From an uncultured Clostridia bacterium (GTDB lineage: Bacteria > Bacillota > Clostridia > TANB77 > CAG-508): 64,000 nt of DNA. The first letter of the stretch is position 1. Each line of letters opens with the position of its first letter. This document shows, piece after piece, positions 1 through 64,000 of the stretch. Below the pieces are notes generated by a model. That model was not told the DNA's origin and made no database searches. It was given only the letters and a program-made list of their open reading frames with translations. A program made the position numbers and the translations under genes. The DNA lies in NCBI GenBank assembly GCA_947581805.1, contig CANPVM010000006.1:1-64000 (forward strand). Reading direction: 5' to 3'.

Positions 1-70
1 ACCCCTACGGGAATCGAACCCATGATTCAGCCTTGAGAGGGCTGCGTCTTAACCGCTTGACCAAGGGGCC
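1..70 (-). tRNA. tRNA-Glu(CTC), cut by the window edge
   Basis: Read on the minus strand, the sequence folds as a cloverleaf. The anticodon stem CAGCC/GGCTG encloses loop CTCTCAA (anticodon CTC), and the T arm is ATGGG/CCCGT with TTCGATT. The acceptor starts GGCCCCT and pairs with AGGGGT. The last acceptor base, the discriminator and the CCA lie outside the window. Confidence 0.93.
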
Positions 71-192
71 ATATTGCTTCATGCTTTTTTATAATAGCAT
101 GTTTTTTTGTTTCTGTCAATTGCTCCTATTTTATTTTTATAACTTTATTCGTACGTTTATTTTTGTAATAAATTGTAACTGTAATAAAATAA

Positions 193-248
193 GAAAGTGA
201 TTTAAATAGTATTATTGTGTTGATTAAAATAAAACTTAAATCACTTTC
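193..248 (-). terminator. Long inverted repeat downstream of the 264-911 gene
   Basis: A 13-bp perfect inverted repeat (GAAAGTGATTTAA / TTAAATCACTTTC) has a loop of about 30 nt. It sits just 3' of the stop codon of the minus-strand gene at 264-911 and probably ends that transcript. The arms are AT-rich and the T-run is weak. Confidence 0.45.
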
Positions 249-263
249 TGATATAAAAGCATT

Positions 264-911
264 TTATTTTTGTATATCGTTAATTTCTTGTTGTAATCTT
301 TCTATTTCTGCTTTTTTTCGTGCTATGCTATCTTGTTTTTCTTGTTCTTGTCTTCTTCTATATTCTTCTCTCTTAAGTTTCATTGGTAAAGCTTCATGAA
401 TCATTTTTCCTATTTTTGCATCAAAGACTTTGCCATATCCTCTTTCGGTTAGTCTAACTCCTCCTACATAGTTTCCACATGGTTGTTCTGGATTTTCTTG
501 TAAACCTCTTTCTAAGTAACTGTTTACTCTCTTTTCATTTAATAATCCTTTCATAACGTAATCACAGTAAGTAGGATTACTTTGTAATTGATTAATATCA
601 ACATCCATTAATATCTTTTTATATTGAGCCCTACGCCCAATTTCTCTATTACCATTTAACATCACTGCATCATTTTGTGAATAATAGGAAATTAAAGCTT
701 CTGTTAATATTGTATTATTTACTTGCATTTGTCCATTTAGAATTAATCTTGTTGTATCATAAAATTGTTTAAAATCTGCTTGTGAATCATAAAATTCTAA
801 TTGTATTTTACCATCTTGTGTTATAGTAGAATCTAATGCACTTGGTAATGTTTGTTGTGTTTCATTTATATTTTCATTTTTTTCTTTTTTAAATCTATCT
901 AAAAATCCCAT
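264..911 (-). CDS. Conserved-looking hypothetical protein
   Basis: A 215-residue soluble protein of no family I recognise. It begins MGFLDRFKKEK, a short amphipathic charged start often seen in membrane-associating cytoplasmic proteins. Residues about 35-180 look like one mixed alpha/beta domain, and the last 35 residues are a highly charged coiled coil (EEYRRRQEQEKQD...). There is no signal peptide or membrane segment. The start is well supported by TAAGGAGG seven bases upstream. It stands alone, with a spacer of about 55 bases to mrnC upstream, and could be the last gene of that run. Function cannot be inferred from sequence alone. Confidence 0.7.
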   Translation of the reverse strand: MGFLDRFKKEKNENINETQQTLPSALDSTITQDGKIQLEFYDSQADFKQFYDTTRLILNGQMQVNNTILTEALISYYSQNDAVMLNGNREIGRRAQYKKILMDVDINQLQSNPTYCDYVMKGLLNEKRVNSYLERGLQENPEQPCGNYVGGVRLTERGYGKVFDAKIGKMIHEALPMKLKREEYRRRQEQEKQDSIARKKAEIERLQQEINDIQK

Positions 912-966
912 AAGATTACCTCCTTATATTTTTATTATATTACATCTATAAAAAAAAATCAAATAT

Positions 967-1368
967 TTATATTTGAACTGCTTTTTCTAGAATTTCTTTT
1001 AATCTTGCATCTTGTTTTGTTAAATATAAATATCCAATTAATGCTTCCAAAGCTGTGGCATACATATAGTCTGTTGCATCTGCATTTTTTGGTAAATGAT
1101 GATTTTGTGCATTTCTTCCTCTTCTTATAATATCTTTTTCTTGCTCTGTTAATTCATCATAGATTTTTGCTAATATTTCTGCTTGTGACTTTGCTTTCAC
1201 GTATTTAATTGCTTCTATATGTAATTTATGGGGATTTAATTTTGTTGTATTTACTAATTGCATACGAATAAATAGTTCATAAACACAATCTCCAACATAC
1301 GCCCATACTAGAGGTGGCATCAGTTTTACTTCTTCTATTTTCTTTTTTCTTTCTATGGTTTCTTCCAT
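967..1368 (-). CDS. mrnC: Mini-ribonuclease III (23S rRNA maturation)
   Basis: A 133-residue protein matching Mini-RNase III, an RNase III catalytic domain without the double-stranded RNA-binding domain. It trims the 3' and 5' ends of 23S rRNA precursor in Firmicutes. The family signature appears as PPLVWAYVGDCVYELFIR near residue 20, with the metal-ligand acidic residues (AYVGDCVYE) and the second acidic cluster at EALIGYLYL near the C-terminus. Length is normal for the family. It lies 32 bases downstream of rbgA on the same strand, so two ribosome-maturation genes are probably cotranscribed. In many relatives mrnC follows cysS instead. Confidence 0.93.
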   Translation of the reverse strand: MEETIERKKKIEEVKLMPPLVWAYVGDCVYELFIRMQLVNTTKLNPHKLHIEAIKYVKAKSQAEILAKIYDELTEQEKDIIRRGRNAQNHHLPKNADATDYMYATALEALIGYLYLTKQDARLKEILEKAVQI

Positions 1369-1400
1369 TTTGCTTTTTACCTTTCTTTTTTCTAACTATT

Positions 1401-2318
1401 TTATGGTTTTTCTAATGTAATTCTTCCTAGTTTTCCGCTTCGAAATTCTTCTAATAATAAATTTGCTACTTTTTCTTCGTCTACTTGTCCTCCTGCAACA
1501 ATGGCACCTCTTTTTCTTCCTATGATATGAAAGATTTGTAAAATATTTTCGTTTTCTGCTTGCTCTTTATTATTTAAAATTTCTTCTATGTCTTCTGGCG
1601 CAATATGATATCTTTCGATTACATTTTGCCTTTTTTCTTCTAATAGATATTTTAGTAAATAATAGGCAATTTCTATTTTTTCTATATTATCGTCTTTTAT
1701 GGTTCCTACATAGGCTAAGTGAAGTGCTGTTTCTTGTGGCTCTAATTTTGGCCATAGCATACCTGGAGTATCTAGTAATTCAATGTTTTCTTTTATTTTT
1801 ACCCATTGCTTTTGTTTGGTAACGCCTGGCTTGTTGCCTACCATTGCTACTGTTTTTTTTGTAATTCTATTGATAAAAGAAGATTTCCCTACATTTGGAA
1901 TTCCTACTACCATGACACGAATGGCTTTACCCATACGCCCTTTTTCTGCCATTGCTTGTTTTTCGTCTTGTGCTATTTTTTGTACTTCTTGCAATACTTT
2001 TGCTATTTCATTGGAATTATTCATGTTTGTTAATATAGCAGGTATTCCTTGTTTTTTGTAAAATTCTACCCATTTTTTGCTTATGGCTTCTTCTGCTAAA
2101 TCGCTTTTATTTAACAATATAATTCTTTTTTTGTTTTTAAATAATTCCTGCAAATCTTTATTTTGACTTGCTCTTGGAATTCTAGCATCTAATATTTCTA
2201 TTACAACATCAATTAACTTTAAGTCTTCTGTCATTTGTTTCTTTGTTTTTGCCATGTGACCTGGGTACCAGTTGATATTTGTACTTACATAACTTTTTTC
2301 ATTATCTCTTTTATTCAC
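1401..2318 (-). CDS. rbgA: Ribosome biogenesis GTPase RbgA (YlqF)
   Basis: A 305-residue circularly permuted GTPase needed for late 50S subunit assembly. The order of G motifs is permuted as in the YlqF/YawG family: the G4 NKSD motif (residues about 70) precedes G1 GIPNVGKSS (about 140) and G3 DTPG (about 182). The N-terminal WYPGHMAKT signature is present, as is the C-terminal ANTAR-like RNA-binding region. The start MNKRDNEKS gives a slightly long N-terminus. The gene is followed closely by mrnC, which also acts on large-subunit rRNA. Confidence 0.95.
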   Translation of the reverse strand: MNKRDNEKSYVSTNINWYPGHMAKTKKQMTEDLKLIDVVIEILDARIPRASQNKDLQELFKNKKRIILLNKSDLAEEAISKKWVEFYKKQGIPAILTNMNNSNEIAKVLQEVQKIAQDEKQAMAEKGRMGKAIRVMVVGIPNVGKSSFINRITKKTVAMVGNKPGVTKQKQWVKIKENIELLDTPGMLWPKLEPQETALHLAYVGTIKDDNIEKIEIAYYLLKYLLEEKRQNVIERYHIAPEDIEEILNNKEQAENENILQIFHIIGRKRGAIVAGGQVDEEKVANLLLEEFRSGKLGRITLEKP

Positions 2319-2364
2319 TTTCTTATAATCTCCTATTAATTCAATACTTTCTTTATTTTAACAT

Positions 2365-2399
2365 AAAAGCAAGCAATTTTCAACTCATTGCTTGCTTTT
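2365..2399 (-). terminator. Rho-independent terminator after the 2465-2941 gene
   Basis: Perfect 12-bp stem AAAAGCAAGCAA/TTGCTTGCTTTT with an 11-nt loop, T-rich on the minus-strand 3' side. It lies between the membrane-protein gene (2465-2941) and rbgA. Confidence 0.8.
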
Positions 2400-2464
2400 C
2401 AAATTACTATTTGCTAATTAGGATTGATAGCCTACTTATCATTAATAAGCGTTTATCCTATATT

Positions 2465-2941
2465 TTATAAAGTTCTATAATTATTTTTATCTGCTCTTTC
2501 ATCTAATTTTCTATCATATTGTTCATTTTTATAAAACCAGTCTGTTTCTTTATTGACTGGATTTTTCATTCTTGCTTTATCAAAGAAGATATCAAATACT
2601 ACTATTACCCCTAAAGTAATAGCAATAAGTGCAATAAACATTTCAAAGTAAGTCATTGCTGATAGTGTTTCTTGGTTCATAATAGCCATAATATTAGTAA
2701 ATAAACCTCTTCCAAAATACCAGCCATATGCTAGTAAATAAACAACTCCTGCCCATACTTTTCTTTTAAATATAAATGGTACTAATGCTAATACAAGAAA
2801 TATTAAAATAATTTCTGTTGTTGTATCTATTGGTTTAAGAATGGCGTCTGCATCCATTTGCCCCATAACAGCAACGATAATTCTAAATGCCCAAAACATA
2901 ATAATAAAAAATGTAATTAACCAACTACTTAAATTTTTCAT
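2465..2941 (-). CDS. Small integral membrane protein of unknown function
   Basis: A 158-residue protein with about four hydrophobic segments (residues 5-27, 40-60, 65-85 and 100-122). It ends in a charged cytoplasmic tail carrying DWFYKNEQYDRKLDERADKN. I do not recognise a named family, though the overall pattern resembles small four-helix proteins of Clostridia. It is a single-gene unit: a terminator follows it at 2365-2399, and the T-rich gap upstream isolates it from the DUF1292 gene. Nothing in it suggests transport or catalysis. Confidence 0.7.
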   Translation of the reverse strand: MKNLSSWLITFFIIMFWAFRIIVAVMGQMDADAILKPIDTTTEIILIFLVLALVPFIFKRKVWAGVVYLLAYGWYFGRGLFTNIMAIMNQETLSAMTYFEMFIALIAITLGVIVVFDIFFDKARMKNPVNKETDWFYKNEQYDRKLDERADKNNYRTL

Positions 2942-3066
2942 TTGAATTCTCCTTTTTTCTACTTTGTCATTTTTCTTTAGAAATCTCTTTTCAAGAGATT
3001 AACTCATGTATGTTTTTAATCATTTTTCATTTATTAAAATATTACTTTTCTATCATAAAAGAAGAA

Positions 3067-3104
3067 AGAAGGTTGAAGATATGCTCCAACCTCCAACCTT
3101 TTTA
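3067..3104 (-). terminator. Terminator of the ireB-ruvX-DUF1292 operon
   Basis: On the minus strand, AAGGTTGgag pairs with CTtCAACCTT, directly after the DUF1292 stop codon and followed by a pyrimidine-rich tail. Confidence 0.6.
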
Positions 3105-3425
3105 TTCTTCTTCGTCATCAATAAAGTTAAATTCGTCTTTAAATTTTTCTTTAAACATATTAAATACTTTATTTAATGTTTCTTCATCGTCTACACTGAC
3201 ATAAGATTCTTCTTCTTCTGATTCTGTGTCCTCTACTTTTAAAATTACTACTTCTCCAGCTTCATCTTCATTTTCATCTTCTTCTACTGGAAGTAAGACA
3301 ACATATTGTTCACCATCTAACTCAATTAAATCTAAAAATTCAAATGGAACTTCGTCTCCATTTTCATCATTTAATACAATAATATTATCTAATTCCTCCT
3401 CTGGGATATTGTTTTCTTCATCCAT
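3102..3425 (-). CDS. DUF1292 family acidic protein
   Basis: A 107-residue very acidic protein with the DUF1292 core (residues about 12-60: IIVLNDENGDEVPFEFLDLIELDGEQ-like pattern, then YVVLLPVEE). The tail is a Glu/Asp-rich spacer plus a short helix (NKVFNMFKEKFKDEF). Its molecular role is unknown. In Firmicutes it commonly follows ireB and ruvX, as it does here (ireB 3982, ruvX 3545, this gene 3102, all minus), which supports the assignment strongly. Confidence 0.88.
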   Translation of the reverse strand: MDEENNIPEEELDNIIVLNDENGDEVPFEFLDLIELDGEQYVVLLPVEEDENEDEAGEVVILKVEDTESEEEESYVSVDDEETLNKVFNMFKEKFKDEFNFIDDEEE

Positions 3426-3544
3426 TTTTCTTTTCTCCTTTCTAATTTCTATATTATATTGTATTTCTACAATTTTAATATCTTTTTGATTAGTATTTGT
3501 TATTTTTATTTATCATATACTATTTTTTGTTTTTCTGCAATATT

Positions 3545-3973
3545 TTATTCTTTTTTATTTTCTATTTTTTTCATGTAAGTTTCTAATATATAAACAGCTG
3601 AGATGGTGTCTACTATATTCTTTTTTTTCTTTTTATCGATATTTAAAAAATTCATGGTTTTATGAGCAGCAACGGTTGTTAATCTTTCATCTATTGTTTC
3701 TATTTTAATTTTAGGAAATTTACATTTTAATTTATGAATAAATTTCTCTGTTAATTCCACTCTTTCAGCTTTTGAACCATTCATATTAATAGGCATTCCA
3801 ACTACAAAAGTGTCAATTTCATATTCTTGTAAAAATTCTTCTAATCTTTTTAAGATTATTTTATCATTGCCTTGATGATGAATGGTTTCTATTCCTTGAG
3901 CGGTAATATTGAGAGCATCTGTTATGGCAATTCCTACTCTTGCATCTCCATAATCAATTCCTAATTTTCTCAT
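3545..3973 (-). CDS. ruvX: YqgF/RuvX-type RNase H-fold nuclease
   Basis: A 142-residue RNase H-like protein of the YqgF family, implicated in pre-16S rRNA 5' end processing and once proposed as a Holliday junction resolvase. The signature GIDYGDARVGIA is at residues 5-16 (first catalytic Asp), the VVGMPINMNGS motif sits near residue 80, and the DERLTT motif near residue 100. Length is typical. It follows ireB with only 8 bases between them, so they are cotranscribed and probably translationally coupled. The C-terminus is lysine-rich. Confidence 0.93.
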   Translation of the reverse strand: MRKLGIDYGDARVGIAITDALNITAQGIETIHHQGNDKIILKRLEEFLQEYEIDTFVVGMPINMNGSKAERVELTEKFIHKLKCKFPKIKIETIDERLTTVAAHKTMNFLNIDKKKKKNIVDTISAVYILETYMKKIENKKE

Positions 3974-3981
3974 TATATATT

Positions 3982-4236
3982 TTACTCTTCCATTCCTATA
4001 TAATTTTTCACCATTTTTTCTAACAATTCATCTCTTTCTACTTGACGAATTAAGTTTCTTGCTCCATTATGACTGGTAATATAAGTTGGATCCCCAGATA
4101 GAATATAACCTACAATTTGATTAATGGGATTATATCCTTTTTCTGTTAAAGCTTCATATACCTCTTTTAGAATTTGTTTTGCATTTGCTTGTTCTTCCCT
4201 TGGTGTCTTAAAAAACATTGTTTCATCATTTGCCAT
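3982..4236 (-). CDS. ireB: IreB family regulatory phosphoprotein (UPF0297)
   Basis: An 84-residue protein matching IreB/YrzL over its whole length ([46 protein letters not shown]). In enterococci IreB is phosphorylated by the PASTA kinase IreK and affects cephalosporin tolerance. Its general role elsewhere is unclear. The start is supported by TAAGGAGG. It heads the conserved ireB-ruvX-DUF1292 cluster. The alaS gene that usually precedes it is absent; a GGDEF-like gene lies upstream instead. Confidence 0.92.
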
Positions 4237-4260
4237 AATTTGCCTCCTTACATTTTAGTT

Positions 4261-5373
4261 TTATATATAATTAATTTGACTTTCTTCTGGTTTCGCTGCG
4301 TCGATATAATTTTCTAATTTTTTTGTTGTTCCTTCTAATGCCGTTCCTTTATAATAAGTAGTTACTGCGATATTGATTTTTGGTCTTGCTATTTCTGGTT
4401 CTTCCCCTTCATAAACATCTTCTTCTACTTGCTGAATTTTTAAATTTTCCATTTTTTCTTTAATATCTGTAATAAAGTTTGTTACTCCTTCTGTATCAAT
4501 TCCAGAGAAGATAATAACAAATTTAGGTCCCATATATCTTACAAATACATATTCTGCTGAGATATTTTGTCTTACCACATCACTTATTTTTGTAATCACT
4601 TGGTTTCCTGTATGTCTTCCTAATGTTTCATTAATATCTACAATATTGGTAATTTTAAACATACATACAGCTGAAGTATCATATTGGTCAATTTTTCTTT
4701 TTCCTTCTCCATATAAATATTCTTCTGATTTTAATCCTGTAAATTCGTCATCTCTTACAATGTTTTCAACAATATCTTGTTTTTCAATTGTTTTGATGGC
4801 AGAAATGATGTTGTTTTTGACTACTTCCAAAATGGTAGTATCAATGTTATCAAAATCATGTGGTTTTCCACTTTCTATAATCCAGTAACCAATATAAACA
4901 TTGTCAATATATAAAGGAAAGAACATCGCTGATTTTGCCCTTCCAAATTCCATTTTTTGATAAGGTAATCTTTCTCCCTCTTTATCGACTGTAATATATT
5001 TAGGAGTTGCCGTTTCTATACTATCTTTAAAAATTTGTTCTGAATGTAAATTTCTAAGTGTATCCCAATGTTTTTCCTCTACATTGGTAGCTTTTATGTT
5101 ATATTCTGCTCCATTATATACTACAATGGTAGAATATTTGATATCATATTTTTCAATTAAGATATTGTTTATTTTTTTAATTTTTTCGTTTGCTGTTGTT
5201 TCTTCACTAATTGTGTCCATAAATTCTTGTAATACATTTAAACTAACAATTTTTTGATTTAAATTGCTAAATGTATCAATTTTTTTATGGACAGACATAT
5301 TATATAACATTAAAAATACGATAATGACTACTAATAGTATAATAATTGCTATAATCAAAACGTACACCTCCAT
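4261..5373 (-). CDS. Membrane-anchored GAF-type protein with degenerate GGDEF domain
   Basis: A 370-residue protein with one N-terminal transmembrane helix (residues 3-24), a short coiled coil, a GAF-like sensor region (about 45-190) and a GGDEF-fold domain (about 210-345). The cyclase active-site loop that should read GG(D/E)EF is MGPKF here (in VRYMGPKFVII). The domain therefore almost certainly lacks diguanylate cyclase activity and may act as a binding or scaffolding module. The DxxxxN-type substrate motif is also altered (KITNIVDINETLGRHTGN). It lies 8 bases after the TadZ-like ATPase gene, suggesting a three-gene unit with 7680-8111. Confidence 0.75.
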   Translation of the reverse strand: MEVYVLIIAIIILLVVIIVFLMLYNMSVHKKIDTFSNLNQKIVSLNVLQEFMDTISEETTANEKIKKINNILIEKYDIKYSTIVVYNGAEYNIKATNVEEKHWDTLRNLHSEQIFKDSIETATPKYITVDKEGERLPYQKMEFGRAKSAMFFPLYIDNVYIGYWIIESGKPHDFDNIDTTILEVVKNNIISAIKTIEKQDIVENIVRDDEFTGLKSEEYLYGEGKRKIDQYDTSAVCMFKITNIVDINETLGRHTGNQVITKISDVVRQNISAEYVFVRYMGPKFVIIFSGIDTEGVTNFITDIKEKMENLKIQQVEEDVYEGEEPEIARPKINIAVTTYYKGTALEGTTKKLENYIDAAKPEESQINYI

Positions 5374-5381
5374 TTGGTTGT

Positions 5382-7676
5382 TTAATAGTTTCTTTTCATT
5401 TTATCTAAAGTAGAGTTCATATTATTAGAAAATGTATTTGTAGCATATTTATTATATTTTGGATTACTATATTTTGCTTTCGCATAAGATTGACCATTGC
5501 TTATTAGTGGATATACCATGTTGGATAATTTTCTTAAAGCAGCAAGAAATTCTTTTGGATAACCATTTAATGATATATTACAATTAATTAATCCTTCTAG
5601 ATATTTTGAATATACTTGCTCATCAAATGGGATAGAACAGAATTGTATTGTTTCACGATTAAATAATTCTGTCATAAATGACATAGATGGGTCATTATAA
5701 AATGCCATACCACCTATCATTGTTTTTTCTGTTACATTTCTAACTTTAACATATTTATTAATTACTACTCTTAATTTATTTTGTTCTAAAATTCCTTTAG
5801 CTTTTAGGTCCCTTAAATACGCAGTTAATGGTTGAATTGTTAATACATCCATACTTTGTACTAGATAAATTTCTTGTGCTTCTTTTAAATAGCCATATTC
5901 AGTGGAAAAGTCACAATCTAATAGAATAATAGAATAATTTCTTACTAAAGTTTCTAATATAAGATTATATTGGCTTGTATCACTATTTTCTCCTGGTAAA
6001 GAAGTATATACATCTAAATTATGATTTACTTTTATTCCTTGTGCAGTTCCTTGTATTAATTTTTCTGTACAAGAATACGCTGTTTTTCTTAATTCTTCTT
6101 CATTTTTTGTATAAATATAATAAGAATTTCTATTTTTTGTTACATCTAAAATGGCAGTTCTTATTCCTTGATTTGATAGCATTTCTGCTAAGTTGTTAAT
6201 TAAGAAAGATGTTCCATTTTTAGGTGTTCCAATAAATGCTACGATTTTTTTATCTTGTGTTAATAGATTTTCTAAATTGCTACTGGTTTGTTGGAAAGAT
6301 TGTATTTCTCTTGTTTCTGGTTCAGAATAAAAATCCTCTTCTCTTTGTTGTTCCATTCTTGAAGATACGCTATCATGGTTTTGCTCTACTTCTTCAAATC
6401 CAGGTAATATATCTTCCTCATAAAAATTATTTTGTTTGTTTACTTCTGATGAAGTTTCTTCTTGGTATGTGTTATCTTCTTGTTCAAAACCTGGTAAGAT
6501 AGTATCGGTTTCTTCTTCTTCAAATCCAGGCAACATTTCCATTGTTTCTGTTTCAAATTCATCGCTAGCTGTTGGAATTTCTGTTTTTCTAGGTCTTCCT
6601 CTTTTCTTTTTTGGAGCTTCTTGTATTACTGGACTTTCTTCTATTTGTACTTTTTTAGGTCTTCCTCTTCTTTTTGGTGGTTGCTCAGTTGGTATCTCTT
6701 TGATTTCATTGTTATTTGTTTCCATTGATTTTAGTTGTGTTTTTTGTTCTACTGCATCCATTTCTTGTAACAAATCTTTTTTGGTTTCTACTGCATTTGT
6801 ATTTTCTACTCTTTTTGTTTGAGTAGTAGATGGAATAATGACTGGTCTTGTCATTTTCTTTTCTTTACTTGGAATTGATTCTACCTTAATTCCTGCATTA
6901 CTGGTTGCTTTTTCCACATTATTTTTTCTTTTCTTTTGAGCTGTTTCTTGATAATTATTATATTTTGGAGTTGTACTTCCTCCAAATGACATTAATTGTT
7001 GATACCTTGGACTATTTTCTTCTAATACCGCTTTTACGTTTAGTGGCAAGAATTTAATAATTACTTTCAATTGCTCGTCTGTATATTGAGCAGCAATACT
7101 ATCAAAACTTTCTACATAACGTTCTTCATTTCTACCTAAACGTTTATAATGTGTTAAGATGTTTTGAATTTCGGTTTCACTAACATCTCCTTCATTTTCT
7201 GGTTTGTATTCTACATCGTTTGAATCAATTTTATAATAGATTTTTGCTTCTTTTTTGCTTCTTGGTTTTTGAATAAGTTTACAAACTTCTTCTATACTCC
7301 TATCTTGTCCTAATAAAGCACTATATACTCCAATTCCAAATAATTTAATAAGTAAATTATCTGATTTTGTACGTCTTTCTGTTGCAATAAGAATAATAGG
7401 AATATCTTCACCTGCAGTAGTTACAGCTTCATCAGATATGCTATCTAATTTTTCAAATATAAAATTATCTATGGTGTCGTAATTGTTGTTTGTAAATGGC
7501 TCTAAATCTTCGCTAATAACTATACGATCATAGGTCTTGTCCTTTTGTATTTCCTTTAAAATGGCATTAAAATAATAAACATTTTTACTTAATATTATTT
7601 CTTTATACATTTGTTGATATTTTTTGACAATAGACTCTGAAATATTTTCATCACTAACTGCAAATAAGACTTTCAT
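5382..7676 (-). CDS. TadZ/CpaE-like ATPase with AT-hook and LPGFE-repeat linker
   Basis: A 764-residue mosaic. Residues 1-140 look like a response-regulator receiver-type fold, as in CpaE/TadZ. Residues about 240-470 are a low-complexity linker with two AT-hook-like motifs (KRRGRPKK, KKRGRPRK) and three spaced copies of an LPGFE motif. Residues about 475-730 form a MinD/ParA-superfamily ATPase domain. The P-loop is atypical (GTPKNGTSF) and lacks the usual lysine before T/S; the switch-type LLDCDFS motif is present. TadZ proteins localise pilus or secretion machinery and are often ATPase-degenerate. No Tad pilus genes are visible nearby. It is coupled to the small membrane protein 3 bases upstream. 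Confidence 0.72.
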   Translation of the reverse strand: MKVLFAVSDENISESIVKKYQQMYKEIILSKNVYYFNAILKEIQKDKTYDRIVISEDLEPFTNNNYDTIDNFIFEKLDSISDEAVTTAGEDIPIILIATERRTKSDNLLIKLFGIGVYSALLGQDRSIEEVCKLIQKPRSKKEAKIYYKIDSNDVEYKPENEGDVSETEIQNILTHYKRLGRNEERYVESFDSIAAQYTDEQLKVIIKFLPLNVKAVLEENSPRYQQLMSFGGSTTPKYNNYQETAQKKRKNNVEKATSNAGIKVESIPSKEKKMTRPVIIPSTTQTKRVENTNAVETKKDLLQEMDAVEQKTQLKSMETNNNEIKEIPTEQPPKRRGRPKKVQIEESPVIQEAPKKKRGRPRKTEIPTASDEFETETMEMLPGFEEEETDTILPGFEQEDNTYQEETSSEVNKQNNFYEEDILPGFEEVEQNHDSVSSRMEQQREEDFYSEPETREIQSFQQTSSNLENLLTQDKKIVAFIGTPKNGTSFLINNLAEMLSNQGIRTAILDVTKNRNSYYIYTKNEEELRKTAYSCTEKLIQGTAQGIKVNHNLDVYTSLPGENSDTSQYNLILETLVRNYSIILLDCDFSTEYGYLKEAQEIYLVQSMDVLTIQPLTAYLRDLKAKGILEQNKLRVVINKYVKVRNVTEKTMIGGMAFYNDPSMSFMTELFNRETIQFCSIPFDEQVYSKYLEGLINCNISLNGYPKEFLAALRKLSNMVYPLISNGQSYAKAKYSNPKYNKYATNTFSNNMNSTLDKMKRNY

Positions 7677-7679
7677 TTG

Positions 7680-8111
7680 TTAACCCCTCCAACCTTTTAC
7701 TACAATGGCAAATATTAATGGCAATACTTGCGCTATGATAAATATTGTGATAATGGATATCATAATAGCAAAACCTTTATCTCTTGTATCTAATTTACGA
7801 ATTCCTAATACATATTGATAAATAGCACTAATGGCTACCCCAACAAAGCAAAATGGAATACTATAAATTTGTACTTTATTTAATATGTAAGCCGTTAACC
7901 CGTAGGTTTCCGAGCCATATGCTTGTTGATAATCTTCTAATGTTTTCTTTTCATTATCTTTCATTTCAACTAGTTTATTTACTGTTTCACTTTGTGTCAT
8001 TTCATTTTTTGTATTATTTGTATTTCTAGCTGTTGCTGTGTTTGTTGCAAATACTACACTACTTGATAAAATGCAAAGTATAATAGCAAAAGCTATGCCG
8101 ATTTTTTTCAT
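7680..8111 (-). CDS. Small secreted/membrane protein, VirB2/TrbC-like topology
   Basis: A 143-residue protein with a clear signal peptide (residues 1-22, ending VVFA), an Asn/Thr-rich segment, then two long hydrophobic helices (about 80-105 and 112-138) separated by a charged turn (GIRKLDTRDKG). This topology resembles VirB2/TrbC pilin precursors, but sequence identity cannot be judged by eye. It lies immediately upstream of, and 3 bases from, the TadZ-like ATPase gene, so the two are cotranscribed. Function is unknown; a surface or pilus-like subunit is only an inference. Confidence 0.6.
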   Translation of the reverse strand: MKKIGIAFAIILCILSSSVVFATNTATARNTNNTKNEMTQSETVNKLVEMKDNEKKTLEDYQQAYGSETYGLTAYILNKVQIYSIPFCFVGVAISAIYQYVLGIRKLDTRDKGFAIMISIITIFIIAQVLPLIFAIVVKGWRG

Positions 8112-8266
8112 TTATGATTTCCCCTTTCTGGTATTTTTCATGTTTTGTTTTATGGCACAAACTATACTTATAATATAATACAATAATTTGGAAAAAATAG
8201 CAAGAAAATGTTAACATTTTTTTTAATTTCTTTACGGAAATTAGCAAAAAGAGAAAAAAGAAAGAA

Positions 8267-8280
8267 TTGGACGCATCCAA
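8267..8280 (-). terminator. Short hairpin after sigK
   Basis: TTGGATGCGTCCAA with a pyrimidine-rich tail, 20 bases after the sigK stop on the minus strand. The stem is short (5 bp) but placed as expected. Confidence 0.45.
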
Positions 8281-8299
8281 AACTTTCCTTTTTTTATTT

Positions 8300-8998
8300 T
8301 TATTCTTTCATTTCTTTTGCTAATTTTCCAATTGCTTTGGTTTCAATTCTAGATACATAGGAACGTGAAATTCCCATCATTTCTGCAATTTGATTTTGTG
8401 TTTTTGGTTTTTTTCCATCTAAACCAAAACGTAATTCTAAAATAAGTTTTTCTCTATCCTTTAATACACATTTCATTTTTTCGTATAATTTTTTCATTTT
8501 CATTTTTAAGTCTACTTCTTCTTCAATATTTTTTTCGCTGTTTTCTAATACATCCTGTAAAGTAACAGTATTATCATCTTTATCTTTTCCAATTGGATCT
8601 TCTAATGAAACTTCTGCACTCATCTTTTTTGTAGCTCTTAAATGCATTAATATTTCATTATCAATACATCTTGAAACATAAGTAGAAAGCTTTACATTTT
8701 TAGTTGGTTCAAAACTATTGATTCCCTTTATTAAGCCAATAGTTCCAATAGAAATTAAATCGTCTTGTTCTACTTTACAAGAAGCATATTTTTTACATAC
8801 GTGTGCCACCAATCTTAGATTTCTTTCTATTAAAATATTTCTTGCTTCTTCGTCTTTTTCTTTTAACCTTTGTAAATACATTTTTTCTTCTTCTGGAGAT
8901 AGTGGCTCTGGAAACAATTGATTATTAGAAATATAGCCTACTAAAAAAATGGCTGAAGAAAGAAAAGCAAAAAATCCTGACAGACTAAGGCTAAGCAA
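8300..8998 (-). CDS. sigK: Sporulation sigma factor SigK (uninterrupted)
   Basis: A 232-residue late mother-cell sigma factor. The N-terminus is a hydrophobic pro-sequence (residues 1-22, ...IFLVGYISNN), as in pro-sigma-K, which is processed by an intramembrane protease. Region 2 follows (NLRLVAHVCKKY, DLISIGTIGLIKGINSFEP, STYVSRCIDNEIL), then region 4 with a helix-turn-helix (NQIAEMMGISRSYVSRIE). The start is a TTG with GGAGGTG eight bases upstream. The gene is continuous, with no skin-type prophage interrupting it. It implies the host makes endospores; pdaB-like and Cys-rich coat-like genes elsewhere agree. Confidence 0.94.
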   Translation of the reverse strand: MLSLSLSGFFAFLSSAIFLVGYISNNQLFPEPLSPEEEKMYLQRLKEKDEEARNILIERNLRLVAHVCKKYASCKVEQDDLISIGTIGLIKGINSFEPTKNVKLSTYVSRCIDNEILMHLRATKKMSAEVSLEDPIGKDKDDNTVTLQDVLENSEKNIEEEVDLKMKMKKLYEKMKCVLKDREKLILELRFGLDGKKPKTQNQIAEMMGISRSYVSRIETKAIGKLAKEMKE

Positions 8999-9133
8999 AT
9001 AATAGGCACCTCCGTTTCTTTTTTACATACCAAATTATATGTTTTAAAAAACAAAAAGTGCCTGACTATTGTTAATATTTTTATCACATCTTTTATATTA
9101 CTTTATATATTTTTATTTTCTATTACTAATTTA

Positions 9134-10210
9134 CTATTTTTCTATTTTTTCGTTTAGCTTTGCTATTCTTTCATTTATTTGTTCTATGTTCATTCCTTTT
9201 ACTGTTTCATCACTTACATTATATTTTTCTTTTATTTGCAATATTTTTTCTACACTCTCATTAATTCTGTCTATACTAATTTTTCCTTCTTTTACTTTTT
9301 TTAGAATATATTTAATTATTTTTCTTATTTTCTTATAAGAAAGTCCCACCATAACCATGTCGTTTCCCGCTTCTATAGCCTTGAAAACTGCTTTTTTTAG
9401 ATTATAATGAAGCTGAATTGCCATCATTTTTAAGTCGTCTGTAATAATTAAACCTTTATATTGATATTTTTTTATTAAATAAGTTTGAATTACCTTTTTG
9501 GATAGAGATGCCGGATATTTTTTATCTACATCTTTTAAAATAAGGTGTCCTACCATTACTGCTTCTGCACCTTCTTGAATTGCTTTTTCAAAAGGTAGCA
9601 TATCTTCTTGTTCCAATTGTTCTACCTTTGCTATTATTTTTGGAATTTGAAAATGAGAATCTTTTTTGGTAAGTCCATGTCCTGGAAAATGTTTTACAAC
9701 TGGAATAACTCCTTGCTTTTGCATTTCTTTCATCACTATCGGTGCATACTCACATACTTCTTCTTTTGTTTTGGCATAAGAGCGGTCTCCAATAGCGTGT
9801 TTTTCTTCAAATCTGCAAATATCTAATACAGGTGCATAATTCATAGAAATTCCAGTTTGCTTTAACATTGCCCCTAAAATTTCTCCACTTTCTTGTAAAA
9901 TTTCTTTATTTTTCGTCCTAGCAATTTTTGCAGCACTTTTTAAGTTAGTTATTTCAGGAGGCATACGATTTACTCGTCCCCCTTCTTGGTCTATACTAAT
10001 CATTAAAGGAACTTTGTTATTTTTGTTTGCTTGTTTTAATTCATTTATGAGTTGTAACATTTCTGGATAGGTATGATAATTTTTCTTGTATAGTACCACT
10101 CCACCTATTTTATTTTCTTCTATTAACTTTCTTATTTCTGTTTTTTCTTTTTTTTCTAAGCCTACCATAAATAGTTGTCCTATTTTTTCTTCTAAGGTTA
10201 GTTCTTCCAT
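9134..10210 (-). CDS. nagZ: Beta-N-acetylhexosaminidase, glycoside hydrolase family 3
   Basis: A GH3 enzyme of the NagZ type, which removes terminal N-acetylglucosamine from muropeptides. It shows the family signature KHFPGHG (about residue 160) followed by the His-loop DSHFQIPKI, which supplies the catalytic acid/base. SIDQEGGRVNRM and the nucleophile region IITDDLKMMAI are also visible. There is no signal peptide, so it is probably cytoplasmic in cell-wall recycling. The ATG at MEELTLEEKIG is preferred over an upstream TTG because GAAAGGAATG lies at a plausible distance. The N-acetylhexosaminidase domain stands alone, without an extra module. It is a single-gene unit. Confidence 0.9.
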   Translation of the reverse strand: MEELTLEEKIGQLFMVGLEKKEKTEIRKLIEENKIGGVVLYKKNYHTYPEMLQLINELKQANKNNKVPLMISIDQEGGRVNRMPPEITNLKSAAKIARTKNKEILQESGEILGAMLKQTGISMNYAPVLDICRFEEKHAIGDRSYAKTKEEVCEYAPIVMKEMQKQGVIPVVKHFPGHGLTKKDSHFQIPKIIAKVEQLEQEDMLPFEKAIQEGAEAVMVGHLILKDVDKKYPASLSKKVIQTYLIKKYQYKGLIITDDLKMMAIQLHYNLKKAVFKAIEAGNDMVMVGLSYKKIRKIIKYILKKVKEGKISIDRINESVEKILQIKEKYNVSDETVKGMNIEQINERIAKLNEKIEK

Positions 10211-10492
10211 TTTTTCTTCATTCCTTTCCAAGGCAGAATTTAGTTAAAATTTAATTGCTTATTTTTTAACTTTCCTCTATGACCCAGGCTTTCTTTTAGA
10301 AACATTGATTGCTACAATTTAACCTTACTTGTTCTATGGTTTTATTTTACCATATTGATTCGAAAGATACAATCTTTTTCTTTGATTTTAACGTATATAC
10401 ACCTTAATTATAGCATATTTTTAAGTGTGACATTATAAGTTATTAATAGAATATTGCCATTTTTATATAGAGCTATAAGGAGGAATTGCAAT

Positions 10493-11276
10493 ATGAACTT
10501 TCTATGCTCAGTTGGAAAAGGAATTTTAATTGGTGCTGGTGCTATTTTACCACGGAATTAGTAGTGGCGTTCTTTGTGTTATTTTTGGTATTTATGAAAA
10601 ATTGGTAAATAGTGTTTTAGGCATTTTTCAAGATTTTAAGAAAAATGTAATCTTTTTACTTCCTATTGTTATAGGTATTGCTATTGGTTTTTTTCTATTT
10701 GGTAATCTACTTCACTATTTTTTTATTTTATATGAAGCAGAATGTAAATTGTTATTTTTAGGACTTATTTTAGGCAGTATCCCTGCTTTATTTAAAGAAG
10801 TTAGTAAGAAGAAAAAGTTTCGCCTTTCTTTTTTGTTTTATACTTTCATTAGTTTTGCAATTGGCTTACTTTTGTTTTTATTTGAAAGAAGAATGAACCT
10901 TGTTTTAACGCCTAATAATACTCATTTTTTATTTTTATTTTTTTCTGGTTTTGCCATGTCTTGCGGTATTATTATTCCCGGTGTTAGTAGTACAGTTATT
11001 TTATTATGCCTTGGCAGTTACTCTATTTATCTACAAGCAGTCGCTAGTTTTTATTTGCCTGTTTTAGTTCCTATGGGACTTGGTATTTTATGTGGCTCGA
11101 TTTTCTTTTTACTCGTCATTCGTTTTTTACTAACTCATTATTCTGTGCAAACCTATTATGCTATTATTGGTTTTGTGCTTGGTAGTATTTTTGTGCTTCT
11201 TCCTTCTTCTTTTTCGTTTGTTTCTTTGCTCCTTTTCGTTCTTAGCTTTTGGATAGCATATAAAATAGAAAAATAG
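10493..11276 (+). CDS. DUF368 membrane protein, read across a +1 frameshift at CGGA
   Basis: A polytopic membrane protein of the DUF368 family, recently linked to polyprenyl-phosphate (undecaprenyl phosphate) translocation. The ATG at 10493 has AAGGAGG eight bases upstream and encodes MNFLCSVGKGILIGAGAILP. The next codon in frame is CGG at 10553, followed by AAT and a TAG stop. Skipping the C of CGGA restores GISSGVLCVIFGIYEKLV, which completes the family's first PGxSxG motif. The second (IIIPGVSST) lies near residue 165. The joined product of 260 residues is the normal length, with about eight membrane segments. Alone, the downstream frame would need a TTG start with no ribosome-binding site. 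Confidence 0.85.
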
Positions 11277-11323
11277 CAAAGAAAAGAACACCACTTACAT
11301 AAGTAAATGATGTTCTTTTTGCT
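11275..11323. terminator. Bidirectional terminator between convergent genes
   Basis: Imperfect stem AGCAAA-AAAAGAACA / TGTTCTTTTTGCT with flanking A- and T-runs, between the plus-strand DUF368 gene and the minus-strand U32 gene. Confidence 0.75.
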
Positions 11324-11324
11324 A

Positions 11325-12554
11325 TTATTTTTTTCTTCTTAAAATCCAGTCTTTTTCTACTTTTACTGGTAATTTCATAAGCACTTTTTGCTCTGCTTTT
11401 CCTGGGTTAATATATTCTATTGGTTCTTGTGTGTCAATATCCCATAAAGCATCTATTGTAAAGGAAATTGTTTCTATTTGATGTGGCACAATTAGTTCTA
11501 ATTTATCTCCTACTTGTAATTTATTTTTAATTTCTACCACTACTTTATCTTCTTGCTCTTCTACTACTTTGCCACCAAATTCATATTCTGGATTATATTG
11601 TTTTCCTTCGTATTCTTGGAAGTCTTTATTATTTCTATCGTTGAAATAAAAGGTAGTTAATCCTCTTGTTTTTGTTTTTTCTAATTCTACTAAATATTTC
11701 GTATAATCATAGCTTTTAGGTTCTTTGCAATAATCATCTATTGCATTGCGATAAGCATTTACTACAGATGCCAAATAATATTCTGTTTTTAGTCTTCCTT
11801 CTATTTTTAAGCTATCTACTCCCATTTCAATAATTTCTGGAATCTCTTTTATTAAACACATATCTTTTGAAGAAAAAATGTAAGTTCCCTTTTCGTCATA
11901 TTCTACTGGCATTAAATTTCCTGGCTTATTTGCTTCTTCTACATAAACATTGTAAGCCCATCTACAACTTTGTGCACAATCTCCTAAATTGGCACTTCTT
12001 CCTGCTAAAAAGTCACTTAAGAAGCATCTTCCAGAATAGCCAAAACATATTGCTCCATGAATAAACATTTCTATTTCTAAATCTTTTGGCTTATTTTTAA
12101 TCATTTCTTTTATTTGCTCTTTATTCATTTCTCTTCCTAAAATGACTCTTTTGGCTCCATTTTTATACCAGAAATTAGCTGCATGATAGCTTACTGTATT
12201 TGCTTGCGTACTAATATGGATTTCCACATCTGGCGCATATTCTTTAATAATTTCTACTACACCACCATCGGCTACAATAATGCCATCTACTTTTAATTCA
12301 TTTAACATTTTTGCTTGTTTTTTTATTTCTTCATAGGTTTCATCCCATGCATAAATGTTAATAGCAGTATATACCTTTTTGTTGATAGAATGCGCATATT
12401 TTATAGTATTTGCTAAATCACTATCTTGCATTTCTGCTCTTGTTCTTAAAGATAAGCTTGAGGTTCCTGCATAAACGGCATCTGCTCCATATAAAAAGGC
12501 AATTTTTGCTTTTTCAAATGAACCTGCTGGAGCTAATAATTCTGGTTTCTTCAT
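11325..12554 (-). CDS. trhP: U32 peptidase-family protein, probable tRNA uridine hydroxylase subunit
   Basis: A U32-family protein of about 409 residues with the N-terminal signature PELLAPAGSFEKAKIA, the conserved FIHGAICFGYSGRCFLS segment and the second Cys cluster GDCAQSCRW. These cysteines fit the iron-sulfur-dependent prephenate-using TrhP/YrrO enzymes that hydroxylate tRNA uridine 34. The usual C-terminal U32 beta-barrel follows. I chose the second ATG because AAGAAGGG abuts the first. The methyltransferase TrmR, which acts on the hydroxylated base, is encoded 2.5 kb away (15021-15611), consistent with an mo5U34 pathway. The older annotation as a peptidase is probably misleading. Confidence 0.82.
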   Translation of the reverse strand: MKKPELLAPAGSFEKAKIAFLYGADAVYAGTSSLSLRTRAEMQDSDLANTIKYAHSINKKVYTAINIYAWDETYEEIKKQAKMLNELKVDGIIVADGGVVEIIKEYAPDVEIHISTQANTVSYHAANFWYKNGAKRVILGREMNKEQIKEMIKNKPKDLEIEMFIHGAICFGYSGRCFLSDFLAGRSANLGDCAQSCRWAYNVYVEEANKPGNLMPVEYDEKGTYIFSSKDMCLIKEIPEIIEMGVDSLKIEGRLKTEYYLASVVNAYRNAIDDYCKEPKSYDYTKYLVELEKTKTRGLTTFYFNDRNNKDFQEYEGKQYNPEYEFGGKVVEEQEDKVVVEIKNKLQVGDKLELIVPHQIETISFTIDALWDIDTQEPIEYINPGKAEQKVLMKLPVKVEKDWILRRKK

Positions 12555-12691
12555 TTTTTGTTTCATCCCTTCTTACTTGTTTTATCATAAGCATATGTAT
12601 TATATCATATTTTTTTCTAAATATCTACCTTTACAACTATCTTTCTTTTTGATAAAATAAAAGAAATTCAAAAAGGGGGCAATTTTCATAA

Positions 12692-13249
12692 ATGACAGAA
12701 AAAGTACATAAAAAAGAGCTTACTAAGTTAAATAAATTTCAAACTTATACTTTATATTTTTTTCTATTTGCTTTTTTAGGTTGGTGTATGGAAACTATTT
12801 ATGCAATCATTGTGTTAGGGCATTTCACAAAACGTGGGTTCCTATATGGGCCTTTATGTCCTATTTATGGATATGGCGCTTTAATTTTAATTGCTTTTTT
12901 AGGCAAATATAGAAACCAAGCTTTTAAACTTTTTATTTATTCTGCTGTTATTTTCTCTGTTTTTGAATATATGGCAAGTTATGTATTAGAAGTACTATTT
13001 CACTCATATTGGTGGGATTATACTAACGACTTTTTTAATTTAAATGGTAGAATTAGTATTTTTTATTCTCTTGCTTGGGGAATTATTGCTATTATTTTCG
13101 TAGGGCATTTATACCCATTTTTAAAGAAAAAAGTAAATTTAGTATTATCTAAAATTCCGTATCAAATTAAGATTTTTTTATTGTATAGCATTTGCATTAT
13201 TTTTATTGTTGACACTATTTTATCTTGCATACGTTATCTAAATGTATAA
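12692..13249 (+). CDS. Putative ABC-transporter-type membrane protein (CmpB/PF06541-like)
   Basis: A 185-residue protein with about five membrane segments and the typical first-helix signature FLGWCMETIYA followed by the KRGFLYGPLCPIYGYGA loop. This family is named putative ABC transporter permease, but no ATPase partner is present and the function is unknown. It is one of the few plus-strand genes and stands alone. The conserved WWDYT motif appears near residue 108. It is terminated by a hairpin shared with the convergent gene at 13281. Confidence 0.85.
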   Translation: MTEKVHKKELTKLNKFQTYTLYFFLFAFLGWCMETIYAIIVLGHFTKRGFLYGPLCPIYGYGALILIAFLGKYRNQAFKLFIYSAVIFSVFEYMASYVLEVLFHSYWWDYTNDFFNLNGRISIFYSLAWGIIAIIFVGHLYPFLKKKVNLVLSKIPYQIKIFLLYSICIIFIVDTILSCIRYLNV

Positions 13250-13268
13250 AATATTTTTATAAAAAATA

Positions 13269-13296
13269 AACAAGGGATTCTTAGTGTTCCCTTGTT
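13269..13296. terminator. Convergent terminator hairpin
   Basis: AACAAGGGA / TCCCTTGTT stem with a short loop and T-run on the plus side. It overlaps the last codons of the minus-strand gene 13281-14984. Confidence 0.75.
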
Positions 13297-14984
13297 TTCA
13301 TATTTTTTCGTAACGCTATCAATTCATTATGTCCTATATTATAGTCAAACAAATCATATACTTGTTGCATCGAATATCCTTCTCTAAAAAATTCTTCTGC
13401 TAATTGTATATTTTCTTGTTGTTTTGCTCTCAATATCTCATCTTTTTGTAATAAACTACTTCTTATTTTTGCAATAGATTTTAAAGAAGCAAATTCTTCT
13501 TGTTGCATTGCTTCAAATATTTCTTTTACACTCATTCCTTCTATTATTAAGTCTTTTATTTTTTTTGTAGATATTCGTTTTTTATAAGTTTCTTTTCTTT
13601 TTCTAACTTTAGTTCTATTACTTAATTTCTCTGCACGATTTTTTATGCTTCTGTTTTCTTGGTTAATGCTTATTTTCATTTTTACAATGAAATTTCTTTC
13701 TTCTTCTGTTATATTGTGTATTCTAGAGTATTTTTGAATTGCTCTAAGTGCTTCTGTTTTTCCGCATACTGTTTCTTGAACCTTAATAATAAAAAAAACT
13801 GCTTTATTCCTATCTAAACATTTTTCTAAGTTTGCTACAATTCCTTCTACTTCTTGTTTTTGAATTGTTCCTTTATTTAACCTTGAGGCAATTTCTATCA
13901 TATATTTTCTTTGTTCTGCCTTTTGTTGTTTTTCTTGTTCCTTTGCTTTTATTTGTTCTTCTTCCATTTGTTCGTTTATTTTAATTCGATTTAAAAACTC
14001 TAATCTTCTTTTTTGTAACTGTTTTTGTTCATCCGGTTGTAGTGAACCTTCAGTTTCTAAACAAGCATCTAATTCTTCAATTGCTCTTTCTTCTTTTTCT
14101 GTAAGTAAATAATATAATTCTGATATAAAAATAGCACTTTCCACTTTATTTGGATAACGATATAACTCTTGTTTTATACTTTCTATATTTTTGCTATTTA
14201 ACTTACCTTCATAAAACATCATTTGCAGTTGTTGCATATAAACTTCTTTATTTTCTTTTGTATAACGTTCTTCTTGATTTGCAAATTCTTCTTGTTTTTC
14301 CTCAATTGTTACATTTTCTTGTTTGATTTCCTCCAAAACTTGATTTTCTGATTTTTCTAGTTGTTTTACTCTTTGTTCTATTTCTGCTTGTTTTTGTTTT
14401 TCCTTTTCTTCTATTTCTTTTTGTCTTTTTCTTTCTTGTTCTTCTAGTTGTGCCTGTTTTCTTCTTTCTTCAATAACACTCTTTTGTGTATTTCCTTGCA
14501 TATTTTGTGGCTCAATTTTTAATAATTGTGCATTATATTCCATAGCTTTTTCATAATTTTCTGCATTCATCTCTAATTTTGCCATATTATATAATGCAAA
14601 GATATTATTAGGATTTTTGTCCAATATCTTATTGCCATACAATCTTCCTATGTCATATTGTCTTTGTAAAGCAAAACACCTTACTAACTCATTTAATGCA
14701 ATTTCATTATTTTCGTCTATTTTTAGTATTTCAAATGCAATTTGTTGTGTTTCTTGAATTAATGTTTCTCTATTTTTAGCGGTCATTTCTGATTTCTTTA
14801 ATTGTTGCATCTTTTTAAATAACTTAGCTAATTTTTTTCCTCTCTCCATTTCTTCATTGTCTTGTATCCAACCTGATATCATTTCTTTTGTAAGAGGAAC
14901 TCCGCATATTTTATTAATTTCTTCTTCTGTTTTTTCTTGTCTATATAAATTAATAGCCAATTCTCTTATTTGTTTAAAATCCAT
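13281..14984 (-). CDS. TPR and coiled-coil protein of unknown function
   Basis: A 567-residue cytoplasmic protein. The N-terminal 50 residues look like a small helical, resolvase-like helix-turn-helix domain (REKTEEEINKICGVPLTKE-type pattern). Residues about 70-165 contain TPR-like helices (LYNMAKLEMNAENYEKAMEY), and about 165-240 form a Glu/Lys/Gln-rich coiled coil. A second helical repeat region follows (about 250-420), then a C-terminal basic region with two short HTH-like units (KKIKDLIIEGMSVKEIFEAM; GYSMQQVYDLFDYN). I do not recognise it. It shares the Gln/Glu-rich coiled-coil style of the gene at 63411-63974. Confidence 0.65.
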   Translation of the reverse strand: MDFKQIRELAINLYRQEKTEEEINKICGVPLTKEMISGWIQDNEEMERGKKLAKLFKKMQQLKKSEMTAKNRETLIQETQQIAFEILKIDENNEIALNELVRCFALQRQYDIGRLYGNKILDKNPNNIFALYNMAKLEMNAENYEKAMEYNAQLLKIEPQNMQGNTQKSVIEERRKQAQLEEQERKRQKEIEEKEKQKQAEIEQRVKQLEKSENQVLEEIKQENVTIEEKQEEFANQEERYTKENKEVYMQQLQMMFYEGKLNSKNIESIKQELYRYPNKVESAIFISELYYLLTEKEERAIEELDACLETEGSLQPDEQKQLQKRRLEFLNRIKINEQMEEEQIKAKEQEKQQKAEQRKYMIEIASRLNKGTIQKQEVEGIVANLEKCLDRNKAVFFIIKVQETVCGKTEALRAIQKYSRIHNITEEERNFIVKMKISINQENRSIKNRAEKLSNRTKVRKRKETYKKRISTKKIKDLIIEGMSVKEIFEAMQQEEFASLKSIAKIRSSLLQKDEILRAKQQENIQLAEEFFREGYSMQQVYDLFDYNIGHNELIALRKNMKTREH

Positions 14985-15020
14985 TTTTTTCTCCTTATAT
15001 ACTTCATAATCATATTATTC

Positions 15021-15611
15021 CTAAAATTTCCATTTGGAAATAGCAAGGCCATCTCCTACTTCTAAAATTTCTGTTTCTAAGTTAGGATTGTTTGTTACTT
15101 CTGCAATATATTCTCGTAAATTTCTTACGGCTGTACGTTGTTTGTGCTTGTTATAATCACTCATAACATATCCTTTATATAAAATGTTATCTGCTAAAAT
15201 CACACCATTTTTATTTAACATTCTTAATGCTTGTTGTAAGAAAAATGGATATTTTCCTTTTGCTGCATCAATAAATATCATATCATATTTTTTATTTAAT
15301 GTAGGTAAAATTTCAACTGCATCTCCCTCTAAGATATTTATTTTGTCTGCTACTTCTACTTTTTTTATATTTTCTTTTGCTTCTTTTGCTCTTTCTTCGT
15401 CACGTTCAATGGTATCTATTTTTCCACCTTCTTGTAAATACTCTGAAAAGCACATAGCAGAATAGCCTACTGCCGTTCCAATTTCTAGTATTTTGCTTGG
15501 TTTTAATTCTTTTAATATGTTATCTACTACTTCTAAGGTATCATCCATAATAATAGGAATGTATTCTTTTAGTGCTTTTTCTTTTATTTTTTGTAATTCT
15601 TCTTTGTTCAC
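15021..15611 (-). CDS. trmR: tRNA 5-hydroxyuridine methyltransferase (YrrM-type O-methyltransferase)
   Basis: A 196-residue class I SAM-dependent methyltransferase of the caffeoyl-CoA O-methyltransferase-like group. The SAM-binding motif is LEIGTAVGYSA (residues about 42-52), then IDTIERDEERA for motif II, and a metal-binding FIDAAKG/ADNILYKG pair. In Bacillus, YrrM (TrmR) methylates 5-hydroxyuridine at tRNA position 34. The U32-family gene at 11325 could supply the hydroxylation step. It is terminated from typA by a hairpin, so it is likely its own unit or read from upstream. Confidence 0.85.
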   Translation of the reverse strand: MNKEELQKIKEKALKEYIPIIMDDTLEVVDNILKELKPSKILEIGTAVGYSAMCFSEYLQEGGKIDTIERDEERAKEAKENIKKVEVADKINILEGDAVEILPTLNKKYDMIFIDAAKGKYPFFLQQALRMLNKNGVILADNILYKGYVMSDYNKHKQRTAVRNLREYIAEVTNNPNLETEILEVGDGLAISKWKF

Positions 15612-15644
15612 TATTTTTCCTCTTCTCTTTGATTTTTAAGCAGG

Positions 15645-15675
15645 AAAAACCACTTGTTTTTAACAAATGGTTTTT
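15645..15675 (-). terminator. Terminator after typA
   Basis: AAAAACCAtTTGTT pairs with AACAAgTGGTTTTT on the minus strand, seven bases past the typA stop codon. Confidence 0.8.
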
Positions 15676-15681
15676 GTTTTT

Positions 15682-17490
15682 TTATCTTCTTGCTTCTCTT
15701 TCTCTTGTTTTAGTGTCTAATATTTTCTTTCTTAAACGAATATTTTTTGGTGTTACTTCTACTAGTTCATCTTCTGCAATAAATTCAATTGCTTTTTCCA
15801 AAGACATTTGAAGTGGTGGTACTAAACGAAGTGCATCATCTGAACCTGAAGCTCTAGTATTGGTTAAGTGTTTTTCTTTACATACGTTAATTGCAATGTC
15901 TTCATTTCTTGAGTTAATACCTACTATCATTCCTTCATATACATCTACACCTGCTCCAATTAAAAGCTCTCCTCTTTCTTGTGCATTGTATAAGCCATAA
16001 GTAACAGAAGTTCCTTGTTCAAAGGCAACTAGCACTCCTCTTGTTCTTGCTTGAATTTCTCCTTTATATGGTTCATAAGAATCGAAGATAGAGTTCATTG
16101 TACCTTCACCTTTGGTATCAGTTAAGAATTCAGTTCTATAACCAATGATACCACGTGCTGGTATTTTAAATTCTACTTTGGTATGTCCTAATTCAGCAGG
16201 TTCCATGTTTAGCATTTCGCCTTTACGTCTTCCTAATTTTTCAATGACTGTTCCAATGGCATCATCTGGTACATTGACTACTAATTTTTCCATTGGCTCA
16301 CATTTTACGCCATCGATTTCTTTAAAGATTACTTTTGGACGAGAAACGATTAGTTCGAAACCTTCTCTTCTCATAGTTTCAATTAGAACAGATAAATGTA
16401 ATTCCCCTCTTCCGCATACTTCAAAGCTATCGGCAGAATCTGTTTCTTTTACACGAAGACTTACATTTCTTTCTAGTTCTTTGAATAATCTATCACGAAT
16501 ATGACGTGAAGTTATAAATTGACCTTCTTTTCCTGCGAATGGTCCATTGTTTACACTAAATGTCATAGATACGGTTGGTTCATCAATATCGACAAATGGA
16601 ATTTTTTCAGGGTTGTTTAAGTCGCAAATGGTATCTCCAATGTTGATGTCTGCAATTCCAGATAAAGCAACAATATCTCCTGCTACTGCTTCTTCTACTT
16701 CTACTTTCTTTAAGCCTTGATATACAAATAGTTTTGCTACTTTTCCTTGTGTGTTTTTATCTGCTTTGCAAATAGCAATTGGCATACCTGCTTTAATGCT
16801 ACCTCTTTCAATTCTTCCTACGGCAATTCTTCCTAAATAATCGTCATAGTCAATGTTAGATACTAGCATTTGGGCTGGTCCTTCTATTTCACAATTTGGT
16901 GCATCAATGTATTTGATAATTGTGTCGAAAATGCAATTTACATTATCACTTTCTTCATCTAGGCTCATTTTTGCAATTCCATTTTTTGCAGAAGCATAAA
17001 CTACTGGAAAATCTAATTGGTCGTCGTTTGCATTTAGTTCAATGAATAGTTCTAATACTTGGTCTACTACTTTTGCTGGGTTTGACCCTGGTCTATCTAT
17101 TTTATTGATAACTACAATTGGTTTTAAGTTTAATGCTAATGATTTTTTAAGCACTTCTCTTGTTTGAGGCATTGGTCCTTCAAAAGCATCTACTAATAGA
17201 AGAACGCCATCTACTGTTTTTAGTACACGTTCTACTTCTCCACCAAAGTCAGCATGGCCTGGTGTATCTACAATATTGATTTTGATATCATTGTACATAA
17301 CAGAGGTATTTTTAGAAAGAATGGTAATTCCTCTTTCTTTTTCCAAATCGTTGGAATCCATAACTCTTTCTGCTACTTGTTCATTATCTCTAAATACATG
17401 ACTTTGTTTTAATAAACAATCTACTAGAGTTGTTTTTCCATGGTCTACGTGTGCAATGATTGCTATATTTCTTATTTTTTCGTTTTTCAT
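15682..17490 (-). CDS. typA: Ribosome-associated GTPase TypA/BipA
   Basis: A translational GTPase of about 602 residues, normal length. Motifs in order: G1 [10 protein letters not shown]2 RGITI, G3 DTPGHADF, G4 NKIDRPGS, then the EF-G-like domains III and V and the BipA-specific C-terminal domain ([15 protein letters not shown]). It associates with 70S ribosomes and supports assembly and stress adaptation. The start at MKNEKIRN is chosen for the GGGGGAAAATAAA sequence upstream rather than MGENK. A terminator follows at 15645-15675, and the upstream gap before the S1-protein terminator suggests its own promoter. Confidence 0.95.
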
Positions 17491-17600
17491 TTTATTTTCC
17501 CCCAATTATTCTATTTCTCATTTTTTAATACTTTATGCTATTTTTCTTGTTTTCAAAAATTATTTTTCAATATGTCGTTTTATTTCTTATTTTCAGTATA

Positions 17601-17628
17601 AAAGAAGTTACATTTGGTAACCTCTTTC
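17601..17628 (-). terminator. Terminator after the S1-domain gene
   Basis: AAAGAGGTTACC-AAATG-TAACTTCTTT hairpin on the minus strand, 30 bases past the stop codon. Confidence 0.7.
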
Positions 17629-17656
17629 ATACTAAATATATAATAAATCTTTAGTA

Positions 17657-18772
17657 CTATTCTTGTATTTCTTCTTCACTTTCTTCCTTGTATTCGTTTG
17701 ATGTTCCTTCTAGTTCTTTAATAGAAAGTTCTATTTTCTTTGTTTCTATGTTCATATCTATAATTTTAGCATTAACTTTTTCATTTAATGTTAATACTTC
17801 TTCTGGCTTTGTAATTTTCTTTTCTGCAATTTGTGAAATATGAACTAGCCCTTCTATTCCTTGCTCTAGTTCTACAAATGCACCAAATGGCATCATTTTT
17901 ACTACTTTAACTGTAACGATATCGCCAATGTGATATTTATTTTCTATTGTGTCCCATGGATTTGGACCTTTACCTTCATAACTTAGTTTTAGACGTTTAT
18001 TTTCTTTGTCTAATTCTAAAATTGTTACCTTTATGGTTTGACCTTGTTTTAATATATCACTTGGTTTAACATTTCTATCCCATGAGATTTCAGATACATG
18101 AAGTAAGCCTTGCACAGCTCCTAAATCTACAAAAGCACCATAAGTACTTAAGCTTGCTACTGTTCCTTCATATTCTTTTCCTACTTCTACGGTATTCCAA
18201 AATTCTTCTTGTTTTTGTTTTCTTTCTTCGTCTAGTACACTACGAATTGAACCAATAATTTTATTTTCTTTTGGAACATATTCTGTGATACGATACCTTA
18301 CTTTTTGACCTTTTAATGCACTTCCATCTTCTCCTCTAGGAATACCTGATAAAGACATTGGAATGAAGACTCTCATATTATTGATTGTAGTAACTAAACC
18401 TTTTTCATTTACTTGTGTTACTACTGTTTCTATAATTTCATTGTTATTTACTTTTTGTTCTAATTCTTGTTTCGTTTCTTGTGCTTTATAACGTTTGTAA
18501 GATAACAACACATTTCCTAAACCATCGTTTTGTTTTAATACAATAGCTGTAATGCTATCTCCTACTTTAAATTCTTCTTTTGGATTTGCATTTTCATCAT
18601 CACTATATTCTTTTTTAGGAATGATACCATCTGCTTTATAGTGTAAATCTACAAAGATTTCTCCTTGTGAAGTTATGCTAATAATAGTTCCTGTTACGAT
18701 TTTTTCTAATTTTGTTTCTTTTAAAGATGCCTTATATAATTCTTCAAAAGATTGTTCTTTTTCGTTTTCCAT
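17657..18772 (-). CDS. rpsA: S1-domain RNA-binding protein (ribosomal protein S1-like)
   Basis: A 371-residue protein with four S1 OB-fold repeats (approximately residues 20-90, 105-175, 195-265, 280-350). The last two are the most canonical ([22 protein letters not shown]-type and VKMMPFGAFVELEQGIEGLV-type). In Clostridia such four-repeat proteins are annotated as S1, often downstream of cmk and plsC as here, and help mRNA loading. The acidic C-terminus (EYKEESEEEIQE) is typical. A separate RNA gene with its own promoter lies between this gene and plsC. Confidence 0.88.
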   Translation of the reverse strand: MENEKEQSFEELYKASLKETKLEKIVTGTIISITSQGEIFVDLHYKADGIIPKKEYSDDENANPKEEFKVGDSITAIVLKQNDGLGNVLLSYKRYKAQETKQELEQKVNNNEIIETVVTQVNEKGLVTTINNMRVFIPMSLSGIPRGEDGSALKGQKVRYRITEYVPKENKIIGSIRSVLDEERKQKQEEFWNTVEVGKEYEGTVASLSTYGAFVDLGAVQGLLHVSEISWDRNVKPSDILKQGQTIKVTILELDKENKRLKLSYEGKGPNPWDTIENKYHIGDIVTVKVVKMMPFGAFVELEQGIEGLVHISQIAEKKITKPEEVLTLNEKVNAKIIDMNIETKKIELSIKELEGTSNEYKEESEEEIQE

Positions 18773-18957
18773 ATTTTCTCCTATTTTTCTTGTAAATTTG
18801 CTATAAACAATAGGGTTTTAGCATTTGTTCAATTTGAACTATTTTATTATATAGCAATCTTTTTTTGTTGTCAACATAATTTTACCATATTTTTACTATT
18901 TTTTTAATACATAGTTAAATTTTTGAGTAATATAAATTCTAATAAAATATGAAACAC

Positions 18958-18996
18958 AAAAGATGACGTCCTACATAGTTGAACGCCATCTTTTTA
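18958..18996 (-). terminator. Terminator of the structured RNA
   Basis: AAAAAGATGgCGT / gACGTCATCTTTT hairpin on the minus strand with a U-run, ending the RNA described at 18958-19349. Confidence 0.75.
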
Positions 18997-19197
18997 TTCA
19001 ATTTTATTTTGAGTCTGTTTTCGTGGTATGGAAGATGCTTAGACTCTTACTTACATCTTTTTTCTCTTAATAATTTTTAAGAGAACCACTTTCCGGGGAC
19101 TTTTAGACCTTGTTGCCCTTTCCGCATAACCTCGTTTTTCTCCTACTATGCGCTCTTATCGCGCACTTTTGGCTTTGCCGCCACCGGCCGCCGCTGA

Positions 19198-19260
19198 TCA
19201 GATGTTGTTCATGCTAATAATATTAGGATTCATCGATTTGGGATTTCCTCTTGCTGTCAT
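19198..19260 (-). CDS. Possible 20-codon leader peptide inside the structured RNA
   Basis: AAAGGAGG precedes an ATG by eight bases and opens a 20-codon frame (MTARGNPKSM...SMNNI) ending in TGA, just before the GC-rich core. The frame continues past the TGA for 13 sense codons rich in Ala/Gly. The ribosome-binding site is strong, but the conserved-looking sequence could equally be an RNA structural element. No homologue is recognised. Confidence 0.35.
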   Translation of the reverse strand: MTARGNPKSMNPNIISMNNI

Positions 19261-19355
19261 GTTTTGTCCTCCTTTAATATTTTTTTGTGCTCCTAACACT
19301 AATATGTGTTAAGGGCAAATTACATATAAGTAGCATTTAGCTAACTCATGTATTT

Positions 19356-19384
19356 AGTATACCATAGTATTTTACATAAATCAA
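19356..19384 (-). promoter_or_regulatory. Sigma-A-type promoter of the structured RNA
   Basis: Minus strand: -35 TTGATT, 17-base spacer, -10 TATACT, predicted start near 19349. No open reading frame of normal size follows before the terminator. Confidence 0.75.
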
Positions 19385-19421
19385 TACTTTTTATAATTTT
19401 TTACAAAATTTTCATAAAAAT

Positions 19422-20018
19422 TTATTTTGTAAGTTCTAAAATATGGTTCATAATATCTTGTGTTACTGCTTCTAATGCTTCTTTTTCATCTACATCTTTG
19501 TATTTGCTATAATCTAATGGCTTGCCATATCGAATAGTTACTTTTGAAAAAGCTCCTTTTTTTCCTGAAATTCCAACTGGTACTACTTTTGCTCCTGTTC
19601 TTATTGCAAAAAATGCTGCTCCATCTTTTACTTTTTCACCTTTAGCAAGTCCATTTCTAGTTCCCTCTGGAAATAAAGCAATGCTCTCTCCTTTTTTTAA
19701 ATATTTTAATGAAGATTTAATGGCATTCAAATCTTTGGAATCTCTTTTAACAGGAATAGCTTCAAATACCCAGCCTAAAAAGGCAAGAAATGGATTTTTA
19801 TATAAACTTTCTTTAGCTAAAAAGTGGGTTTCTCTTTTGGCTGTTACTTTCATTAAAGGTGGATCTAAAAAACTTCTATGGTTTCCACAAAAGATAACTG
19901 CACCTTCCATTGGAATATTTCCTGTTCCTTCTATTTTAGCTCTATGAACTATTTTACAATAAAGAAAAAGAGCACCTTCGACTATTTTTCTTAAAATATT
20001 TTTTATAAATTGTTTCAT
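19422..20018 (-). CDS. plsC: 1-acyl-sn-glycerol-3-phosphate acyltransferase
   Basis: A PlsC-family acyltransferase of about 198 residues that makes phosphatidic acid at the membrane. Catalytic block NHRSFLD and substrate block FPEGTRN are both present, along with the third block VVPVGISG. The hydrophobic N-terminus (ILRKIVEGALFLYCKIV) probably embeds in the membrane face. Start MKQFIKN is chosen because GAAAGGAATG overlaps the earlier ATG. It follows cmk by about 58 bases on the same strand, the common clostridial order cmk-plsC-rpsA. Confidence 0.92.
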   Translation of the reverse strand: MKQFIKNILRKIVEGALFLYCKIVHRAKIEGTGNIPMEGAVIFCGNHRSFLDPPLMKVTAKRETHFLAKESLYKNPFLAFLGWVFEAIPVKRDSKDLNAIKSSLKYLKKGESIALFPEGTRNGLAKGEKVKDGAAFFAIRTGAKVVPVGISGKKGAFSKVTIRYGKPLDYSKYKDVDEKEALEAVTQDIMNHILELTK

Positions 20019-20075
20019 CTTTGTTAACATTCCTTTCTCAATGTACAACTTCGTTTGGAAAAAATTTAATAGTTT

Positions 20076-20765
20076 CTATTTGTCAACGCTATCGTTTTTA
20101 CTTTTCTTTTCTTCAATAATTTGTTTTACTTTATCTTTTACTTCTTCAATATTTAAAACAGTAGTATCTACATATATAGCATCTTCTGCTATTTTTAAGG
20201 CTCCTATTTCTTTTTCTTTATCGTTTTTATCACGAATTTGAATGTTTTTTAGCACTTCTTCATAAGACATGTCAATTCCTTTTTCTTGCATTTCTTTGTA
20301 TCTTCTTTGTGCTCTTTCTTTTTCATCTGCATCTAAATAAATTTTTACATCTGCATTTGGAAAAACATAAGTAGTAATATCTCTACCTTCCATAATAACA
20401 TCTTTGCCTTTTGCTAAGTTTCTTTGCACTTCTACCATAGCGAAACGCACTTCTTTTATTGAAGACACTTGTGAGACAATTTGTGTTACCTCTTTACTTC
20501 TAATTTCTTTGGTAACATCTTCTCCATTTAAGAAAATTGTTTGTTCTCCATTTTCTATTTTCATATCTATATGAATGTTTGGCAAAGCTCCAATAATTTT
20601 TTCCTTTTCTTCTAATTGGATATTATTTTGAAGCATATATAAAGCTACACAACGATATGTTGCTCCTGTATCTATATTTACTAATCCCATTTCTTTTGAT
20701 AAAAGTTTGGTAACTGTTCCTTTTCCTGTACCTGCTGGTCCATCAATTGCTACAATAAATGACAT
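20076..20765 (-). CDS. cmk: Cytidylate kinase
   Basis: A 229-residue (d)CMP kinase. The P-loop is GPAGTGKG (residues 9-16). The NMP-binding insertion follows (NIDTGATYRCVALYML), the conserved EGRDITTYVFPNADVKIYL segment marks the core, and the lid arginines are in ERAQRRYKEM. Length is standard. It starts with ATG after AGGAG, close to the palindromic repeat at 20782-20895, which separates it from the P-loop/Asp23-like gene upstream. Confidence 0.95.
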   Translation of the reverse strand: MSFIVAIDGPAGTGKGTVTKLLSKEMGLVNIDTGATYRCVALYMLQNNIQLEEKEKIIGALPNIHIDMKIENGEQTIFLNGEDVTKEIRSKEVTQIVSQVSSIKEVRFAMVEVQRNLAKGKDVIMEGRDITTYVFPNADVKIYLDADEKERAQRRYKEMQEKGIDMSYEEVLKNIQIRDKNDKEKEIGALKIAEDAIYVDTTVLNIEEVKDKVKQIIEEKKSKNDSVDK

Positions 20766-20781
20766 GATTTTTTCTCCTTTT

Positions 20782-20895
20782 CCTGTTTTTGGGGACGGAG
20801 GAAAAAAGCAGGTCCTCCATCCCTTTAATAATATATAAATTTTTTTAATGACCTGTTTTTTTCCTCCGTCCCCAAAAACATCCCCAAAAACAGGT
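20782..20895. repeat. Large palindromic repeat (GGGGACGGAGG family)
   Basis: The left arm (CCTGTTTTTGGGGACGGAGG plus A-run and GCAGGTC) is repeated in inverted orientation at 20850-20882, with a partial duplication of TCCCCAAAAACAGGTC after it. The loop is about 35 AT-rich bases. It carries no coding frame and resembles a non-autonomous palindromic (REP/MITE-like) element. It lies in the 135-base gap between the 20901 gene and cmk. Confidence 0.8.
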
Positions 20896-20900
20896 CATTC

Positions 20901-21728
20901 CTAATTTGGCATACTAATTGATTTTGCAATTACTGTTATTTTTTGTACGTTCATAGTTGTTAATTTTTCTATTTCTTTGGCACTTTTTTCTTTAAATGCC
21001 TTTAATTCATTAATTACATTATGACCATACATAACGCTTACTTCCATATAAATAGAAGGTCCTTCTCCATAATTTTCTACCCTTGTACGAATGACTTTTG
21101 CAATGCCTTCTTCTTTTTTTGCTAAATATTCTACAATTTGGCGAAACACTGTATCGGATATAGTGAAGTTTCCTAAATAGCTAAAAGTTGGTCTTATTAT
21201 TGATTTTTCTGAAATATATGGTTCATTTCCGCTTCCTTTTGATTTAAAAATTTGAAGTGGGTCTAAAATATAACCTGAAAAGTCTTTTTTTATTTCAAAA
21301 GTAGGAACAGGTATTACATGTTTTCCTTGTGTCACACGAATATTTCTTGCAGTTTTCATTTCATTTTCCGTTGCTACGTCTTGAATATAAATTGTTTTTT
21401 GTATTTTAGGAAGCCCTAAGTTTTCTGCAATTTTAGCTACCATATCGTCAGATGTTCCTAAAATTAAAATAGAATCTGGTTTATATTTTTTTATTGCTTT
21501 TATCATTTCATCTCTTTCTTTTTTATCAATGAAGATGGCATGCTTTACCGTTTCTATTTTCGTTGGTGCTTTTTTTGCTGATTCTCCTGCTACTACTTCA
21601 TTTTCATTCACAAGCAACCCATCATCAATAATGTAAGAAATGTTATTTTCCCCTGCTACCATTTGAGCACGATAACTTTTTCCTGTGCCAGATGGTCCTA
21701 CAAAAGCAAATACTTTCATTTTATCCAT
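20901..21728 (-). CDS. P-loop protein fused to an Asp23-like domain
   Basis: A 275-residue protein with an N-terminal P-loop NTPase segment (Walker A GPSGTGKS, residues about 10-17; a beta-strand ending SILILGTSDD near residue 95 could be a Walker B region). The C-terminal part (about residues 185-270: FTISDTVFRQIVEYLA..., YMEVSVMYGHNV, MNVQKITVIAKSI) resembles the Asp23/Gls24 envelope-stress fold. This combination is not one I know by name. No membrane segment is present. It sits between GT39 and cmk on the same strand, with a terminator-like repeat after it. Confidence 0.65.
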   Translation of the reverse strand: MDKMKVFAFVGPSGTGKSYRAQMVAGENNISYIIDDGLLVNENEVVAGESAKKAPTKIETVKHAIFIDKKERDEMIKAIKKYKPDSILILGTSDDMVAKIAENLGLPKIQKTIYIQDVATENEMKTARNIRVTQGKHVIPVPTFEIKKDFSGYILDPLQIFKSKGSGNEPYISEKSIIRPTFSYLGNFTISDTVFRQIVEYLAKKEEGIAKVIRTRVENYGEGPSIYMEVSVMYGHNVINELKAFKEKSAKEIEKLTTMNVQKITVIAKSISMPN

Positions 21729-21762
21729 ATTTATCTCCTTGTATAAAAATAATTCTTCTTGT

Positions 21763-23271
21763 TTATTTTTCTATTAATGCAAAGCTATATTGAAATTTGT
21801 GATATTTGGTACTATATTGCTTTTTATCTAGTACTTTTACATCATACTCATTTTGCAATGTTTCTAATAATCCATAACCTTGTGAATCTAATACCCATAT
21901 TCTACCTTTTATATCCTTTATTTCTTCTAAATTATAAATAGTTTTCATCTGTTTTCCATATGCCTTATATGCTTCTTCTACATTCCAAAATAATGCATCA
22001 TAAAAATACAAGAAATGATGTGGAAAATTTGCAGATACTACAAAACCACTTCCTTCATTAGAACAAAATAAAATATCTCCTTCTTGCATATTTTGTCTTA
22101 AATATGCAAATGGTTCTTGGTTACTTTGATCATAATTATCTTTACATAGGTCTATTTGTATGAAAATTCCTGTTATTATGCATAATATTCCTATTACTGC
22201 TATAACATATTTATTTCCTCTTTTTGCTAAATAATAGGATAAAAAGAATATAAAAATACCAGTTACACATAACATATATCTAGCATATATAATAGGAGTT
22301 TTTACAATAATAGACCCAAAGCATGCTCCTATTATAACACCTATATAAATTCCTAAAGATAATCTTATGATGTTGGTTTCTTCTTTTTGTTTCTTCAATT
22401 TTATGTATTTGATAGATAAATATATTAAATATATACATATTATACTTCCAAAAGCAATAGCATAAGCATCTGGTATTGTTTTCGTTTTTTCTAAATTTCC
22501 TGTAAATTGAAAGGTGAAGAATTCAATGATGGTTTCTGGAAATTTTAAATAAATCCAAAAATGAGTCGATGACATTACTTTCATTTGTAGGAATAAAGAT
22601 ATTAGCCAAGGAATATATAGCATAATTTGTAATACAGCGAAAATTAAAAAGGCCTTTAATTCATAAGTAAATTTCTTTTCTTTTAATGCTTTTTTTATAA
22701 AGTATACAAATAATATTAAATTAACAATTCCTGCTACCATTAAGCCATAATAGTGTGTATAAGCAGATGCTAGACTACATAAGAAAAAAATAAGCCAATT
22801 TTTTATTTGTTTTGTTCCTTGATTTTTATAAATTCTATAAGCATATATACACATTAAGGTTACCAGTAACATTGCCCATGTATACATTCTAATTTCTCCT
22901 GTATATACTAATATAACTGGCAAAAAGAAACTAAAAAAAGAAAATAAGATTCCTGTTTTTTGATTAAAATCTTTTCTAATATGAGTAAACCCTAGTATTC
23001 CTATGGTTGAAGCACATAACCATGAAAAAATACGGTATATTATTATATTATTTCCAAAAATAAGGTTTAATAAATGTAATACCCAATAATATAAAACTGG
23101 ATGAACATCATGTGTACCTATTTTCCATATATCTATAAAACTATGATTACATATGGCCACAGAATAGCTTTCATCAAACCATAAATTCTGGTGAAATATA
23201 GGAATTGCTATAAACAGAATTCCTATAACTATAATTATTATATGTAATACATCTCTTTTTTCTAATTTCAT
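21763..23271 (-). CDS. GT-C glycosyltransferase family 39-like membrane protein
   Basis: A 502-residue polytopic protein with about eleven membrane helices. The first extracytoplasmic loop carries the GT-C acidic motif (NLWFDESYS, residues about 29-37), followed by GTHDVHPVLYYW, the pattern of PMT/ArnT-like mannosyl- or aminoarabinosyl-transferases that use polyprenyl-phosphate sugars. The C-terminal soluble region (about 390-502) is extracytoplasmic. A GT2 glycosyltransferase gene (23902) lies just upstream on the same strand beyond a short gene, so they may act on the same surface glycan. The acceptor is unknown. Confidence 0.82.
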   Translation of the reverse strand: MKLEKRDVLHIIIIVIGILFIAIPIFHQNLWFDESYSVAICNHSFIDIWKIGTHDVHPVLYYWVLHLLNLIFGNNIIIYRIFSWLCASTIGILGFTHIRKDFNQKTGILFSFFSFFLPVILVYTGEIRMYTWAMLLVTLMCIYAYRIYKNQGTKQIKNWLIFFLCSLASAYTHYYGLMVAGIVNLILFVYFIKKALKEKKFTYELKAFLIFAVLQIMLYIPWLISLFLQMKVMSSTHFWIYLKFPETIIEFFTFQFTGNLEKTKTIPDAYAIAFGSIICIYLIYLSIKYIKLKKQKEETNIIRLSLGIYIGVIIGACFGSIIVKTPIIYARYMLCVTGIFIFFLSYYLAKRGNKYVIAVIGILCIITGIFIQIDLCKDNYDQSNQEPFAYLRQNMQEGDILFCSNEGSGFVVSANFPHHFLYFYDALFWNVEEAYKAYGKQMKTIYNLEEIKDIKGRIWVLDSQGYGLLETLQNEYDVKVLDKKQYSTKYHKFQYSFALIEK

Positions 23272-23341
23272 CTTTATCTTCCTTATTATTTTTTTGTTAT
23301 TATATCATTATCAAAAACAATTGTCTATATAGAAATAAAAT

Positions 23342-23376
23342 AAAAAGGCTCTTAAAAATTTCTTTTAAGAGCCTTT
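23342..23376 (-). terminator. Terminator after the 23383 gene
   Basis: AAAAGGCTCTTAAAAgaaatttTTAAGAGCCTTTTT-type perfect stem on the minus strand, immediately after the stop codon. Confidence 0.85.
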
Positions 23377-23382
23377 TCGTAA

Positions 23383-23739
23383 TTAATTTTGCAGCAATTT
23401 TTTTGCTGTTTTACGAGAAAAATCGATTCTGGCAAGTATCTTTGTTTCATTAATCCGAACAAAATGAATTTCATCATAATTTTGATTTGTAGAGCAACAG
23501 ATGATAGAAATCTCTCTTTCTTTGTCCTTTTTTGCTTCTTCCGCTATAGGAATTAGAAAATGAATTTGAAATTTGGACAAAATGCCTACCATTAAAGAAA
23601 TGGAGTCTTGATATACATAGAATTTTCTCCAATTTACTTCTTCACAGCAGATTCGTTTCATAGTTTCATCTACTGTTTTTTCTACATCTGTCCGTTCGTT
23701 TACTTCAATTTTAAGTAATACATCACTAAGTTGTACCAT
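23383..23739 (-). CDS. Hypothetical small protein with two in-frame CGG codons
   Basis: A 118-residue soluble protein of no recognised family (starts MVQLSDVLLKIEVNER, contains RICCEEVNW and SIICCSTNQN). The start is fixed by AAGGAGAAAAAT before the ATG. A perfect 10-bp inverted repeat lies 18 bases upstream of the start and may be an operator. Two CGG codons are read in frame here (after NE at 23690 and after HFV at 23455), both followed by A. The +1 frame closes at once after the first, so if the gene is real CGG must be read as a normal codon here at least part of the time. It could be recently acquired. Confidence 0.55.
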   Translation of the reverse strand: MVQLSDVLLKIEVNERTDVEKTVDETMKRICCEEVNWRKFYVYQDSISLMVGILSKFQIHFLIPIAEEAKKDKEREISIICCSTNQNYDEIHFVRINETKILARIDFSRKTAKKLLQN

Positions 23740-23757
23740 ATTTTTCTCCTTTTTTAT

Positions 23758-23780
23758 TGTATTGCAATTATTGCAATACA
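23758..23780. promoter_or_regulatory. Perfect palindrome upstream of the 23383 gene, possible operator
   Basis: TGTATTGCAA-TTA-TTGCAATACA: a 10-bp perfect dyad with a 3-base centre, 18 bases upstream of the start codon. The symmetry and size fit a dimeric repressor site; an mRNA hairpin is the alternative. Confidence 0.55.
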
Positions 23781-23835
23781 TATTTTTATAATTACTTATT
23801 TTTATTATACTACTTATGTTACTTTTTGTCAAAAA

Positions 23836-23890
23836 TTGGGGACGGAACAAGAAGTTTCTCTTTGTTAGAAAACTCTTGACACATCCCCAA
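23836..23890. repeat. Short GGGGACGG palindromic element
   Basis: TTGGGGACGG ... CATCCCCAA: inverted ends around a short internal segment, between the 23383 gene and the GT2 gene. It shares the GGGGACGG end with the larger repeat at 20782-20895. Confidence 0.5.
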
Positions 23891-23901
23891 TATTTTCAAA
23901 T

Positions 23902-25131
23902 TTAATTTACTTCATTTATTTTAATATCACGTACATGTTCTATTTTTTCCCATTTTGTATTTCTTACAAATAAGCATTTAAAATTAATTAATAGCCAAGA
24001 ACCTAAAAATAATGGATAGAAAATTAATCCTTTTATCATTGGCTTAATTGGTTTTTTATCTAGTACCATAATAAGAACGGCTGTTAAAATTGGTAAAATA
24101 AAGGTTGGTATTAAATAACGTAAACAATTAATGATTAATTCTGGCATTGTCATACCATTGGCAAGATACATAACAAAATTAATTAGTAATAGTAAAATTG
24201 TAATAACAAACATTGGAATACTTCCTAGAATATATAGTAAGCCATCAAAGTTCATAAGTGTTTTCTTTTCTTTGACAGCTAAAGCTAAAAGTCCAGTATA
24301 TTCTTTCATGCATTGAATATGCCCTACGGTCCATCTACTTCTTTGTGACCATGATTGTTTAAAGCCTGTTGGTTGTTCATCGTAAACAATGGCATCTGTT
24401 GCCCAGCCTAATTTTCTTCCTTCTATAATATTTTTTAAAGAGAATTCAATATCCTCTGTTAAAGTTTTGGTATCCCATCCAGTAGGTTTAATAATATCAA
24501 ATCGAACCATAAAGCCAGTACCATTTAACAGTGGAGATAGTCCTAAATTATATCTTGCTAAATGATAAAAACGATTCATCGTCCAATAAAAGATAGCATA
24601 ACCTGCCGTAATCCAGTTATCTGTTGGATTTTTAATATCACGATACCCTTGTACTACATTTTCTCCTTGGCATAGTTTTTTATTCATTGCCTTTAAGAAA
24701 TTGACATCAGCAATATTATCGGCATCAAAAACGCAAAAAGCATCATATGGAGCATTTTCTTCTATTTTTTGACTTAAAAACCATTGCAAAGCATAGCCTT
24801 TGGTTTTCTTTTCTTCATCAAATCTTTCTAAAACAATGGCTCCTGCTTTTCTTGCAATTTGTGCTGTGTTGTCAGTACAATTATCTGCTATAACATAAAT
24901 GTCGTATAAATCTTTGGGATAATTTTGATTTTTTAAACTTTCTATTAAATTTGCAACAACAGCAGCTTCATTATGGGCAGGAATAATAGCCATAAAACGA
25001 TTTTGCTTATCTTCTATAATAGGTTTATCTTTTAATTTTACCAGTGAGCATATACTAACAATAAATTGATATAACCAAAAAGCTGTGACGAGCCAAACTA
25101 AAGCTTGCTGTAATATATATAAGTATTCCAT
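23902..25131 (-). CDS. Glycosyltransferase family 2, processive membrane type
   Basis: A 409-residue enzyme with an N-terminal membrane helix, a cytosolic GT-A domain and two to three C-terminal membrane helices (BcsA/IcaA/NodC-like layout). Motifs: PAHNEAAVV (about residue 50), a DxD-type FDADN (about 138), TEDIEFS (about 222) and QRSRWTVGH (about 260), which is the Q(x)xRW processivity signature. It probably polymerises or adds a sugar at the inner membrane face; substrate is unknown. It is near the GT39 gene. It has its own start with AGGAG. Confidence 0.87.
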   Translation of the reverse strand: MEYLYILQQALVWLVTAFWLYQFIVSICSLVKLKDKPIIEDKQNRFMAIIPAHNEAAVVANLIESLKNQNYPKDLYDIYVIADNCTDNTAQIARKAGAIVLERFDEEKKTKGYALQWFLSQKIEENAPYDAFCVFDADNIADVNFLKAMNKKLCQGENVVQGYRDIKNPTDNWITAGYAIFYWTMNRFYHLARYNLGLSPLLNGTGFMVRFDIIKPTGWDTKTLTEDIEFSLKNIIEGRKLGWATDAIVYDEQPTGFKQSWSQRSRWTVGHIQCMKEYTGLLALAVKEKKTLMNFDGLLYILGSIPMFVITILLLLINFVMYLANGMTMPELIINCLRYLIPTFILPILTAVLIMVLDKKPIKPMIKGLIFYPLFLGSWLLINFKCLFVRNTKWEKIEHVRDIKINEVN

Positions 25132-25260
25132 TTAATTCTCCTTGTCTTTTTATTTATTTTATTTTTCTTTCATAGATATTATACTATTTTCATTTTAGTT
25201 TTGCAACGTTTTGTCCAATTTTTCATAAAGTCTTAATAAATCTTTTAATTAATGATAAAA

Positions 25261-25297
25261 GAAAAGGCCTATGGAATAATTTGCATAAGCCTTTTAA
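25261..25297 (-). terminator. Terminator after pnp
   Basis: AAAAGGCTTATGC / CATAGGCCTTTT stem on the minus strand, six bases past the pnp stop codon. Confidence 0.8.
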
Positions 25298-25302
25298 AAT
25301 TT

Positions 25303-27426
25303 CTATTCTTCTACACTAGGATTTACTTCTAAATCTTTCATGCTTAAATTAATTCTTCCCTGATTATCAATTTCAAGTACTTTGACTCTTATTTCATCTC
25401 CTACAGATAAAACATCCTCTACTTTTTCTACACGTTTGCTAGAAATTTTAGAAATGTGTAATAAACCTTCTTTTCCTGCGCCTAAATCTACAAAAGCACC
25501 AAAACTTGCAATTCTTGTAACAGTTCCATCGTAAATGTTTCCTGCTTCAATTTCTCTAGTAATGTCTTCTATCATTTTCTTTGCTCTTTCTGAATCTTGT
25601 CCTTCTACTGCATAAATGCATACGCTTCCGTCTTCTTCAATGTCAATTTTAACACCTTTTGCTTCTTCAATAATTTTATTAATCATTTTTCCGCCAGGTC
25701 CTATAACATCTTTAATTTTATCTACTGGAATATGCATTGTTGTAATTCTTGGTGCATATTTTGAAATATCAGCTCTTGGCTCAGAAATTACTGGTAACAT
25801 GATGTTATCTAAGATATAATCTCTTGCTACTTTTGTTCTATCAAAAGCTTCTTTAATAATATCGTAAGTTAATCCGTCACATTTAATATCTACTTGAATT
25901 GCTGTAATTCCTTCTTTAGTTCCACCTACTTTAAAGTCCATGTCTCCGAAGAAATCTTCAATTCCTTGAATATCGGTAAGCATGATATAGTCATTTGGAT
26001 TTTCTTTGCTTGTAATTAAACCTGTTGAAATACCTGCTACTGGTCTTTTAATTGGAACACCTGCGTCCATTAGAGCAAGTGTGCTTCCGCAAATACTTGC
26101 TTGTGAAGTTGAACCATTTGAAGATAAAATTTCAGATACTACACGGATTGCATAAGGGAATTCTTCTTCTGATGGAATAACTGGTACTAATGCTTTTTCA
26201 GCTAAAGCACCATGTCCAATTTCTCTTCTTCCTGGACCTCTTGATGGTCTTGCTTCTCCTACAGAGTAAGATGGGAAGTTATATTGGTGCATATATCTTT
26301 TTCCTGTTTCTTCATCTACACCATCTAAAATTTGTTCTTCACTTTTCATTCCTAGGGTTACAATAGACATTGCTTGAGTTTGTCCTCTTGTAAAAATAGC
26401 GCTACCATGTACTCTTGGAAGTACTCCTACTTCACAAGAAAGTGGTCTTATTTCGTCTATTTTTCTTCCATCTGGACGTTTATGCTCTTTTAATATCATT
26501 TCTCTAACACATGCTTTTTCTAAGTCATGAATACTATCAGCAATATCACGCTTGTCCTCTTCTGCTCTCTCTTCTCCATATTTTTCTAGGTAATAGTTGT
26601 TAATATCTTCAGCAAGCTTTTCCATGTTAGCATCACGAGTTTCTTTGTCACTTGCTTGTACATCTTGGTACATTCTATCTTTAAATTCTTTTTCAATTTC
26701 TTCGTATACTTCTGGCTTTACGGCAAAAGATAAATATTCAAATTTTTCTTTTCCACAATCTTTTTGAATGTCAGAAATAAATTTGCAAAGTTTTTTAATT
26801 TCTACATGTGCTGTTTTAATGGCTTCTAACATTGTGTCATTTGGAATTTCGTCAGCTCCTGCTTCAATCATAGTAATTTTTTCTTCTGTTGCAGCAACTG
26901 TTAGAGTTAATCTTGATTTTTCTCTTTGCTCTACAGTAGGGTTAATAATAATTTGTCCATCTACGTAACCTACGTTTACTGCTGCAGTTGGTCCTCCAAA
27001 TGGAATATCTGAAATTGCAAGTGCTGCTGCAGAGCCAATCATTGCACATACTTCTGGGCTATTGTCTTGTTCTACAGATAAAACTGTTGCAACTACGCAT
27101 ACATCATTTCTAAAATCTTTTGGAAACAATGGACGAAGTGGTCTATCAATTGCTCTTGATGTTAAAATTGCTTTGTCTGCTGGCTTTCCTTCCCTTTTCA
27201 TAAAGCTTCCTGGTATTTTTCCTACAGCATATAATTTTTCTTCGTAATCTACAGATAGTGGGAAAAAGTCAATTCCTTCTCTTGGTTCTTTAGATGCTGT
27301 TACATTGACCATAACAACGGTATCTCCATAACGAACCATAACACTACCATTAGCAAGTTCTGCAATCTTGCCTGTTTCAATTGTTAATTTTCTTCCTGCA
27401 AGTTCTGTTGAGTATGTTTTAAACAT
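25303..27426 (-). CDS. pnp: Polyribonucleotide nucleotidyltransferase (PNPase)
   Basis: A 707-residue phosphorolytic 3'-5' exoribonuclease. It has two RNase PH domains (about residues 10-220 and 310-540, with MEKLAEDI-type helical linker), a KH domain carrying [11 protein letters not shown] (about 560) and a C-terminal S1 domain (about 620-690). Motifs such as [15 protein letters not shown]-like and [10 protein letters not shown] are in place. Length is typical. It follows rpsO (27626), the standard order, separated by a terminator and by a leader capable of a long stem (27471-27560) that probably mediates autoregulation. Confidence 0.96.
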
Positions 27427-27470
27427 AAATATCTCTCCTTTTCCGGCTTTTTGCCTGTTATATTTATTTT

Positions 27471-27560
27471 AATCAATACTCGTCCTTAGTGTAACCTCTA
27501 CAATATATTATGCTTTAATAATACATTGTACAAGCTACTAGCTAATTCAAAGTATTGATT
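27471..27560 (-). promoter_or_regulatory. pnp 5' leader with long-range stem
   Basis: AATCAATACT at one end pairs perfectly with AGTATTGATT at the other, and an inner hairpin (ACAATgTATTAT/ATAATAtATTGT) fills the loop. It lies 44 bases upstream of the pnp start. Such leader stems are known RNase III targets for pnp autocontrol in enterobacteria; its function here is inferred. Confidence 0.55.
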
Positions 27561-27583
27561 GAAAATAGCAAATTAAAAAAATG

Positions 27584-27615
27584 GGACGTTTTACTTTATG
27601 AATAGCAAAACGTCC
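27584..27615 (-). terminator. Terminator after rpsO
   Basis: GGACGTTTTGC... / ...AAAACGTCC stem on the minus strand, ten bases after the rpsO stop, with a T-run. It may be partly read through into pnp. Confidence 0.75.
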
Positions 27616-27625
27616 TTCTTGACTT

Positions 27626-27889
27626 TTATTTTCTTAGTCCTAATTTTTCAACGATATCACGATATCTTTGAACATCTTTATCACTTAAGTACTTAAGTAA
27701 GCTACGTCTTGCACCTACCATTTTTAAAAGACCTCTTCTTGAGTGATTATCTTTTTGATGTACTTTTAAATGTTCTGTTAGTTCATTGATTCTTTCTGTT
27801 AAAAGAGCAATTTGTACTTCTGGTGAACCAGTGTCTTTTTCATCTCTTTTATAAGTATTGATAATTTCTTGTTTCTTTTCCTTTGTCAT
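27626..27889 (-). CDS. rpsO: Ribosomal protein S15
   Basis: An 87-residue small-subunit protein with the full S15 pattern ([35 protein letters not shown]). The start MTKEKKQEI is set by TAGGAGGTG. The 5' leader (27890-27990) contains GGACACCTGCCC and AACTCAGTT segments that may fold for S15 autoregulation. A promoter (TTGCAA, 17, TAATAT) lies at 27994-28022. pnp follows. Confidence 0.97.
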
Positions 27890-27993
27890 AATTACACCTC
27901 CTATATTTTTTATTGGCCTTAAACTGAGTTTTAGGGCAGGTGTCCTTTCCAAAAACCAAGTATAAGGTAAGTATGCTTATTAAAAGCATAACT

Positions 27994-28022
27994 ATATTAT
28001 CATATTTTATACCATTTTGCAA
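27994..28022 (-). promoter_or_regulatory. rpsO promoter
   Basis: Minus strand: -35 TTGCAA, 17-base spacer, -10 TAATAT. It is back-to-back with the promoter at 28051-28079. Confidence 0.65.
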
Positions 28023-28050
28023 TAGGTTTTCTAAAATTTCTAAGGGCGTA

Positions 28051-28079
28051 TTGTATTTTGCATAAAAACATGCTATACT
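28051..28079 (+). promoter_or_regulatory. Promoter of the 28166 gene
   Basis: -35 TTGTAT, 17-base spacer, -10 TATACT, about 80 bases upstream of the small plus-strand gene. Confidence 0.7.
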
Positions 28080-28165
28080 TTTTATGTTACTATTGTAGAA
28101 TTCTAAAATATTAAATGGGTATTTTAGAATTTCCTTATATTTCAAATAAAGAAAGGAAATTTAGT

Positions 28166-28345
28166 ATGGAAAAGATTAGATTATTACAAGTTCATGGGTA
28201 CTACAATGAAGAAGATTCCTTTGAATTTACAGAGGAAAAATCTTGGAGTGGTCATGTAATTCTTCGGGAAGATTTAACATTTGAAGGAATTGTAAATGAC
28301 TCCATTGATATAAAAAAAGATAAAAAAGAAAAAGCACTTCATTGA
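28166..28345 (+). CDS. Small hypothetical protein
   Basis: A 59-residue acidic soluble protein (starts MEKIRLLQVHGYYNEEDSF, contains SWSGHVILREDLTFEG and ends in a lysine-rich helix). The start is backed by GAAAGG at good spacing, by a sigma-A promoter upstream and by a terminator that overlaps its end. The codon for Arg in ILRED is CGG followed by G, one of the few in-frame CGG codons in the window. No family is recognised; its repeat-like beta-strand pattern suggests a small single domain. Confidence 0.65.
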   Translation: MEKIRLLQVHGYYNEEDSFEFTEEKSWSGHVILREDLTFEGIVNDSIDIKKDKKEKALH

Positions 28346-28356
28346 AGTGCTTTTTT
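28330..28356 (+). terminator. Terminator of the 28166 gene
   Basis: AAAAGCACTTC-ATT-GAAGTGCTTTTTT hairpin overlapping the last codons, with a run of T on the plus strand. Confidence 0.85.
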
Positions 28357-28432
28357 ACTTCTATCTCATTTGTTACTTAATTTACCAGTTCATTTGCTAT
28401 TTCATTGGTAAGTTCATCTTCTATTTCATTTT

Positions 28433-29644
28433 TTATTGCTTTATTCTATTCATTGCTTCTATTGTATTTTCACGGCTTCCAAAGGCTGTTAATCTAAAAT
28501 ATCCTTCTCCACTTGGTCCAAAACCAGAACCTGGTGTTCCTACTATATTTTTTTCTTCTAATAATTTATCAAAGAACTCCCAAGAGGTCATTCCTTCTGG
28601 TACTTTTAGCCAAATATATGGTGCATTTTTTCCTCCATATACAGTATAACCTGATTTTTCTAATCCTTCTCTTATAATTCTTGCATTTTCCATATAATAA
28701 GCTATATTTTCTTTAATTTGTTTTTGTCCTTCTTCTGTATATACTGCTTCTGCTGCTTTTTGCGTAATATATGGTACTCCATTAAATTTCGTACATTGCC
28801 TACGATTCCATAAAGCATTTAATGAAACTTCTCCTACTTTTAATTCTTTTGGAACTACCGCGTAAGCACAACGAACACCTGTAAATCCAGCTGTTTTTGA
28901 AAAACTTCTAAATTCGATGGCAACTTCTTTTGCTCCTTCTATTTCATAAATACTATGTGGTACATTTTCTTCTGAAATATAGGCTTCATAAGCAGAATCA
29001 AAGAAGATAATAGAGCCATTTTCTTTGGCATATTTTACCCATTTTGTTAATTGTTCTTTATTTAAAACTGTTCCTGTTGGATTATTAGGAAAACATAAAT
29101 AGAGCATATCTACTTTTTCTTTTGGCAATTCTGGCTCAAAGTTATTTTCTGCAGTTGCTGGCATATAAACTACTTTTTCAAATTTTCCTGTATTTTTATC
29201 AAATGAACCTGTTCTTCCTGCCATGACATTAGAGTCTAAATATACAGGATATACTGGATCTGTAATGGCTATAATATTGTCAGTTGAAAATAATTCTTGG
29301 ATATTACCTGTATCACATTTTGCTCCATCAGAAATAAAAATTTCTTCTTTTTCTATAGAGATTCCTCTTTTTTTATAATCCCATTCTACAATTTTCTCTC
29401 TTAAAAAGTCATATCCTTGTTCTGGTCCATAGCCTTTAAAAGTTTCTTTCTTTGCCATTTCATCAGTTGCTTTGTGAATTGCTTCTATTATTTTAGGTGC
29501 AATAGGAAGTGTAACATCTCCTATTCCTAATTTTATTATTTTTTTATCTGGATTTTTTGCTTGAAAGTCTGCTACTTTTTTAGCAATTGTTGAAAATAAA
29601 TAACTATCTTGTAGTTTTAAATAATTTTCATTTATTTTAATCAT
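28433..29644 (-). CDS. dapL: LL-diaminopimelate aminotransferase
   Basis: A 403-residue fold-type I PLP enzyme converting tetrahydrodipicolinate directly to LL-diaminopimelate. Family features include [16 protein letters not shown] at the N-terminus, [18 protein letters not shown], and the PLP-lysine motif [13 protein letters not shown]. Length is normal. It lies directly downstream of dapF, which acts on its product, so the pair supplies meso-diaminopimelate for peptidoglycan and lysine. Confidence 0.95.
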
Positions 29645-29663
29645 TGTTTTCTTTCCTTTATTT

Positions 29664-29702
29664 TATATTTAGGTTTTTATTATGGTTTTACCTATAAACC
29701 AT
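29664..29702. repeat. Dispersed repeat, copy 1 (TATATTTAGG...ACCTATAAACC)
   Basis: TATATTTAGGTTTT, a few variable bases, then GGTTTTACCTATAAACC. A near-identical copy lies at 61652-61688, also in a gap between minus-strand genes. It can form GGTTTAT/ATAAACC-type stems and may serve as a terminator. Confidence 0.6.
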
Positions 29703-29713
29703 CTATTTTCATA

Positions 29714-30569
29714 CTATGCTTTTACTTCCTCTAATTCTCCTTCAAAAACTGTAACTGCAGGTCCTGTCATATAGACGTGGTTGTCGTCCTTGTTCCATTC
29801 TATTTCTAATTTGCCACCTAATAATTCTACTGTTACTTTTCTTTCTGTTACATCATTTAAAACACTTGCAACAACAGATGCACAAGCTCCTGTTCCACAA
29901 GCTAAGGTTTCTCCGGAACCTCTTTCCCATACTCTCATTTTAATATGACTTTTATCTACTTTTTCAATAAATTCTACATTCGTTCTTTTTGGAAATTCTT
30001 TGCTTGTTTCTATTATTGGACCATAAGTTTCTATTTTAAAATCTGCTACCTTGTCAATATAAGTAACAGCATGTGGGTTTCCCATAGATACACAAGTAAA
30101 TTTAAAAGCTTTGTCCAGTGCTTTTATTTCTAAATTTTTCACTATTTCTTCGTTTGAAATAACTGGTACTTTACTTGCTTCTAATATTGGCTCTCCCATA
30201 TCTACTCTAACTGTTTCTACTTTTCCTTCTTTTACATTTAATTTTAAAGTTTTAATTCCTGCTAAAGTTTCAATAGTAATAATTTCTTTATTGGTTAGTC
30301 CTTTATCATAGACAAATTTTCCGCACGCACCTGATGCCATTTCCACACATTTCTGCTTCTGTGCCATCGTAGTTAAACATTCTCATTTTAAAGTCTGCCA
30401 CATTACTTTTGCAAATTAAAATGAGTCCGTCAGAACCAACACCAAAATGTCGGTTACTAACAAAGCGAGCTAGGTCAGATACGTTTTCTATTTCTTGCTC
30501 ATCTGTATAACAATCCATATAAACATAGTCATTTCCTAGCCCATGCATTTTTGTAAATTTTCTTTTCAT
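29714..30569 (-). CDS. dapF: Diaminopimelate epimerase, read across a +1 frameshift at CGGA
   Basis: DapF interconverts LL- and meso-diaminopimelate. The start [15 protein letters not shown] has AAAGGGATGTGAT upstream. The N-terminal frame covers residues 1-82 through the first catalytic Cys motif ([10 protein letters not shown]), then reads CGG at codon 83 (30323-30321) and stops four codons later. Skipping one base gives GKFVYDKG, the expected continuation, and the rest is intact to the second Cys motif ([10 protein letters not shown]). The joined length of 284 residues is normal. The downstream frame alone would start without the catalytic N-terminal lobe. Either translation shifts here or the gene is inactive. 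dapL follows. Confidence 0.87.
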
Positions 30570-30658
30570 TTTATAATCACATCCCTTTCTCAAGGTATAA
30601 ATATAGTTGAAAGAATGATAAGCATTTTTCAAACTTATTTACCTCTTAATAGGTTTTA

Positions 30659-30696
30659 AAAACAAGATGAAATGTAATTACATTTTATCTTGTTTT
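30659..30696 (-). terminator. Hairpin in the dapF leader, possible attenuator
   Basis: AAAACAAGATaAAATG / CATTTcATCTTGTTTTT perfect-looking stem right after the dapF promoter start point and followed by T5. Being upstream of dapF with no other minus-strand gene before it, it may attenuate or stabilise the dapF mRNA. Confidence 0.5.
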
Positions 30697-30725
30697 ATTC
30701 TATCATATGCTATTTTTAAATGCAA
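30697..30725 (-). promoter_or_regulatory. Probable dapF promoter
   Basis: Minus strand: -35 TTGCAT, 17-base spacer, -10 TAGAAT, 130 bases upstream of dapF. Confidence 0.55.
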
Positions 30726-30771
30726 TAAAAAAATTTTTATAGAAATATAAAGAAAATTTTTAAAATAAGTA

Positions 30772-30800
30772 TTGACATTTATTTTAAAATTTAGTATACT
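30772..30800 (+). promoter_or_regulatory. tRNA operon promoter
   Basis: -35 TTGACA, 17-base spacer, -10 TATACT, 20 bases before the first tRNA. Confidence 0.9.
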
Positions 30801-30819
30801 TAATTTCGTCGAAAGAAAT

Positions 30820-30895
30820 GGTCGCTTAGCTCAGCTGGGAGAGCATCTGCCTTACAAGCAGGGGGTCATAGGTTCGAGCCCTATAGCGACCACCA
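30820..30895 (+). tRNA. tRNA-Val(TAC)
   Basis: Cloverleaf with acceptor GGTCGCT/AGCGACC, encoded ACCA end, anticodon loop CTTACAA (TAC) and T loop TTCGAGC. Confidence 0.96.
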
Positions 30896-30905
30896 TTCTT
30901 TTTAC

Positions 30906-30982
30906 GGCCTGGTAGTTCAGTTGGTTAGAACGCTAGCCTGTCACGCTAGAGGTCGACGGTTCGAGCCCGTTCCAGGTCGCCA
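30906..30982 (+). tRNA. tRNA-Asp(GTC)
   Basis: Acceptor GGCCTGG/CCAGGTC, D loop AGTTGGTT, anticodon loop CTGTCAC (GTC), T loop TTCGAGC, encoded GCCA end. Confidence 0.96.
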
Positions 30983-31003
30983 TTTTTTTATACTTATATT
31001 TCT

Positions 31004-31079
31004 GCTTCGATAGCTCAGTTGGTAGAGCAAGGGACTGAAAATCCCTGTGTCAGTGGTTCGATTCCACTTCGAAGCACCA
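31004..31079 (+). tRNA. tRNA-Phe(GAA)
   Basis: Acceptor GCTTCGA/TCGAAGC, anticodon loop CTGAAAA (GAA), T loop TTCGATT, encoded ACCA end. It is the last gene of the tRNA operon and borders the accessory region at 31306-33597. Confidence 0.96.
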
Positions 31080-31115
31080 AAAAACAATATCATGAAAATA
31101 TGATATTGTTTTTTT
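31079..31115 (+). terminator. tRNA operon terminator
   Basis: AAACAATATCA-TGAAAA-TATGATATTGTTTTTTT hairpin directly after tRNA-Phe. Confidence 0.88.
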
Positions 31116-31305
31116 ATTTGTTTTTGTGAAAGGTGGAATCGAAAAGGATTGTCTTCCTTGTTCTCTTAAGAAGTGTTACAGAAACATTAAGTTTTTATGA
31201 CAATTGAACTTTTGCTGTCATATTTATTGTTAAAAATTGCATTTTGTGATATAAATTATATAAAAATATAGTATAAATACTATTATTGAATTAGAAGGAG
31301 AAATT

Positions 31306-32470
31306 ATGGGAAGATATGCTTATCATGGACAAGAAGTTCTAAAAAGAGATGGTAAATTAGTTGGATTTAATGCAGGGTATGGCTTTTATTCTGAACATGA
31401 ACATGGCTATACTGGTGTAGAACAAATGAAACCTAAAAAAGGAAAAGATAAAAATAAAAATCATCCATTTAATGGGGAAATTGTTGAAAATCCTAACTCT
31501 GTTAATTTAATGGAATTTAGTGATGGAAATGTTTGGCTAACAAATGATGTGTGGAATTATATAAATTTGATGAAAAAGACCGAAGAAGAAAGACGAAAAA
31601 TAATAGACAAATATATCAATAATGATGATAGAAAGCGTAATAAAGAGTCTATGTCAAAACTAGGTGTAAATATAGATTCACCAGAGATTGTTGCACTATG
31701 GGATTCAGGTTTTAATGGTGGAGATGGTTGCTTTGATTTAATATCAACCAATGAGCAAAGTAGAGAACTAATAAGAACATTATATGATGAAATGCAAAAA
31801 GGAAATGTTGCTATTTCAAGTGATTATAGTTTTATGTTTAAAGATAGAGGATTATCATTTGTATTATTAGACCAATTAACTCAGGAAGACCTTATGAATA
31901 AAAAATTAATAGATCATTATGATGAAATGGCGAAACAATTTCAAGAAGAATATAGAAAATATTTACAAAAAGAAGGTTTACACGGAGAAAGTTGCATACT
32001 TGAAGGTTGTAAATACCCTGCAGAATTTTGGAATGTCCAAATATCTGCATTAGAAACTGGTATAAAACGGAGAAATAATACCTAAATTTTATTTGGAAAT
32101 TCTTGATACTTCAAAAGGAAGAGAAGATTTAGATTCACTTTGTATGCATAAACTATGCAGATTGACAGGTGACGAAATTAAGGCTTTAGTACCAGTAGTT
32201 AAATCTAAAGAATATGCTGATTATGCTAAAAATCATAGTCAAGAAGCTGTTGAAACATATTTGATTGAAGAATTAGGATTATATCGCCAAAGAAAGATTA
32301 TTGATGAAGGTAGATATTTAGCTGATAAAGAAGCTTTAGAAGGAATTGTATCAGAACAAAGGACAGAAACTGTAGAAAAAAGTTCATTATCATTAAAAGA
32401 TAGAATATCAAAATGGTTACATCCCGACAGAGAAAATGATAAAGATAAATCAGAAGAAAAAGGAGAGTAA
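31306..32470 (+). CDS. Unknown protein, read across a +1 frameshift at CGGA
   Basis: The first frame (start MGRYAYHGQEV, with AGAAGGAG upstream) covers 254 codons, then reads AAA CGG AGA AAT AAT ACC TAA. The second frame begins at once in the +1 register with no start codon other than TTG and no ribosome-binding site. Skipping the C of CGGA joins them as ...LETGIK-GEIIPKFYLEIL..., a 387-residue product. I recognise no domain. It is acidic and soluble, ends in a charged tail (DKISKWLHPDRENDKD-type), and the SD for the next gene overlaps its stop. It lies in the tRNA-bordered plus-strand island. This is the only frameshift case without a known family to verify the fusion. Confidence 0.7.
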
Positions 32471-32471
32471 T

Positions 32472-32921
32472 ATGGAAAATATAGAATATTCAAATTCACT
32501 TTATCAAATAAATGAAATAATAAAATATATGACACCAAATTTAAAAGCTAGAATACCAAAGAAATTTATTAGTTATTTTGAGAATAATAAGTCAAAAGAT
32601 TATAATTGGAAAATAAATGAAAAATTACCATTAGAAAAACAAAATTTGTTACCTACCACTAAGGAAATTTTAACCGTACTATATAAAGACTATATCTGTG
32701 ATGATTTAGAAAGAGTTGAATTAGAGAAAACTTTAAGGAATAATGAAATAAAATATCAAGAAGAATTAAGGGAAAAATACAGTCCAAACAATATATTTAA
32801 TAATAAAACAAAAAAAGTTGTAGATACAATAGTAGAAAATGAAAATACATCAGTACTAACTTATAAAGAGTCATTATTTAGTAAAATCATTAGCAAAATA
32901 AAATTATTTTTTCATAAATAA
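32472..32921 (+). CDS. Hypothetical protein in tRNA-adjacent island
   Basis: A 149-residue protein starting MENIEYSNSLYQINEIIKYM (AGGAGAG upstream, overlapping the end of the preceding gene). It is lysine- and asparagine-rich, predicted mostly helical, with a C-terminal hydrophobic/basic segment (SKIISKIKLFFHK) that could touch the membrane. I have no name for this family. Coupling to the frameshifted gene upstream suggests one transcript. Confidence 0.65.
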   Translation: MENIEYSNSLYQINEIIKYMTPNLKARIPKKFISYFENNKSKDYNWKINEKLPLEKQNLLPTTKEILTVLYKDYICDDLERVELEKTLRNNEIKYQEELREKYSPNNIFNNKTKKVVDTIVENENTSVLTYKESLFSKIISKIKLFFHK

Positions 32922-32940
32922 TATGGCAAAGGAGAAAAAT

Positions 32941-33597
32941 ATGATATTAGCAATAACACAAAGATATGGATTATCTGAAAAGGGCTCTGAAAAATATTAT
33001 ATAGATAAAGAATTTAAAGATATATTTGAAAAACTTAATGTATTACTATTTCCAATTAGTTCGCTAACAAATATAGAAAAAGTTACTGAAATTTGTGATG
33101 GACTAATTGTTATAGGAAGTCCAATACATATAAATCCAAAAAATTATAATGAACAACCTATTATAGAAATTCACAAGATGGCAGAAGAAATTGATACGCT
33201 AGATTTTACAATGATAAAGGCATTTAATAATGTTAATAAACCTATTTTAGGTATTTGTAGAGGAATACAAGCTATAAATGTTTGCTTTGGTGGTAGTTTA
33301 TATCAAAATATTCCTAATCACAGATTGCCAATAGAAGAAAGGCATAATGTAAAATTTGAAAAAGATTCTTTTTTATATGATTGTTATAATGTAGAGCAAA
33401 TGCAAACAAACTCACGACATTATCAAGCAATTAAAGAAGTAGCAAAAGGATTTAAAGTAGTTGCAAAAAGTGAAGATGGAATTATAGAAGCAATAGAAAA
33501 TAAAAATATAGTTGCAGTACAATGGCATCCTGAATATATGATTGATATAAAATTTTTTGATTATTTTGTAAATAAAATATGCAATAAAAAGCATTAG
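32941..33597 (+). CDS. Class I glutamine amidotransferase-like peptidase C26
   Basis: A 218-residue protein of the peptidase C26 / gamma-glutamyl-GABA hydrolase group. The nucleophile elbow is GICRGIQAIN (Cys about residue 106), the His-Glu pair is in VQWHPEYM near the C-terminus, and the N-terminal GLIVIGSP segment fits. Such enzymes cleave gamma-glutamyl amides. The substrate is unknown. Start is the ATG at 32941 after AAAGGAG. The gene is more AT-rich than neighbouring core genes and lies at the end of the island. Confidence 0.85.
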   Translation: MILAITQRYGLSEKGSEKYYIDKEFKDIFEKLNVLLFPISSLTNIEKVTEICDGLIVIGSPIHINPKNYNEQPIIEIHKMAEEIDTLDFTMIKAFNNVNKPILGICRGIQAINVCFGGSLYQNIPNHRLPIEERHNVKFEKDSFLYDCYNVEQMQTNSRHYQAIKEVAKGFKVVAKSEDGIIEAIENKNIVAVQWHPEYMIDIKFFDYFVNKICNKKH

Positions 33598-33653
33598 CAA
33601 ATACCTTTATTGCATGTTTTAATAAATCTTATATTTTCTTTATTTATCAAATA

Positions 33654-33699
33654 GGGGTGTCCCCACCGTTCCAAAATGGAACGAAAAGGGGCGTCCCTC
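33654..33699. repeat. Dispersed palindromic repeat, copy 1 (GGGGTGTCCCC family)
   Basis: GGGGTGTCCCC, then a GTTCCAAAATGGAAC hairpin, then GGGGCGTCCC. The second copy is at 62121-62166 with the same flanks but the central hairpin read in reverse complement (GTTCCATTTTGGAAC). It lies between convergent genes. Confidence 0.85.
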
Positions 33700-33704
33700 T
33701 TGTT

Positions 33705-34904
33705 TTATTGTTTTACTATTTCTATTGCTTTTTGTAATTGAGTGTCATTTTCTTGTTCTATACTATAGAAATTTTCTCCGTCTGGTAATTCTACCTCTAT
33801 ATCTGGTGTAATTCCAATTTTATGAATAATATTGTGTTTTGGAGTATAATATTCGTTTGTAGTTAATTTAATGCCGCTTCCATCGGTTAAACTAAATATG
33901 GTTTGAATAATTCCCTTTCCATATGTTGTTGTTCCTATTATTGTTACATCGTCCCTATTTTCTTTTACAGCTGCTGCTAATATTTCAGATGCACTTGCTG
34001 TATTTTCATTTACTAAGATAACAATTGGTACAGTGATGTTCTTATCTTTTTTGGCTTTTGTTATTTCTTCTTTTTTGTCTTTACTTGCCGTAATTAATAA
34101 TGTTTTATCTTTTTCTACCATCATATCTGCAATATCAAGTGCTTCATCAACAATTCCTCCTCCATTATTTCTTAGGTCAATAATAAGTGAATTTATTGTT
34201 TCTGTTTTTTCTAATTCTTCCCATTTTTGCTTAAATTCATCATATGTTCCTTCATCAAAAGTAGCAATTTGTATATATCCTATTTTATTTTCTAATATTT
34301 CTGCTTCTACATGATTGATTTTTACTTCTCTTCTTTCTACTTCTATGGTAAGGACTTGCTCTTCTCTTAAAATTTCTATTTGTACTTTCGTTCCTTCTTT
34401 TTGTTTTAGAGCACTTGAAGCTTCACTTAGTTGTTCTCCTGTATAAGCTTTTCCATCTATTTTTGTGATAATATCCCCTGCTTTTATTCCTGCTTCTTCC
34501 GCTGGTGAACCTTTCATTGGCATTAAAACAATAATTTGATTAGTTGCTGCATCATTAGCAATATATACTCCTATTCCTACATATTTTCCTATTGCCTCTT
34601 GCATATAGTCTTCCATTTCTTCTTTTGTGATGTATTCTGAATATTCATCATTTAAACCTGCTATATAACCTTTAATAGCAGATTCTAACATAGCATCTTC
34701 ATTAACTTCTCCTAAATAGTTTTCTTCTACAAATTTGCGAAAGGTTTGGAATGTTCTTCCAATGCTATCTGTGGCAATATATTTAATTTTACCGTCTCCT
34801 AGTGTATGATACATAGTGGCTGATGTAATAATGAATGTAATGACTGCCGTTAATAGAATAAGCATGATTGTCTTATAAATTTTTTGTATTTTTTCTGATT
34901 TCAT
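33705..34904 (-). CDS. ctpA: C-terminal processing peptidase (S41)
   Basis: A 399-residue carboxyl-terminal protease. It has an N-terminal membrane anchor (residues 10-32), a PDZ domain (about 100-190, with GSPAEEAGIKAGDII) and an S41 catalytic domain with serine in TASASEIL (about 308) and lysine in TYGKGI (about 333). It is exported and probably cleaves envelope proteins; in this order it may process components of the FtsEX-EnvC cell-wall system. It closes the minus-strand run ftsE-ftsX-M23-M23-ctpA. Confidence 0.93.
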   Translation of the reverse strand: MKSEKIQKIYKTIMLILLTAVITFIITSATMYHTLGDGKIKYIATDSIGRTFQTFRKFVEENYLGEVNEDAMLESAIKGYIAGLNDEYSEYITKEEMEDYMQEAIGKYVGIGVYIANDAATNQIIVLMPMKGSPAEEAGIKAGDIITKIDGKAYTGEQLSEASSALKQKEGTKVQIEILREEQVLTIEVERREVKINHVEAEILENKIGYIQIATFDEGTYDEFKQKWEELEKTETINSLIIDLRNNGGGIVDEALDIADMMVEKDKTLLITASKDKKEEITKAKKDKNITVPIVILVNENTASASEILAAAVKENRDDVTIIGTTTYGKGIIQTIFSLTDGSGIKLTTNEYYTPKHNIIHKIGITPDIEVELPDGENFYSIEQENDTQLQKAIEIVKQ

Positions 34905-35072
34905 AGTTTCCTCCTAAGTTTTACCTTTTCTTACAGTATACTCTTTTTTACAAAAATTAGAAGTTAGAACAACAAAACTTATTCTAACTTTTGTTACTAA
35001 TCGTTTTTTATTTGAAATGATTAGGAATGCAATAAAATATTTATAAACAAAATATTTTTTATTCGTTATTTT

Positions 35073-36221
35073 TTAATTTGCTCCTTGTACATAAGGAAGT
35101 GGATTTACTGGTGTTCCGTTTATTCTTACTTCAAAATGTAAATGTGGACCTGTAGAAACTCCGGTTGAACCAACTTCCATAATTAAGTCTCCTTTTTTCA
35201 CTTCTGTTCCTACTGTTGTTAATATTTTTTGACCATGTCCATATAAAGTAGAAATTCCATTTCCGTGATTAATCATAACACAGTTTCCATAGCCTCCATA
35301 ATAACTTGCCATAGAAACAATACCATCTGCTGCTGCAATGACAGGTGCACCAAATCCAGCATTTCCAATATCAATTCCTGTATGTGATTTTGTTACTCCT
35401 TGAATAGGATGCTCTCTCATTCCAAAATTTGATGTAATATATGTACCACTTTTTGCAATTGGCCATAACATGACACCGCCTGTATATTCTCCATCATAAA
35501 CATACCCATTTGCTGCAAGTTGAATTAAATTTTCAATTCTTTGCTCTTCGTCTTTGTATTCTTGAATTTTTTGTTGTAATTGTTTTTCCTCTTCTGACAA
35601 TTTTTCTATTGCATTTTGTTCAACAGTTTTATTATTTTGCATAATGACTTTGGTTTGTTCTTGTTTTACTTTTAATAATTTTAATTCTGCTTTTTCTTTT
35701 TCTAATTGTTCTTTTTTTACCTCTACTTCCTCTTTTTGTTGTTTCACATTTTTTAGTAAGTTACTATCGCTTTGTACTATTTCTTCAATGAAACAATAAT
35801 TGGATATAAATTCCATTAAACTTGCAGAATTTAATAATAATTCTAAATAAGAAACACTTCCACGCTCATACATAACGACTAACCTTTTTGCCATTAGGTC
35901 CTGATTTTTGTTATAAGTTTTTTGTATTGTATCTAGTTCTTCCGATGTTTTTGTTACTTTTTCTTCTAAATCTACTAATTGTGTATCCATTTCTGCAATT
36001 TGTTTTTCTGATTCTCTTATTGTGTCATCTAGTTCTTGTATTTTAACTACTGCTGCTGATAATTCATCTTCTACATATTCTAGTTTTTTTTGTGCTTCTT
36101 CTTGTTTGGCTTGATTTTCTTGCTTTTGTTCTTCTAAGCTTTCTGCCCTTATAGTAGGCATAAAGAAAAAGCATGATAGTAATTGAATAAGAATTAAAAC
36201 TGAAATTACTTTACTTTTCAT
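35073..36221 (-). CDS. EnvC-like coiled-coil M23 protein (second copy)
   Basis: A 382-residue secreted protein with a signal peptide (residues 1-25), a long coiled coil (about 30-235) with repeated Glu/Gln heptads, and a C-terminal LytM/M23 domain (about 255-380). Zinc ligands are in SHTGIDIG and GPHLHFEV; all are present, so catalytic activity is possible. It is a paralogue of the neighbour 36240-37439 and, with it, likely the periplasmic partner of FtsEX. Confidence 0.9.
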   Translation of the reverse strand: MKSKVISVLILIQLLSCFFFMPTIRAESLEEQKQENQAKQEEAQKKLEYVEDELSAAVVKIQELDDTIRESEKQIAEMDTQLVDLEEKVTKTSEELDTIQKTYNKNQDLMAKRLVVMYERGSVSYLELLLNSASLMEFISNYCFIEEIVQSDSNLLKNVKQQKEEVEVKKEQLEKEKAELKLLKVKQEQTKVIMQNNKTVEQNAIEKLSEEEKQLQQKIQEYKDEEQRIENLIQLAANGYVYDGEYTGGVMLWPIAKSGTYITSNFGMREHPIQGVTKSHTGIDIGNAGFGAPVIAAADGIVSMASYYGGYGNCVMINHGNGISTLYGHGQKILTTVGTEVKKGDLIMEVGSTGVSTGPHLHFEVRINGTPVNPLPYVQGAN

Positions 36222-36239
36222 ACTTTCCCTCCTTATTTT

Positions 36240-37439
36240 TTATGATTCTACGGTAGCTCCTGCTGCTAAACTATAGCCACCACCTAAGTAATCTAACGGA
36301 TTTAATGGTGATACATTAAAGAATCCTGAAATAGAGCTTGCTCTTCTTAATTCAAAATGTAAGTGTGGTGCTGTACTAGAACCAGAATCTCCTGATTGTG
36401 CGATTACTTGTCCTTGACTTACATATTGTCCGTAAGATACTTTAAAAGCATTTAAATGTCCATATAAACTCATATAATTATTTCCATGAATAATGATAAT
36501 ATAGTGTCCATAACCACTTGGGTTTTCTAATGGGTAAGCATAACCAGAAGCAGTGGCATAAACATTCTCCCACCTTGCACCAATATCAATTCCTTTATGC
36601 TTTCTACCCCATCTGTTTTTTACAGTAGAAGTAACAATTCTGTTGTTACATGGCCATATAAAGCTTCCATCAAAATGAATTCCAGCCGAACCTCCATTTT
36701 TATTTACATCTTGTTCTACTTTTTTTAATTCTTCCGCAATTTGTGCTTCAATTTGTGCTAATTGTTTATTTTTTGCATCAATTTGACTTTGTAGTTCTTT
36801 TTCCTCATTTGATAATGCATCTGCTTTTTTCTGTCTTTCTGCCTTTTGTGATTTTAATAAATTGTTTTTGGTTTCTCTTTCTGCTTTTGCACTATCTACT
36901 TTTGCTTTTTCCTCTTCTAATTGTGCCTTGGTATTTTGAATTTCTTCTTGTTCCTTTTTAATATTAACTAATAAATCTTTATCTGACTGTGTGATTTGTT
37001 CTAATAAGTAATAATTAGAGATAAAATCAATAATATTTTTAGAACCAAATAGTATGTCTAAAAAAGAGGTTTCTCCTTTTTCATACATAACTACTAATCT
37101 TTCTCCCATTAATTCCTTATTTTTTTCATATTCTTTTTGTTTTTCATCTATTTCTTTTTGTTTTTGAGTAATTGATTCTTGTAATGTAGAAATTTCTTTT
37201 TCTAATTCTTTAATTTGCCCTTGTACTTCTTCAATAGAAGTATCTAAGCTGCCAATTTCTTGCATTTCTTTACTCAACTCTTCTTTTACTTGTTGTTGCT
37301 CTCCTTTGGCATCTGAAATTTCACCTTCTACTTCACTTTTTTTGTCATTTAAATCACTAATTGTACTAGCATAAGCAGGAAATAAACTACTTCCTAATAA
37401 TAGAATACTAAGTACCAACGGCACAATTTTTTTCTTCAT
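36240..37439 (-). CDS. EnvC-like coiled-coil M23 protein (first copy)
   Basis: A 399-residue exported protein (signal peptide residues 1-24, ending PAYA) with coiled coil (about 30-240) and a C-terminal M23 domain (about 260-375). Zinc-site residues are in KHKGIDIG and APHLHFEL. It lies immediately downstream of ftsX (31-base gap), which fits the known FtsEX-PcsB/EnvC arrangement in which ATP hydrolysis by FtsE drives a coiled-coil hydrolase outside the cell. Two adjacent copies suggest duplication. Confidence 0.9.
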   Translation of the reverse strand: MKKKIVPLVLSILLLGSSLFPAYASTISDLNDKKSEVEGEISDAKGEQQQVKEELSKEMQEIGSLDTSIEEVQGQIKELEKEISTLQESITQKQKEIDEKQKEYEKNKELMGERLVVMYEKGETSFLDILFGSKNIIDFISNYYLLEQITQSDKDLLVNIKKEQEEIQNTKAQLEEEKAKVDSAKAERETKNNLLKSQKAERQKKADALSNEEKELQSQIDAKNKQLAQIEAQIAEELKKVEQDVNKNGGSAGIHFDGSFIWPCNNRIVTSTVKNRWGRKHKGIDIGARWENVYATASGYAYPLENPSGYGHYIIIIHGNNYMSLYGHLNAFKVSYGQYVSQGQVIAQSGDSGSSTAPHLHFELRRASSISGFFNVSPLNPLDYLGGGYSLAAGATVES

Positions 37440-37469
37440 TTTTTTAACCTTCCTTTATTCTTATGTTTT

Positions 37470-38372
37470 TTATACTTCTAAGTATTTTCTCATCGAGATA
37501 ACACTTCCTAAGCTTCCTATTCCAATTCCTAATAATAAATAAACTGTTACGACTAACTTGAATATTTCATTAAATGATAATAATGTAATTGGAAGCATAT
37601 TAGTGATAGCCGATTCCATAATTTTGTTGGTAACAAAATTATAGCCTAATCCTAAAATAAGAATAGAAATCATAGCTGCAATAATTCCTATCATGATACC
37701 CTCTATAATAAATGGCCACCTAATAAAATTATTTGTTGCTCCTACATATTTCATAATCGAAATTTCTTTTCTTCTAGCATGAACTGTTAATTTAATTGTA
37801 TTTGCAATAATGAAAATAGAAATGATAATTAATAAAATTAAAATTCCTAGTGATATCCATTTTATTCCATTTGCCACATTTACTAAAGTATCAATAACTT
37901 TGTCTCTCATTTCCACATTTTTGACGTTGTCAAATTGCTCAATTTGTGTTTTTACCTCTGTACTTTTTGATAAATCTGTTAAAGTAACAACATAAGATGC
38001 AGAAAGTGGATGTTCTTCAATGGTAAATGGTTCTAATAAATCTTCACTGCCCCCTAATCGTTCTACCATATCGTTAAAAGCTTGGTCTTCTGATACAAAT
38101 TCTGCTTTTGCTACGTAAGGAATATTTCTAATTTGTTCTCCTAATACTCTAATTTGTTCTTCCGTTGCTCCCTTTATCATTAAAGCTTGCATTCCTTGTG
38201 TTGATTCAATTTCCTTTAACATATAGTTGACATTTTCACCAATTAAGAAGAATAATCCAAAAATTAACATTGTTGCACACATAATCATTAAGGAAGCACC
38301 TGTTGATTTTTTATTTTTTAGAAAGTTTCGAAATCCTTCTCCTATTAAATAACCTAATACATTATATCTCAC
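37470..38372 (-). CDS. ftsX: Cell division ABC permease FtsX
   Basis: A protein of about 300 residues with the FtsX layout: cytoplasmic N-terminal helix, TM1 near residue 25, a large extracytoplasmic loop, then three TMs at the C-terminus (NTIKLTVHARRKEISIMKYVG motif between TM2 and TM3). The start is a GTG overlapping the end of ftsE by 11 bases with AAAAAAGGTGG upstream, giving MRYNVLGYLIGEGFRNF, which matches the family start. Translational coupling to ftsE means the frameshift in ftsE also affects this gene's translation. Confidence 0.92.
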   Translation of the reverse strand: MRYNVLGYLIGEGFRNFLKNKKSTGASLMIMCATMLIFGLFFLIGENVNYMLKEIESTQGMQALMIKGATEEQIRVLGEQIRNIPYVAKAEFVSEDQAFNDMVERLGGSEDLLEPFTIEEHPLSASYVVTLTDLSKSTEVKTQIEQFDNVKNVEMRDKVIDTLVNVANGIKWISLGILILLIIISIFIIANTIKLTVHARRKEISIMKYVGATNNFIRWPFIIEGIMIGIIAAMISILILGLGYNFVTNKIMESAITNMLPITLLSFNEIFKLVVTVYLLLGIGIGSLGSVISMRKYLEV

Positions 38373-39049
38373 TATTATACCCACCTTTTTTATCATCTCT
38401 ATCAATAATTCCATTATCGATATGAATTACTCTTTTTTTCATACGGTCTACAATATCTTTTGCGTGTGTTGCTACCACAACTGTTGTTCCTCTCATATTA
38501 ATATCGTTAAGTAATGTCATAATGTCCCATGCTGTTTCTGGGTCTAAGTTTCCTGTAGGTTCGTCTGCAATTAGCATAGAAGGATTGTTAACTAGTGCTC
38601 TTGCTAAAGCTACTCTTTGTTGCTCTCCACCAGATAGTTCATTAGGATACATTTTTGCTTTTCCACTTAAACCTACTAGGGAAAGTACCATTGGCACTTG
38701 ACGTCTAATATGTTTTGGAGTTGCCCTTACAATATACATAGCAAAAGCCACATTATCATATACTGTTTTATCTGGTAATAGTCTGAAATCTTGAAATACT
38801 ACTCCCATACTTCTTCTTAAATAAGGAACTCTTTTTGGTTTTAAAAAAGTAGTATCTTTTCCATTAATAATAACATTGCCTGAAGTAGGATTTTCTTCTT
38901 TTAATATCATTTTAATTAAGGTAGATTTTCCGTGAGCCTGATGTTCCTACTAAAAAAGCAAATTCTCCTTTTTCTATTTTAAAATTAGCATTATGCACAG
39001 CCTCTGTTCCTGTGCTATATGTTTTGCTTACATTTCTAAATTCAATCAT
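38362..39049 (-). CDS. ftsE: Cell division ATPase FtsE, read across a +1 frameshift at CGGA
   Basis: The ATG at 39049 opens MIEFRNVSKTYSTG... and runs to LVGTSGS (codon 39), then reads CGG at codon 40 (38932-38930), followed by KIYLN and a stop. Skipping the C gives GKSTLIKMILKEE, completing the Walker A GTSGSGKST. The rest is intact (signature LSGGEQQRVALARALVN, Walker B MLIADEPTG, H-loop VVVATHA). The joined 228-residue length is exactly typical. The downstream frame starting at MILKEE would lack Walker A altogether and could not bind ATP. It is followed by ftsX and two EnvC-like genes. Confidence 0.9.
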
Positions 39050-39261
39050 GTTTTTAAACTCCTTGTTTATCGCCTATTTTCGTCAATTTTTTATAAAATA
39101 AGATGCGATTGTATCTTTTCTACTTAATCATACCAATAAAACAAATTATTTGCAATAGTTTTTGAATAAAAAAAGCTTGTAATTTATGGCACTTTTTGTT
39201 TATATATCTGCTTTTCTTCCCTTTTTTTCTTTTTTTAAAATTCACAAAAAATTCACAAAAG

Positions 39262-39289
39262 AAAACTCTCTCATGTTTGAGAGAGTTTT
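39262..39289 (-). terminator. Terminator after split transketolase
   Basis: AAAACTCTC-TCAAACATG-AGAGAGTTTT stem on the minus strand immediately after the stop codon. Confidence 0.85.
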
Positions 39290-39292
39290 GCC

Positions 39293-40222
39293 TTATTTTT
39301 TTACTTCTTGTATGATATTTTCTGCTGTGATTTCATAGTATGTCATTAATTCTTCTGCTTTTCCTGACTGACCAAAAGTATCTTTAATTCCCATTCGAAT
39401 TACTTTACAAGGATATTCTTCAGCGAGTACTTCACAAACACTAGAACCTAAACCTCCAATAATGCTATGGTCCTCGATTGTGATAATTTTTTCCGTTTCT
39501 TTTGCACATTTTATAATCATTTCTTTATCTATTGGTTTGATTGTATGCATATCAATAACGCGTACTAAAATTCCTTGTTTTTCTAATTCTTCTTTTGCTT
39601 TTATGGCTTCAAATACTACATCTCCTGTAGCTATAATAGACGCCTTCGTTCCTTCCCCTATTTGCACTGCTTTTCCTATTTCAAAGTTTTGTTCTTTTTC
39701 ATACATAATAGGAGTAGCCAATCTTGATAATCTCATATAAACAGGTCCTTTTATTTTTGCCATTTCTCTTACGGCCCATTTCGTTTGCGTATCATCACAA
39801 GGGCATAAAACTGTCATATTAGGAAGTGTTCTCATTAATGCTATATCTTCTAACATTTGGTGAGTTGCTCCATCTTCTCCTACGGTAACTCCACTATGTG
39901 TAGCACAAATTTTTACATTTAAGTTTGGATAACAAATACTATTTCGAATTTGATCATAGGCTCTTCCTGCTGCAAATACAGCAAACGTACTTGCATAAGG
40001 TATTTTTCCGCAAGTAGCAAAACCTGCTGCTGTGCTTAACATATCTTGTTCCGCAATCCCCATATCAAAAAATCTTTCTGGGAATTGCTTTGCAAATAAA
40101 TTTGTTTTAGTTGCCGTTGAAAGATCTGCATCTAATACCACAATGTTTTCATTTTCTTTGCCTAATTCTAATAAAGCTTCTCCATAACTTTGGCGAGTTG
40201 CCACTTTAATTTGTTCGTTCAT
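39293..40222 (-). CDS. Transketolase, C-terminal (pyrimidine/C-) subunit
   Basis: A subunit of about 309 residues with the pyrimidine-binding domain (GIAEQDMLSTAAGFAT, HSGVTVGEDGATHQ) and the C-terminal domain (IITIEDHSIIGGLGSSV). It completes the enzyme with the N-terminal subunit encoded 31 bases upstream. Start MNEQIKVATRQS has AAAAGGAG upstream. Transketolase moves two-carbon units between sugar phosphates with thiamine diphosphate. Splitting into two genes is normal for many Firmicutes. Confidence 0.93.
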   Translation of the reverse strand: MNEQIKVATRQSYGEALLELGKENENIVVLDADLSTATKTNLFAKQFPERFFDMGIAEQDMLSTAAGFATCGKIPYASTFAVFAAGRAYDQIRNSICYPNLNVKICATHSGVTVGEDGATHQMLEDIALMRTLPNMTVLCPCDDTQTKWAVREMAKIKGPVYMRLSRLATPIMYEKEQNFEIGKAVQIGEGTKASIIATGDVVFEAIKAKEELEKQGILVRVIDMHTIKPIDKEMIIKCAKETEKIITIEDHSIIGGLGSSVCEVLAEEYPCKVIRMGIKDTFGQSGKAEELMTYYEITAENIIQEVKK

Positions 40223-40253
40223 GTCATTCTCCTTTTTATTATATTTTCTAAGC

Positions 40254-41072
40254 TTATTCAAGTTCCTTCATTGCTATTTTATATTCTTCTTCGCTTGGTG
40301 CTTTTCCGTGCCATTCTGCCTTATTTTCCATGAAGGAAATTCCTTTTCCTTTTATGGTTTTTGCTATTATAATTGTTGGTTTTCCTTTTGTCATTTTTGC
40401 CGTTTCAAAACCATCGATTAATTGTTCTATATTATGCCCATCTACCATGATTGTATGGAATCCAAAACTTTTCCATTTTCCTTCTATATTTTCTAATCCT
40501 TTTACTTCTTCTACTGTCCCATCAATTTGTAGACCATTATAATCTAAAATAACACACAAATTATCTAAATGGTATTTACTAGCGCTCATAGCAGCTTCCC
40601 AGATTTGCCCCTCTTCGATTTCGCCATCACCAAGCATACAATATACTCGATATCCATCATGATTTAGCTTTGAACTAAGTGCCATTCCATTCGCAACTGA
40701 TAATCCTTGTCCTAACGAACCTGTTGTCATATCAATTCCTGCTAATTTATTCATATCTGGGTGTCCTTGCAATTTAGAATGAATTTTACGAAATGTTTTT
40801 AATTCTTCTTTTGCAATGAATCCTCTTTCTGCTAAGCATGCATATAATGCTGTTGAACAGTGTCCTTTTGATAAAACAAAACGATCTCTTGCTTCATCTT
40901 TTGGTTCTTTTTCATTAATATTCATCTGGTTAAAATATAATACTGTTAAAATTTCTGTGCAAGAAAGCGAGCCTCCTGGATGCCCTGATTTTGCTTCATA
41001 CACTTGGTTTATAATATTCTTTCGAATTTGTTTTGCTATTTTTTCTAATTCTTTCGTATCTGTTATTTTCAA
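40254..41072 (-). CDS. Transketolase, N-terminal (thiamine diphosphate) subunit
   Basis: A subunit of about 272 residues carrying the PP-binding domain. The ThDP motif is GDGEIEEGQIWEA, with LSKGHCSTALYA and HPGGSLSC near the N-terminus. The start is a TTG with AGGAGG seven bases upstream (first residues KITDTKELEK). It precedes the C-terminal subunit on the same strand. Both subunits are of normal length. Confidence 0.93.
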   Translation of the reverse strand: MKITDTKELEKIAKQIRKNIINQVYEAKSGHPGGSLSCTEILTVLYFNQMNINEKEPKDEARDRFVLSKGHCSTALYACLAERGFIAKEELKTFRKIHSKLQGHPDMNKLAGIDMTTGSLGQGLSVANGMALSSKLNHDGYRVYCMLGDGEIEEGQIWEAAMSASKYHLDNLCVILDYNGLQIDGTVEEVKGLENIEGKWKSFGFHTIMVDGHNIEQLIDGFETAKMTKGKPTIIIAKTIKGKGISFMENKAEWHGKAPSEEEYKIAMKELE

Positions 41073-41236
41073 AATGATTCCTCCTTTTCTTAAGGTTATT
41101 TTATATTTAATTATCTTTTTTTGCAATAGTTATTTTATTTTTATATAAACAGACGAGAATGTATCATATTTTTGAAGTGAGCTACGTGTGGGGACCGACA
41201 AGGTATAGTCTGTTTGTACATTCAATATTTTTAACC

Positions 41237-41830
41237 TCATTGCAAATAATCTAAAGGATTTACATATTCGTCATCAATACGAAATCCTATATGTAAGTGA
41301 CAACCTGTGGTTGCTCCATTGGTGGGCTTTCCATTTTCATCATGGTATGTATTCCCTTTTACGCCATAAACATATTTTGGACCTACTGTAGCAATGATTT
41401 GTCCTTGTTTTACGACATCTCCTACTTGTACTAAAAATATCGGAGAAACATGGCAATATGTGATTTTCATATTTTCGTTACTTAACGTTATTGTATAACC
41501 TCCACCTCCTAAAAAGCCAGTATAGGTAATTTTTCCATCTATTGTAGCAATTAACACGGTGCCTTCTGGTGCTCCTATATCTAAGCCTTTATGGTATGAT
41601 GAGGCACCAGCTGTAGGTGATGTTCTTCTTCCAAAATAAGAAGTAATAGTAGTATACCCTGGAATTGGCCATGCAAACCCAGAAGAACTAATAACTATCC
41701 CTCCTTGTTCTATTAGCTTTAGCATTTCTTCCTTGAAAGAAATAGGAATAAAAAAACAGCAAATAAAAATAACAAAAATAGAAAGTAAGGCAATGAAATA
41801 ATAATAAAGTTTAAAAAAAGAGCCAAACAT
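41237..41830 (-). CDS. Membrane-anchored M23 peptidase
   Basis: A 197-residue protein with an N-terminal membrane helix (residues 8-30) and an extracytoplasmic M23 domain (about 55-195). Zinc ligands: SYHKGLDIG and GCHLHIGF. No coiled coil, unlike the EnvC-like pair. In spore formers, small membrane M23 proteins include SpoIIQ-type factors; that assignment is only a possibility. It is followed after about 70 bases by the imperfect inverted repeat near 41147-41217. Confidence 0.8.
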   Translation of the reverse strand: MFGSFFKLYYYFIALLSIFVIFICCFFIPISFKEEMLKLIEQGGIVISSSGFAWPIPGYTTITSYFGRRTSPTAGASSYHKGLDIGAPEGTVLIATIDGKITYTGFLGGGGYTITLSNENMKITYCHVSPIFLVQVGDVVKQGQIIATVGPKYVYGVKGNTYHDENGKPTNGATTGCHLHIGFRIDDEYVNPLDYLQ

Positions 41831-41867
41831 AAAATTCCTCCTTTATGTTTAAGCCCCTATTTATTTA

Positions 41868-42275
41868 CTAAAATACGAAAAATTTACTAATAAAAAAGTT
41901 TAAGATAATAACAATAACGGTTACCATTAATTTAGAAATCATTTGTGGCATTGGTGTTAAAAATAGTAGGTAACATCCTATCCACTCTACTACCATGGTA
42001 AATGCTCTTCCAGACATAAATTTTAAGAATTGCATTGTTTTGTCTTTTAAATTTTGTGCTTTAGAATGAAATACTAAATCTTTGTTGGTTATATAGGCAA
42101 AAATAACTGCAAGTAAAATTGCTATGGTATTTGCTATATTTTCTTCCCAATGAATAAAATTGGTTAAGAGATAGAAAGATAGCAAATTGATAACTGTTGT
42201 TAATATTCCAAATATACCATATAAAATAACTTCTTTTGTAAATATTTTTTTTACTATTTGTATGATGTTTTCCAT
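41868..42275 (-). CDS. GtrA-family membrane protein
   Basis: A protein of about 135 residues with four membrane helices and the GtrA signature (KEVILYGIFGILTTVINL at the N-terminus, ANTIAILLAVIFAYITNKDLVF in the middle). GtrA proteins are thought to flip polyprenyl-phosphate-linked sugars. Start is the second ATG (MENIIQ) because ATGGAG provides the ribosome-binding site. No glycosyltransferase is adjacent; the GT39/GT2 genes lie some 17-20 kb away. Confidence 0.85.
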   Translation of the reverse strand: MENIIQIVKKIFTKEVILYGIFGILTTVINLLSFYLLTNFIHWEENIANTIAILLAVIFAYITNKDLVFHSKAQNLKDKTMQFLKFMSGRAFTMVVEWIGCYLLFLTPMPQMISKLMVTVIVIILNFFISKFFVF

Positions 42276-42302
42276 TTTTAACTCCATTTATTTTTATAAA
42301 AA

Positions 42303-42345
42303 GGTTAGTAATAAAAAACGTTTTTGCTTTTTATTGCTAACCCCT
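42303..42345 (-). terminator. Terminator after tRNA-Trp
   Basis: GGTTAGCAATAAAAA / TTTTTATTACTAACC stem, 10 bases after the tRNA. Confidence 0.8.
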
Positions 42346-42352
42346 ACTTTGT

Positions 42353-42427
42353 TGGCAGGGGTAGTAGGATTCGAACCCACACAGGCGGTTTTGGAGACCG
42401 ATGTGCTACCATTAACACTATACCCCT
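42353..42427 (-). tRNA. tRNA-Trp(CCA)
   Basis: Minus strand: acceptor AGGGGTA/TACCCCT, anticodon loop CTCCAAA (CCA), T loop TTCGAAT, discriminator G and encoded CCA. Confidence 0.96.
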
Positions 42428-42433
42428 ATTTTT

Positions 42434-42460
42434 GTGCTAAGACATTTTTTATCTTAGCAC
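42434..42460 (-). terminator. Terminator after the pseudopilin-like gene
   Basis: GTGCTAAGA / TCTTAGCAC stem with a T-rich loop, between the 42510 gene and tRNA-Trp. Confidence 0.7.
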
Positions 42461-42509
42461 ATTTTTATTTATTATGCAAGTATTTTATTCATAAATTTAT
42501 GCTTTTGTT

Positions 42510-42980
42510 TTATATTTCACTAAAAACTTCTGGTAACCTATAATGCGTTTCATTATTATAAACCATTCCTTTTGGATAATAAATAGTATGAGATTGTTCA
42601 TTAATAATATAAACATCTAATAAATCTGTAATTGGCTCAGTTTCTTCTTTTTGTAATATTTTTTCAAAATCTGCACCATAATTCAAATTTACATGCAACT
42701 TATTGATATCAATGACATAGTATTTTTCATTATCATTTATATTTTTACTTTCTTCTAACATACTGGTACTTGTAAATTCATTGATTATTGGTAATTTTTT
42801 TTCTACTGCATAATATTGATCTATTTCTTCTTTTAGACTTCTTATGTCGGTTTCAAAATTTGCTTTTTTCTTTTGGTCTCCATATGGATTTACATTAATT
42901 GATACCGTAAAAGTTAAAATGATTAGAATAACTACCGTTATAGTTAATGTAATTAATGTCACTGCTTTTTCACTTTTCAT
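42510..42980 (-). CDS. Pseudopilin-like single-helix protein
   Basis: A 156-residue protein whose first 35 residues (SEKAVTLITLTITVVILIIL) copy the type IV pilin/pseudopilin N-terminal helix of Clostridia. The usual Gly-1 and Glu+5 are replaced (A before VTLIT, T at the Glu position), so prepilin peptidase processing is uncertain. The remainder is an extracytoplasmic soluble domain without an obvious family. It is not next to any pilus assembly genes. A TadZ-like ATPase (5382) is present in the window but far away. Confidence 0.65.
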   Translation of the reverse strand: MKSEKAVTLITLTITVVILIILTFTVSINVNPYGDQKKKANFETDIRSLKEEIDQYYAVEKKLPIINEFTSTSMLEESKNINDNEKYYVIDINKLHVNLNYGADFEKILQKEETEPITDLLDVYIINEQSHTIYYPKGMVYNNETHYRLPEVFSEI

Positions 42981-43016
42981 AGCTATATTTCTTCCTTCCT
43001 TTATTTTTTATACTTT

Positions 43017-43040
43017 AAAAGGCACCTTAAAAAGTGCCTT
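43017..43040 (-). terminator. Terminator after divIVA
   Basis: AAGGCACTTTTTAAGGTGCCTT hairpin plus T-run on the minus strand. Confidence 0.8.
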
Positions 43041-43044
43041 ATTT

Positions 43045-43500
43045 TTATTCTTCGTCTTTATTTATATCTTTTAATAATTCTAATTGGGAAATTAATAATG
43101 ATTCCATTTTTGCTTTATATACTTCAAATTGTTTTTTAATATCTTCTAATTCTTTTTTCTTCATTAGAATTTCTTGTCCTAAATCATCGACTGCTTTTCT
43201 AGCATTTCCCTCAGCTTCTTTTATAATTTGTTCTGCTTGTTGTTTTGCTACTTCTTTTACTTCTTCTGCTGTTGATTGTGCCATGACTAATGTATTTTGT
43301 AGTGTATCTTCAATCGTTTTATAATGTAATAAACTACGTTCTAGTTCATCTACTCTTGTTTTTAGTTCTGTACTTTGTTTATATGCTTTTTCATAATCTG
43401 TAGTTAATTCGTCTAAAAATTCATCTACTTCTTCTACATTATACCCATTCATCATTTGTTTTGAAAATTTTTTATTTTCAATATCTAATGGTGTTATCAT
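43045..43500 (-). CDS. divIVA: DivIVA-domain protein
   Basis: A 151-residue protein with the DivIVA lipid-binding N-terminus (TPLDIENKKFSKQMMNGYNVEEVDEFLDEL) and a long coiled coil. It marks curved membranes at septa and poles. Its position 35 bases after sepF is classic for Firmicutes division clusters. Confidence 0.92.
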   Translation of the reverse strand: MITPLDIENKKFSKQMMNGYNVEEVDEFLDELTTDYEKAYKQSTELKTRVDELERSLLHYKTIEDTLQNTLVMAQSTAEEVKEVAKQQAEQIIKEAEGNARKAVDDLGQEILMKKKELEDIKKQFEVYKAKMESLLISQLELLKDINKDEE

Positions 43501-43535
43501 ATTACTTCCTCCAATGTATCTTAAACTAATTCAAA

Positions 43536-44000
43536 CTACATATTTGTATTTCTAAGCCAAGATACAGATAATTTATTTCTTATTTCTTCTCTTGCTAAGT
43601 CACTCGTAATTTCGTAGTTATATGGTGCAATTAAAAAGATAGAGTTAGATACTTTTTGAATATGTCCATCAAGTGCATGAACGGCACCACTGATAACATC
43701 TACAATACGTCTTGCAACATCTTTATTAACATATTCTAAATTCACAATAACAGATTTTTTTTCTTTTAATAAATCACAAATTGCTTCTGATTGTTCAAAA
43801 GTGGTTGGTTGTGAAATAACCATTTTAATTTGTTCTGTTTGTGGCATATTTACTACCTTATTACGTCTGTTCCAAAAATTTCTATTTTCTTCTTGTTCTT
43901 CTTCCTCTTCTTGTTCGTATCCTTCTTCTTCATCATATTCTTCTTCTGCGGTATCTACTCCAAATAAATCTAATACCTTATTCATAATTGCTCCTGACAT
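43536..44000 (-). CDS. sepF: Cell division protein SepF
   Basis: A 154-residue FtsZ-interacting protein. N-terminal amphipathic membrane helix (MSGAIMNKVLDLFG), an acidic linker with Glu/Gln runs, then the SepF core (PTTFEQSEAICDLLKEKKSVIVNLEYVN...-type, residues about 65-150, including SGAVHALDGHIQKVSNSIFLIAP). AGGAGG lies before the start. A promoter (TTGACA, 17, GATACT) is at 44056-44084. divIVA follows. Confidence 0.93.
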   Translation of the reverse strand: MSGAIMNKVLDLFGVDTAEEEYDEEEGYEQEEEEEQEENRNFWNRRNKVVNMPQTEQIKMVISQPTTFEQSEAICDLLKEKKSVIVNLEYVNKDVARRIVDVISGAVHALDGHIQKVSNSIFLIAPYNYEITSDLAREEIRNKLSVSWLRNTNM

Positions 44001-44055
44001 GTTTAAACCTCCTAAAAATATTGTCCTTCGTGTTATTTATTATTTTCATGTTATA

Positions 44056-44084
44056 AGTATCTATCTTTTTTTTGCGATTGTCAA
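44056..44084 (-). promoter_or_regulatory. Probable sepF-divIVA promoter
   Basis: Minus strand: -35 TTGACA, 17-base spacer, -10 GATACT. Confidence 0.5.
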
Positions 44085-44145
44085 TAGTTTTTTCTAATTG
44101 TAATGTTAATTTAATATCATTGTAATATTTTTGTAATATTATGTT

Positions 44146-45381
44146 TTATAGCTGTATCTCATCATATAATGATATTTTTTTACGATATTTTATTTCTTCT
44201 TGTGGAACTCCTTTTTCTAATAATTCCTTTCCTTCGTCATAATTTGTGATAATAGAATATTTTTCGGTTTGTTTCAACACTTTTATATAAATTTTGTCAG
44301 TAAATCCTACTTTTCTACGAATGACATATAATAAATCTTCGCTTTCTTGTTTAATTGCTTCGTTTGGTACTTTCCATCCACTGACATCCCACCATATAAT
44401 ATCAAAAGAAATTTTTCTGTAATTGATTAGTTCTTCCACATAATTTTGTAATTTAAAAACAAGTACACTTTCTTCCTTACTGTCTTGTGCAAGATATACA
44501 ATTTCTGCTTCGATTTCTTGGTTGTTTGCCAGTCTTATTTTTAACTTATTTCCTACTTTTATACCTTGTTCTTCTATTGTTTTATTTTCTAGAATACATG
44601 CTATATAGCATGAAAAGTTATCAATAATTTTTCCACTTTCTTCGTTGGTAGAAACAATTTGTCCTGTTTTTAAATTTAAGTCTTCTAACATTTTTTTGCT
44701 TAATGAGGCAAAACTAGAAGGAGTTAATACTTCTTCTAAACCATCCACTCGATAGGATACTACCCCTGACCTTGTTGCTGTTAAATCGTTTGAATTAGAA
44801 TTTAATTCATTTTCATATTGACTTCTTTCTTCGATTAGTGTTTTTAAATAAGAGCCTGTTGGACTTTTTTCGCCCGCTATTTTTGCCTTTTTATTTATAT
44901 AAGAATCTAAATCTTTTTTATATTCTTTAATTTTTTGTAGGTCATTGATATGGTAAATATCATTTAATTTTGTTTCAATTTGTTGTTCTAGTATTTTGAC
45001 ATCGGCTGGCAATGTGGTTTCCTCTTTTTCCCATGCTTCTTGTATTTTAATATCTAACTCTTGTATTTTTTTTATTAAATCACTTTCTCCTGCTGTATAA
45101 TAACGAAAAATTGCTTCTCCCTTTGCTACTTTTTCTCCTTCTGTTTTAATTTGAACCATTCCATTTTTGTAGTTTTCTCCCTTTAAAACCGTTTCATCTC
45201 TTATAATGTACCCTTGCAACGATTCTTCAGAGGATAATTTACCATTTTCTATAATAAAAGTATTGGTTGGCTTTATTGCCAGATTATATACTATATAGAT
45301 AGCATATAGTAAAATCATTATGATGATAATGATAAAAGCAATATATCCCTTTTTATTTGTTTTTTTGCTTTTTTGTTTCAC
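44146..45381 (-). CDS. HlyD-like membrane fusion-type protein
   Basis: A protein of about 411 residues with one N-terminal transmembrane helix (residues about 15-35), a lipoyl-like/barrel-sandwich domain (SLQGYIIRDETVLK...), a helical hairpin (about 100-195), and a C-terminal beta-barrel with a WWDVSGWKVP motif. It resembles HlyD/MacA adaptors but has no transporter partner nearby. Start is a GTG that overlaps the miaA stop by one base (TAGTG), with AAAGGAGATG upstream, implying coupling to miaA. Similar adaptor-like genes sit near sepF in Clostridia. Confidence 0.78.
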   Translation of the reverse strand: MKQKSKKTNKKGYIAFIIIIIMILLYAIYIVYNLAIKPTNTFIIENGKLSSEESLQGYIIRDETVLKGENYKNGMVQIKTEGEKVAKGEAIFRYYTAGESDLIKKIQELDIKIQEAWEKEETTLPADVKILEQQIETKLNDIYHINDLQKIKEYKKDLDSYINKKAKIAGEKSPTGSYLKTLIEERSQYENELNSNSNDLTATRSGVVSYRVDGLEEVLTPSSFASLSKKMLEDLNLKTGQIVSTNEESGKIIDNFSCYIACILENKTIEEQGIKVGNKLKIRLANNQEIEAEIVYLAQDSKEESVLVFKLQNYVEELINYRKISFDIIWWDVSGWKVPNEAIKQESEDLLYVIRRKVGFTDKIYIKVLKQTEKYSIITNYDEGKELLEKGVPQEEIKYRKKISLYDEIQL

Positions 45382-46298
45382 TACTTCATCTCCTTTAAGA
45401 TAATAGCAATATTGTGTGATAATGTGTCTTGGCCATTTAGCCATATGGTTTGTTTGTTTTTTCTGAACCATGTTAGTTGTCTTTTAGCGTATCTTCTTGA
45501 TTCCTGTTTTATTTTTTCTATCATTTCTTCTTTGCTAATTTTTTGTTCTAAATATTCTACTACTTCCTTATAGCCTAGTGCTTGCATTGCAGTTGGAAAT
45601 TCGTTGTATTTTTTATAAATTGCTTCTACTTCTTCTATCAAGCCTTTTTCTATCATACTATCTACTCTTTGATTAATTCGATTATAAAGAATATCTCTAT
45701 CCATATTAATGGCAAATATTTTATAATCATATTCTGGTTCTTTTCTTGATTCTGAATCTAATTGAGTTTTTGTTTTTCCTGTCTGATGATATAGTTCCAG
45801 TACCCTTAAAATTCTTTTTTTATCGTTTTTACTGATTTTCTCCATTGCTTTTGCATCTATTTTTTTTGCTTTCTCATATAAAACTTCTAATCCTTCTTTT
45901 TGAGCTATTTCTTCTAGTTCTTTACGATAAGAAAAATCTGTTTCTATGTCTGGAAATTCAATTTCATAGATGAGTGAATCAATATATAGTCCTGTTCCTC
46001 CTACTATAATTGGTGTTTTTCCTTTTGCTAATATTTTTTGAATGGCTTTTTTTGCATCTTTCTTATAGTCTGCTACGCTATACCTTTCATTTGGTTTTAA
46101 AAAATCAAGCATATAATGAGGAATATTTTGTTTCTCTTGTTCTTCTGGTTTGGCAGTTCCAATGTTCATTTCTTGGTATATTTGCATAGAGTCTGCAGAT
46201 ACAATTTCTCCATCTATTGCTTTGGCTAGTTCGATTGATAAAGCTGTTTTTCCCACTCCAGTTGGTCCACCAATTACAATTACTTTTTGTTTTTGCAT
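45381..46298 (-). CDS. miaA: tRNA dimethylallyltransferase
   Basis: A 305-residue MiaA. P-loop GPTGVGKT (residues 9-16), substrate motif SADSMQIYQEMNIGTAKP, and the C-terminal ...RQLTWFRK motif. It adds dimethylallyl to A37 of tRNAs reading UNN codons. Downstream of mutL, a common operon position; a small membrane protein gene lies between them. Confidence 0.95.
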   Translation of the reverse strand: MQKQKVIVIGGPTGVGKTALSIELAKAIDGEIVSADSMQIYQEMNIGTAKPEEQEKQNIPHYMLDFLKPNERYSVADYKKDAKKAIQKILAKGKTPIIVGGTGLYIDSLIYEIEFPDIETDFSYRKELEEIAQKEGLEVLYEKAKKIDAKAMEKISKNDKKRILRVLELYHQTGKTKTQLDSESRKEPEYDYKIFAINMDRDILYNRINQRVDSMIEKGLIEEVEAIYKKYNEFPTAMQALGYKEVVEYLEQKISKEEMIEKIKQESRRYAKRQLTWFRKNKQTIWLNGQDTLSHNIAIILKEMK

Positions 46299-46308
46299 TT
46301 TTGTCTCC

Positions 46309-46842
46309 TTAGTCTAGTTGATTTGTAATTTCGTTTTCAAATATATCGTTGTTTATTACATTTTCTGTTATAGTATTTTCTATTTCATTTGTGATAACCA
46401 TATTCTGCTCTACGTTTCCTTGCTCATTGAATGTACCTATAAAATGAATATTATTTTGTACATCACAGAAATAAAAATATTCTATTACTAGTACTATAAT
46501 TAATAATATACTTGTTACTATAAGCCTTTTTAAAAATTTGTCTTGTTTTATTTTGTTTTCTTTTAGTTTCATGTATTGTGATGCTATATATGGAACAAAT
46601 AAAATCATATTGACTGGTACAAATAAATAAATTATAAAATCCTTCGTCTGCTTATGAATATTTTCATCAATATCAAAGCCACTAAACCAGTATGTAATAC
46701 TAATTAAAATATACATAGAAGCTATACTAACAGCCATAATAATTAATTTTTGTTTATTATCTAGTCTTTTGATAAATTGATAGGTAATTCCTATTGCTAT
46801 AGCATTTGCTAGGATAATAGAAATAATAATATAAATATTCAT
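46309..46842 (-). CDS. Membrane protein of unknown function in the mutL-miaA operon
   Basis: A 177-residue protein with four hydrophobic helices (residues 2-20, 33-53, 68-90, 107-127) and a polar Asn/Glu-rich C-terminal tail (NEIENTITENVINN). No family is recognised. It sits 5 bases after mutL and 10 before miaA on the same strand, so is cotranscribed with them. Confidence 0.7.
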   Translation of the reverse strand: MNIYIIISIILANAIAIGITYQFIKRLDNKQKLIIMAVSIASMYILISITYWFSGFDIDENIHKQTKDFIIYLFVPVNMILFVPYIASQYMKLKENKIKQDKFLKRLIVTSILLIIVLVIEYFYFCDVQNNIHFIGTFNEQGNVEQNMVITNEIENTITENVINNDIFENEITNQLD

Positions 46843-46847
46843 CCTAT

Positions 46848-49181
46848 TTACCTCCTTGAAAACTTCTTTTCGATATCTGTTTTTGTCATTCGAATTGCTG
46901 TTGGTCTACCATGTGGACAAGTAAATGGATTTGGTAATGTTAATAATTTATCCATTAAGCTCTCTACTTCTTCCTTCGTTAATGCCATATTAGCTTTTAC
47001 TGCTGCTTTGCATGCTATGGTAGCAATAAATTTTTCTTCTATTTCTTGCTTTGCTGTTCTTGCTACTGTATTAATTTCATCTAATGTCTCTAAAAATAAT
47101 TCCTTTGTGTCTAATTCTAAACAAATATTAGGCACACCTGTTAATTTGATGGTATTTTCTCCAAATTCTTCTAAGATAAATCCTGCTTTTTCAAACATTT
47201 GCATATTTTCTTTTGCAATATCCATCTCTTTGTGTGTTAATGTGATAATATCTGGCAATAACATTAATTGTGAGTCTTTGCCATCTTCTTTATAATAATT
47301 TTCTTTTACCTTTTCATACATAATTCTTTCATGTGCTGCATGTTGGTCAATAATGTATAATTCTTTATCGATTTCTATCATAATATAGGTTGAAAATGCA
47401 ATTCCTATAAATTTATAAGCAGGAATTTCTTCTTGTTTTGCAAAAATGGATAAGTTTTCTCCTGTTACCATTTCTGCATCTGGTATTTTGTATTCTTCTG
47501 GTTCTTCTTTGACTACTGCTTCTGCTATAGGTGCTTTTCCAAAAACAGAAGTATACATTTCTTCAAATTGCTTTTTTGGTTCTTCTTGTTTTGCTTTTTC
47601 TACTACTTGTTTGATGTCCATCACTTGTGTTTCTTGCTCTTCTGCCATTTGAGCAATTTGCTGTTTCATTTCTTCTGTTATTACTTTTGTCTCTTCCATT
47701 TGCTCTGATGGTATTTCCATTTTGATTGTATTTTCCTTTGCCTCTTCTAATGGTTGTATTGGTTCATTTTCTTCATTTGTTTCTGGTATTTGTACTGTTT
47801 CTGTTTCCTCTTTTTCTTGTACTAATGTTGGCATTTCTTCTTGTTGTTCTTCTACCGGTAGATTATTTTCCTTTTCTTCCTGTGAAGTAGGATTGTTTCT
47901 TTGCTCGTTTGATAAAATTTCTTTTATTCCTGTAGTTTTTTTATACTCTTCTACTGTTTTTTTCATTTCTGCCATTTTTCCCATAATGTTATTAAAATTA
48001 TGGGTATATTCTTCTTTGGTTGGAATACTTACTTTTCTTGTTTGATATAATTGTTCTATAATAGTTGGTTCTTCTGGTGTTTCTTCTTTTTTTGGCATTA
48101 TTTTTTGAAATAAACTTTTTGGTGCGTCTTGTTTTTCCTCTATATCTTGTTTATTTTCCATATAATGTTCTTTTTCTTGGTTTGCTACTAAATCATTTTT
48201 TAATAAAGTATCTTTAATGGCATGATAAACTGCTTTGAATACTTTTGACTCATCTTCAAAACGTACTTCTAATTTTGCAGGATGAACATTAACATCGACT
48301 TTTTGAGGATTCATTTCTATGTTTAGTACCACAAAACCAAATTTACCGATAGTAATCATTCCTTTAAAAGCTTGTTCTGCACTACTAGATAATGTTTTAT
48401 CTTTAATATATCTTTGATTTACAAAAAATAATTGATTTGCTCGGTTAGAGCGAGAAATTGATGGTCTACCAATCACTCCTGTTATTTTTATATCTTCGTA
48501 TTCATAATCAACATCTAGTACATTTTCTGCAATTTCTTTTCCATAAATACCATAAATAACACTTTTTCTATCTCCATTTCCAGATGTTTGAATGATGGTT
48601 TTACCAGAACTGATTAACTTAATTGCTATTTCTGGATGGATTAATGCAATTCTTGTGATAATATCTTCAATATATCCTGCTTCTGTAAAATCTTTTTTCA
48701 AGAATTTATAGCGGACTGGCGTATTATAGAATAAATTTTCTACTGTAATAGTGGTTCCATTTGGGCAGCCGGCTTCTTGGTTTTGAAGTATTTTTCCACC
48801 TTCTACTATTACTTCATATCCTGTTTCATTATCCATGGTTTTGGATTTCATAGATACTTTTGCAATTGCTGCAATACTAGCTAATGCCTCTCCTCTGAAC
48901 CCCATTGATTTTACATTTTCTAAATCTTCTGCTACACGTATTTTACTTGTTGCATGACGTTCAAAAGCAATTTCCATATCGTCTGGCATAATTCCTTTTC
49001 CATTATCCGTTACTCGAATATAAGAAATTCCTCCATTTTTAATTTCTACATTTATGTTGCTAGAACCTGCATCAATGGCATTTTCTACTAATTCTTTTAC
49101 AACTGATGCTGGTCTTTCAATTACTTCTCCTGCTGCAATTTTGTTAATGGTTAAATCATCTAATAATACAATATTTCCCAC
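46848..49181 (-). CDS. mutL: DNA mismatch repair protein MutL with nicking-endonuclease motif
   Basis: A 777-residue MutL. The GHKL ATPase domain occupies residues 1-330 (NKIAAGEVIERPASVVKELVENAIDAG-type start, GFRGEAL). A very long Glu/Gln-rich linker spans about 335-575. The C-terminal dimerisation domain carries the endonuclease motif DQHAAHERIMYE and the zinc-site motif CPHGRP near the end. The linker is longer than usual. MutS is outside the window. miaA follows as in many Firmicutes. Confidence 0.95.
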   Translation of the reverse strand: MGNIVLLDDLTINKIAAGEVIERPASVVKELVENAIDAGSSNINVEIKNGGISYIRVTDNGKGIMPDDMEIAFERHATSKIRVAEDLENVKSMGFRGEALASIAAIAKVSMKSKTMDNETGYEVIVEGGKILQNQEAGCPNGTTITVENLFYNTPVRYKFLKKDFTEAGYIEDIITRIALIHPEIAIKLISSGKTIIQTSGNGDRKSVIYGIYGKEIAENVLDVDYEYEDIKITGVIGRPSISRSNRANQLFFVNQRYIKDKTLSSSAEQAFKGMITIGKFGFVVLNIEMNPQKVDVNVHPAKLEVRFEDESKVFKAVYHAIKDTLLKNDLVANQEKEHYMENKQDIEEKQDAPKSLFQKIMPKKEETPEEPTIIEQLYQTRKVSIPTKEEYTHNFNNIMGKMAEMKKTVEEYKKTTGIKEILSNEQRNNPTSQEEKENNLPVEEQQEEMPTLVQEKEETETVQIPETNEENEPIQPLEEAKENTIKMEIPSEQMEETKVITEEMKQQIAQMAEEQETQVMDIKQVVEKAKQEEPKKQFEEMYTSVFGKAPIAEAVVKEEPEEYKIPDAEMVTGENLSIFAKQEEIPAYKFIGIAFSTYIMIEIDKELYIIDQHAAHERIMYEKVKENYYKEDGKDSQLMLLPDIITLTHKEMDIAKENMQMFEKAGFILEEFGENTIKLTGVPNICLELDTKELFLETLDEINTVARTAKQEIEEKFIATIACKAAVKANMALTKEEVESLMDKLLTLPNPFTCPHGRPTAIRMTKTDIEKKFSRR

Positions 49182-49418
49182 GTTATTTCCTCCGTTTTTA
49201 TATTCTATTTTTTAGAATTATATCATTAATTGTTTTATTTTGTATAGTTTTTTCTTTATTTTTTTCTATCTTTTTATTTTGTTTCTTTTTACCTTTATTT
49301 CCAAATAGTTTTCCTATCGTTTGTTCATATAATTGTAACACTTTTTTTGTTTTCGAATAGTATATACCATACGAAAGAGAAAAGAAATAAGAAAATTTTG
49401 TATAGGAGGTACTCGTCA

Positions 49419-49529
49419 ATGGGAAATTGCTCATGTAACAGTGAAATTCTTTGGTTCATTATCCTATTCTTACTACTTTTCTGTGGCTATTCTAATAACA
49501 ACTGTGGATGCAACAATGGATGTTGCTAA
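49419..49529 (+). CDS. Small Cys-rich hydrophobic peptide
   Basis: A 36-residue peptide (MGNCSCNSEILWF...NNCGCNNGCC) with one membrane-length hydrophobic stretch and Cys clusters at both ends. GGAGG sits nine bases upstream. Size, topology and pairing with the next gene resemble spore-coat-associated or YjcZ-like peptides; this is an inference. Confidence 0.65.
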   Translation: MGNCSCNSEILWFIILFLLLFCGYSNNNCGCNNGCC

Positions 49530-49584
49530 TTTCTCCTAAACATACAGAAAAGTTCAAAGTATACTTTGAAAGGAGGGACATATT

Positions 49585-49719
49585 ATGCCAGAAAACAGAG
49601 GTTGTGGATGCGGATGCAATGGTTTTGGTTTCGGCGGAGACTGCATTTGGATTATTATTGTTTTAATATTAATTTTCTGTTGTTGTGGAAACAACAATAA
49701 TGGATGCGGATGTTGCTAA
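49585..49719 (+). CDS. Small Cys-rich hydrophobic peptide, paralogue
   Basis: A 44-residue peptide: Gly/Cys-rich head (GCGCGCNGFGFGG), a hydrophobic helix (IWIIIVLILIF), then CCCGNNNNGCGCC. AAAGGAGG upstream. It is similar in design to the 49419 peptide, so probably a duplication. A strong terminator follows. Candidate spore-coat peptide. Confidence 0.65.
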   Translation: MPENRGCGCGCNGFGFGGDCIWIIIVLILIFCCCGNNNNGCGCC

Positions 49720-49738
49720 TAAACATACCATAGTTTAA

Positions 49739-49809
49739 GAAAGCCAGGATTTTGTGCAAATAAGTGATTGACACTTTGTTTAAATTTGCATCAAAATCTT
49801 GGCTTTTCT
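49739..49809 (+). terminator. Long-stem terminator after the Cys-rich peptides
   Basis: GAAAGCCAgGATTTTG pairs with CAAAATCtTGGCTTTTC across a 38-base loop that itself contains TGCAAAT/ATTTGCA; followed by T6. Confidence 0.85.
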
Positions 49810-49883
49810 ATTTTTTGTTTCTGTTTTTTATTTAAGTTTCTTTTTATTCACTTTTATTTTATTAATTATTTACTTTTTTGTTT

Positions 49884-51207
49884 TTAATTATTTCCTGCTA
49901 CATAGCCTGTAGAATAAGCAATTTGTAAATTAAACCCGCCTGTGTATGCATCTACATCTAAAATTTCTCCTGCAAAATATAAACCATCTATTAATTTAGA
50001 TTCCATTGTTTTAGGGTTTACTTCTTTAATGGAAATTCCTCCTGCTGTAATAATAGCTTCTTCAATAGGTCTAAAATCAACAATTGTAATAGGAAATTCT
50101 TTGATTATTTTTACTAATTTTGTTCTTTCTTCTTTGGTAATAGAATTTACTTGTTTTGTTTCTTTAATTTGCGTTAGTTTTAAAATTGGTAAAATCATTT
50201 TTTGTGGCAATAATTCTTGCAATCCATTTCGGATTTCTTTGTTTTTAAATTTTTCAAAATCTCGCTGTATTCTGGCATCTAGCTTTTCTAGTGATAATGC
50301 AGGTTTTAAATCAATCTTTAAAACAATGTTGCTTTCTTTCATTTCTTCTTTTATATTAGGGTAGCGTAATAAATGAGCTGAACTGCTTAAAATGGTAGGT
50401 CCAGAAACGCCGAAATGAGTAAAGAGCATTTCTCCAAAATCTTCGTAAATAATTTTCTTTTTTTGTATGTCTTCTAACTTAATTGCTACATTTTTTAAAC
50501 TTAACCCTTGCATTTCTTTGCACAATGTAAGTGATGTTTCATTTGCAACTAAAGGAACTAACGAAGGCTTTATAGAAGTAATTGTGTGACCTAATTTTTG
50601 TGCCATATAATAGCCATCTCCTGTAGAGCCAGTATTAGGGTAACTTTTTCCGCCTGTTGCAAGCACTATTTTATCTGCTTTTTGTATTTGCCCATTGGCA
50701 AGTAGAACACCTTCTACTTGTTTTCTTTCTAATTTTTCTCTATCTTTCGAATTTTCTTTTTTGGGTGCTTCTTGTGCATTTGGTTCATTGCTTTTTCTTG
50801 TAAGAATTTCTTTTACCTCTGCATTGGTTTTTATTTTTACTTTTTGCTTTTTTAATTCTCTTTTAAAAGCTTCTAGTACATCCATAGATTTATCACTTAC
50901 AGGGAAAATACGATTTCCTCTTTCTTCTTTTACCTCTACCCCTTGCTCTTTTAAAAATTGAATAATATCTTGATTTGTATAGTTTTGAAATGCGCTATAT
51001 AAAAATCTTCCATTGCCAGGAATATTAGCAATGAAGTCTTCTATTGGAAGAGAAGAAGTAATATTGCATCTACCTTTTCCTGTAATTAACAATTTTCTTC
51101 CTAAAGATTCCTTTTTTTCTAATAAGGTTACTTCATTTCCTTGTTTTGCGGCTTGAATGGCAGCCATCATACCTGCCGGGCCTCCGCCCAATAACTATTA
51201 CTTGCAT
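49884..51207 (-). CDS. HI0933-family FAD oxidoreductase, read across a +1 frameshift at CGGA
   Basis: The BaiN/HI0933-type flavoprotein begins ATG at 51207 with MQVIVIG, then reads CGG at codon 8 (51186-51184). Skipping the C gives GGPAGMMAAIQAAKQG, completing the dinucleotide-binding GxGxxG; the zero frame stops about 17 codons later. The rest is intact (GRKLLITGKGRCNITSS, ATGGKSYPNTGSTGDGY, and the C-terminal DVDAYTGGFNLQIAYSTGYVAG). The joined length of 440 is normal with a small linker near 145. A TTG start in the second frame would lack the first beta-strand. No strong ribosome-binding site is visible for either start. Confidence 0.85.
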
Positions 51208-51345
51208 CTATTTTGAACGTATAATCTAAATTTTATTATACGAATTTCTCCTTTCTTTTTTATATTTCTTTATATTTTGTGGTAGTTCTATGTTTTCTGT
51301 TACTTTATACTTTTCTTGTTTTGATGTTTTATAATCTTTTATTTT

Positions 51346-52095
51346 TTATTTAGTATTTTTCGTATTATTATGCATTAACCAATCTTTTATAATAGAAAGA
51401 ACAAATTCTTGTCCTATTTTTCCAACTGTTTTATCATAATTTTCTTCTAATAATGCATTGTCTGATAAAATACGAATACCCAACACTGGAATTTGAAATT
51501 GGCTTGCTATTTGGTAAACAGCTACTGTTTCCATATCTTCACATATTACGTTATATTTTTCAGAAAGCCAAAGCAGTCTATCTTTTTCTGCATTCCATAC
51601 ATCACCACTACCAATTCTTCCTTTTACATAGTTTATTTTTTGCTCTCTTGCTGTTTCTATTGCTAACTGTAATAGGTTTTTGTTTGCTTCCAATACTACT
51701 AATTCATCTATGCCTTCTTTGAAAGTTTTTAAATCCCATGTAAATGGATTACTTCCTTCTTTTTCCTCTTTATATGGTGTTTGATACGAGTTGATGTTAA
51801 TGCAAGACTCACCTAAAACAATATCTCCCTTATGTACATTTTTTGTAATTCCACCTGCTACCCCTTGGTTAATTATCATGCAAGGTGAAAAATGTAAAAT
51901 ACCAAGAAGCGTTGCTGCTGTCACTTGAATTAACCCTACTTTTGTTTTTGATAAAATAATCGGATAGTTTTCTATTTTTCCTTGGTAGAAGGTGTAACCA
52001 TATAAATTTTTTTCTTCTATATTTTGCATATTTTGTTTTAGAGTTGCAATTTCATCTTCCATTGCCCCTTGTATTAAAATTGGCTTTTGTTCCAT
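51346..52095 (-). CDS. MTA/SAH nucleosidase family protein
   Basis: A 249-residue phosphorylase-fold protein of the 5'-methylthioadenosine/S-adenosylhomocysteine nucleosidase type. It has GAMEDEI near the N-terminus (catalytic Glu), NQGVAGGI, and CEDMETVAVYQIA in the active site region. It detoxifies MTA and SAH. Length slightly above the E. coli enzyme. It lies between two metabolic enzymes with no operon partner of the methionine cycle. Confidence 0.88.
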   Translation of the reverse strand: MEQKPILIQGAMEDEIATLKQNMQNIEEKNLYGYTFYQGKIENYPIILSKTKVGLIQVTAATLLGILHFSPCMIINQGVAGGITKNVHKGDIVLGESCININSYQTPYKEEKEGSNPFTWDLKTFKEGIDELVVLEANKNLLQLAIETAREQKINYVKGRIGSGDVWNAEKDRLLWLSEKYNVICEDMETVAVYQIASQFQIPVLGIRILSDNALLEENYDKTVGKIGQEFVLSIIKDWLMHNNTKNTK

Positions 52096-52190
52096 TTTTT
52101 AATTTCCTTTCTGCTGGCTAATTTTTTATAGCACATTTTTTATGCATTTAAGTTATTTTGCGAATTAAAATTTTACTAGAAATTATCTTT

Positions 52191-53435
52191 TTATATTATG
52201 TTTTGAATAGCTTTAAGCACACCTAATTTTCCATATTCGTAAGTTAAACCGCCTTGCATAAAAGCAATGTAAGGTGGCCTAATTGGACCATCACAAGAAA
52301 GCTCAATAGAAGAACCTTGTGTGAAAGCACCTGCTGCCATAATAACTTGGTCGCTATAGCCTGGCATATCCCATGGCATAGGAATAGAATTTGAATCAAT
52401 TGGTGAACCCATTTGAATTCCTTGACAATATTTAATTAGTTTTTCTTTATCTTCAAAGCAAATAGTTTGTACAATATCGGCTCTTGGTGCATCAAATTTA
52501 GGTTCTACTTTGTAGCCTAATTCTTCTAACATTTTACTTGCAAAGACAGCAGTTTTTAGACTAGAAGCTACAACACTTGGCGCCATAAATAGTCCTTGTA
52601 AAATATATTTATTGATTCCTAAGGTTGGACCTACTTCTTTGCCTTCACCTGGAGCTGTTAATCTTTCGGCAACTAACTGGATTAGCTCTTTTTTGCCTGC
52701 CACATAGGCTCCATTTGGTGCTAAGCCACCACCTAAATTTTTAATAAGTGAACCTACGATAATATCTGCTCCTACTTCTAGTGGCTCTTTCTCTGTTACA
52801 AATTCGCAATAGCAATTATCAATCATAATTATAACTTCTTTATTGATGTTTTTTATGAAGGAAATAACTTTTTGTAATTGTTCCATTGTAATACTCTTTC
52901 TTACAGAATAGCCTTTGGAACGTTGTATTTCAATTACTTTTACTTTTCCTTGTTTTAACCTTTGTTCTATTTTTGAATAATCAAATTCATTTTCTACTAA
53001 ATCAATTTGTTCAAAATGAATACCATAAGATTTCAAAGAACTTGCATTTTCTCTTATGCCAATGACTTCATCTAAGGTATCATAAGGCTTTCCTGTAATG
53101 CTAAGTAGAGTGTCATTTGGTCTTAGCAAAGCAAAAAGAGTTACAGTTAGTGCATGCGTTCCAGAAATGAACTGCCCTCTTACTAAACTATCTTCTGCTT
53201 TTAAAACTTCACTAAATACCTTTTCAATAGTATCTCTACCAATATCTCCATAACCATATCCAGTTGTACTTCCAAAGTGCATTTCTGCAATTTCATTTTT
53301 TTGAAAAGCTTGTAATACTTTCAAACTATTTTTAGTGCAATTTTCTTCAATTTGCTTAAAAATAGGCTCTATTTCATTTTCTACTTTTTTTTCCAAATCT
53401 TCTAATTCTTTTTTTATTCCAAATTCTTGTAACAT
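52191..53435 (-). CDS. Aluminium resistance / methionine gamma-lyase-like PLP protein
   Basis: A protein of about 414 residues with the DUF1949-less Alum_res fold: GSTTGYGYGDIGRDTIEKVF, RGQFISGTHALTVTLFALL, SITGKPYDTLDEVIG, and the PLP-lysine region GSLIKNLGGGLAPNGAYV. It is widespread in Firmicutes, commonly near hfq/miaA/mutL, and its true reaction is uncertain. Start MLQEFGIKKE has AAGAGGAA upstream. Moderately close to mutL-miaA here too. Confidence 0.88.
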   Translation of the reverse strand: MLQEFGIKKELEDLEKKVENEIEPIFKQIEENCTKNSLKVLQAFQKNEIAEMHFGSTTGYGYGDIGRDTIEKVFSEVLKAEDSLVRGQFISGTHALTVTLFALLRPNDTLLSITGKPYDTLDEVIGIRENASSLKSYGIHFEQIDLVENEFDYSKIEQRLKQGKVKVIEIQRSKGYSVRKSITMEQLQKVISFIKNINKEVIIMIDNCYCEFVTEKEPLEVGADIIVGSLIKNLGGGLAPNGAYVAGKKELIQLVAERLTAPGEGKEVGPTLGINKYILQGLFMAPSVVASSLKTAVFASKMLEELGYKVEPKFDAPRADIVQTICFEDKEKLIKYCQGIQMGSPIDSNSIPMPWDMPGYSDQVIMAAGAFTQGSSIELSCDGPIRPPYIAFMQGGLTYEYGKLGVLKAIQNII

Positions 53436-53598
53436 TTTTATTCCTCTTCTCTTTTCTATTTGTTTTTTTACTTTTAATTGCTTTTTCTTTACTTTTCTAT
53501 TATAGCATAGCATTTTATAACATTCAAGAAATTTCCTCTTGCGCTTTTTTTATTTGTATGGTAGGATAAAGATAGTAGTTTAAAGGATGGTGTTTGGT

Positions 53599-53742
53599 AT
53601 GGAAAAAGAGTCTAAAAAAATTGAAATTGTTTCTGGTAATGGAAAAGATTTAAATATTTCCCCTGTGTATGACCATATTGATATAGAAAAACCAAAAGAA
53701 GATAAGGAAAAGAAAAAAATTATTATTCCAGAAAATAAATAA
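53599..53742 (+). CDS. Small hypothetical protein (ISPVYDH type)
   Basis: A 47-residue polar protein: MEKESKKIEIVSGNG, KDLNISPVYDHID, then a lysine-rich tail. AAAGGATGG precedes the ATG at good distance and a perfect terminator follows, so a real gene is likely. No function known; possibly an adaptor peptide. Confidence 0.7.
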   Translation: MEKESKKIEIVSGNGKDLNISPVYDHIDIEKPKEDKEKKKIIIPENK

Positions 53743-53754
53743 CAAATAGATAAC

Positions 53755-53780
53755 AAAAAAACCGCTATAGCGGTTTTTTT
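53755..53780 (+). terminator. Terminator of the small gene
   Basis: AAAAAACCGCTATAGCGGTTTTTTT, perfectly symmetrical; usable from both strands. Confidence 0.9.
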
Positions 53781-53818
53781 ATTTACTTTTAATCATATTT
53801 TTTAATTTTTATTTTTAC

Positions 53819-54523
53819 TTAGATTGCTTCTTGTTCTTGGTTTCCTTCTATGATTTCTTCTTCTTTTTTATTTTCTGCTTGGTCCATTACTTCTAGACTT
53901 GCTACAGATACTTCGTAAGCAATTTTCATTTCAGAAGTACCATCTTCATATTTCTTTTCATATTGTCTAGATTGAACTCTACCTACAATTCTAACTTCTG
54001 TTCCTACTGGAATGTTCTCACAGAATCTTGCATTTCTACCCCAAGCAATACATGGAATATAATCGGATTTATTATAAGCTCTGTTTACAGCAAGTAACAC
54101 ATCGGCAATTTCTCTTCCAAATGGTGTTTTACGATAGATTGGTTTTTTACAAATGAAACCATCTAAAATAACTTCATTTGATGTGTTTTCCTTGGTTGGC
54201 TTGAATTCTTCTTCTTGATTTTCTGCAAATTTGATTTCTTTTGCAAAAACGGTTAAAACTAATCTGTTTCTTTCATTTTCAAAACTATTGTAAGAGCGGA
54301 ATTGCCCTTCAATAACAATATTTTTTCCAATTGCTAAATCTTCCTCTAATAATAGCCTTTCTGAAATAGTAATAGGAATGTTGTCTGCATTTCCACTTAA
54401 ACGTGGTACACTTAAATCAAATATGTAAAATTTTTCTCCATAAATTTCGTGACTAAATCTTTTTTCGCTTGTTACTTTTCCAACTAATACTAATTGGTTA
54501 TTCTCTGAATAGTTTGTATTCAA
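53819..54523 (-). CDS. SSB-like protein with two OB folds
   Basis: A 234-residue protein with two tandem single-strand-DNA-binding folds (about 8-105 and 115-215: LVLVGKVTSEKRFSHEIYG; VILDGFICKKPIYRKTPFG...NKSDYIPCIAWG), plus an acidic tail (EEEIIEGNQEQEAI). Duplicated OB domains differ from the standard single-domain SSB. A promoter lies at 54604-54632. Role could be in repair or competence; the main ssb may be elsewhere. Confidence 0.82.
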   Translation of the reverse strand: MNTNYSENNQLVLVGKVTSEKRFSHEIYGEKFYIFDLSVPRLSGNADNIPITISERLLLEEDLAIGKNIVIEGQFRSYNSFENERNRLVLTVFAKEIKFAENQEEEFKPTKENTSNEVILDGFICKKPIYRKTPFGREIADVLLAVNRAYNKSDYIPCIAWGRNARFCENIPVGTEVRIVGRVQSRQYEKKYEDGTSEMKIAYEVSVASLEVMDQAENKKEEEIIEGNQEQEAI

Positions 54524-54603
54524 TTTCTTTTCCTCCCCTTATTTGTTTGTCTATTGTATTTTATTCTTTTAGTTTATCTTTTAGAATGTTTTTTACAAAT
54601 TCT

Positions 54604-54632
54604 ATTATACTACCTTTTTTTGGATTTGTCTA
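54604..54632 (-). promoter_or_regulatory. Promoter of the SSB-like gene
   Basis: Minus strand: -35 TAGACA, 17-base spacer, -10 TATAAT. Confidence 0.65.
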
Positions 54633-54820
54633 CATAAAAAGTTAAATTTTCCAAAATTTATTTAATTTTTTGTTAATTTTAACCTGCTTTAGGCGATTAC
54701 TTTTATATTATTTTTTTAATTATTTTTATTTCTTATATTACTTTCATAAGATTTTGATTTTATTTTTATATTGCTTTTACCATATTTTGATTGTATTTTA
54801 TATTGTTTTAAGCTGATTTT
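54633..54820. other. AT-rich gap between the SSB-like gene and the 54821 gene
   Basis: With the promoter before it this is a gap of about 300 bases. It is almost entirely A and T with repeated TTTTAT/TATTTT runs and two copies of a TTTTTATATTG-like unit. I see no gene, RNA or strong hairpin. Confidence 0.5.
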
Positions 54821-55300
54821 TTATTGTATTTTTCCATAAAGCAGTAAACAACTTGCTACTGCCATAGTGCAATTCACATTTTCACAAAGTGGTATTTTTA
54901 TTTCTTGTGGCTCTACTACCTTTCCCTTTTTATCTTCAATTGCTCGTTGAATGCAAAGTAGTATTTCCTCTTCTTCTACTGAAGAGGCGGTAATTGTTGC
55001 TTTAGAATTAAAGCCATAAGTAATAACGGTCGCTTTCACATTTTCTAACAAGTCTAGATTTTTTTCTAAATCGGAATTGATGATGAGATATGGTGTATTT
55101 TCTAACATTTTCTTTAACATTTCTGGGTATTTAAACTCTCTTGCTAAAAGGATTGTTTCAAATTTGATATTTTTCACATTTTCAATGCTTTTTTCTTTTA
55201 AAAATAGAACTGAACTTTCTCTTAATTTTAGCTTTTCTAACAGACTTCTTCTAATGCAGTTTTCTACGTTCTCCTCACTTACAATACCGATAAATGACAT
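54821..55300 (-). CDS. Protein resembling part of a Mur ligase central domain
   Basis: A 159-residue soluble protein. The segment LIINSDLEKNLDLLEN then VITYGFNSKATITASSVEE recalls the Mur-ligase central region (loss of nucleotide binding), but no P-loop is present. Cys residues appear near the end (PLCENVNCTMAVASC). It is transcribed toward the SSB-like gene and lies after pdaB-like. Not recognised with certainty. Confidence 0.6.
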   Translation of the reverse strand: MSFIGIVSEENVENCIRRSLLEKLKLRESSVLFLKEKSIENVKNIKFETILLAREFKYPEMLKKMLENTPYLIINSDLEKNLDLLENVKATVITYGFNSKATITASSVEEEEILLCIQRAIEDKKGKVVEPQEIKIPLCENVNCTMAVASCLLLYGKIQ

Positions 55301-55354
55301 TTTATTTTTCTCCTTTAAATGAATTTATTGCTAGTATTTCCAAAATAAAAGGAG

Positions 55355-56134
55355 TTATTCATTGGTTTTTGTTTGCTGTCTTTGCACGCCATTTACATCA
55401 ATATAATAGTTATTTTGATAAATTAAATCTGATACAGTTACAATTTGAAAACCTTTTTGCTCTATGTTAGAAAGTAACATATCCAGGCTATCTGCAGTAT
55501 GCTTTGTTCCGCTATGGCTTAAAATAATGCTTCCTGCTTCTAATTTGCCTTCTATTCTTTTCCACATTTCTTCCCCTGTTAAACCACTATAATCTAGCGT
55601 ATCTAAATTCCATTGAATTGCTGTATGATTTTCTGATTTTGCAGATTTTATGACTGTATCGTTATATTCACCATAAGGTCCTCTATATAGCGTTGTTTGC
55701 TTTCCTGTAATTTGCTCTATTTTTTTGCTACATGCTTCAATTTCTTCCCTATTTTTTTCTAAAGATAAATTGTTAACATGTGGGTGTGTATTGGAATGAT
55801 TTCCTATTTCGTGTCCCGCTTCTGCTATCTTTTTAACAGCTTCTGGATATTTCGTTGCAAAATCTCCTACAACAAAAAAAGTGATGTGAGTATTATGCTT
55901 TTTTAATGTTTCTAAAATACTATCAATATCATCTGCCTCCCATGCACAATTCATGGTAAATGCTACCTTTTTTTCTTGTGTTGCTACACTATAAATTGGT
56001 AGTTCTTTAGTAGCTGCTACAGTTTGCACTGTTTGTTCTTGCATCATGAAAAATGCCATAACAAATAGTAAAAGTACAGTTCCTAGTGAAATGAGATATG
56101 AATTTATTTTTTCTTTATTAAATACAATGAACAT
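55355..56134 (-). CDS. PdaB-like polysaccharide deacetylase, modified active site
   Basis: A 259-residue protein with an N-terminal membrane anchor (residues 13-32) and a NodB-type domain (about 55-240). The metal-binding histidines are in HSNTHPH and motif 3 is YRGPYGEYND; the catalytic His loop is ILSHSGTKHT. Motif 1, normally TFD(D/x), reads TMNCAWEADD, so the usual general-base Asp is Asn. PdaB-type proteins act in sporulation. The start ATG follows an SD hidden in the 56142-56184 hairpin. Confidence 0.83.
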   Translation of the reverse strand: MFIVFNKEKINSYLISLGTVLLLFVMAFFMMQEQTVQTVAATKELPIYSVATQEKKVAFTMNCAWEADDIDSILETLKKHNTHITFFVVGDFATKYPEAVKKIAEAGHEIGNHSNTHPHVNNLSLEKNREEIEACSKKIEQITGKQTTLYRGPYGEYNDTVIKSAKSENHTAIQWNLDTLDYSGLTGEEMWKRIEGKLEAGSIILSHSGTKHTADSLDMLLSNIEQKGFQIVTVSDLIYQNNYYIDVNGVQRQQTKTNE

Positions 56135-56141
56135 AAGAAAA

Positions 56142-56184
56142 AACCTCCTACTATAAGCAATTTTATGCTTATGGTAGAAGGTTT
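56142..56184 (-). promoter_or_regulatory. Hairpin that contains the pdaB-like ribosome-binding site
   Basis: On the minus strand AAACCTTCTACCATAAGCA pairs with TGCTTATAGTAGGAGGTTT; the 3' arm holds the AGGAGG before the ATG and is followed by T6. It can act as terminator for the kinase gene upstream and as a translation lock for the deacetylase. Confidence 0.65.
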
Positions 56185-56194
56185 ATGCTTAATT

Positions 56195-56935
56195 TTAGCA
56201 ATCCTGCTGTAAAAGTTGCAATGCTTTTTCCATAACTTGGTCTGTTGTTAACTCTGTAGTGTCAATGTAGTAATTTTTGGAACTTCTTAAGAAATTTAAT
56301 TCCGGTTCTTCTCCATTTATGATACTTTCATACAAAATTCTGGTATTAGGTACCTGCCTTTCAAAGTACTCGAAATATTCATAGCGGTCTTTACCCTCAT
56401 CTTCCTTGATTCTGTCCCATGCCGTTTTTACCTCACAATTTAAATGAATGTAAACATGGAATTTTTCCAATCGTTCCGGTCTCTGAATGCTATAAATTTC
56501 AGAGTATTTTTTTCCCGACCTTGTAACACCATGTGCATACTGATCGATTGGTCCTCTCTGGCAAATGAAGTAATCACATCTTCCTTTTAATTGTACCATA
56601 TAATTACTTAACAAACCATCCATAAATGAAAAAAGAAGTTGCTCAGTATACCAGTCTTCATAGCCATTTTGACTAATAGCATTATTTAGCAAATTCACTG
56701 TATGCTTATCGCAAGGAGATTTTGCGGTAATGACTATTTTTCCATGCTTTGCAAAGTAATTTGCTAAATTATCCCGCAATGTAGTTTTTCCGGAACCATC
56801 CTGCCCTGTAATACTGATAAACTTTGTTTGATGTACTAATGGTAACAAATCAAGTTCCAAAGAACCATTCTGTTGTAAGATGTTTGGAAGATATATCTTT
56901 TTTCCTCCACCTTGCATACTTTCCCATTTTTCCAT
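56195..56935 (-). CDS. dTMP/deoxynucleoside kinase-like protein
   Basis: A 246-residue P-loop kinase with Walker A GQDGSGKTT (residues about 44-52), DYFICQRGPIDQYAHG in place of the usual DR(Y/H) motif, and a lid-like KEDEGKDRYEYFEYF segment. The family is thymidylate-kinase-like; substrate unknown. Codon use is richer in G+C than neighbours (CGG, CCG, TCC), including an in-frame CGG (TLRDN), which suggests recent transfer. Start has GGAGA upstream. It precedes a PHP-domain gene going the same way. Confidence 0.75.
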   Translation of the reverse strand: MEKWESMQGGGKKIYLPNILQQNGSLELDLLPLVHQTKFISITGQDGSGKTTLRDNLANYFAKHGKIVITAKSPCDKHTVNLLNNAISQNGYEDWYTEQLLFSFMDGLLSNYMVQLKGRCDYFICQRGPIDQYAHGVTRSGKKYSEIYSIQRPERLEKFHVYIHLNCEVKTAWDRIKEDEGKDRYEYFEYFERQVPNTRILYESIINGEEPELNFLRSSKNYYIDTTELTTDQVMEKALQLLQQDC

Positions 56936-57032
56936 ATTATATTCTCCTTATTAAAGTGATAATGAATATTAGTTACTTTTGCAATTTGCATTTTCACTAT
57001 TATATTCATTATGTTACTATCTGTCAAGATTT

Positions 57033-57893
57033 TTACCAATTTTCTATTATACTATTTTCTATTTTTAGATTTCCTTTTCCTATTCCCATTTCAACATTTA
57101 TTTTATTTTTTCCGTGGTAATCACTTCCACCGGAAATTAGTAACTTCCTTTCCTTACATATACTAAGCAATCTCTCGGTCTGTTCTTTTGTAAAAGTAGT
57201 ATAATAGCACTCTATTCCATCAATTTTATAATGAGATAAAATATATTCTAAAATTTTTTCAGAATTTTCTCTATATTCAAAGATGTGAGGTAAGAAAACC
57301 AGTCCTCCTGCCTCTCTTACTATTTGACTTGCTTTTTCAAAGTCTGGTAATACGTCATCCATATTGATATAAAACATAGTACTTGGATTTGACATGTATT
57401 TTCTATAAAATACATTACTATCATTCCAAGCATCTTGCTCTATATATTGTTTATTTTTTTCATTTTGTGTAATTATTTTATGCAAGTATTTAGATGGCCA
57501 CATAGAAGCATCATATTGTTCTACAAAATGCTCCGGCAATATAATATTTGCCTTTTGGCAACATTTTTGCAATCTTTCTACTTCTAATTTGCATCTTTGC
57601 TCATTTGTTATATAATTTTCATCAATTAGTTTTTGCATTTTTTTAGTATCTATGTTGTAACCTAATATTTCAATTGGAATGCTTAATACTTTTGTATTTA
57701 ATTCTACTCCTGTTATGATTTTTCCAGAATAAAAATTTTTGACTTCTATTTTTTCTAACGCTTCATAAGCCTTACAGGTATTATGATCAGTTATTGATAT
57801 GCAAGATAAGTTTTGTTTTTCTGCTTTTATCAAATATTCTTCAATTGTATCTGTTCCATCTGAGTATTTTGTATGAGTATGTAAATCTATCAT
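57033..57893 (-). CDS. PHP-domain phosphoesterase
   Basis: A 286-residue PHP protein: N-terminal metal motif MIDLHTHTKYSDGTDT, then SITDHNTC and the C-terminal SGGSDYHG. Such proteins include 3',5'-nucleoside phosphatases and nucleases. Substrate unknown. It lies upstream of the kinase gene on the same strand with a 97-base gap. Confidence 0.88.
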   Translation of the reverse strand: MIDLHTHTKYSDGTDTIEEYLIKAEKQNLSCISITDHNTCKAYEALEKIEVKNFYSGKIITGVELNTKVLSIPIEILGYNIDTKKMQKLIDENYITNEQRCKLEVERLQKCCQKANIILPEHFVEQYDASMWPSKYLHKIITQNEKNKQYIEQDAWNDSNVFYRKYMSNPSTMFYINMDDVLPDFEKASQIVREAGGLVFLPHIFEYRENSEKILEYILSHYKIDGIECYYTTFTKEQTERLLSICKERKLLISGGSDYHGKNKINVEMGIGKGNLKIENSIIENW

Positions 57894-57989
57894 TTTTTAT
57901 TTTTACCTCCCTTTCTTCTTTTGAAAATGCAAATAGTAAATTTTATTTGTTCATATCTTATCATAATTGCTTTTTATTTACAATCTTTT

Positions 57990-58622
57990 TTAATCATATA
58001 CCTCAATGGCTTTTACAATATTTCTTTTAATAGCACCCAAAGTGCAAGTAATAAGTGTTACCTCCCTTTCTCCGTTTGTTTCTTGGCTTAAGCATGATGT
58101 ATCGGTAGGACTTACTTTATAGGTATCATAAACTTCATAAGTAATTTCTCTGCTATATGTGTCTGTCATTATAATTTTATCCCCTACCTCTAATTCTTTA
58201 ATTCTTCCAAATGTTTGTATATAATTGTGTCCGGAAATGCAGAAGTTTCCAATTTCATTTACCTTTGGTCCACATGTTTTGGTAACAGAAGCTTTCAAGC
58301 TTTCTTCTGTAGTTTCTTCTATAATATATTTTTCAATTTCTAATTTTGGTATTGTAATTTTACCTACTACTTTGTAACCTCGATATTCTCTTGGAAAATT
58401 TTCATATTCCACTAAGTTAAGAGCAATATTATCCTCTACTACTTTTTGTTCTACTATTGTATTTTCCTTTTTTATTTTTACCCTACTGCTCACTTGCTTT
58501 GCCTCAAAAGAAACATTATCTACTTGGTCCATGCAAATCGTAAAAATTCCTCCTAAAAATAGAAGAAATAAAAGAGAAGAAAAAATGAGTGGCTTTTTTA
58601 TTTTAATGATTTTTGCTTTCAA
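57990..58622 (-). CDS. srtD: Class D-type sortase
   Basis: A 210-residue sortase with N-terminal membrane helix (residues 10-30). Catalytic residues: His in ISGHNYI, Cys in TLITCTLGAIKRN, Arg in the same strand (KRN). ...ITIPKLEIEKYI marks the core start. It presumably anchors the LPXTG protein encoded 128 bases upstream on the same strand. Confidence 0.9.
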   Translation of the reverse strand: MKAKIIKIKKPLIFSSLLFLLFLGGIFTICMDQVDNVSFEAKQVSSRVKIKKENTIVEQKVVEDNIALNLVEYENFPREYRGYKVVGKITIPKLEIEKYIIEETTEESLKASVTKTCGPKVNEIGNFCISGHNYIQTFGRIKELEVGDKIIMTDTYSREITYEVYDTYKVSPTDTSCLSQETNGEREVTLITCTLGAIKRNIVKAIEVYD

Positions 58623-58672
58623 TTTTATCTTAAAATCGATTCCTTTCTCTAAATAAATTTTTACATTTTAAA

Positions 58673-58706
58673 AGCGACTTTACACGTTAGTAGTAAGTCG
58701 CTCTTT
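58673..58706 (-). terminator. Terminator between the LPXTG gene and sortase gene
   Basis: GAGCGACTTA ... TAAAGTCGCTTTT hairpin on the minus strand, 45 bases after the LPXTG gene stop. Confidence 0.75.
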
Positions 58707-58749
58707 TGTTTTTTATATAGCATAGGAATTTTCTGCTTTCGTTTTTCTT

Positions 58750-59349
58750 CTATTTTCTTCTTTGTCTTATTTGGTATATAGCATATACAATAGCAACTAA
58801 AACAACGGCATAAATTGCAATTTCTAATAAAGAAGTTCCTGTTTTTGGAAGTTCTGTTGTTGTGTTTTCTGCCACTGCATTAGCAATTGGCTCTTCTCCT
58901 TTTACGTCAAAGGTAAATTCTCTTTGTGCTAATAAATCGTTGTTGTTGCCTACATCAATTAGGCTTAAAGTTATTTTATAAGTACCTGCTACTGGGTAAG
59001 TTGACCTTACCATTGTTTCATTATGAAAGTCTCCTTGAATTGCAAAACCTGTACTTGGTCCCCAATAACCAATTTGTGCAATATCATATTCTTTTCCTGT
59101 TGTATCTGTAGCAAGTAATTTAGGAATTGCTGGTCCTTCTACATCTACTTTGATTCTTACTTTCGCATGCTGAGGTGTTTCCTTTCCTCCTAAGGTAGTA
59201 ACAGATATTTTTTCTTCATTTACCTTTATTTCTCCATCATACTGAACATCGAAATAAATTGTTTGGTCTATTGCTGCAAAAGAAGTTACACCAATGCTTA
59301 TCATTAGTAACATGATTAAAATAAATGAAATTATTTTTATTCTTTTCAT
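58750..59349 (-). CDS. LPXTG cell-wall anchored protein
   Basis: A 199-residue surface protein with a signal peptide (residues 1-26), an immunoglobulin-like/CNA-like beta domain (about 30-155), then the sorting signal LPKTG, a hydrophobic helix and a basic tail (RQRRK). It is probably the substrate of the sortase gene that follows; only one such substrate is visible in the window. Confidence 0.9.
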   Translation of the reverse strand: MKRIKIISFILIMLLMISIGVTSFAAIDQTIYFDVQYDGEIKVNEEKISVTTLGGKETPQHAKVRIKVDVEGPAIPKLLATDTTGKEYDIAQIGYWGPSTGFAIQGDFHNETMVRSTYPVAGTYKITLSLIDVGNNNDLLAQREFTFDVKGEEPIANAVAENTTTELPKTGTSLLEIAIYAVVLVAIVYAIYQIRQRRK

Positions 59350-59397
59350 ACTTAACCCCTTTCTGTTTTTTATTATATATATGGCGGGGTTTTCATT

Positions 59398-60201
59398 TTA
59401 TTCCATATCTGCTTTTTTTATTTTTTCTTTTATTTCGGGAGCTTTTAATAATTTGCTTGCCACACGTAAGAAATTCGTTTCTGTATCTGTTAAATAGATT
59501 TCAAAATTTCCTTCAGTTGTGCTGTCATTTTGTTTTTGTTCATGAATTAAAATTTTTTGCATATCTTTTGCTAATTTTTCACCTGTGTTAATAATTTCTA
59601 CCTTGTCTCCTAATTCTTTTTGAATACATTTTTTAAATAAAGGATAATGCGTACAACCTAAAATCAGGCAATCAATGTCATAGAAACCTCTCAAATATTC
59701 TTGAATGGTAAGTTTAGCAATTTCATTTTCTGTCCAGCCCTCTTCTGCCATTGGTGCTAAAAGTGGGCATGCCTTATAAGAAAGAACCGCATCTGGTATT
59801 TGACTATGTATTTTATTTTGCCAACCTTTACTACGAATAGTACCTGTTGTAGCAATAATTCCTACTTTTCTTAATTTTGTTTGTTCCTTGATATATTGCA
59901 CAGTAGAATCAATAATTCCGATAATTGGTATTTTATATTGTTTTTGCACTTCTTCTAATGCTTGCGAAGTTGCTGTTCCACAAGCAATTACAATTGCTTT
60001 TACATTTTTGGATAATAAAAAATTAATACCTTTTTTTGTAAGTTCTATAATGCTTTCTTTCGATTTGCTTCCATAAGGGAAACGCTTTGTGTCACCTAAA
60101 TATATGATATTTTCTTGTGGATTTTGTTTTCTGAATTCTTTTAAAACGGTGAGTCCTCCCACTCCTGAATCGAACATACCGATTGGTCTTGTATCTGCCA
60201 T
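59398..60201 (-). CDS. murI: Glutamate racemase
   Basis: A 267-residue enzyme producing D-glutamate for peptidoglycan. The two catalytic Cys motifs are VIACGTATSQ (Cys near residue 74) and LILGCTHYPL (near 184), with FDSGVGGLTVL at the N-terminus. Start MADTRPIGMF is set by AAGGAGAAATT. It closes with no neighbour of the same pathway. Confidence 0.95.
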   Translation of the reverse strand: MADTRPIGMFDSGVGGLTVLKEFRKQNPQENIIYLGDTKRFPYGSKSKESIIELTKKGINFLLSKNVKAIVIACGTATSQALEEVQKQYKIPIIGIIDSTVQYIKEQTKLRKVGIIATTGTIRSKGWQNKIHSQIPDAVLSYKACPLLAPMAEEGWTENEIAKLTIQEYLRGFYDIDCLILGCTHYPLFKKCIQKELGDKVEIINTGEKLAKDMQKILIHEQKQNDSTTEGNFEIYLTDTETNFLRVASKLLKAPEIKEKIKKADME

Positions 60202-60221
60202 AATTTCTCCTTTTTGATTGC

Positions 60222-60269
60222 GATTTGGGATGCCCTTTTTTGGCAATTTATTGCCATTTGGGACAGTCC
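60222..60269. repeat. Short palindromic intergenic element
   Basis: TGGGATGCCC...TGGCAATttATTGCCA...TGGGACAGTCC, with a central perfect dyad and G-rich flanks. It resembles the other palindromic repeats in style, just upstream of murI. Confidence 0.45.
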
Positions 60270-60387
60270 TATTTACAACTTTTTTCATTATACACTATTT
60301 TTCTATTTTTTCAAGTAAAAATAGAAGCAATGTTTCCATACTTAATTTTTATTTCTACAAAATAAGACACTTTTTTTATTCTTGCTT

Positions 60388-60396
60388 CATAGTATA
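60388..60396 (+). promoter_or_regulatory. Possible sigma-K/E-type -10 (CATAnnnTA)
   Basis: CATAGTATA lies 51 bases upstream of the Cys-rich protein gene, with GACAC 18 bases before it. It fits a mother-cell -10 pattern but is short; chance occurrence in AT-rich DNA is possible. Confidence 0.3.
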
Positions 60397-60446
60397 TAGT
60401 AAGCTATATGCTAAATAAAAAAAATTTAGAAGGGATGATTAAAATT

Positions 60447-60941
60447 ATGGAATACGATAAAAATGTATGTCCTGTCGTAGACGTTGACGGAGTAATTGCT
60501 TCTGGCAAACAATTTGACCTTGATATTCGTTTACCTGAAGATAATAGAAATGTTATTTATGGTGTAATTAAAGATTGCTATGGAGACCCAGTAGCAGATG
60601 CTGTTGTAAAATTAATTGAAGTAGTATACGATTGTGGCAAAGAGGAAAGAAGACCAGTATCTCATACGTTTACTGATAAAGATGGAGATTTTGTATTTGG
60701 ACCTTTATGCTCTAATAAATGTTATGCTATCGAAATTTGGGTAGATAATGTAAAACATTGTAAAATTTGCACAGAATGCAAACACGAAGGAAAATGCTTA
60801 AAAGGCGTTAAATTAGATTGTAAACATGATTTCAAAGGATGCAAACCATGTGAAAAACCTTGTGAAAAGCCATGTGACAAACCATGCGATAAAGAATATG
60901 TAAGATGTGAAGAATCTGACAAAGATTCTAGCTGTTGCTAA
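60447..60941 (+). CDS. Cys-rich CNA/carboxypeptidase-regulatory-like protein
   Basis: A 164-residue protein with a beta-sandwich of the carboxypeptidase-regulatory type (residues about 15-90: RNVIYGVIKDCYGDPVADAVV-like, then DKDGDFVFGPL), followed by a Cys/His segment and a C-terminal series of repeated (E/D)KPC units. No signal peptide. AAGGGATGAT in front of the second ATG is taken as the ribosome-binding site. Spore-coat or cortex-related function is inferred from the Cys content and the CATAnnnTA element. Confidence 0.7.
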   Translation: MEYDKNVCPVVDVDGVIASGKQFDLDIRLPEDNRNVIYGVIKDCYGDPVADAVVKLIEVVYDCGKEERRPVSHTFTDKDGDFVFGPLCSNKCYAIEIWVDNVKHCKICTECKHEGKCLKGVKLDCKHDFKGCKPCEKPCEKPCDKPCDKEYVRCEESDKDSSCC

Positions 60942-61004
60942 TTCTTTACTTTTTATAGTTAATTGGTAATAACTGATTTTCAATTGTTACTAGTAATTTC
61001 TAAT

Positions 61005-61068
61005 TAAAAAAATGAGGCAAAAGGAGCAGCAAAAGCTAATGTTCCCAATGCCTCATACCTCATTTTTT
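61005..61068. terminator. Bidirectional terminator between convergent genes
   Basis: AATGAGGCA / TGCCTCATT with a 29-base loop, between the Cys-rich protein (+) and the 61069 gene (-). Confidence 0.7.
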
Positions 61069-61215
61069 CTATAATATTCCCATTTTTTTAGCAAATTGTT
61101 TTCCTTTTTTTATCATTTGCTTTTTGCTACTTCCTGTCATTTCTTTATACATCATCATTGCACCTGCAGAAACAATTCCACCCATAATCATACCTTTAAT
61201 AAATTTCATATCCAT
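61069..61215 (-). CDS. Small membrane protein, YtxH/DUF3918-like
   Basis: A 48-residue protein: MDMKFIKGMIMGGIVSAGAM then a lysine-rich tail (KKQMIKKGKQFAKKM). The Gly-rich single helix followed by basic segment resembles YtxH-like small proteins. AGGAGG lies before the ATG. It is too short for standard gene callers and is flanked by the terminator above. Confidence 0.72.
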   Translation of the reverse strand: MDMKFIKGMIMGGIVSAGAMMMYKEMTGSSKKQMIKKGKQFAKKMGIL

Positions 61216-61248
61216 TTCTTTCCTCCTTTTCTTGATTTCTTATTCTTA

Positions 61249-61626
61249 TTATGCGTTTTTTCTTTTTGTTTTATACTCTTTATATAATTCATATACTTCA
61301 TGAATAGCAATTAGCAAAATAAAAATAGCAAAATATTTTTTTAAATGCTCGGAACTAATATTTTTTGCAATAATCGCACCTAAACACGCTCCAATAATGC
61401 CATAAAATGAAATGCTAAGAGCGAGTTTTGCATCTATATTTTTTTGTTTAATGTTGGTAAAAATGGCAGCTAAAGAAGTTGGAATAAAGAATACTAAATT
61501 AGTGGCTTGTGCAACGTGTTGGTCTAATCCTAAAAATAAGGAAAGAAATAAAATTAAAACTGTTCCACCACCCATTCCTAATCCTGTTACTATTCCTGCT
61601 ATTATGCCAAAGATAATTTCTAACAT
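61249..61626 (-). CDS. Half-size TSUP (TauE/SafE) permease subunit
   Basis: A 125-residue membrane protein corresponding to one half of the TauE/SafE family (GIVTGLGMGGGTVLILFL, then ATNLVFFIPTS). Four helices. The companion half is at 61693-62055, both on the minus strand, and together they make a normal eight-helix carrier. Substrate (sulfite, sulfonate or other anion) unknown. Confidence 0.85.
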   Translation of the reverse strand: MLEIIFGIIAGIVTGLGMGGGTVLILFLSLFLGLDQHVAQATNLVFFIPTSLAAIFTNIKQKNIDAKLALSISFYGIIGACLGAIIAKNISSEHLKKYFAIFILLIAIHEVYELYKEYKTKRKNA

Positions 61627-61651
61627 TTTTGGTTCTATTTTCCTTTTTTTC

Positions 61652-61688
61652 TATATTTAGGTTTTGTAAGGTTTTACCTATAAACCTA
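61652..61688. repeat. Dispersed repeat, copy 2 (TATATTTAGG...ACCTATAAACC)
   Basis: Matches copy 1 at 29664-29702 except for the middle bases. It lies between the two TSUP halves, with hairpin potential. Confidence 0.6.
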
Positions 61689-61692
61689 TAAC

Positions 61693-62055
61693 TTAAAATA
61701 GCATCTTAATAGACACAAAAAATAGAAATAAGCTAAATAACATGCGCACATAGATAGTTGGAATTTTTTTTAGTAGTTTTGCGCCTACTATTCCACCTAT
61801 AATTCCACCAATAGCACAATAAATTCCAATACTCCAATCAATATAATTTTCTTTATAATAAAAAATACTGCTTGTTACAACCATTGGTAAAATACAGCAT
61901 ACTGCTGTTCCTCTTGCTTTTTTGTCTTCTATTTTTAGTAAATAAATAAAGGCAGGAACCAAAATAAGTCCCCCGCCAGAAGCAAATAAACCACAAATAA
62001 TTCCTGCAATTAAGCCCATAATTAGTTTTTTTATTTTTTCCATATTATCTTTCAT
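61693..62055 (-). CDS. Half-size TSUP (TauE/SafE) permease subunit
   Basis: A 120-residue membrane protein, the partner half (LIAGIICGLFASGGGLILVPAF; GGIIGGIVGAKLL). Four helices. Not a frameshifted single gene: each half has its own start and the two are separated by a 66-base gap with a repeat. Upstream lies the palindromic repeat copy at 62121. Confidence 0.85.
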   Translation of the reverse strand: MKDNMEKIKKLIMGLIAGIICGLFASGGGLILVPAFIYLLKIEDKKARGTAVCCILPMVVTSSIFYYKENYIDWSIGIYCAIGGIIGGIVGAKLLKKIPTIYVRMLFSLFLFFVSIKMLF

Positions 62056-62120
62056 TTCCTTTTTTCTTTAGTATGCTTTTTTTATTTCTTTTTATACTTT
62101 TTCACTAAAATAAATAAGAA

Positions 62121-62166
62121 GGGGTGTCCCCAGCGTTCCATTTTGGAACGAAAAGGGGCGTCCCTC
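62121..62166. repeat. Dispersed palindromic repeat, copy 2 (GGGGTGTCCCC family)
   Basis: Same flanks as the copy at 33654-33699; the central hairpin is in the opposite orientation (GTTCCATTTTGGAAC). It lies just before iscS stop on the minus strand. Confidence 0.85.
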
Positions 62167-62170
62167 CTAT

Positions 62171-63310
62171 TCATTTTCTTAATTTTGGTATGATTTCTGC
62201 TAGTTGCTCTACTAGAAAATCGATATCTTCTTTTGTATTTTCTTCTCCTAGTGTAATTCTTAAAGAACCATAAGCAAGTTCTGGTTTTAAACCAATGGCA
62301 AGTAATACATGAGAAGGGCTTGGTGTTCCTGAGCTACACGCACTTCCTGCTGAAGCACAAATTCCTTTTTCGTCTAATTTTAAGAGTAATTCTTCGCCAT
62401 GAATTCCTTCAAAAGATATATTCGCATTTCCTGGTAATCTTTTTTCTTTATCTCCATTGATTTTATAACCTGTTAGTTTTTCTTCGATTTGTGAAAAGTA
62501 ATCGTCTCTTAATGTTTTTAGTTTTTCTTCATACTTTTCTAAATTTTCATTTGCAAGTTCTATGGCTTTTCCTAACCCTACAATTCCTGCTACATTTTCT
62601 GTTCCTGCTCTTTTATTTTTTTCTTGGTGTCCACCATCTTGAATTCTTTCAAATTCTACTCCTTCTCTTACATATAATGCTCCTACTCCTTTTGGTCCAT
62701 AGAATTTATGGGCAGACATAGATAGTAAATCAATGTTCATTGCTTCTACATCTATTTTTACATTTCCTACTGCTTGCACACTATCGGTATGAAATAGAAT
62801 ATGATGTTTTTTAGCAATTTGCCCTATCTCTTTTATTGGTTGTATTGTTCCTATTTCATTGTTTGCAAACATGATACTAATTAAAATGGTGTCTTCTCTT
62901 ATACTAAATTCTAATTCTGAAAGTGAAATAAAACCATTTTCGTCTACATTTAAATACGTAATTTCATAGCCTTGTTTTTCTAATGTTTTACACGTTTCTA
63001 AAATGGCAGGATGCTCTATTTTGCTCGTTATAATATGTTTTCCCTTATTTTTATATTGATAAGCAATTCCTTTTAAGGCTAGATTGTCTGCTTCGCTTCC
63101 ACAAGAAGTAAAATAGATTTCTTTTGGCTTTGCATGAAGTGCTTTTGCTACTCTTTTTCTTGCTTCTTCTATTGCTTTTTTTGATGTTCTTCCAAGGCTA
63201 TAAAGAGAAGAAGCATTTCCATATTCGATAGAAAAATAAGGTAACATTTCTCTTAATACTTCTTCTTTTACATTGGTAGTTGCTGCATGATCAAAATATC
63301 TTATTTTCAT
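62171..63310 (-). CDS. iscS: Cysteine desulfurase (NifS/IscS family)
   Basis: A 379-residue PLP enzyme. Features: YFDHAATTNV at the N-terminus, SMSAHKFYGPKGVG carrying the PLP-Lys, and SAGSACSSGTPSPS with the active-site Cys in the flexible loop. It supplies sulfur for Fe-S clusters or thio-modified tRNA. Its acceptor partner (IscU or MnmA) is outside the window. The class II-like short Cys loop is not apparent, so NifS/IscS-type fits. Confidence 0.93.
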   Translation of the reverse strand: MKIRYFDHAATTNVKEEVLREMLPYFSIEYGNASSLYSLGRTSKKAIEEARKRVAKALHAKPKEIYFTSCGSEADNLALKGIAYQYKNKGKHIITSKIEHPAILETCKTLEKQGYEITYLNVDENGFISLSELEFSIREDTILISIMFANNEIGTIQPIKEIGQIAKKHHILFHTDSVQAVGNVKIDVEAMNIDLLSMSAHKFYGPKGVGALYVREGVEFERIQDGGHQEKNKRAGTENVAGIVGLGKAIELANENLEKYEEKLKTLRDDYFSQIEEKLTGYKINGDKEKRLPGNANISFEGIHGEELLLKLDEKGICASAGSACSSGTPSPSHVLLAIGLKPELAYGSLRITLGEENTKEDIDFLVEQLAEIIPKLRK

Positions 63311-63410
63311 ATTGCTTTTGTTCTCCCCTCTTTATTCTTTTTATTATTATATTATTTTTTATATATAATATTCTAAGATAAAAAGCAGAAAAGATAGTAA
63401 ATTTTCTTTA

Positions 63411-63974
63411 CTACCTTTCATCTCTTTCTTTTTGTTTCGCTTCTAATTCTTTTATTTTGCTATTTTGCTGTGTTTTTTGTTCTTCTTGATTTTGTAATCC
63501 TAATTGTTTTATTAATTCTTTATGACGCTCTTCTTGTGTTTGTAATACTTGTTTTTCTCTGTTTTCTGATTTTTCGAATTTGGCTAATATATATCTTAGT
63601 TTTTCTAATAAGGAGATATTTTTTTCTTCACTTTCTTCTTCAATTCCATATGCTTGTCTTACCTTTTTCATTTGCATTTTTTGCCTTTGCTGTTCTAATA
63701 TTTGTGCCTGTCTTCTTTCTTCCTGCTGTTTCCTTTCTTGTTGCAGTGCATAACCAAAACTTTGCGCATATTGCCTTTTTTGTTCTTGTTGCTCTTCTTC
63801 TTTTAAAGGGTAATTTTCTTTTTTAGTGGCTGTAAAATACTTTTTTAATAGAGCCACTGCTTTTTCTTTATTTGGTACATTTTCTTGTTCTACAATTCGA
63901 ATGGCATCTATAATTAATTGTTTGTCTTGTGTAGCTAATATTTCTTGAATAATTCGTTTTTCTTCTTCGTTCAT
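63411..63974 (-). CDS. Coiled-coil protein of unknown function
   Basis: A 187-residue, Gln/Glu-rich protein. The N-terminus has a short helical domain (IIQEILATQDKQLIIDAIRIVEQENV-like, residues about 8-50); the rest is almost entirely coiled coil (QEERRQAQILEQQRQKMQMKK). No membrane segment. Its style matches the 13281-14984 gene, so it may be a paralogous scaffold protein. It is near the right edge and its upstream partner lies outside the window. Confidence 0.6.
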   Translation of the reverse strand: MNEEEKRIIQEILATQDKQLIIDAIRIVEQENVPNKEKAVALLKKYFTATKKENYPLKEEEQQEQKRQYAQSFGYALQQERKQQEERRQAQILEQQRQKMQMKKVRQAYGIEEESEEKNISLLEKLRYILAKFEKSENREKQVLQTQEERHKELIKQLGLQNQEEQKTQQNSKIKELEAKQKERDER

Positions 63975-64000
63975 AACATCTCCCCCTGTTTTTAGTTATT

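Follow-up and report, generated by a model that had tools for sequence, protein, structure and literature searches.

The window analysed here is a 64,000-nt stretch of DNA from an uncultured Clostridia bacterium (contig CANPVM010000006.1). On its minus strand, from about position 19384 to 18958, an element lies between plsC (19422-20048) and the gene for ribosomal protein S1 (17657-18772). Its GC content is 38% overall and 54% in its core, compared with 29% for the window. The sequence-only reading of this stretch had proposed a promoter of its own, and one is present as TTGATT-17-TATACT with an extended -10 (19384-19356, minus strand), the -35 TTGATT being part of the extended box TTGATTTATGTAA. 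The box TTGAYTTATGTAA..TAWAMT is kept in relatives of the element and also drives ordinary genes in the host family, so that it is not specific to the RNA. A phage origin was considered and rejected: the box first seemed specific but drives ordinary and phage-like genes, and viral scans gave only chance matches. Across the bacterial family, TTGAYTTATGTAA-N9-13-TAWAMT is a widespread strong promoter (L096, L117, L276-L281 and others) that also precedes phage-type thyA and trigger-factor-like genes, while the reversed control is almost absent.

The intrinsic terminator that had been assigned to the unit is indeed present (18995-18958, minus strand) and used by the element, but it is inherited from plsC. 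In G011, where this site is empty, the plsC stop is followed directly by the shared terminator, CAAAATAAA marking the point where they meet, and by this comparison the terminator belongs to plsC and not to the element. Since it stays at the plsC end in this element-less relative, the unit proper can be placed at about 19417-19011 once the terminator is set aside. Judged from the same site, the element either forms a discrete insert about 400 bp long or was cleanly lost in G011. In G003, the element stops ahead of a different terminator.

A genus-wide search placed the element at the same position in three more genomes (G002, G005, and G003), and two weak matches of this first search led to longer relatives, about 850 nt in length, that neighbour rlmB-like and asnS genes (G007 and G025, then G001, G024, G018, and G026). 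In seven genomes, the window's own included (G000:C8), members of a third group occupy the space between gap and addA, with flanks checked by tblastn. Another member is held by G023 of the same genus, and further members were found in other genera (G384, G364, G214 with two loci, G477, and G509, the same genome as L231). A class-wide search with the pseudoknot model described below found no other genome; as far as seen, the RNA family is confined to one Clostridia family with small genomes. The named records are uncultured Clostridia MAGs, several of which bear "Lapin" isolate names and are probably from rabbit gut.

Presence of the element within the genus is patchy and its length ranges from about 240 nt, as in G015, where the two ORFs account for nearly all of it, to above 1100 nt. 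In G477 (L432, G477:C12:43283-43705), a tandem duplication covers the entire element (346 bp), and in G016 (L087) an ORF2-ORF1 unit of about 269 bp is duplicated in tandem; both suggest that the transcript grows by repeats. The downstream gene differs by locus, being S1 with its own promoter, the convergent addA and asnS, or a small membrane protein gene with its own start region. Because the units occupy several loci with no constant downstream gene, we regard the predicted transcript as stand-alone and not as a leader. In G002 (L018, G002:C22:7900-10300), part of plsC and a truncated second copy of the element are duplicated upstream of the intact one. The gap-addA members of G003, G011, G005, and G000 (L053, L055, L054, and L052) carry arrays of hairpin repeats of about 26 nt (CGCGCAGATGGCGCGGAAATGTGAAC-like) inside the RNA, with copy numbers that differ between species from about two upwards.

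Micro-ORFs and rare codons

The element carries two micro-ORFs on the minus strand. ORF1 (19198-19260) follows the Shine-Dalgarno sequence AAAGGAGGA (19267-19275) and encodes 20 aa, MTARGNPKSMNPNIISMNNI, before its stop, where a motif UGAUCAGCGGCGGCCGG (19184-19200) is found; a similar GAUCxGCxGC follows ORF1 in many relatives by eye. ORF2 (19077-19127) follows TAGGAG (19140-19145), has CGG as its second codon, and encodes the 16 aa MRKGQQGLKVPGKWFS. About 25 relatives, all from one Clostridia family, carry the same pair, and in every two-ORF member each ORF stands a few bases 3' of a Shine-Dalgarno site. No ORF1/ORF2-type pair was found in 2.1 Mb of unrelated DNA, in which 288 Shine-Dalgarno-led micro-ORFs yielded no ORF1 motif and one ORF2 motif.

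The ORF1 peptides share a short motif, R-G-N-P in the window and R-[AGD]-x-P in relatives (23 members), where it reads RAGP, RASP, RAPT, RGPT, or RDGP. It lies at residues 2-12, mostly within the first eight, and the residues outside R-x-x-P vary freely, as in MTRGPTATT.., MIRGPTNK.., MIRAPTN, MHKRAGPMK.., MKRAGPRKK.., MRAGPTK.., MRQTRASPI, MTNISRASPI.., and MRDGPSTS... ORF2 is marked by its end, x-G-F-[V/T/L/A/I] or ..KWF[S/T] directly before the stop; examples are ..RLFPSGFV, ..RWPSGFT, ..RPTSGFT, ..RYPEGFT, ..RFTAGFT, and ..SFPVGFVPLEWFH, and the G384 peptide MKIKEKGRFPVGFAPGKWFT links the window ORF2 to the ..PSGFV type. Conservation acts on residues, as Gly and Pro occur with all four codons, Phe with TTT or TTC, and Ser with AGT versus TCA. 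Two Shine-Dalgarno-led ORFs with synonymous codon changes contradict a reading of the element as a plain noncoding RNA.

The micro-ORFs are 7-42 codons long and their number varies. Three ORF2-type peptides each are encoded in G016 and G214, and the maximum seen is six micro-ORFs in one G016 transcript, ORF1-type copies included. The genome contigs L191 and L198 keep only ORF2, and gap-addA members lack a match to the pseudoknot model except for a weak one; neither part is thus indispensable. A possible third Shine-Dalgarno-led micro-ORF, MKKNNTSN or MKKNYTSK, was seen near the 3' end of gap-addA members (L052, L053, and L055). A possible ORF across the G007 pseudoknot, MRNVRAYTSSIPR, was dropped, as it is not kept in relatives.

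Both micro-ORFs are spelled with the rarest codons of the genome (CCC, CCG, and CGG). CCC or CCG encodes the proline of the ORF1 motif in 19 of 23 members; when each distinct spelling is counted once, the figure is 9 of 13 (p ~5e-13), although the two together supply about 2% of the proline codons of the genus. At 0.14 per 1000 codons, CGG is used less than any other codon in the genus, but it accounts for 15 of the 27 Arg codons in distinct ORF2s versus about 0.5% in ordinary genes. A GC-rich RNA structure could in part account for the rare GC-rich codons. For CGG, the frame control speaks against this: the triplet occurs 14 times in frame versus 1 and 3 times in the other two frames, an excess that argues for its choice as a codon.

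The tRNA matches of G000, G007, and G018 (31-36 each, in lists that are incomplete) include none that reads CGG. They hold only ACG, TCT, and CCT for tRNA-Arg and TGG for tRNA-Pro, with Ala and Ile also missing. A tRNA-Arg(CCG) is likely to be absent from the genus, allowing for the incompleteness of these lists, and CGG may be unassigned or nearly so; an unassigned or reassigned CGG is known in low-GC Firmicutes (PMC8629427). A conserved +1 frameshift, exactly at YTA-CGG-A, splits mfd in six genomes of the genus (G007, L016 ~3990-4060, G007:C4:11977-12009; G025, G024, G018, G017, and G026, L416-L421), as would be expected if CGG is hardly decoded. The frameshift is likely to be programmed, and the codon at which it occurs is one whose cognate tRNA was not found.

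RNA fold and pseudoknot domain

The minimum free energy of the element is -100.9 compared with -76.1 +/- 5.2 for shuffles (z -4.8), a difference partly owed to the terminator hairpin, and the element folds better than every shuffle. The long GC-rich relatives of about 850 nt are far better folded than their shuffles (z -6.9). All structures described here lie on the minus strand. Near the 5' end, the stem of the first hairpin (GAGTTAGC..GCTACTTA, 19327-19347) is rebuilt with other sequence in relatives, and the second (CCTTAACAC..GTGTTAGG, 19292-19314) is paired in 14 homologs with four pairs changed on both sides. A small GC-rich hairpin, GTGCGC..GCGCA (19149-19166), lies in the variable linker, and other structures take its place in relatives. 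The GC-rich core had been read as a sign of strong structural constraint; its GC content is indeed 54%, but the core (about 19085-19200), which lies between and inside the two micro-ORFs, is the least conserved segment among relatives.

In the 3' domain, an outer helix P1, with the 5' arm GTGGT (19085-19089) and the 3' arm ACCAC (19027-19023), encloses a hairpin P2 (TTCTCTTAA/TTAAGAGAA, 19062-19085) and an H-type pair of helices, namely P3 (19032-19059), formed by AAGATG (19059-19054) and CATCTT (19037-19032), and P4 (19011-19046), formed by GAGTCT (19046-19041) and AGACTC (19016-19011). These are exactly the arms named in the sequence-only reading, and the covariation check it suggested found all four helices paired in 13 relatives with compensatory changes, as counted on arms chosen by hand. 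Arms were set by hand because MAFFT, in aligning the pseudoknot region, puts the AGACTC arm in the wrong place. For P2, 72 of 72 pairs are kept versus a shuffle mean of 56.8. P3 changes from G-C to A-U in G026 and is also supported by a covariance model. P4 changes from U-A to C-G in G007, G018, and G025, and the entire helix is replaced in G364. On these hand-set arms, two crossing helices are therefore kept by compensatory change, as defines an H-type pseudoknot. A covariance model of the pseudoknot (R2) detects further members in another genus, and in G016 a rebuilt pseudoknot is kept by eye, with a weak model score.

The pseudoknot domain overlaps the second micro-ORF. ORF2 of the window (19127-19077) contains the 5' arms of both P1 and P2, P2 overlapping its end, and an overlap or close abutment of ORF2 with P1/P2 also holds in the relatives that have the pseudoknot. 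A ribosome finishing ORF2 would therefore be expected to open the base of the domain.

Known RNA classes and competing explanations

Rfam gave no match at gathering score for the window element, and at E<10 nothing but chance matches, all well below the cut-offs. No covariance model of ROOL, GOLLD, OLE, or HEARO matched the element or the long homologs L013 and L014 (E<=1). The earlier exclusion of tmRNA, RNase P, 6S, and SRP RNA agrees with ARAGORN and Rfam, whereas its suggestion of the raiA motif (RF03072) was rejected, as cmscan of the element at E<10 returned no raiA match, not even a weak one. A raiA search of the whole genome was likewise empty, as it was in control genomes, so that the scan of the element is the better test. 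A group I or II intron or an IscB/TnpB guide RNA, suggested by the "GTGCG" start and ornate fold, was dropped for want of an Rfam match and an associated protein. We found no description of such an RNA in the literature. With a promoter of its own, covariation, homologs at several loci, and no fitting Rfam family on the Infernal search at E<10, the proposal of an independent structured RNA of an unnamed class is supported.

Known systems offer partial likenesses. The ornate bacterial RNAs ROOL, GOLLD, and OLE (PMC12286853) and raiA are likewise long, GC-rich, highly folded, stand-alone RNAs of low-GC Firmicutes with orphan function, but the present element differs in its conserved micro-ORFs, its length range of about 240 to more than 1100 nt, and its lack of an Rfam match. 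Dual-function small RNAs also combine RNA structure and a small ORF in one transcript, although they encode one functional small protein and not two to six ORFs with recurring peptide motifs. Attenuator leader peptides with rare or hungry codons similarly have tiny ORFs, unusual codons, and alternative folds overlapping the ORF. The element, in contrast, has several ORFs per transcript and no downstream structural gene, and its codons are the rarest of the genome rather than those of one amino acid.

It is possible that the peptides themselves are the product, in a small operon for two tiny signals, inhibitors, or antimicrobials whose RNA folds only set the expression level. Conservation of both peptides by residue and not by base, members such as G015 with little beyond the two ORFs on about 240 nt, and tandem duplication of the ORFs in G016 and G477 are all compatible with this. 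We nevertheless consider it rather unlikely, as no export signal, processing enzyme, immunity gene, or receptor gene lies beside the copies examined, ORF1 is free to vary outside its motif, and rare codons and a pseudoknot overlap are ill suited to high peptide output. A mainly structural noncoding RNA, acting as an ornate RNA or RNA-protein scaffold that short-ORF translation merely protects or remodels, would account for the z of -6.9 in the forms of about 850 nt, the pseudoknot covariation, and the absence of an Rfam match. This seems unlikely, given that the structured middle is least conserved and nearly absent in small members, and that the ORF pair is what all two-ORF members share.

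Transmission and gene context were weighed in the same way. The empty site in G011, the short repeat CAAAATAAA that flanks the insert on either side, the patchy distribution in the genus, and the tandem copies in G002 and G477 could point to a mobile or satellite-like element carrying the transcript. We hold this to be very unlikely. Different species have their copies at three shared loci (seven genomes at gap-addA), a pattern of vertical descent; moreover, there is no transposase, and phage records and viral contigs gave no match. A cis-acting leader or attenuator of rpsA deserves hardly any credence. The S1 gene is downstream on the same strand in the window, but it has its own perfect TTGACA-17-TATAAT promoter (18874-18846), the downstream gene is convergent at gap-addA and in G024, and the terminator exists without the element. 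A constant association is also lacking, since homologs occupy gap-addA, rlmB-asnS, and other loci and the G011 site upstream of S1 is empty.

A candidate ribosome-stalling RNA

The reading that we prefer, at a probability of roughly 45%, is that the element represents an undescribed RNA family, a stand-alone ribosome-stalling RNA in which ribosomes on ORF2 would compete with the 3' pseudoknot. It builds on features established by sequence comparison: the promoter, the Shine-Dalgarno sites, the motifs, the rare codons, the overlap of ORF2 with the pseudoknot, and the lack of a constant downstream gene. The list of RAPP-like arrest motifs for SecM/ApdA-type peptides (PMC10987492) includes all five motifs of the relatives (RAGP, RASP, RAPT, RGPT, and RDGP), and RAPP, RGPP, and RAGP are among the most avoided tetrapeptides of bacterial proteomes (PMC12992588). 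Short translated ORFs with an R-[A/G]-P-P-like motif are thus found in relatives, the window RGNP being a looser fit; RGNP is not a tested arrest motif, which counts against stalling.

RAPP-like arrest peptides (SecM, ApcA, ApdA/ApdP, and the RQH family; PMC10987492, PMC12992588) resemble the element in having a Shine-Dalgarno-led short ORF, the motif set of ORF1, and a patchy distribution. They are, however, leaders before genes such as sec and yidC, and their nascent chains are longer and carry localization signals, whereas the motif described here stands near the start of a 7-42 codon ORF with no regulated gene in cis: the gene that follows varies between loci, is convergent, or is served by a promoter of its own. 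That same literature on RAPP-like arrest (PMC10987492, PMC12992588) holds no precedent for arrest so close to the start codon.

Under the stalling reading, the stand-alone transcript would recruit ribosomes to its two micro-ORFs and carry the structured 3' pseudoknot alongside. Ribosomes would pause or stall early on ORF1, at the RAPP-like motif with its CCC or CCG proline codon, and on ORF2, where a CGG codon with no cognate tRNA found is combined with a fixed peptide end directly before the stop. A ribosome caught there, at the ORF2 end, would keep P1/P2 open, and ribosome occupancy may thereby decide whether the pseudoknot domain folds. The RNA would then either sense or sequester those ribosomes that are in a given translational state. 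A further-reaching and more doubtful version, which we offer tentatively, is a categorically new kind of RNA, a stand-alone ribosome-trapping sensor whose arrays of two to six micro-ORFs with arrest motifs and CGG might hold ribosomes and switch the pseudoknot. If CGG is nearly undecodable in the genus, such a sensor could therefore signal that a foreign tRNA-Arg(CCG) has arrived, for instance with a phage, or what state the supply of ribosomes is in.

To our knowledge, the arrest peptides described so far act as leaders that turn on an adjacent gene. If confirmed, an RNA that is structured and stand-alone, carries several arrest-type micro-ORFs, and has no client gene would imply a wider use of nascent-chain stalling, and would link the purpose of large orphan RNAs in gut Firmicutes with the fate of near-abandoned codons such as CGG. 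The system is testable in vitro using short templates.

Separately, degenerate tRNA-like genes with odd anticodon loops were noticed (L415, G000:C2:13966-14154, and L396); ARAGORN gives no call or no assignment for them, and Rfam scores them as tRNA.
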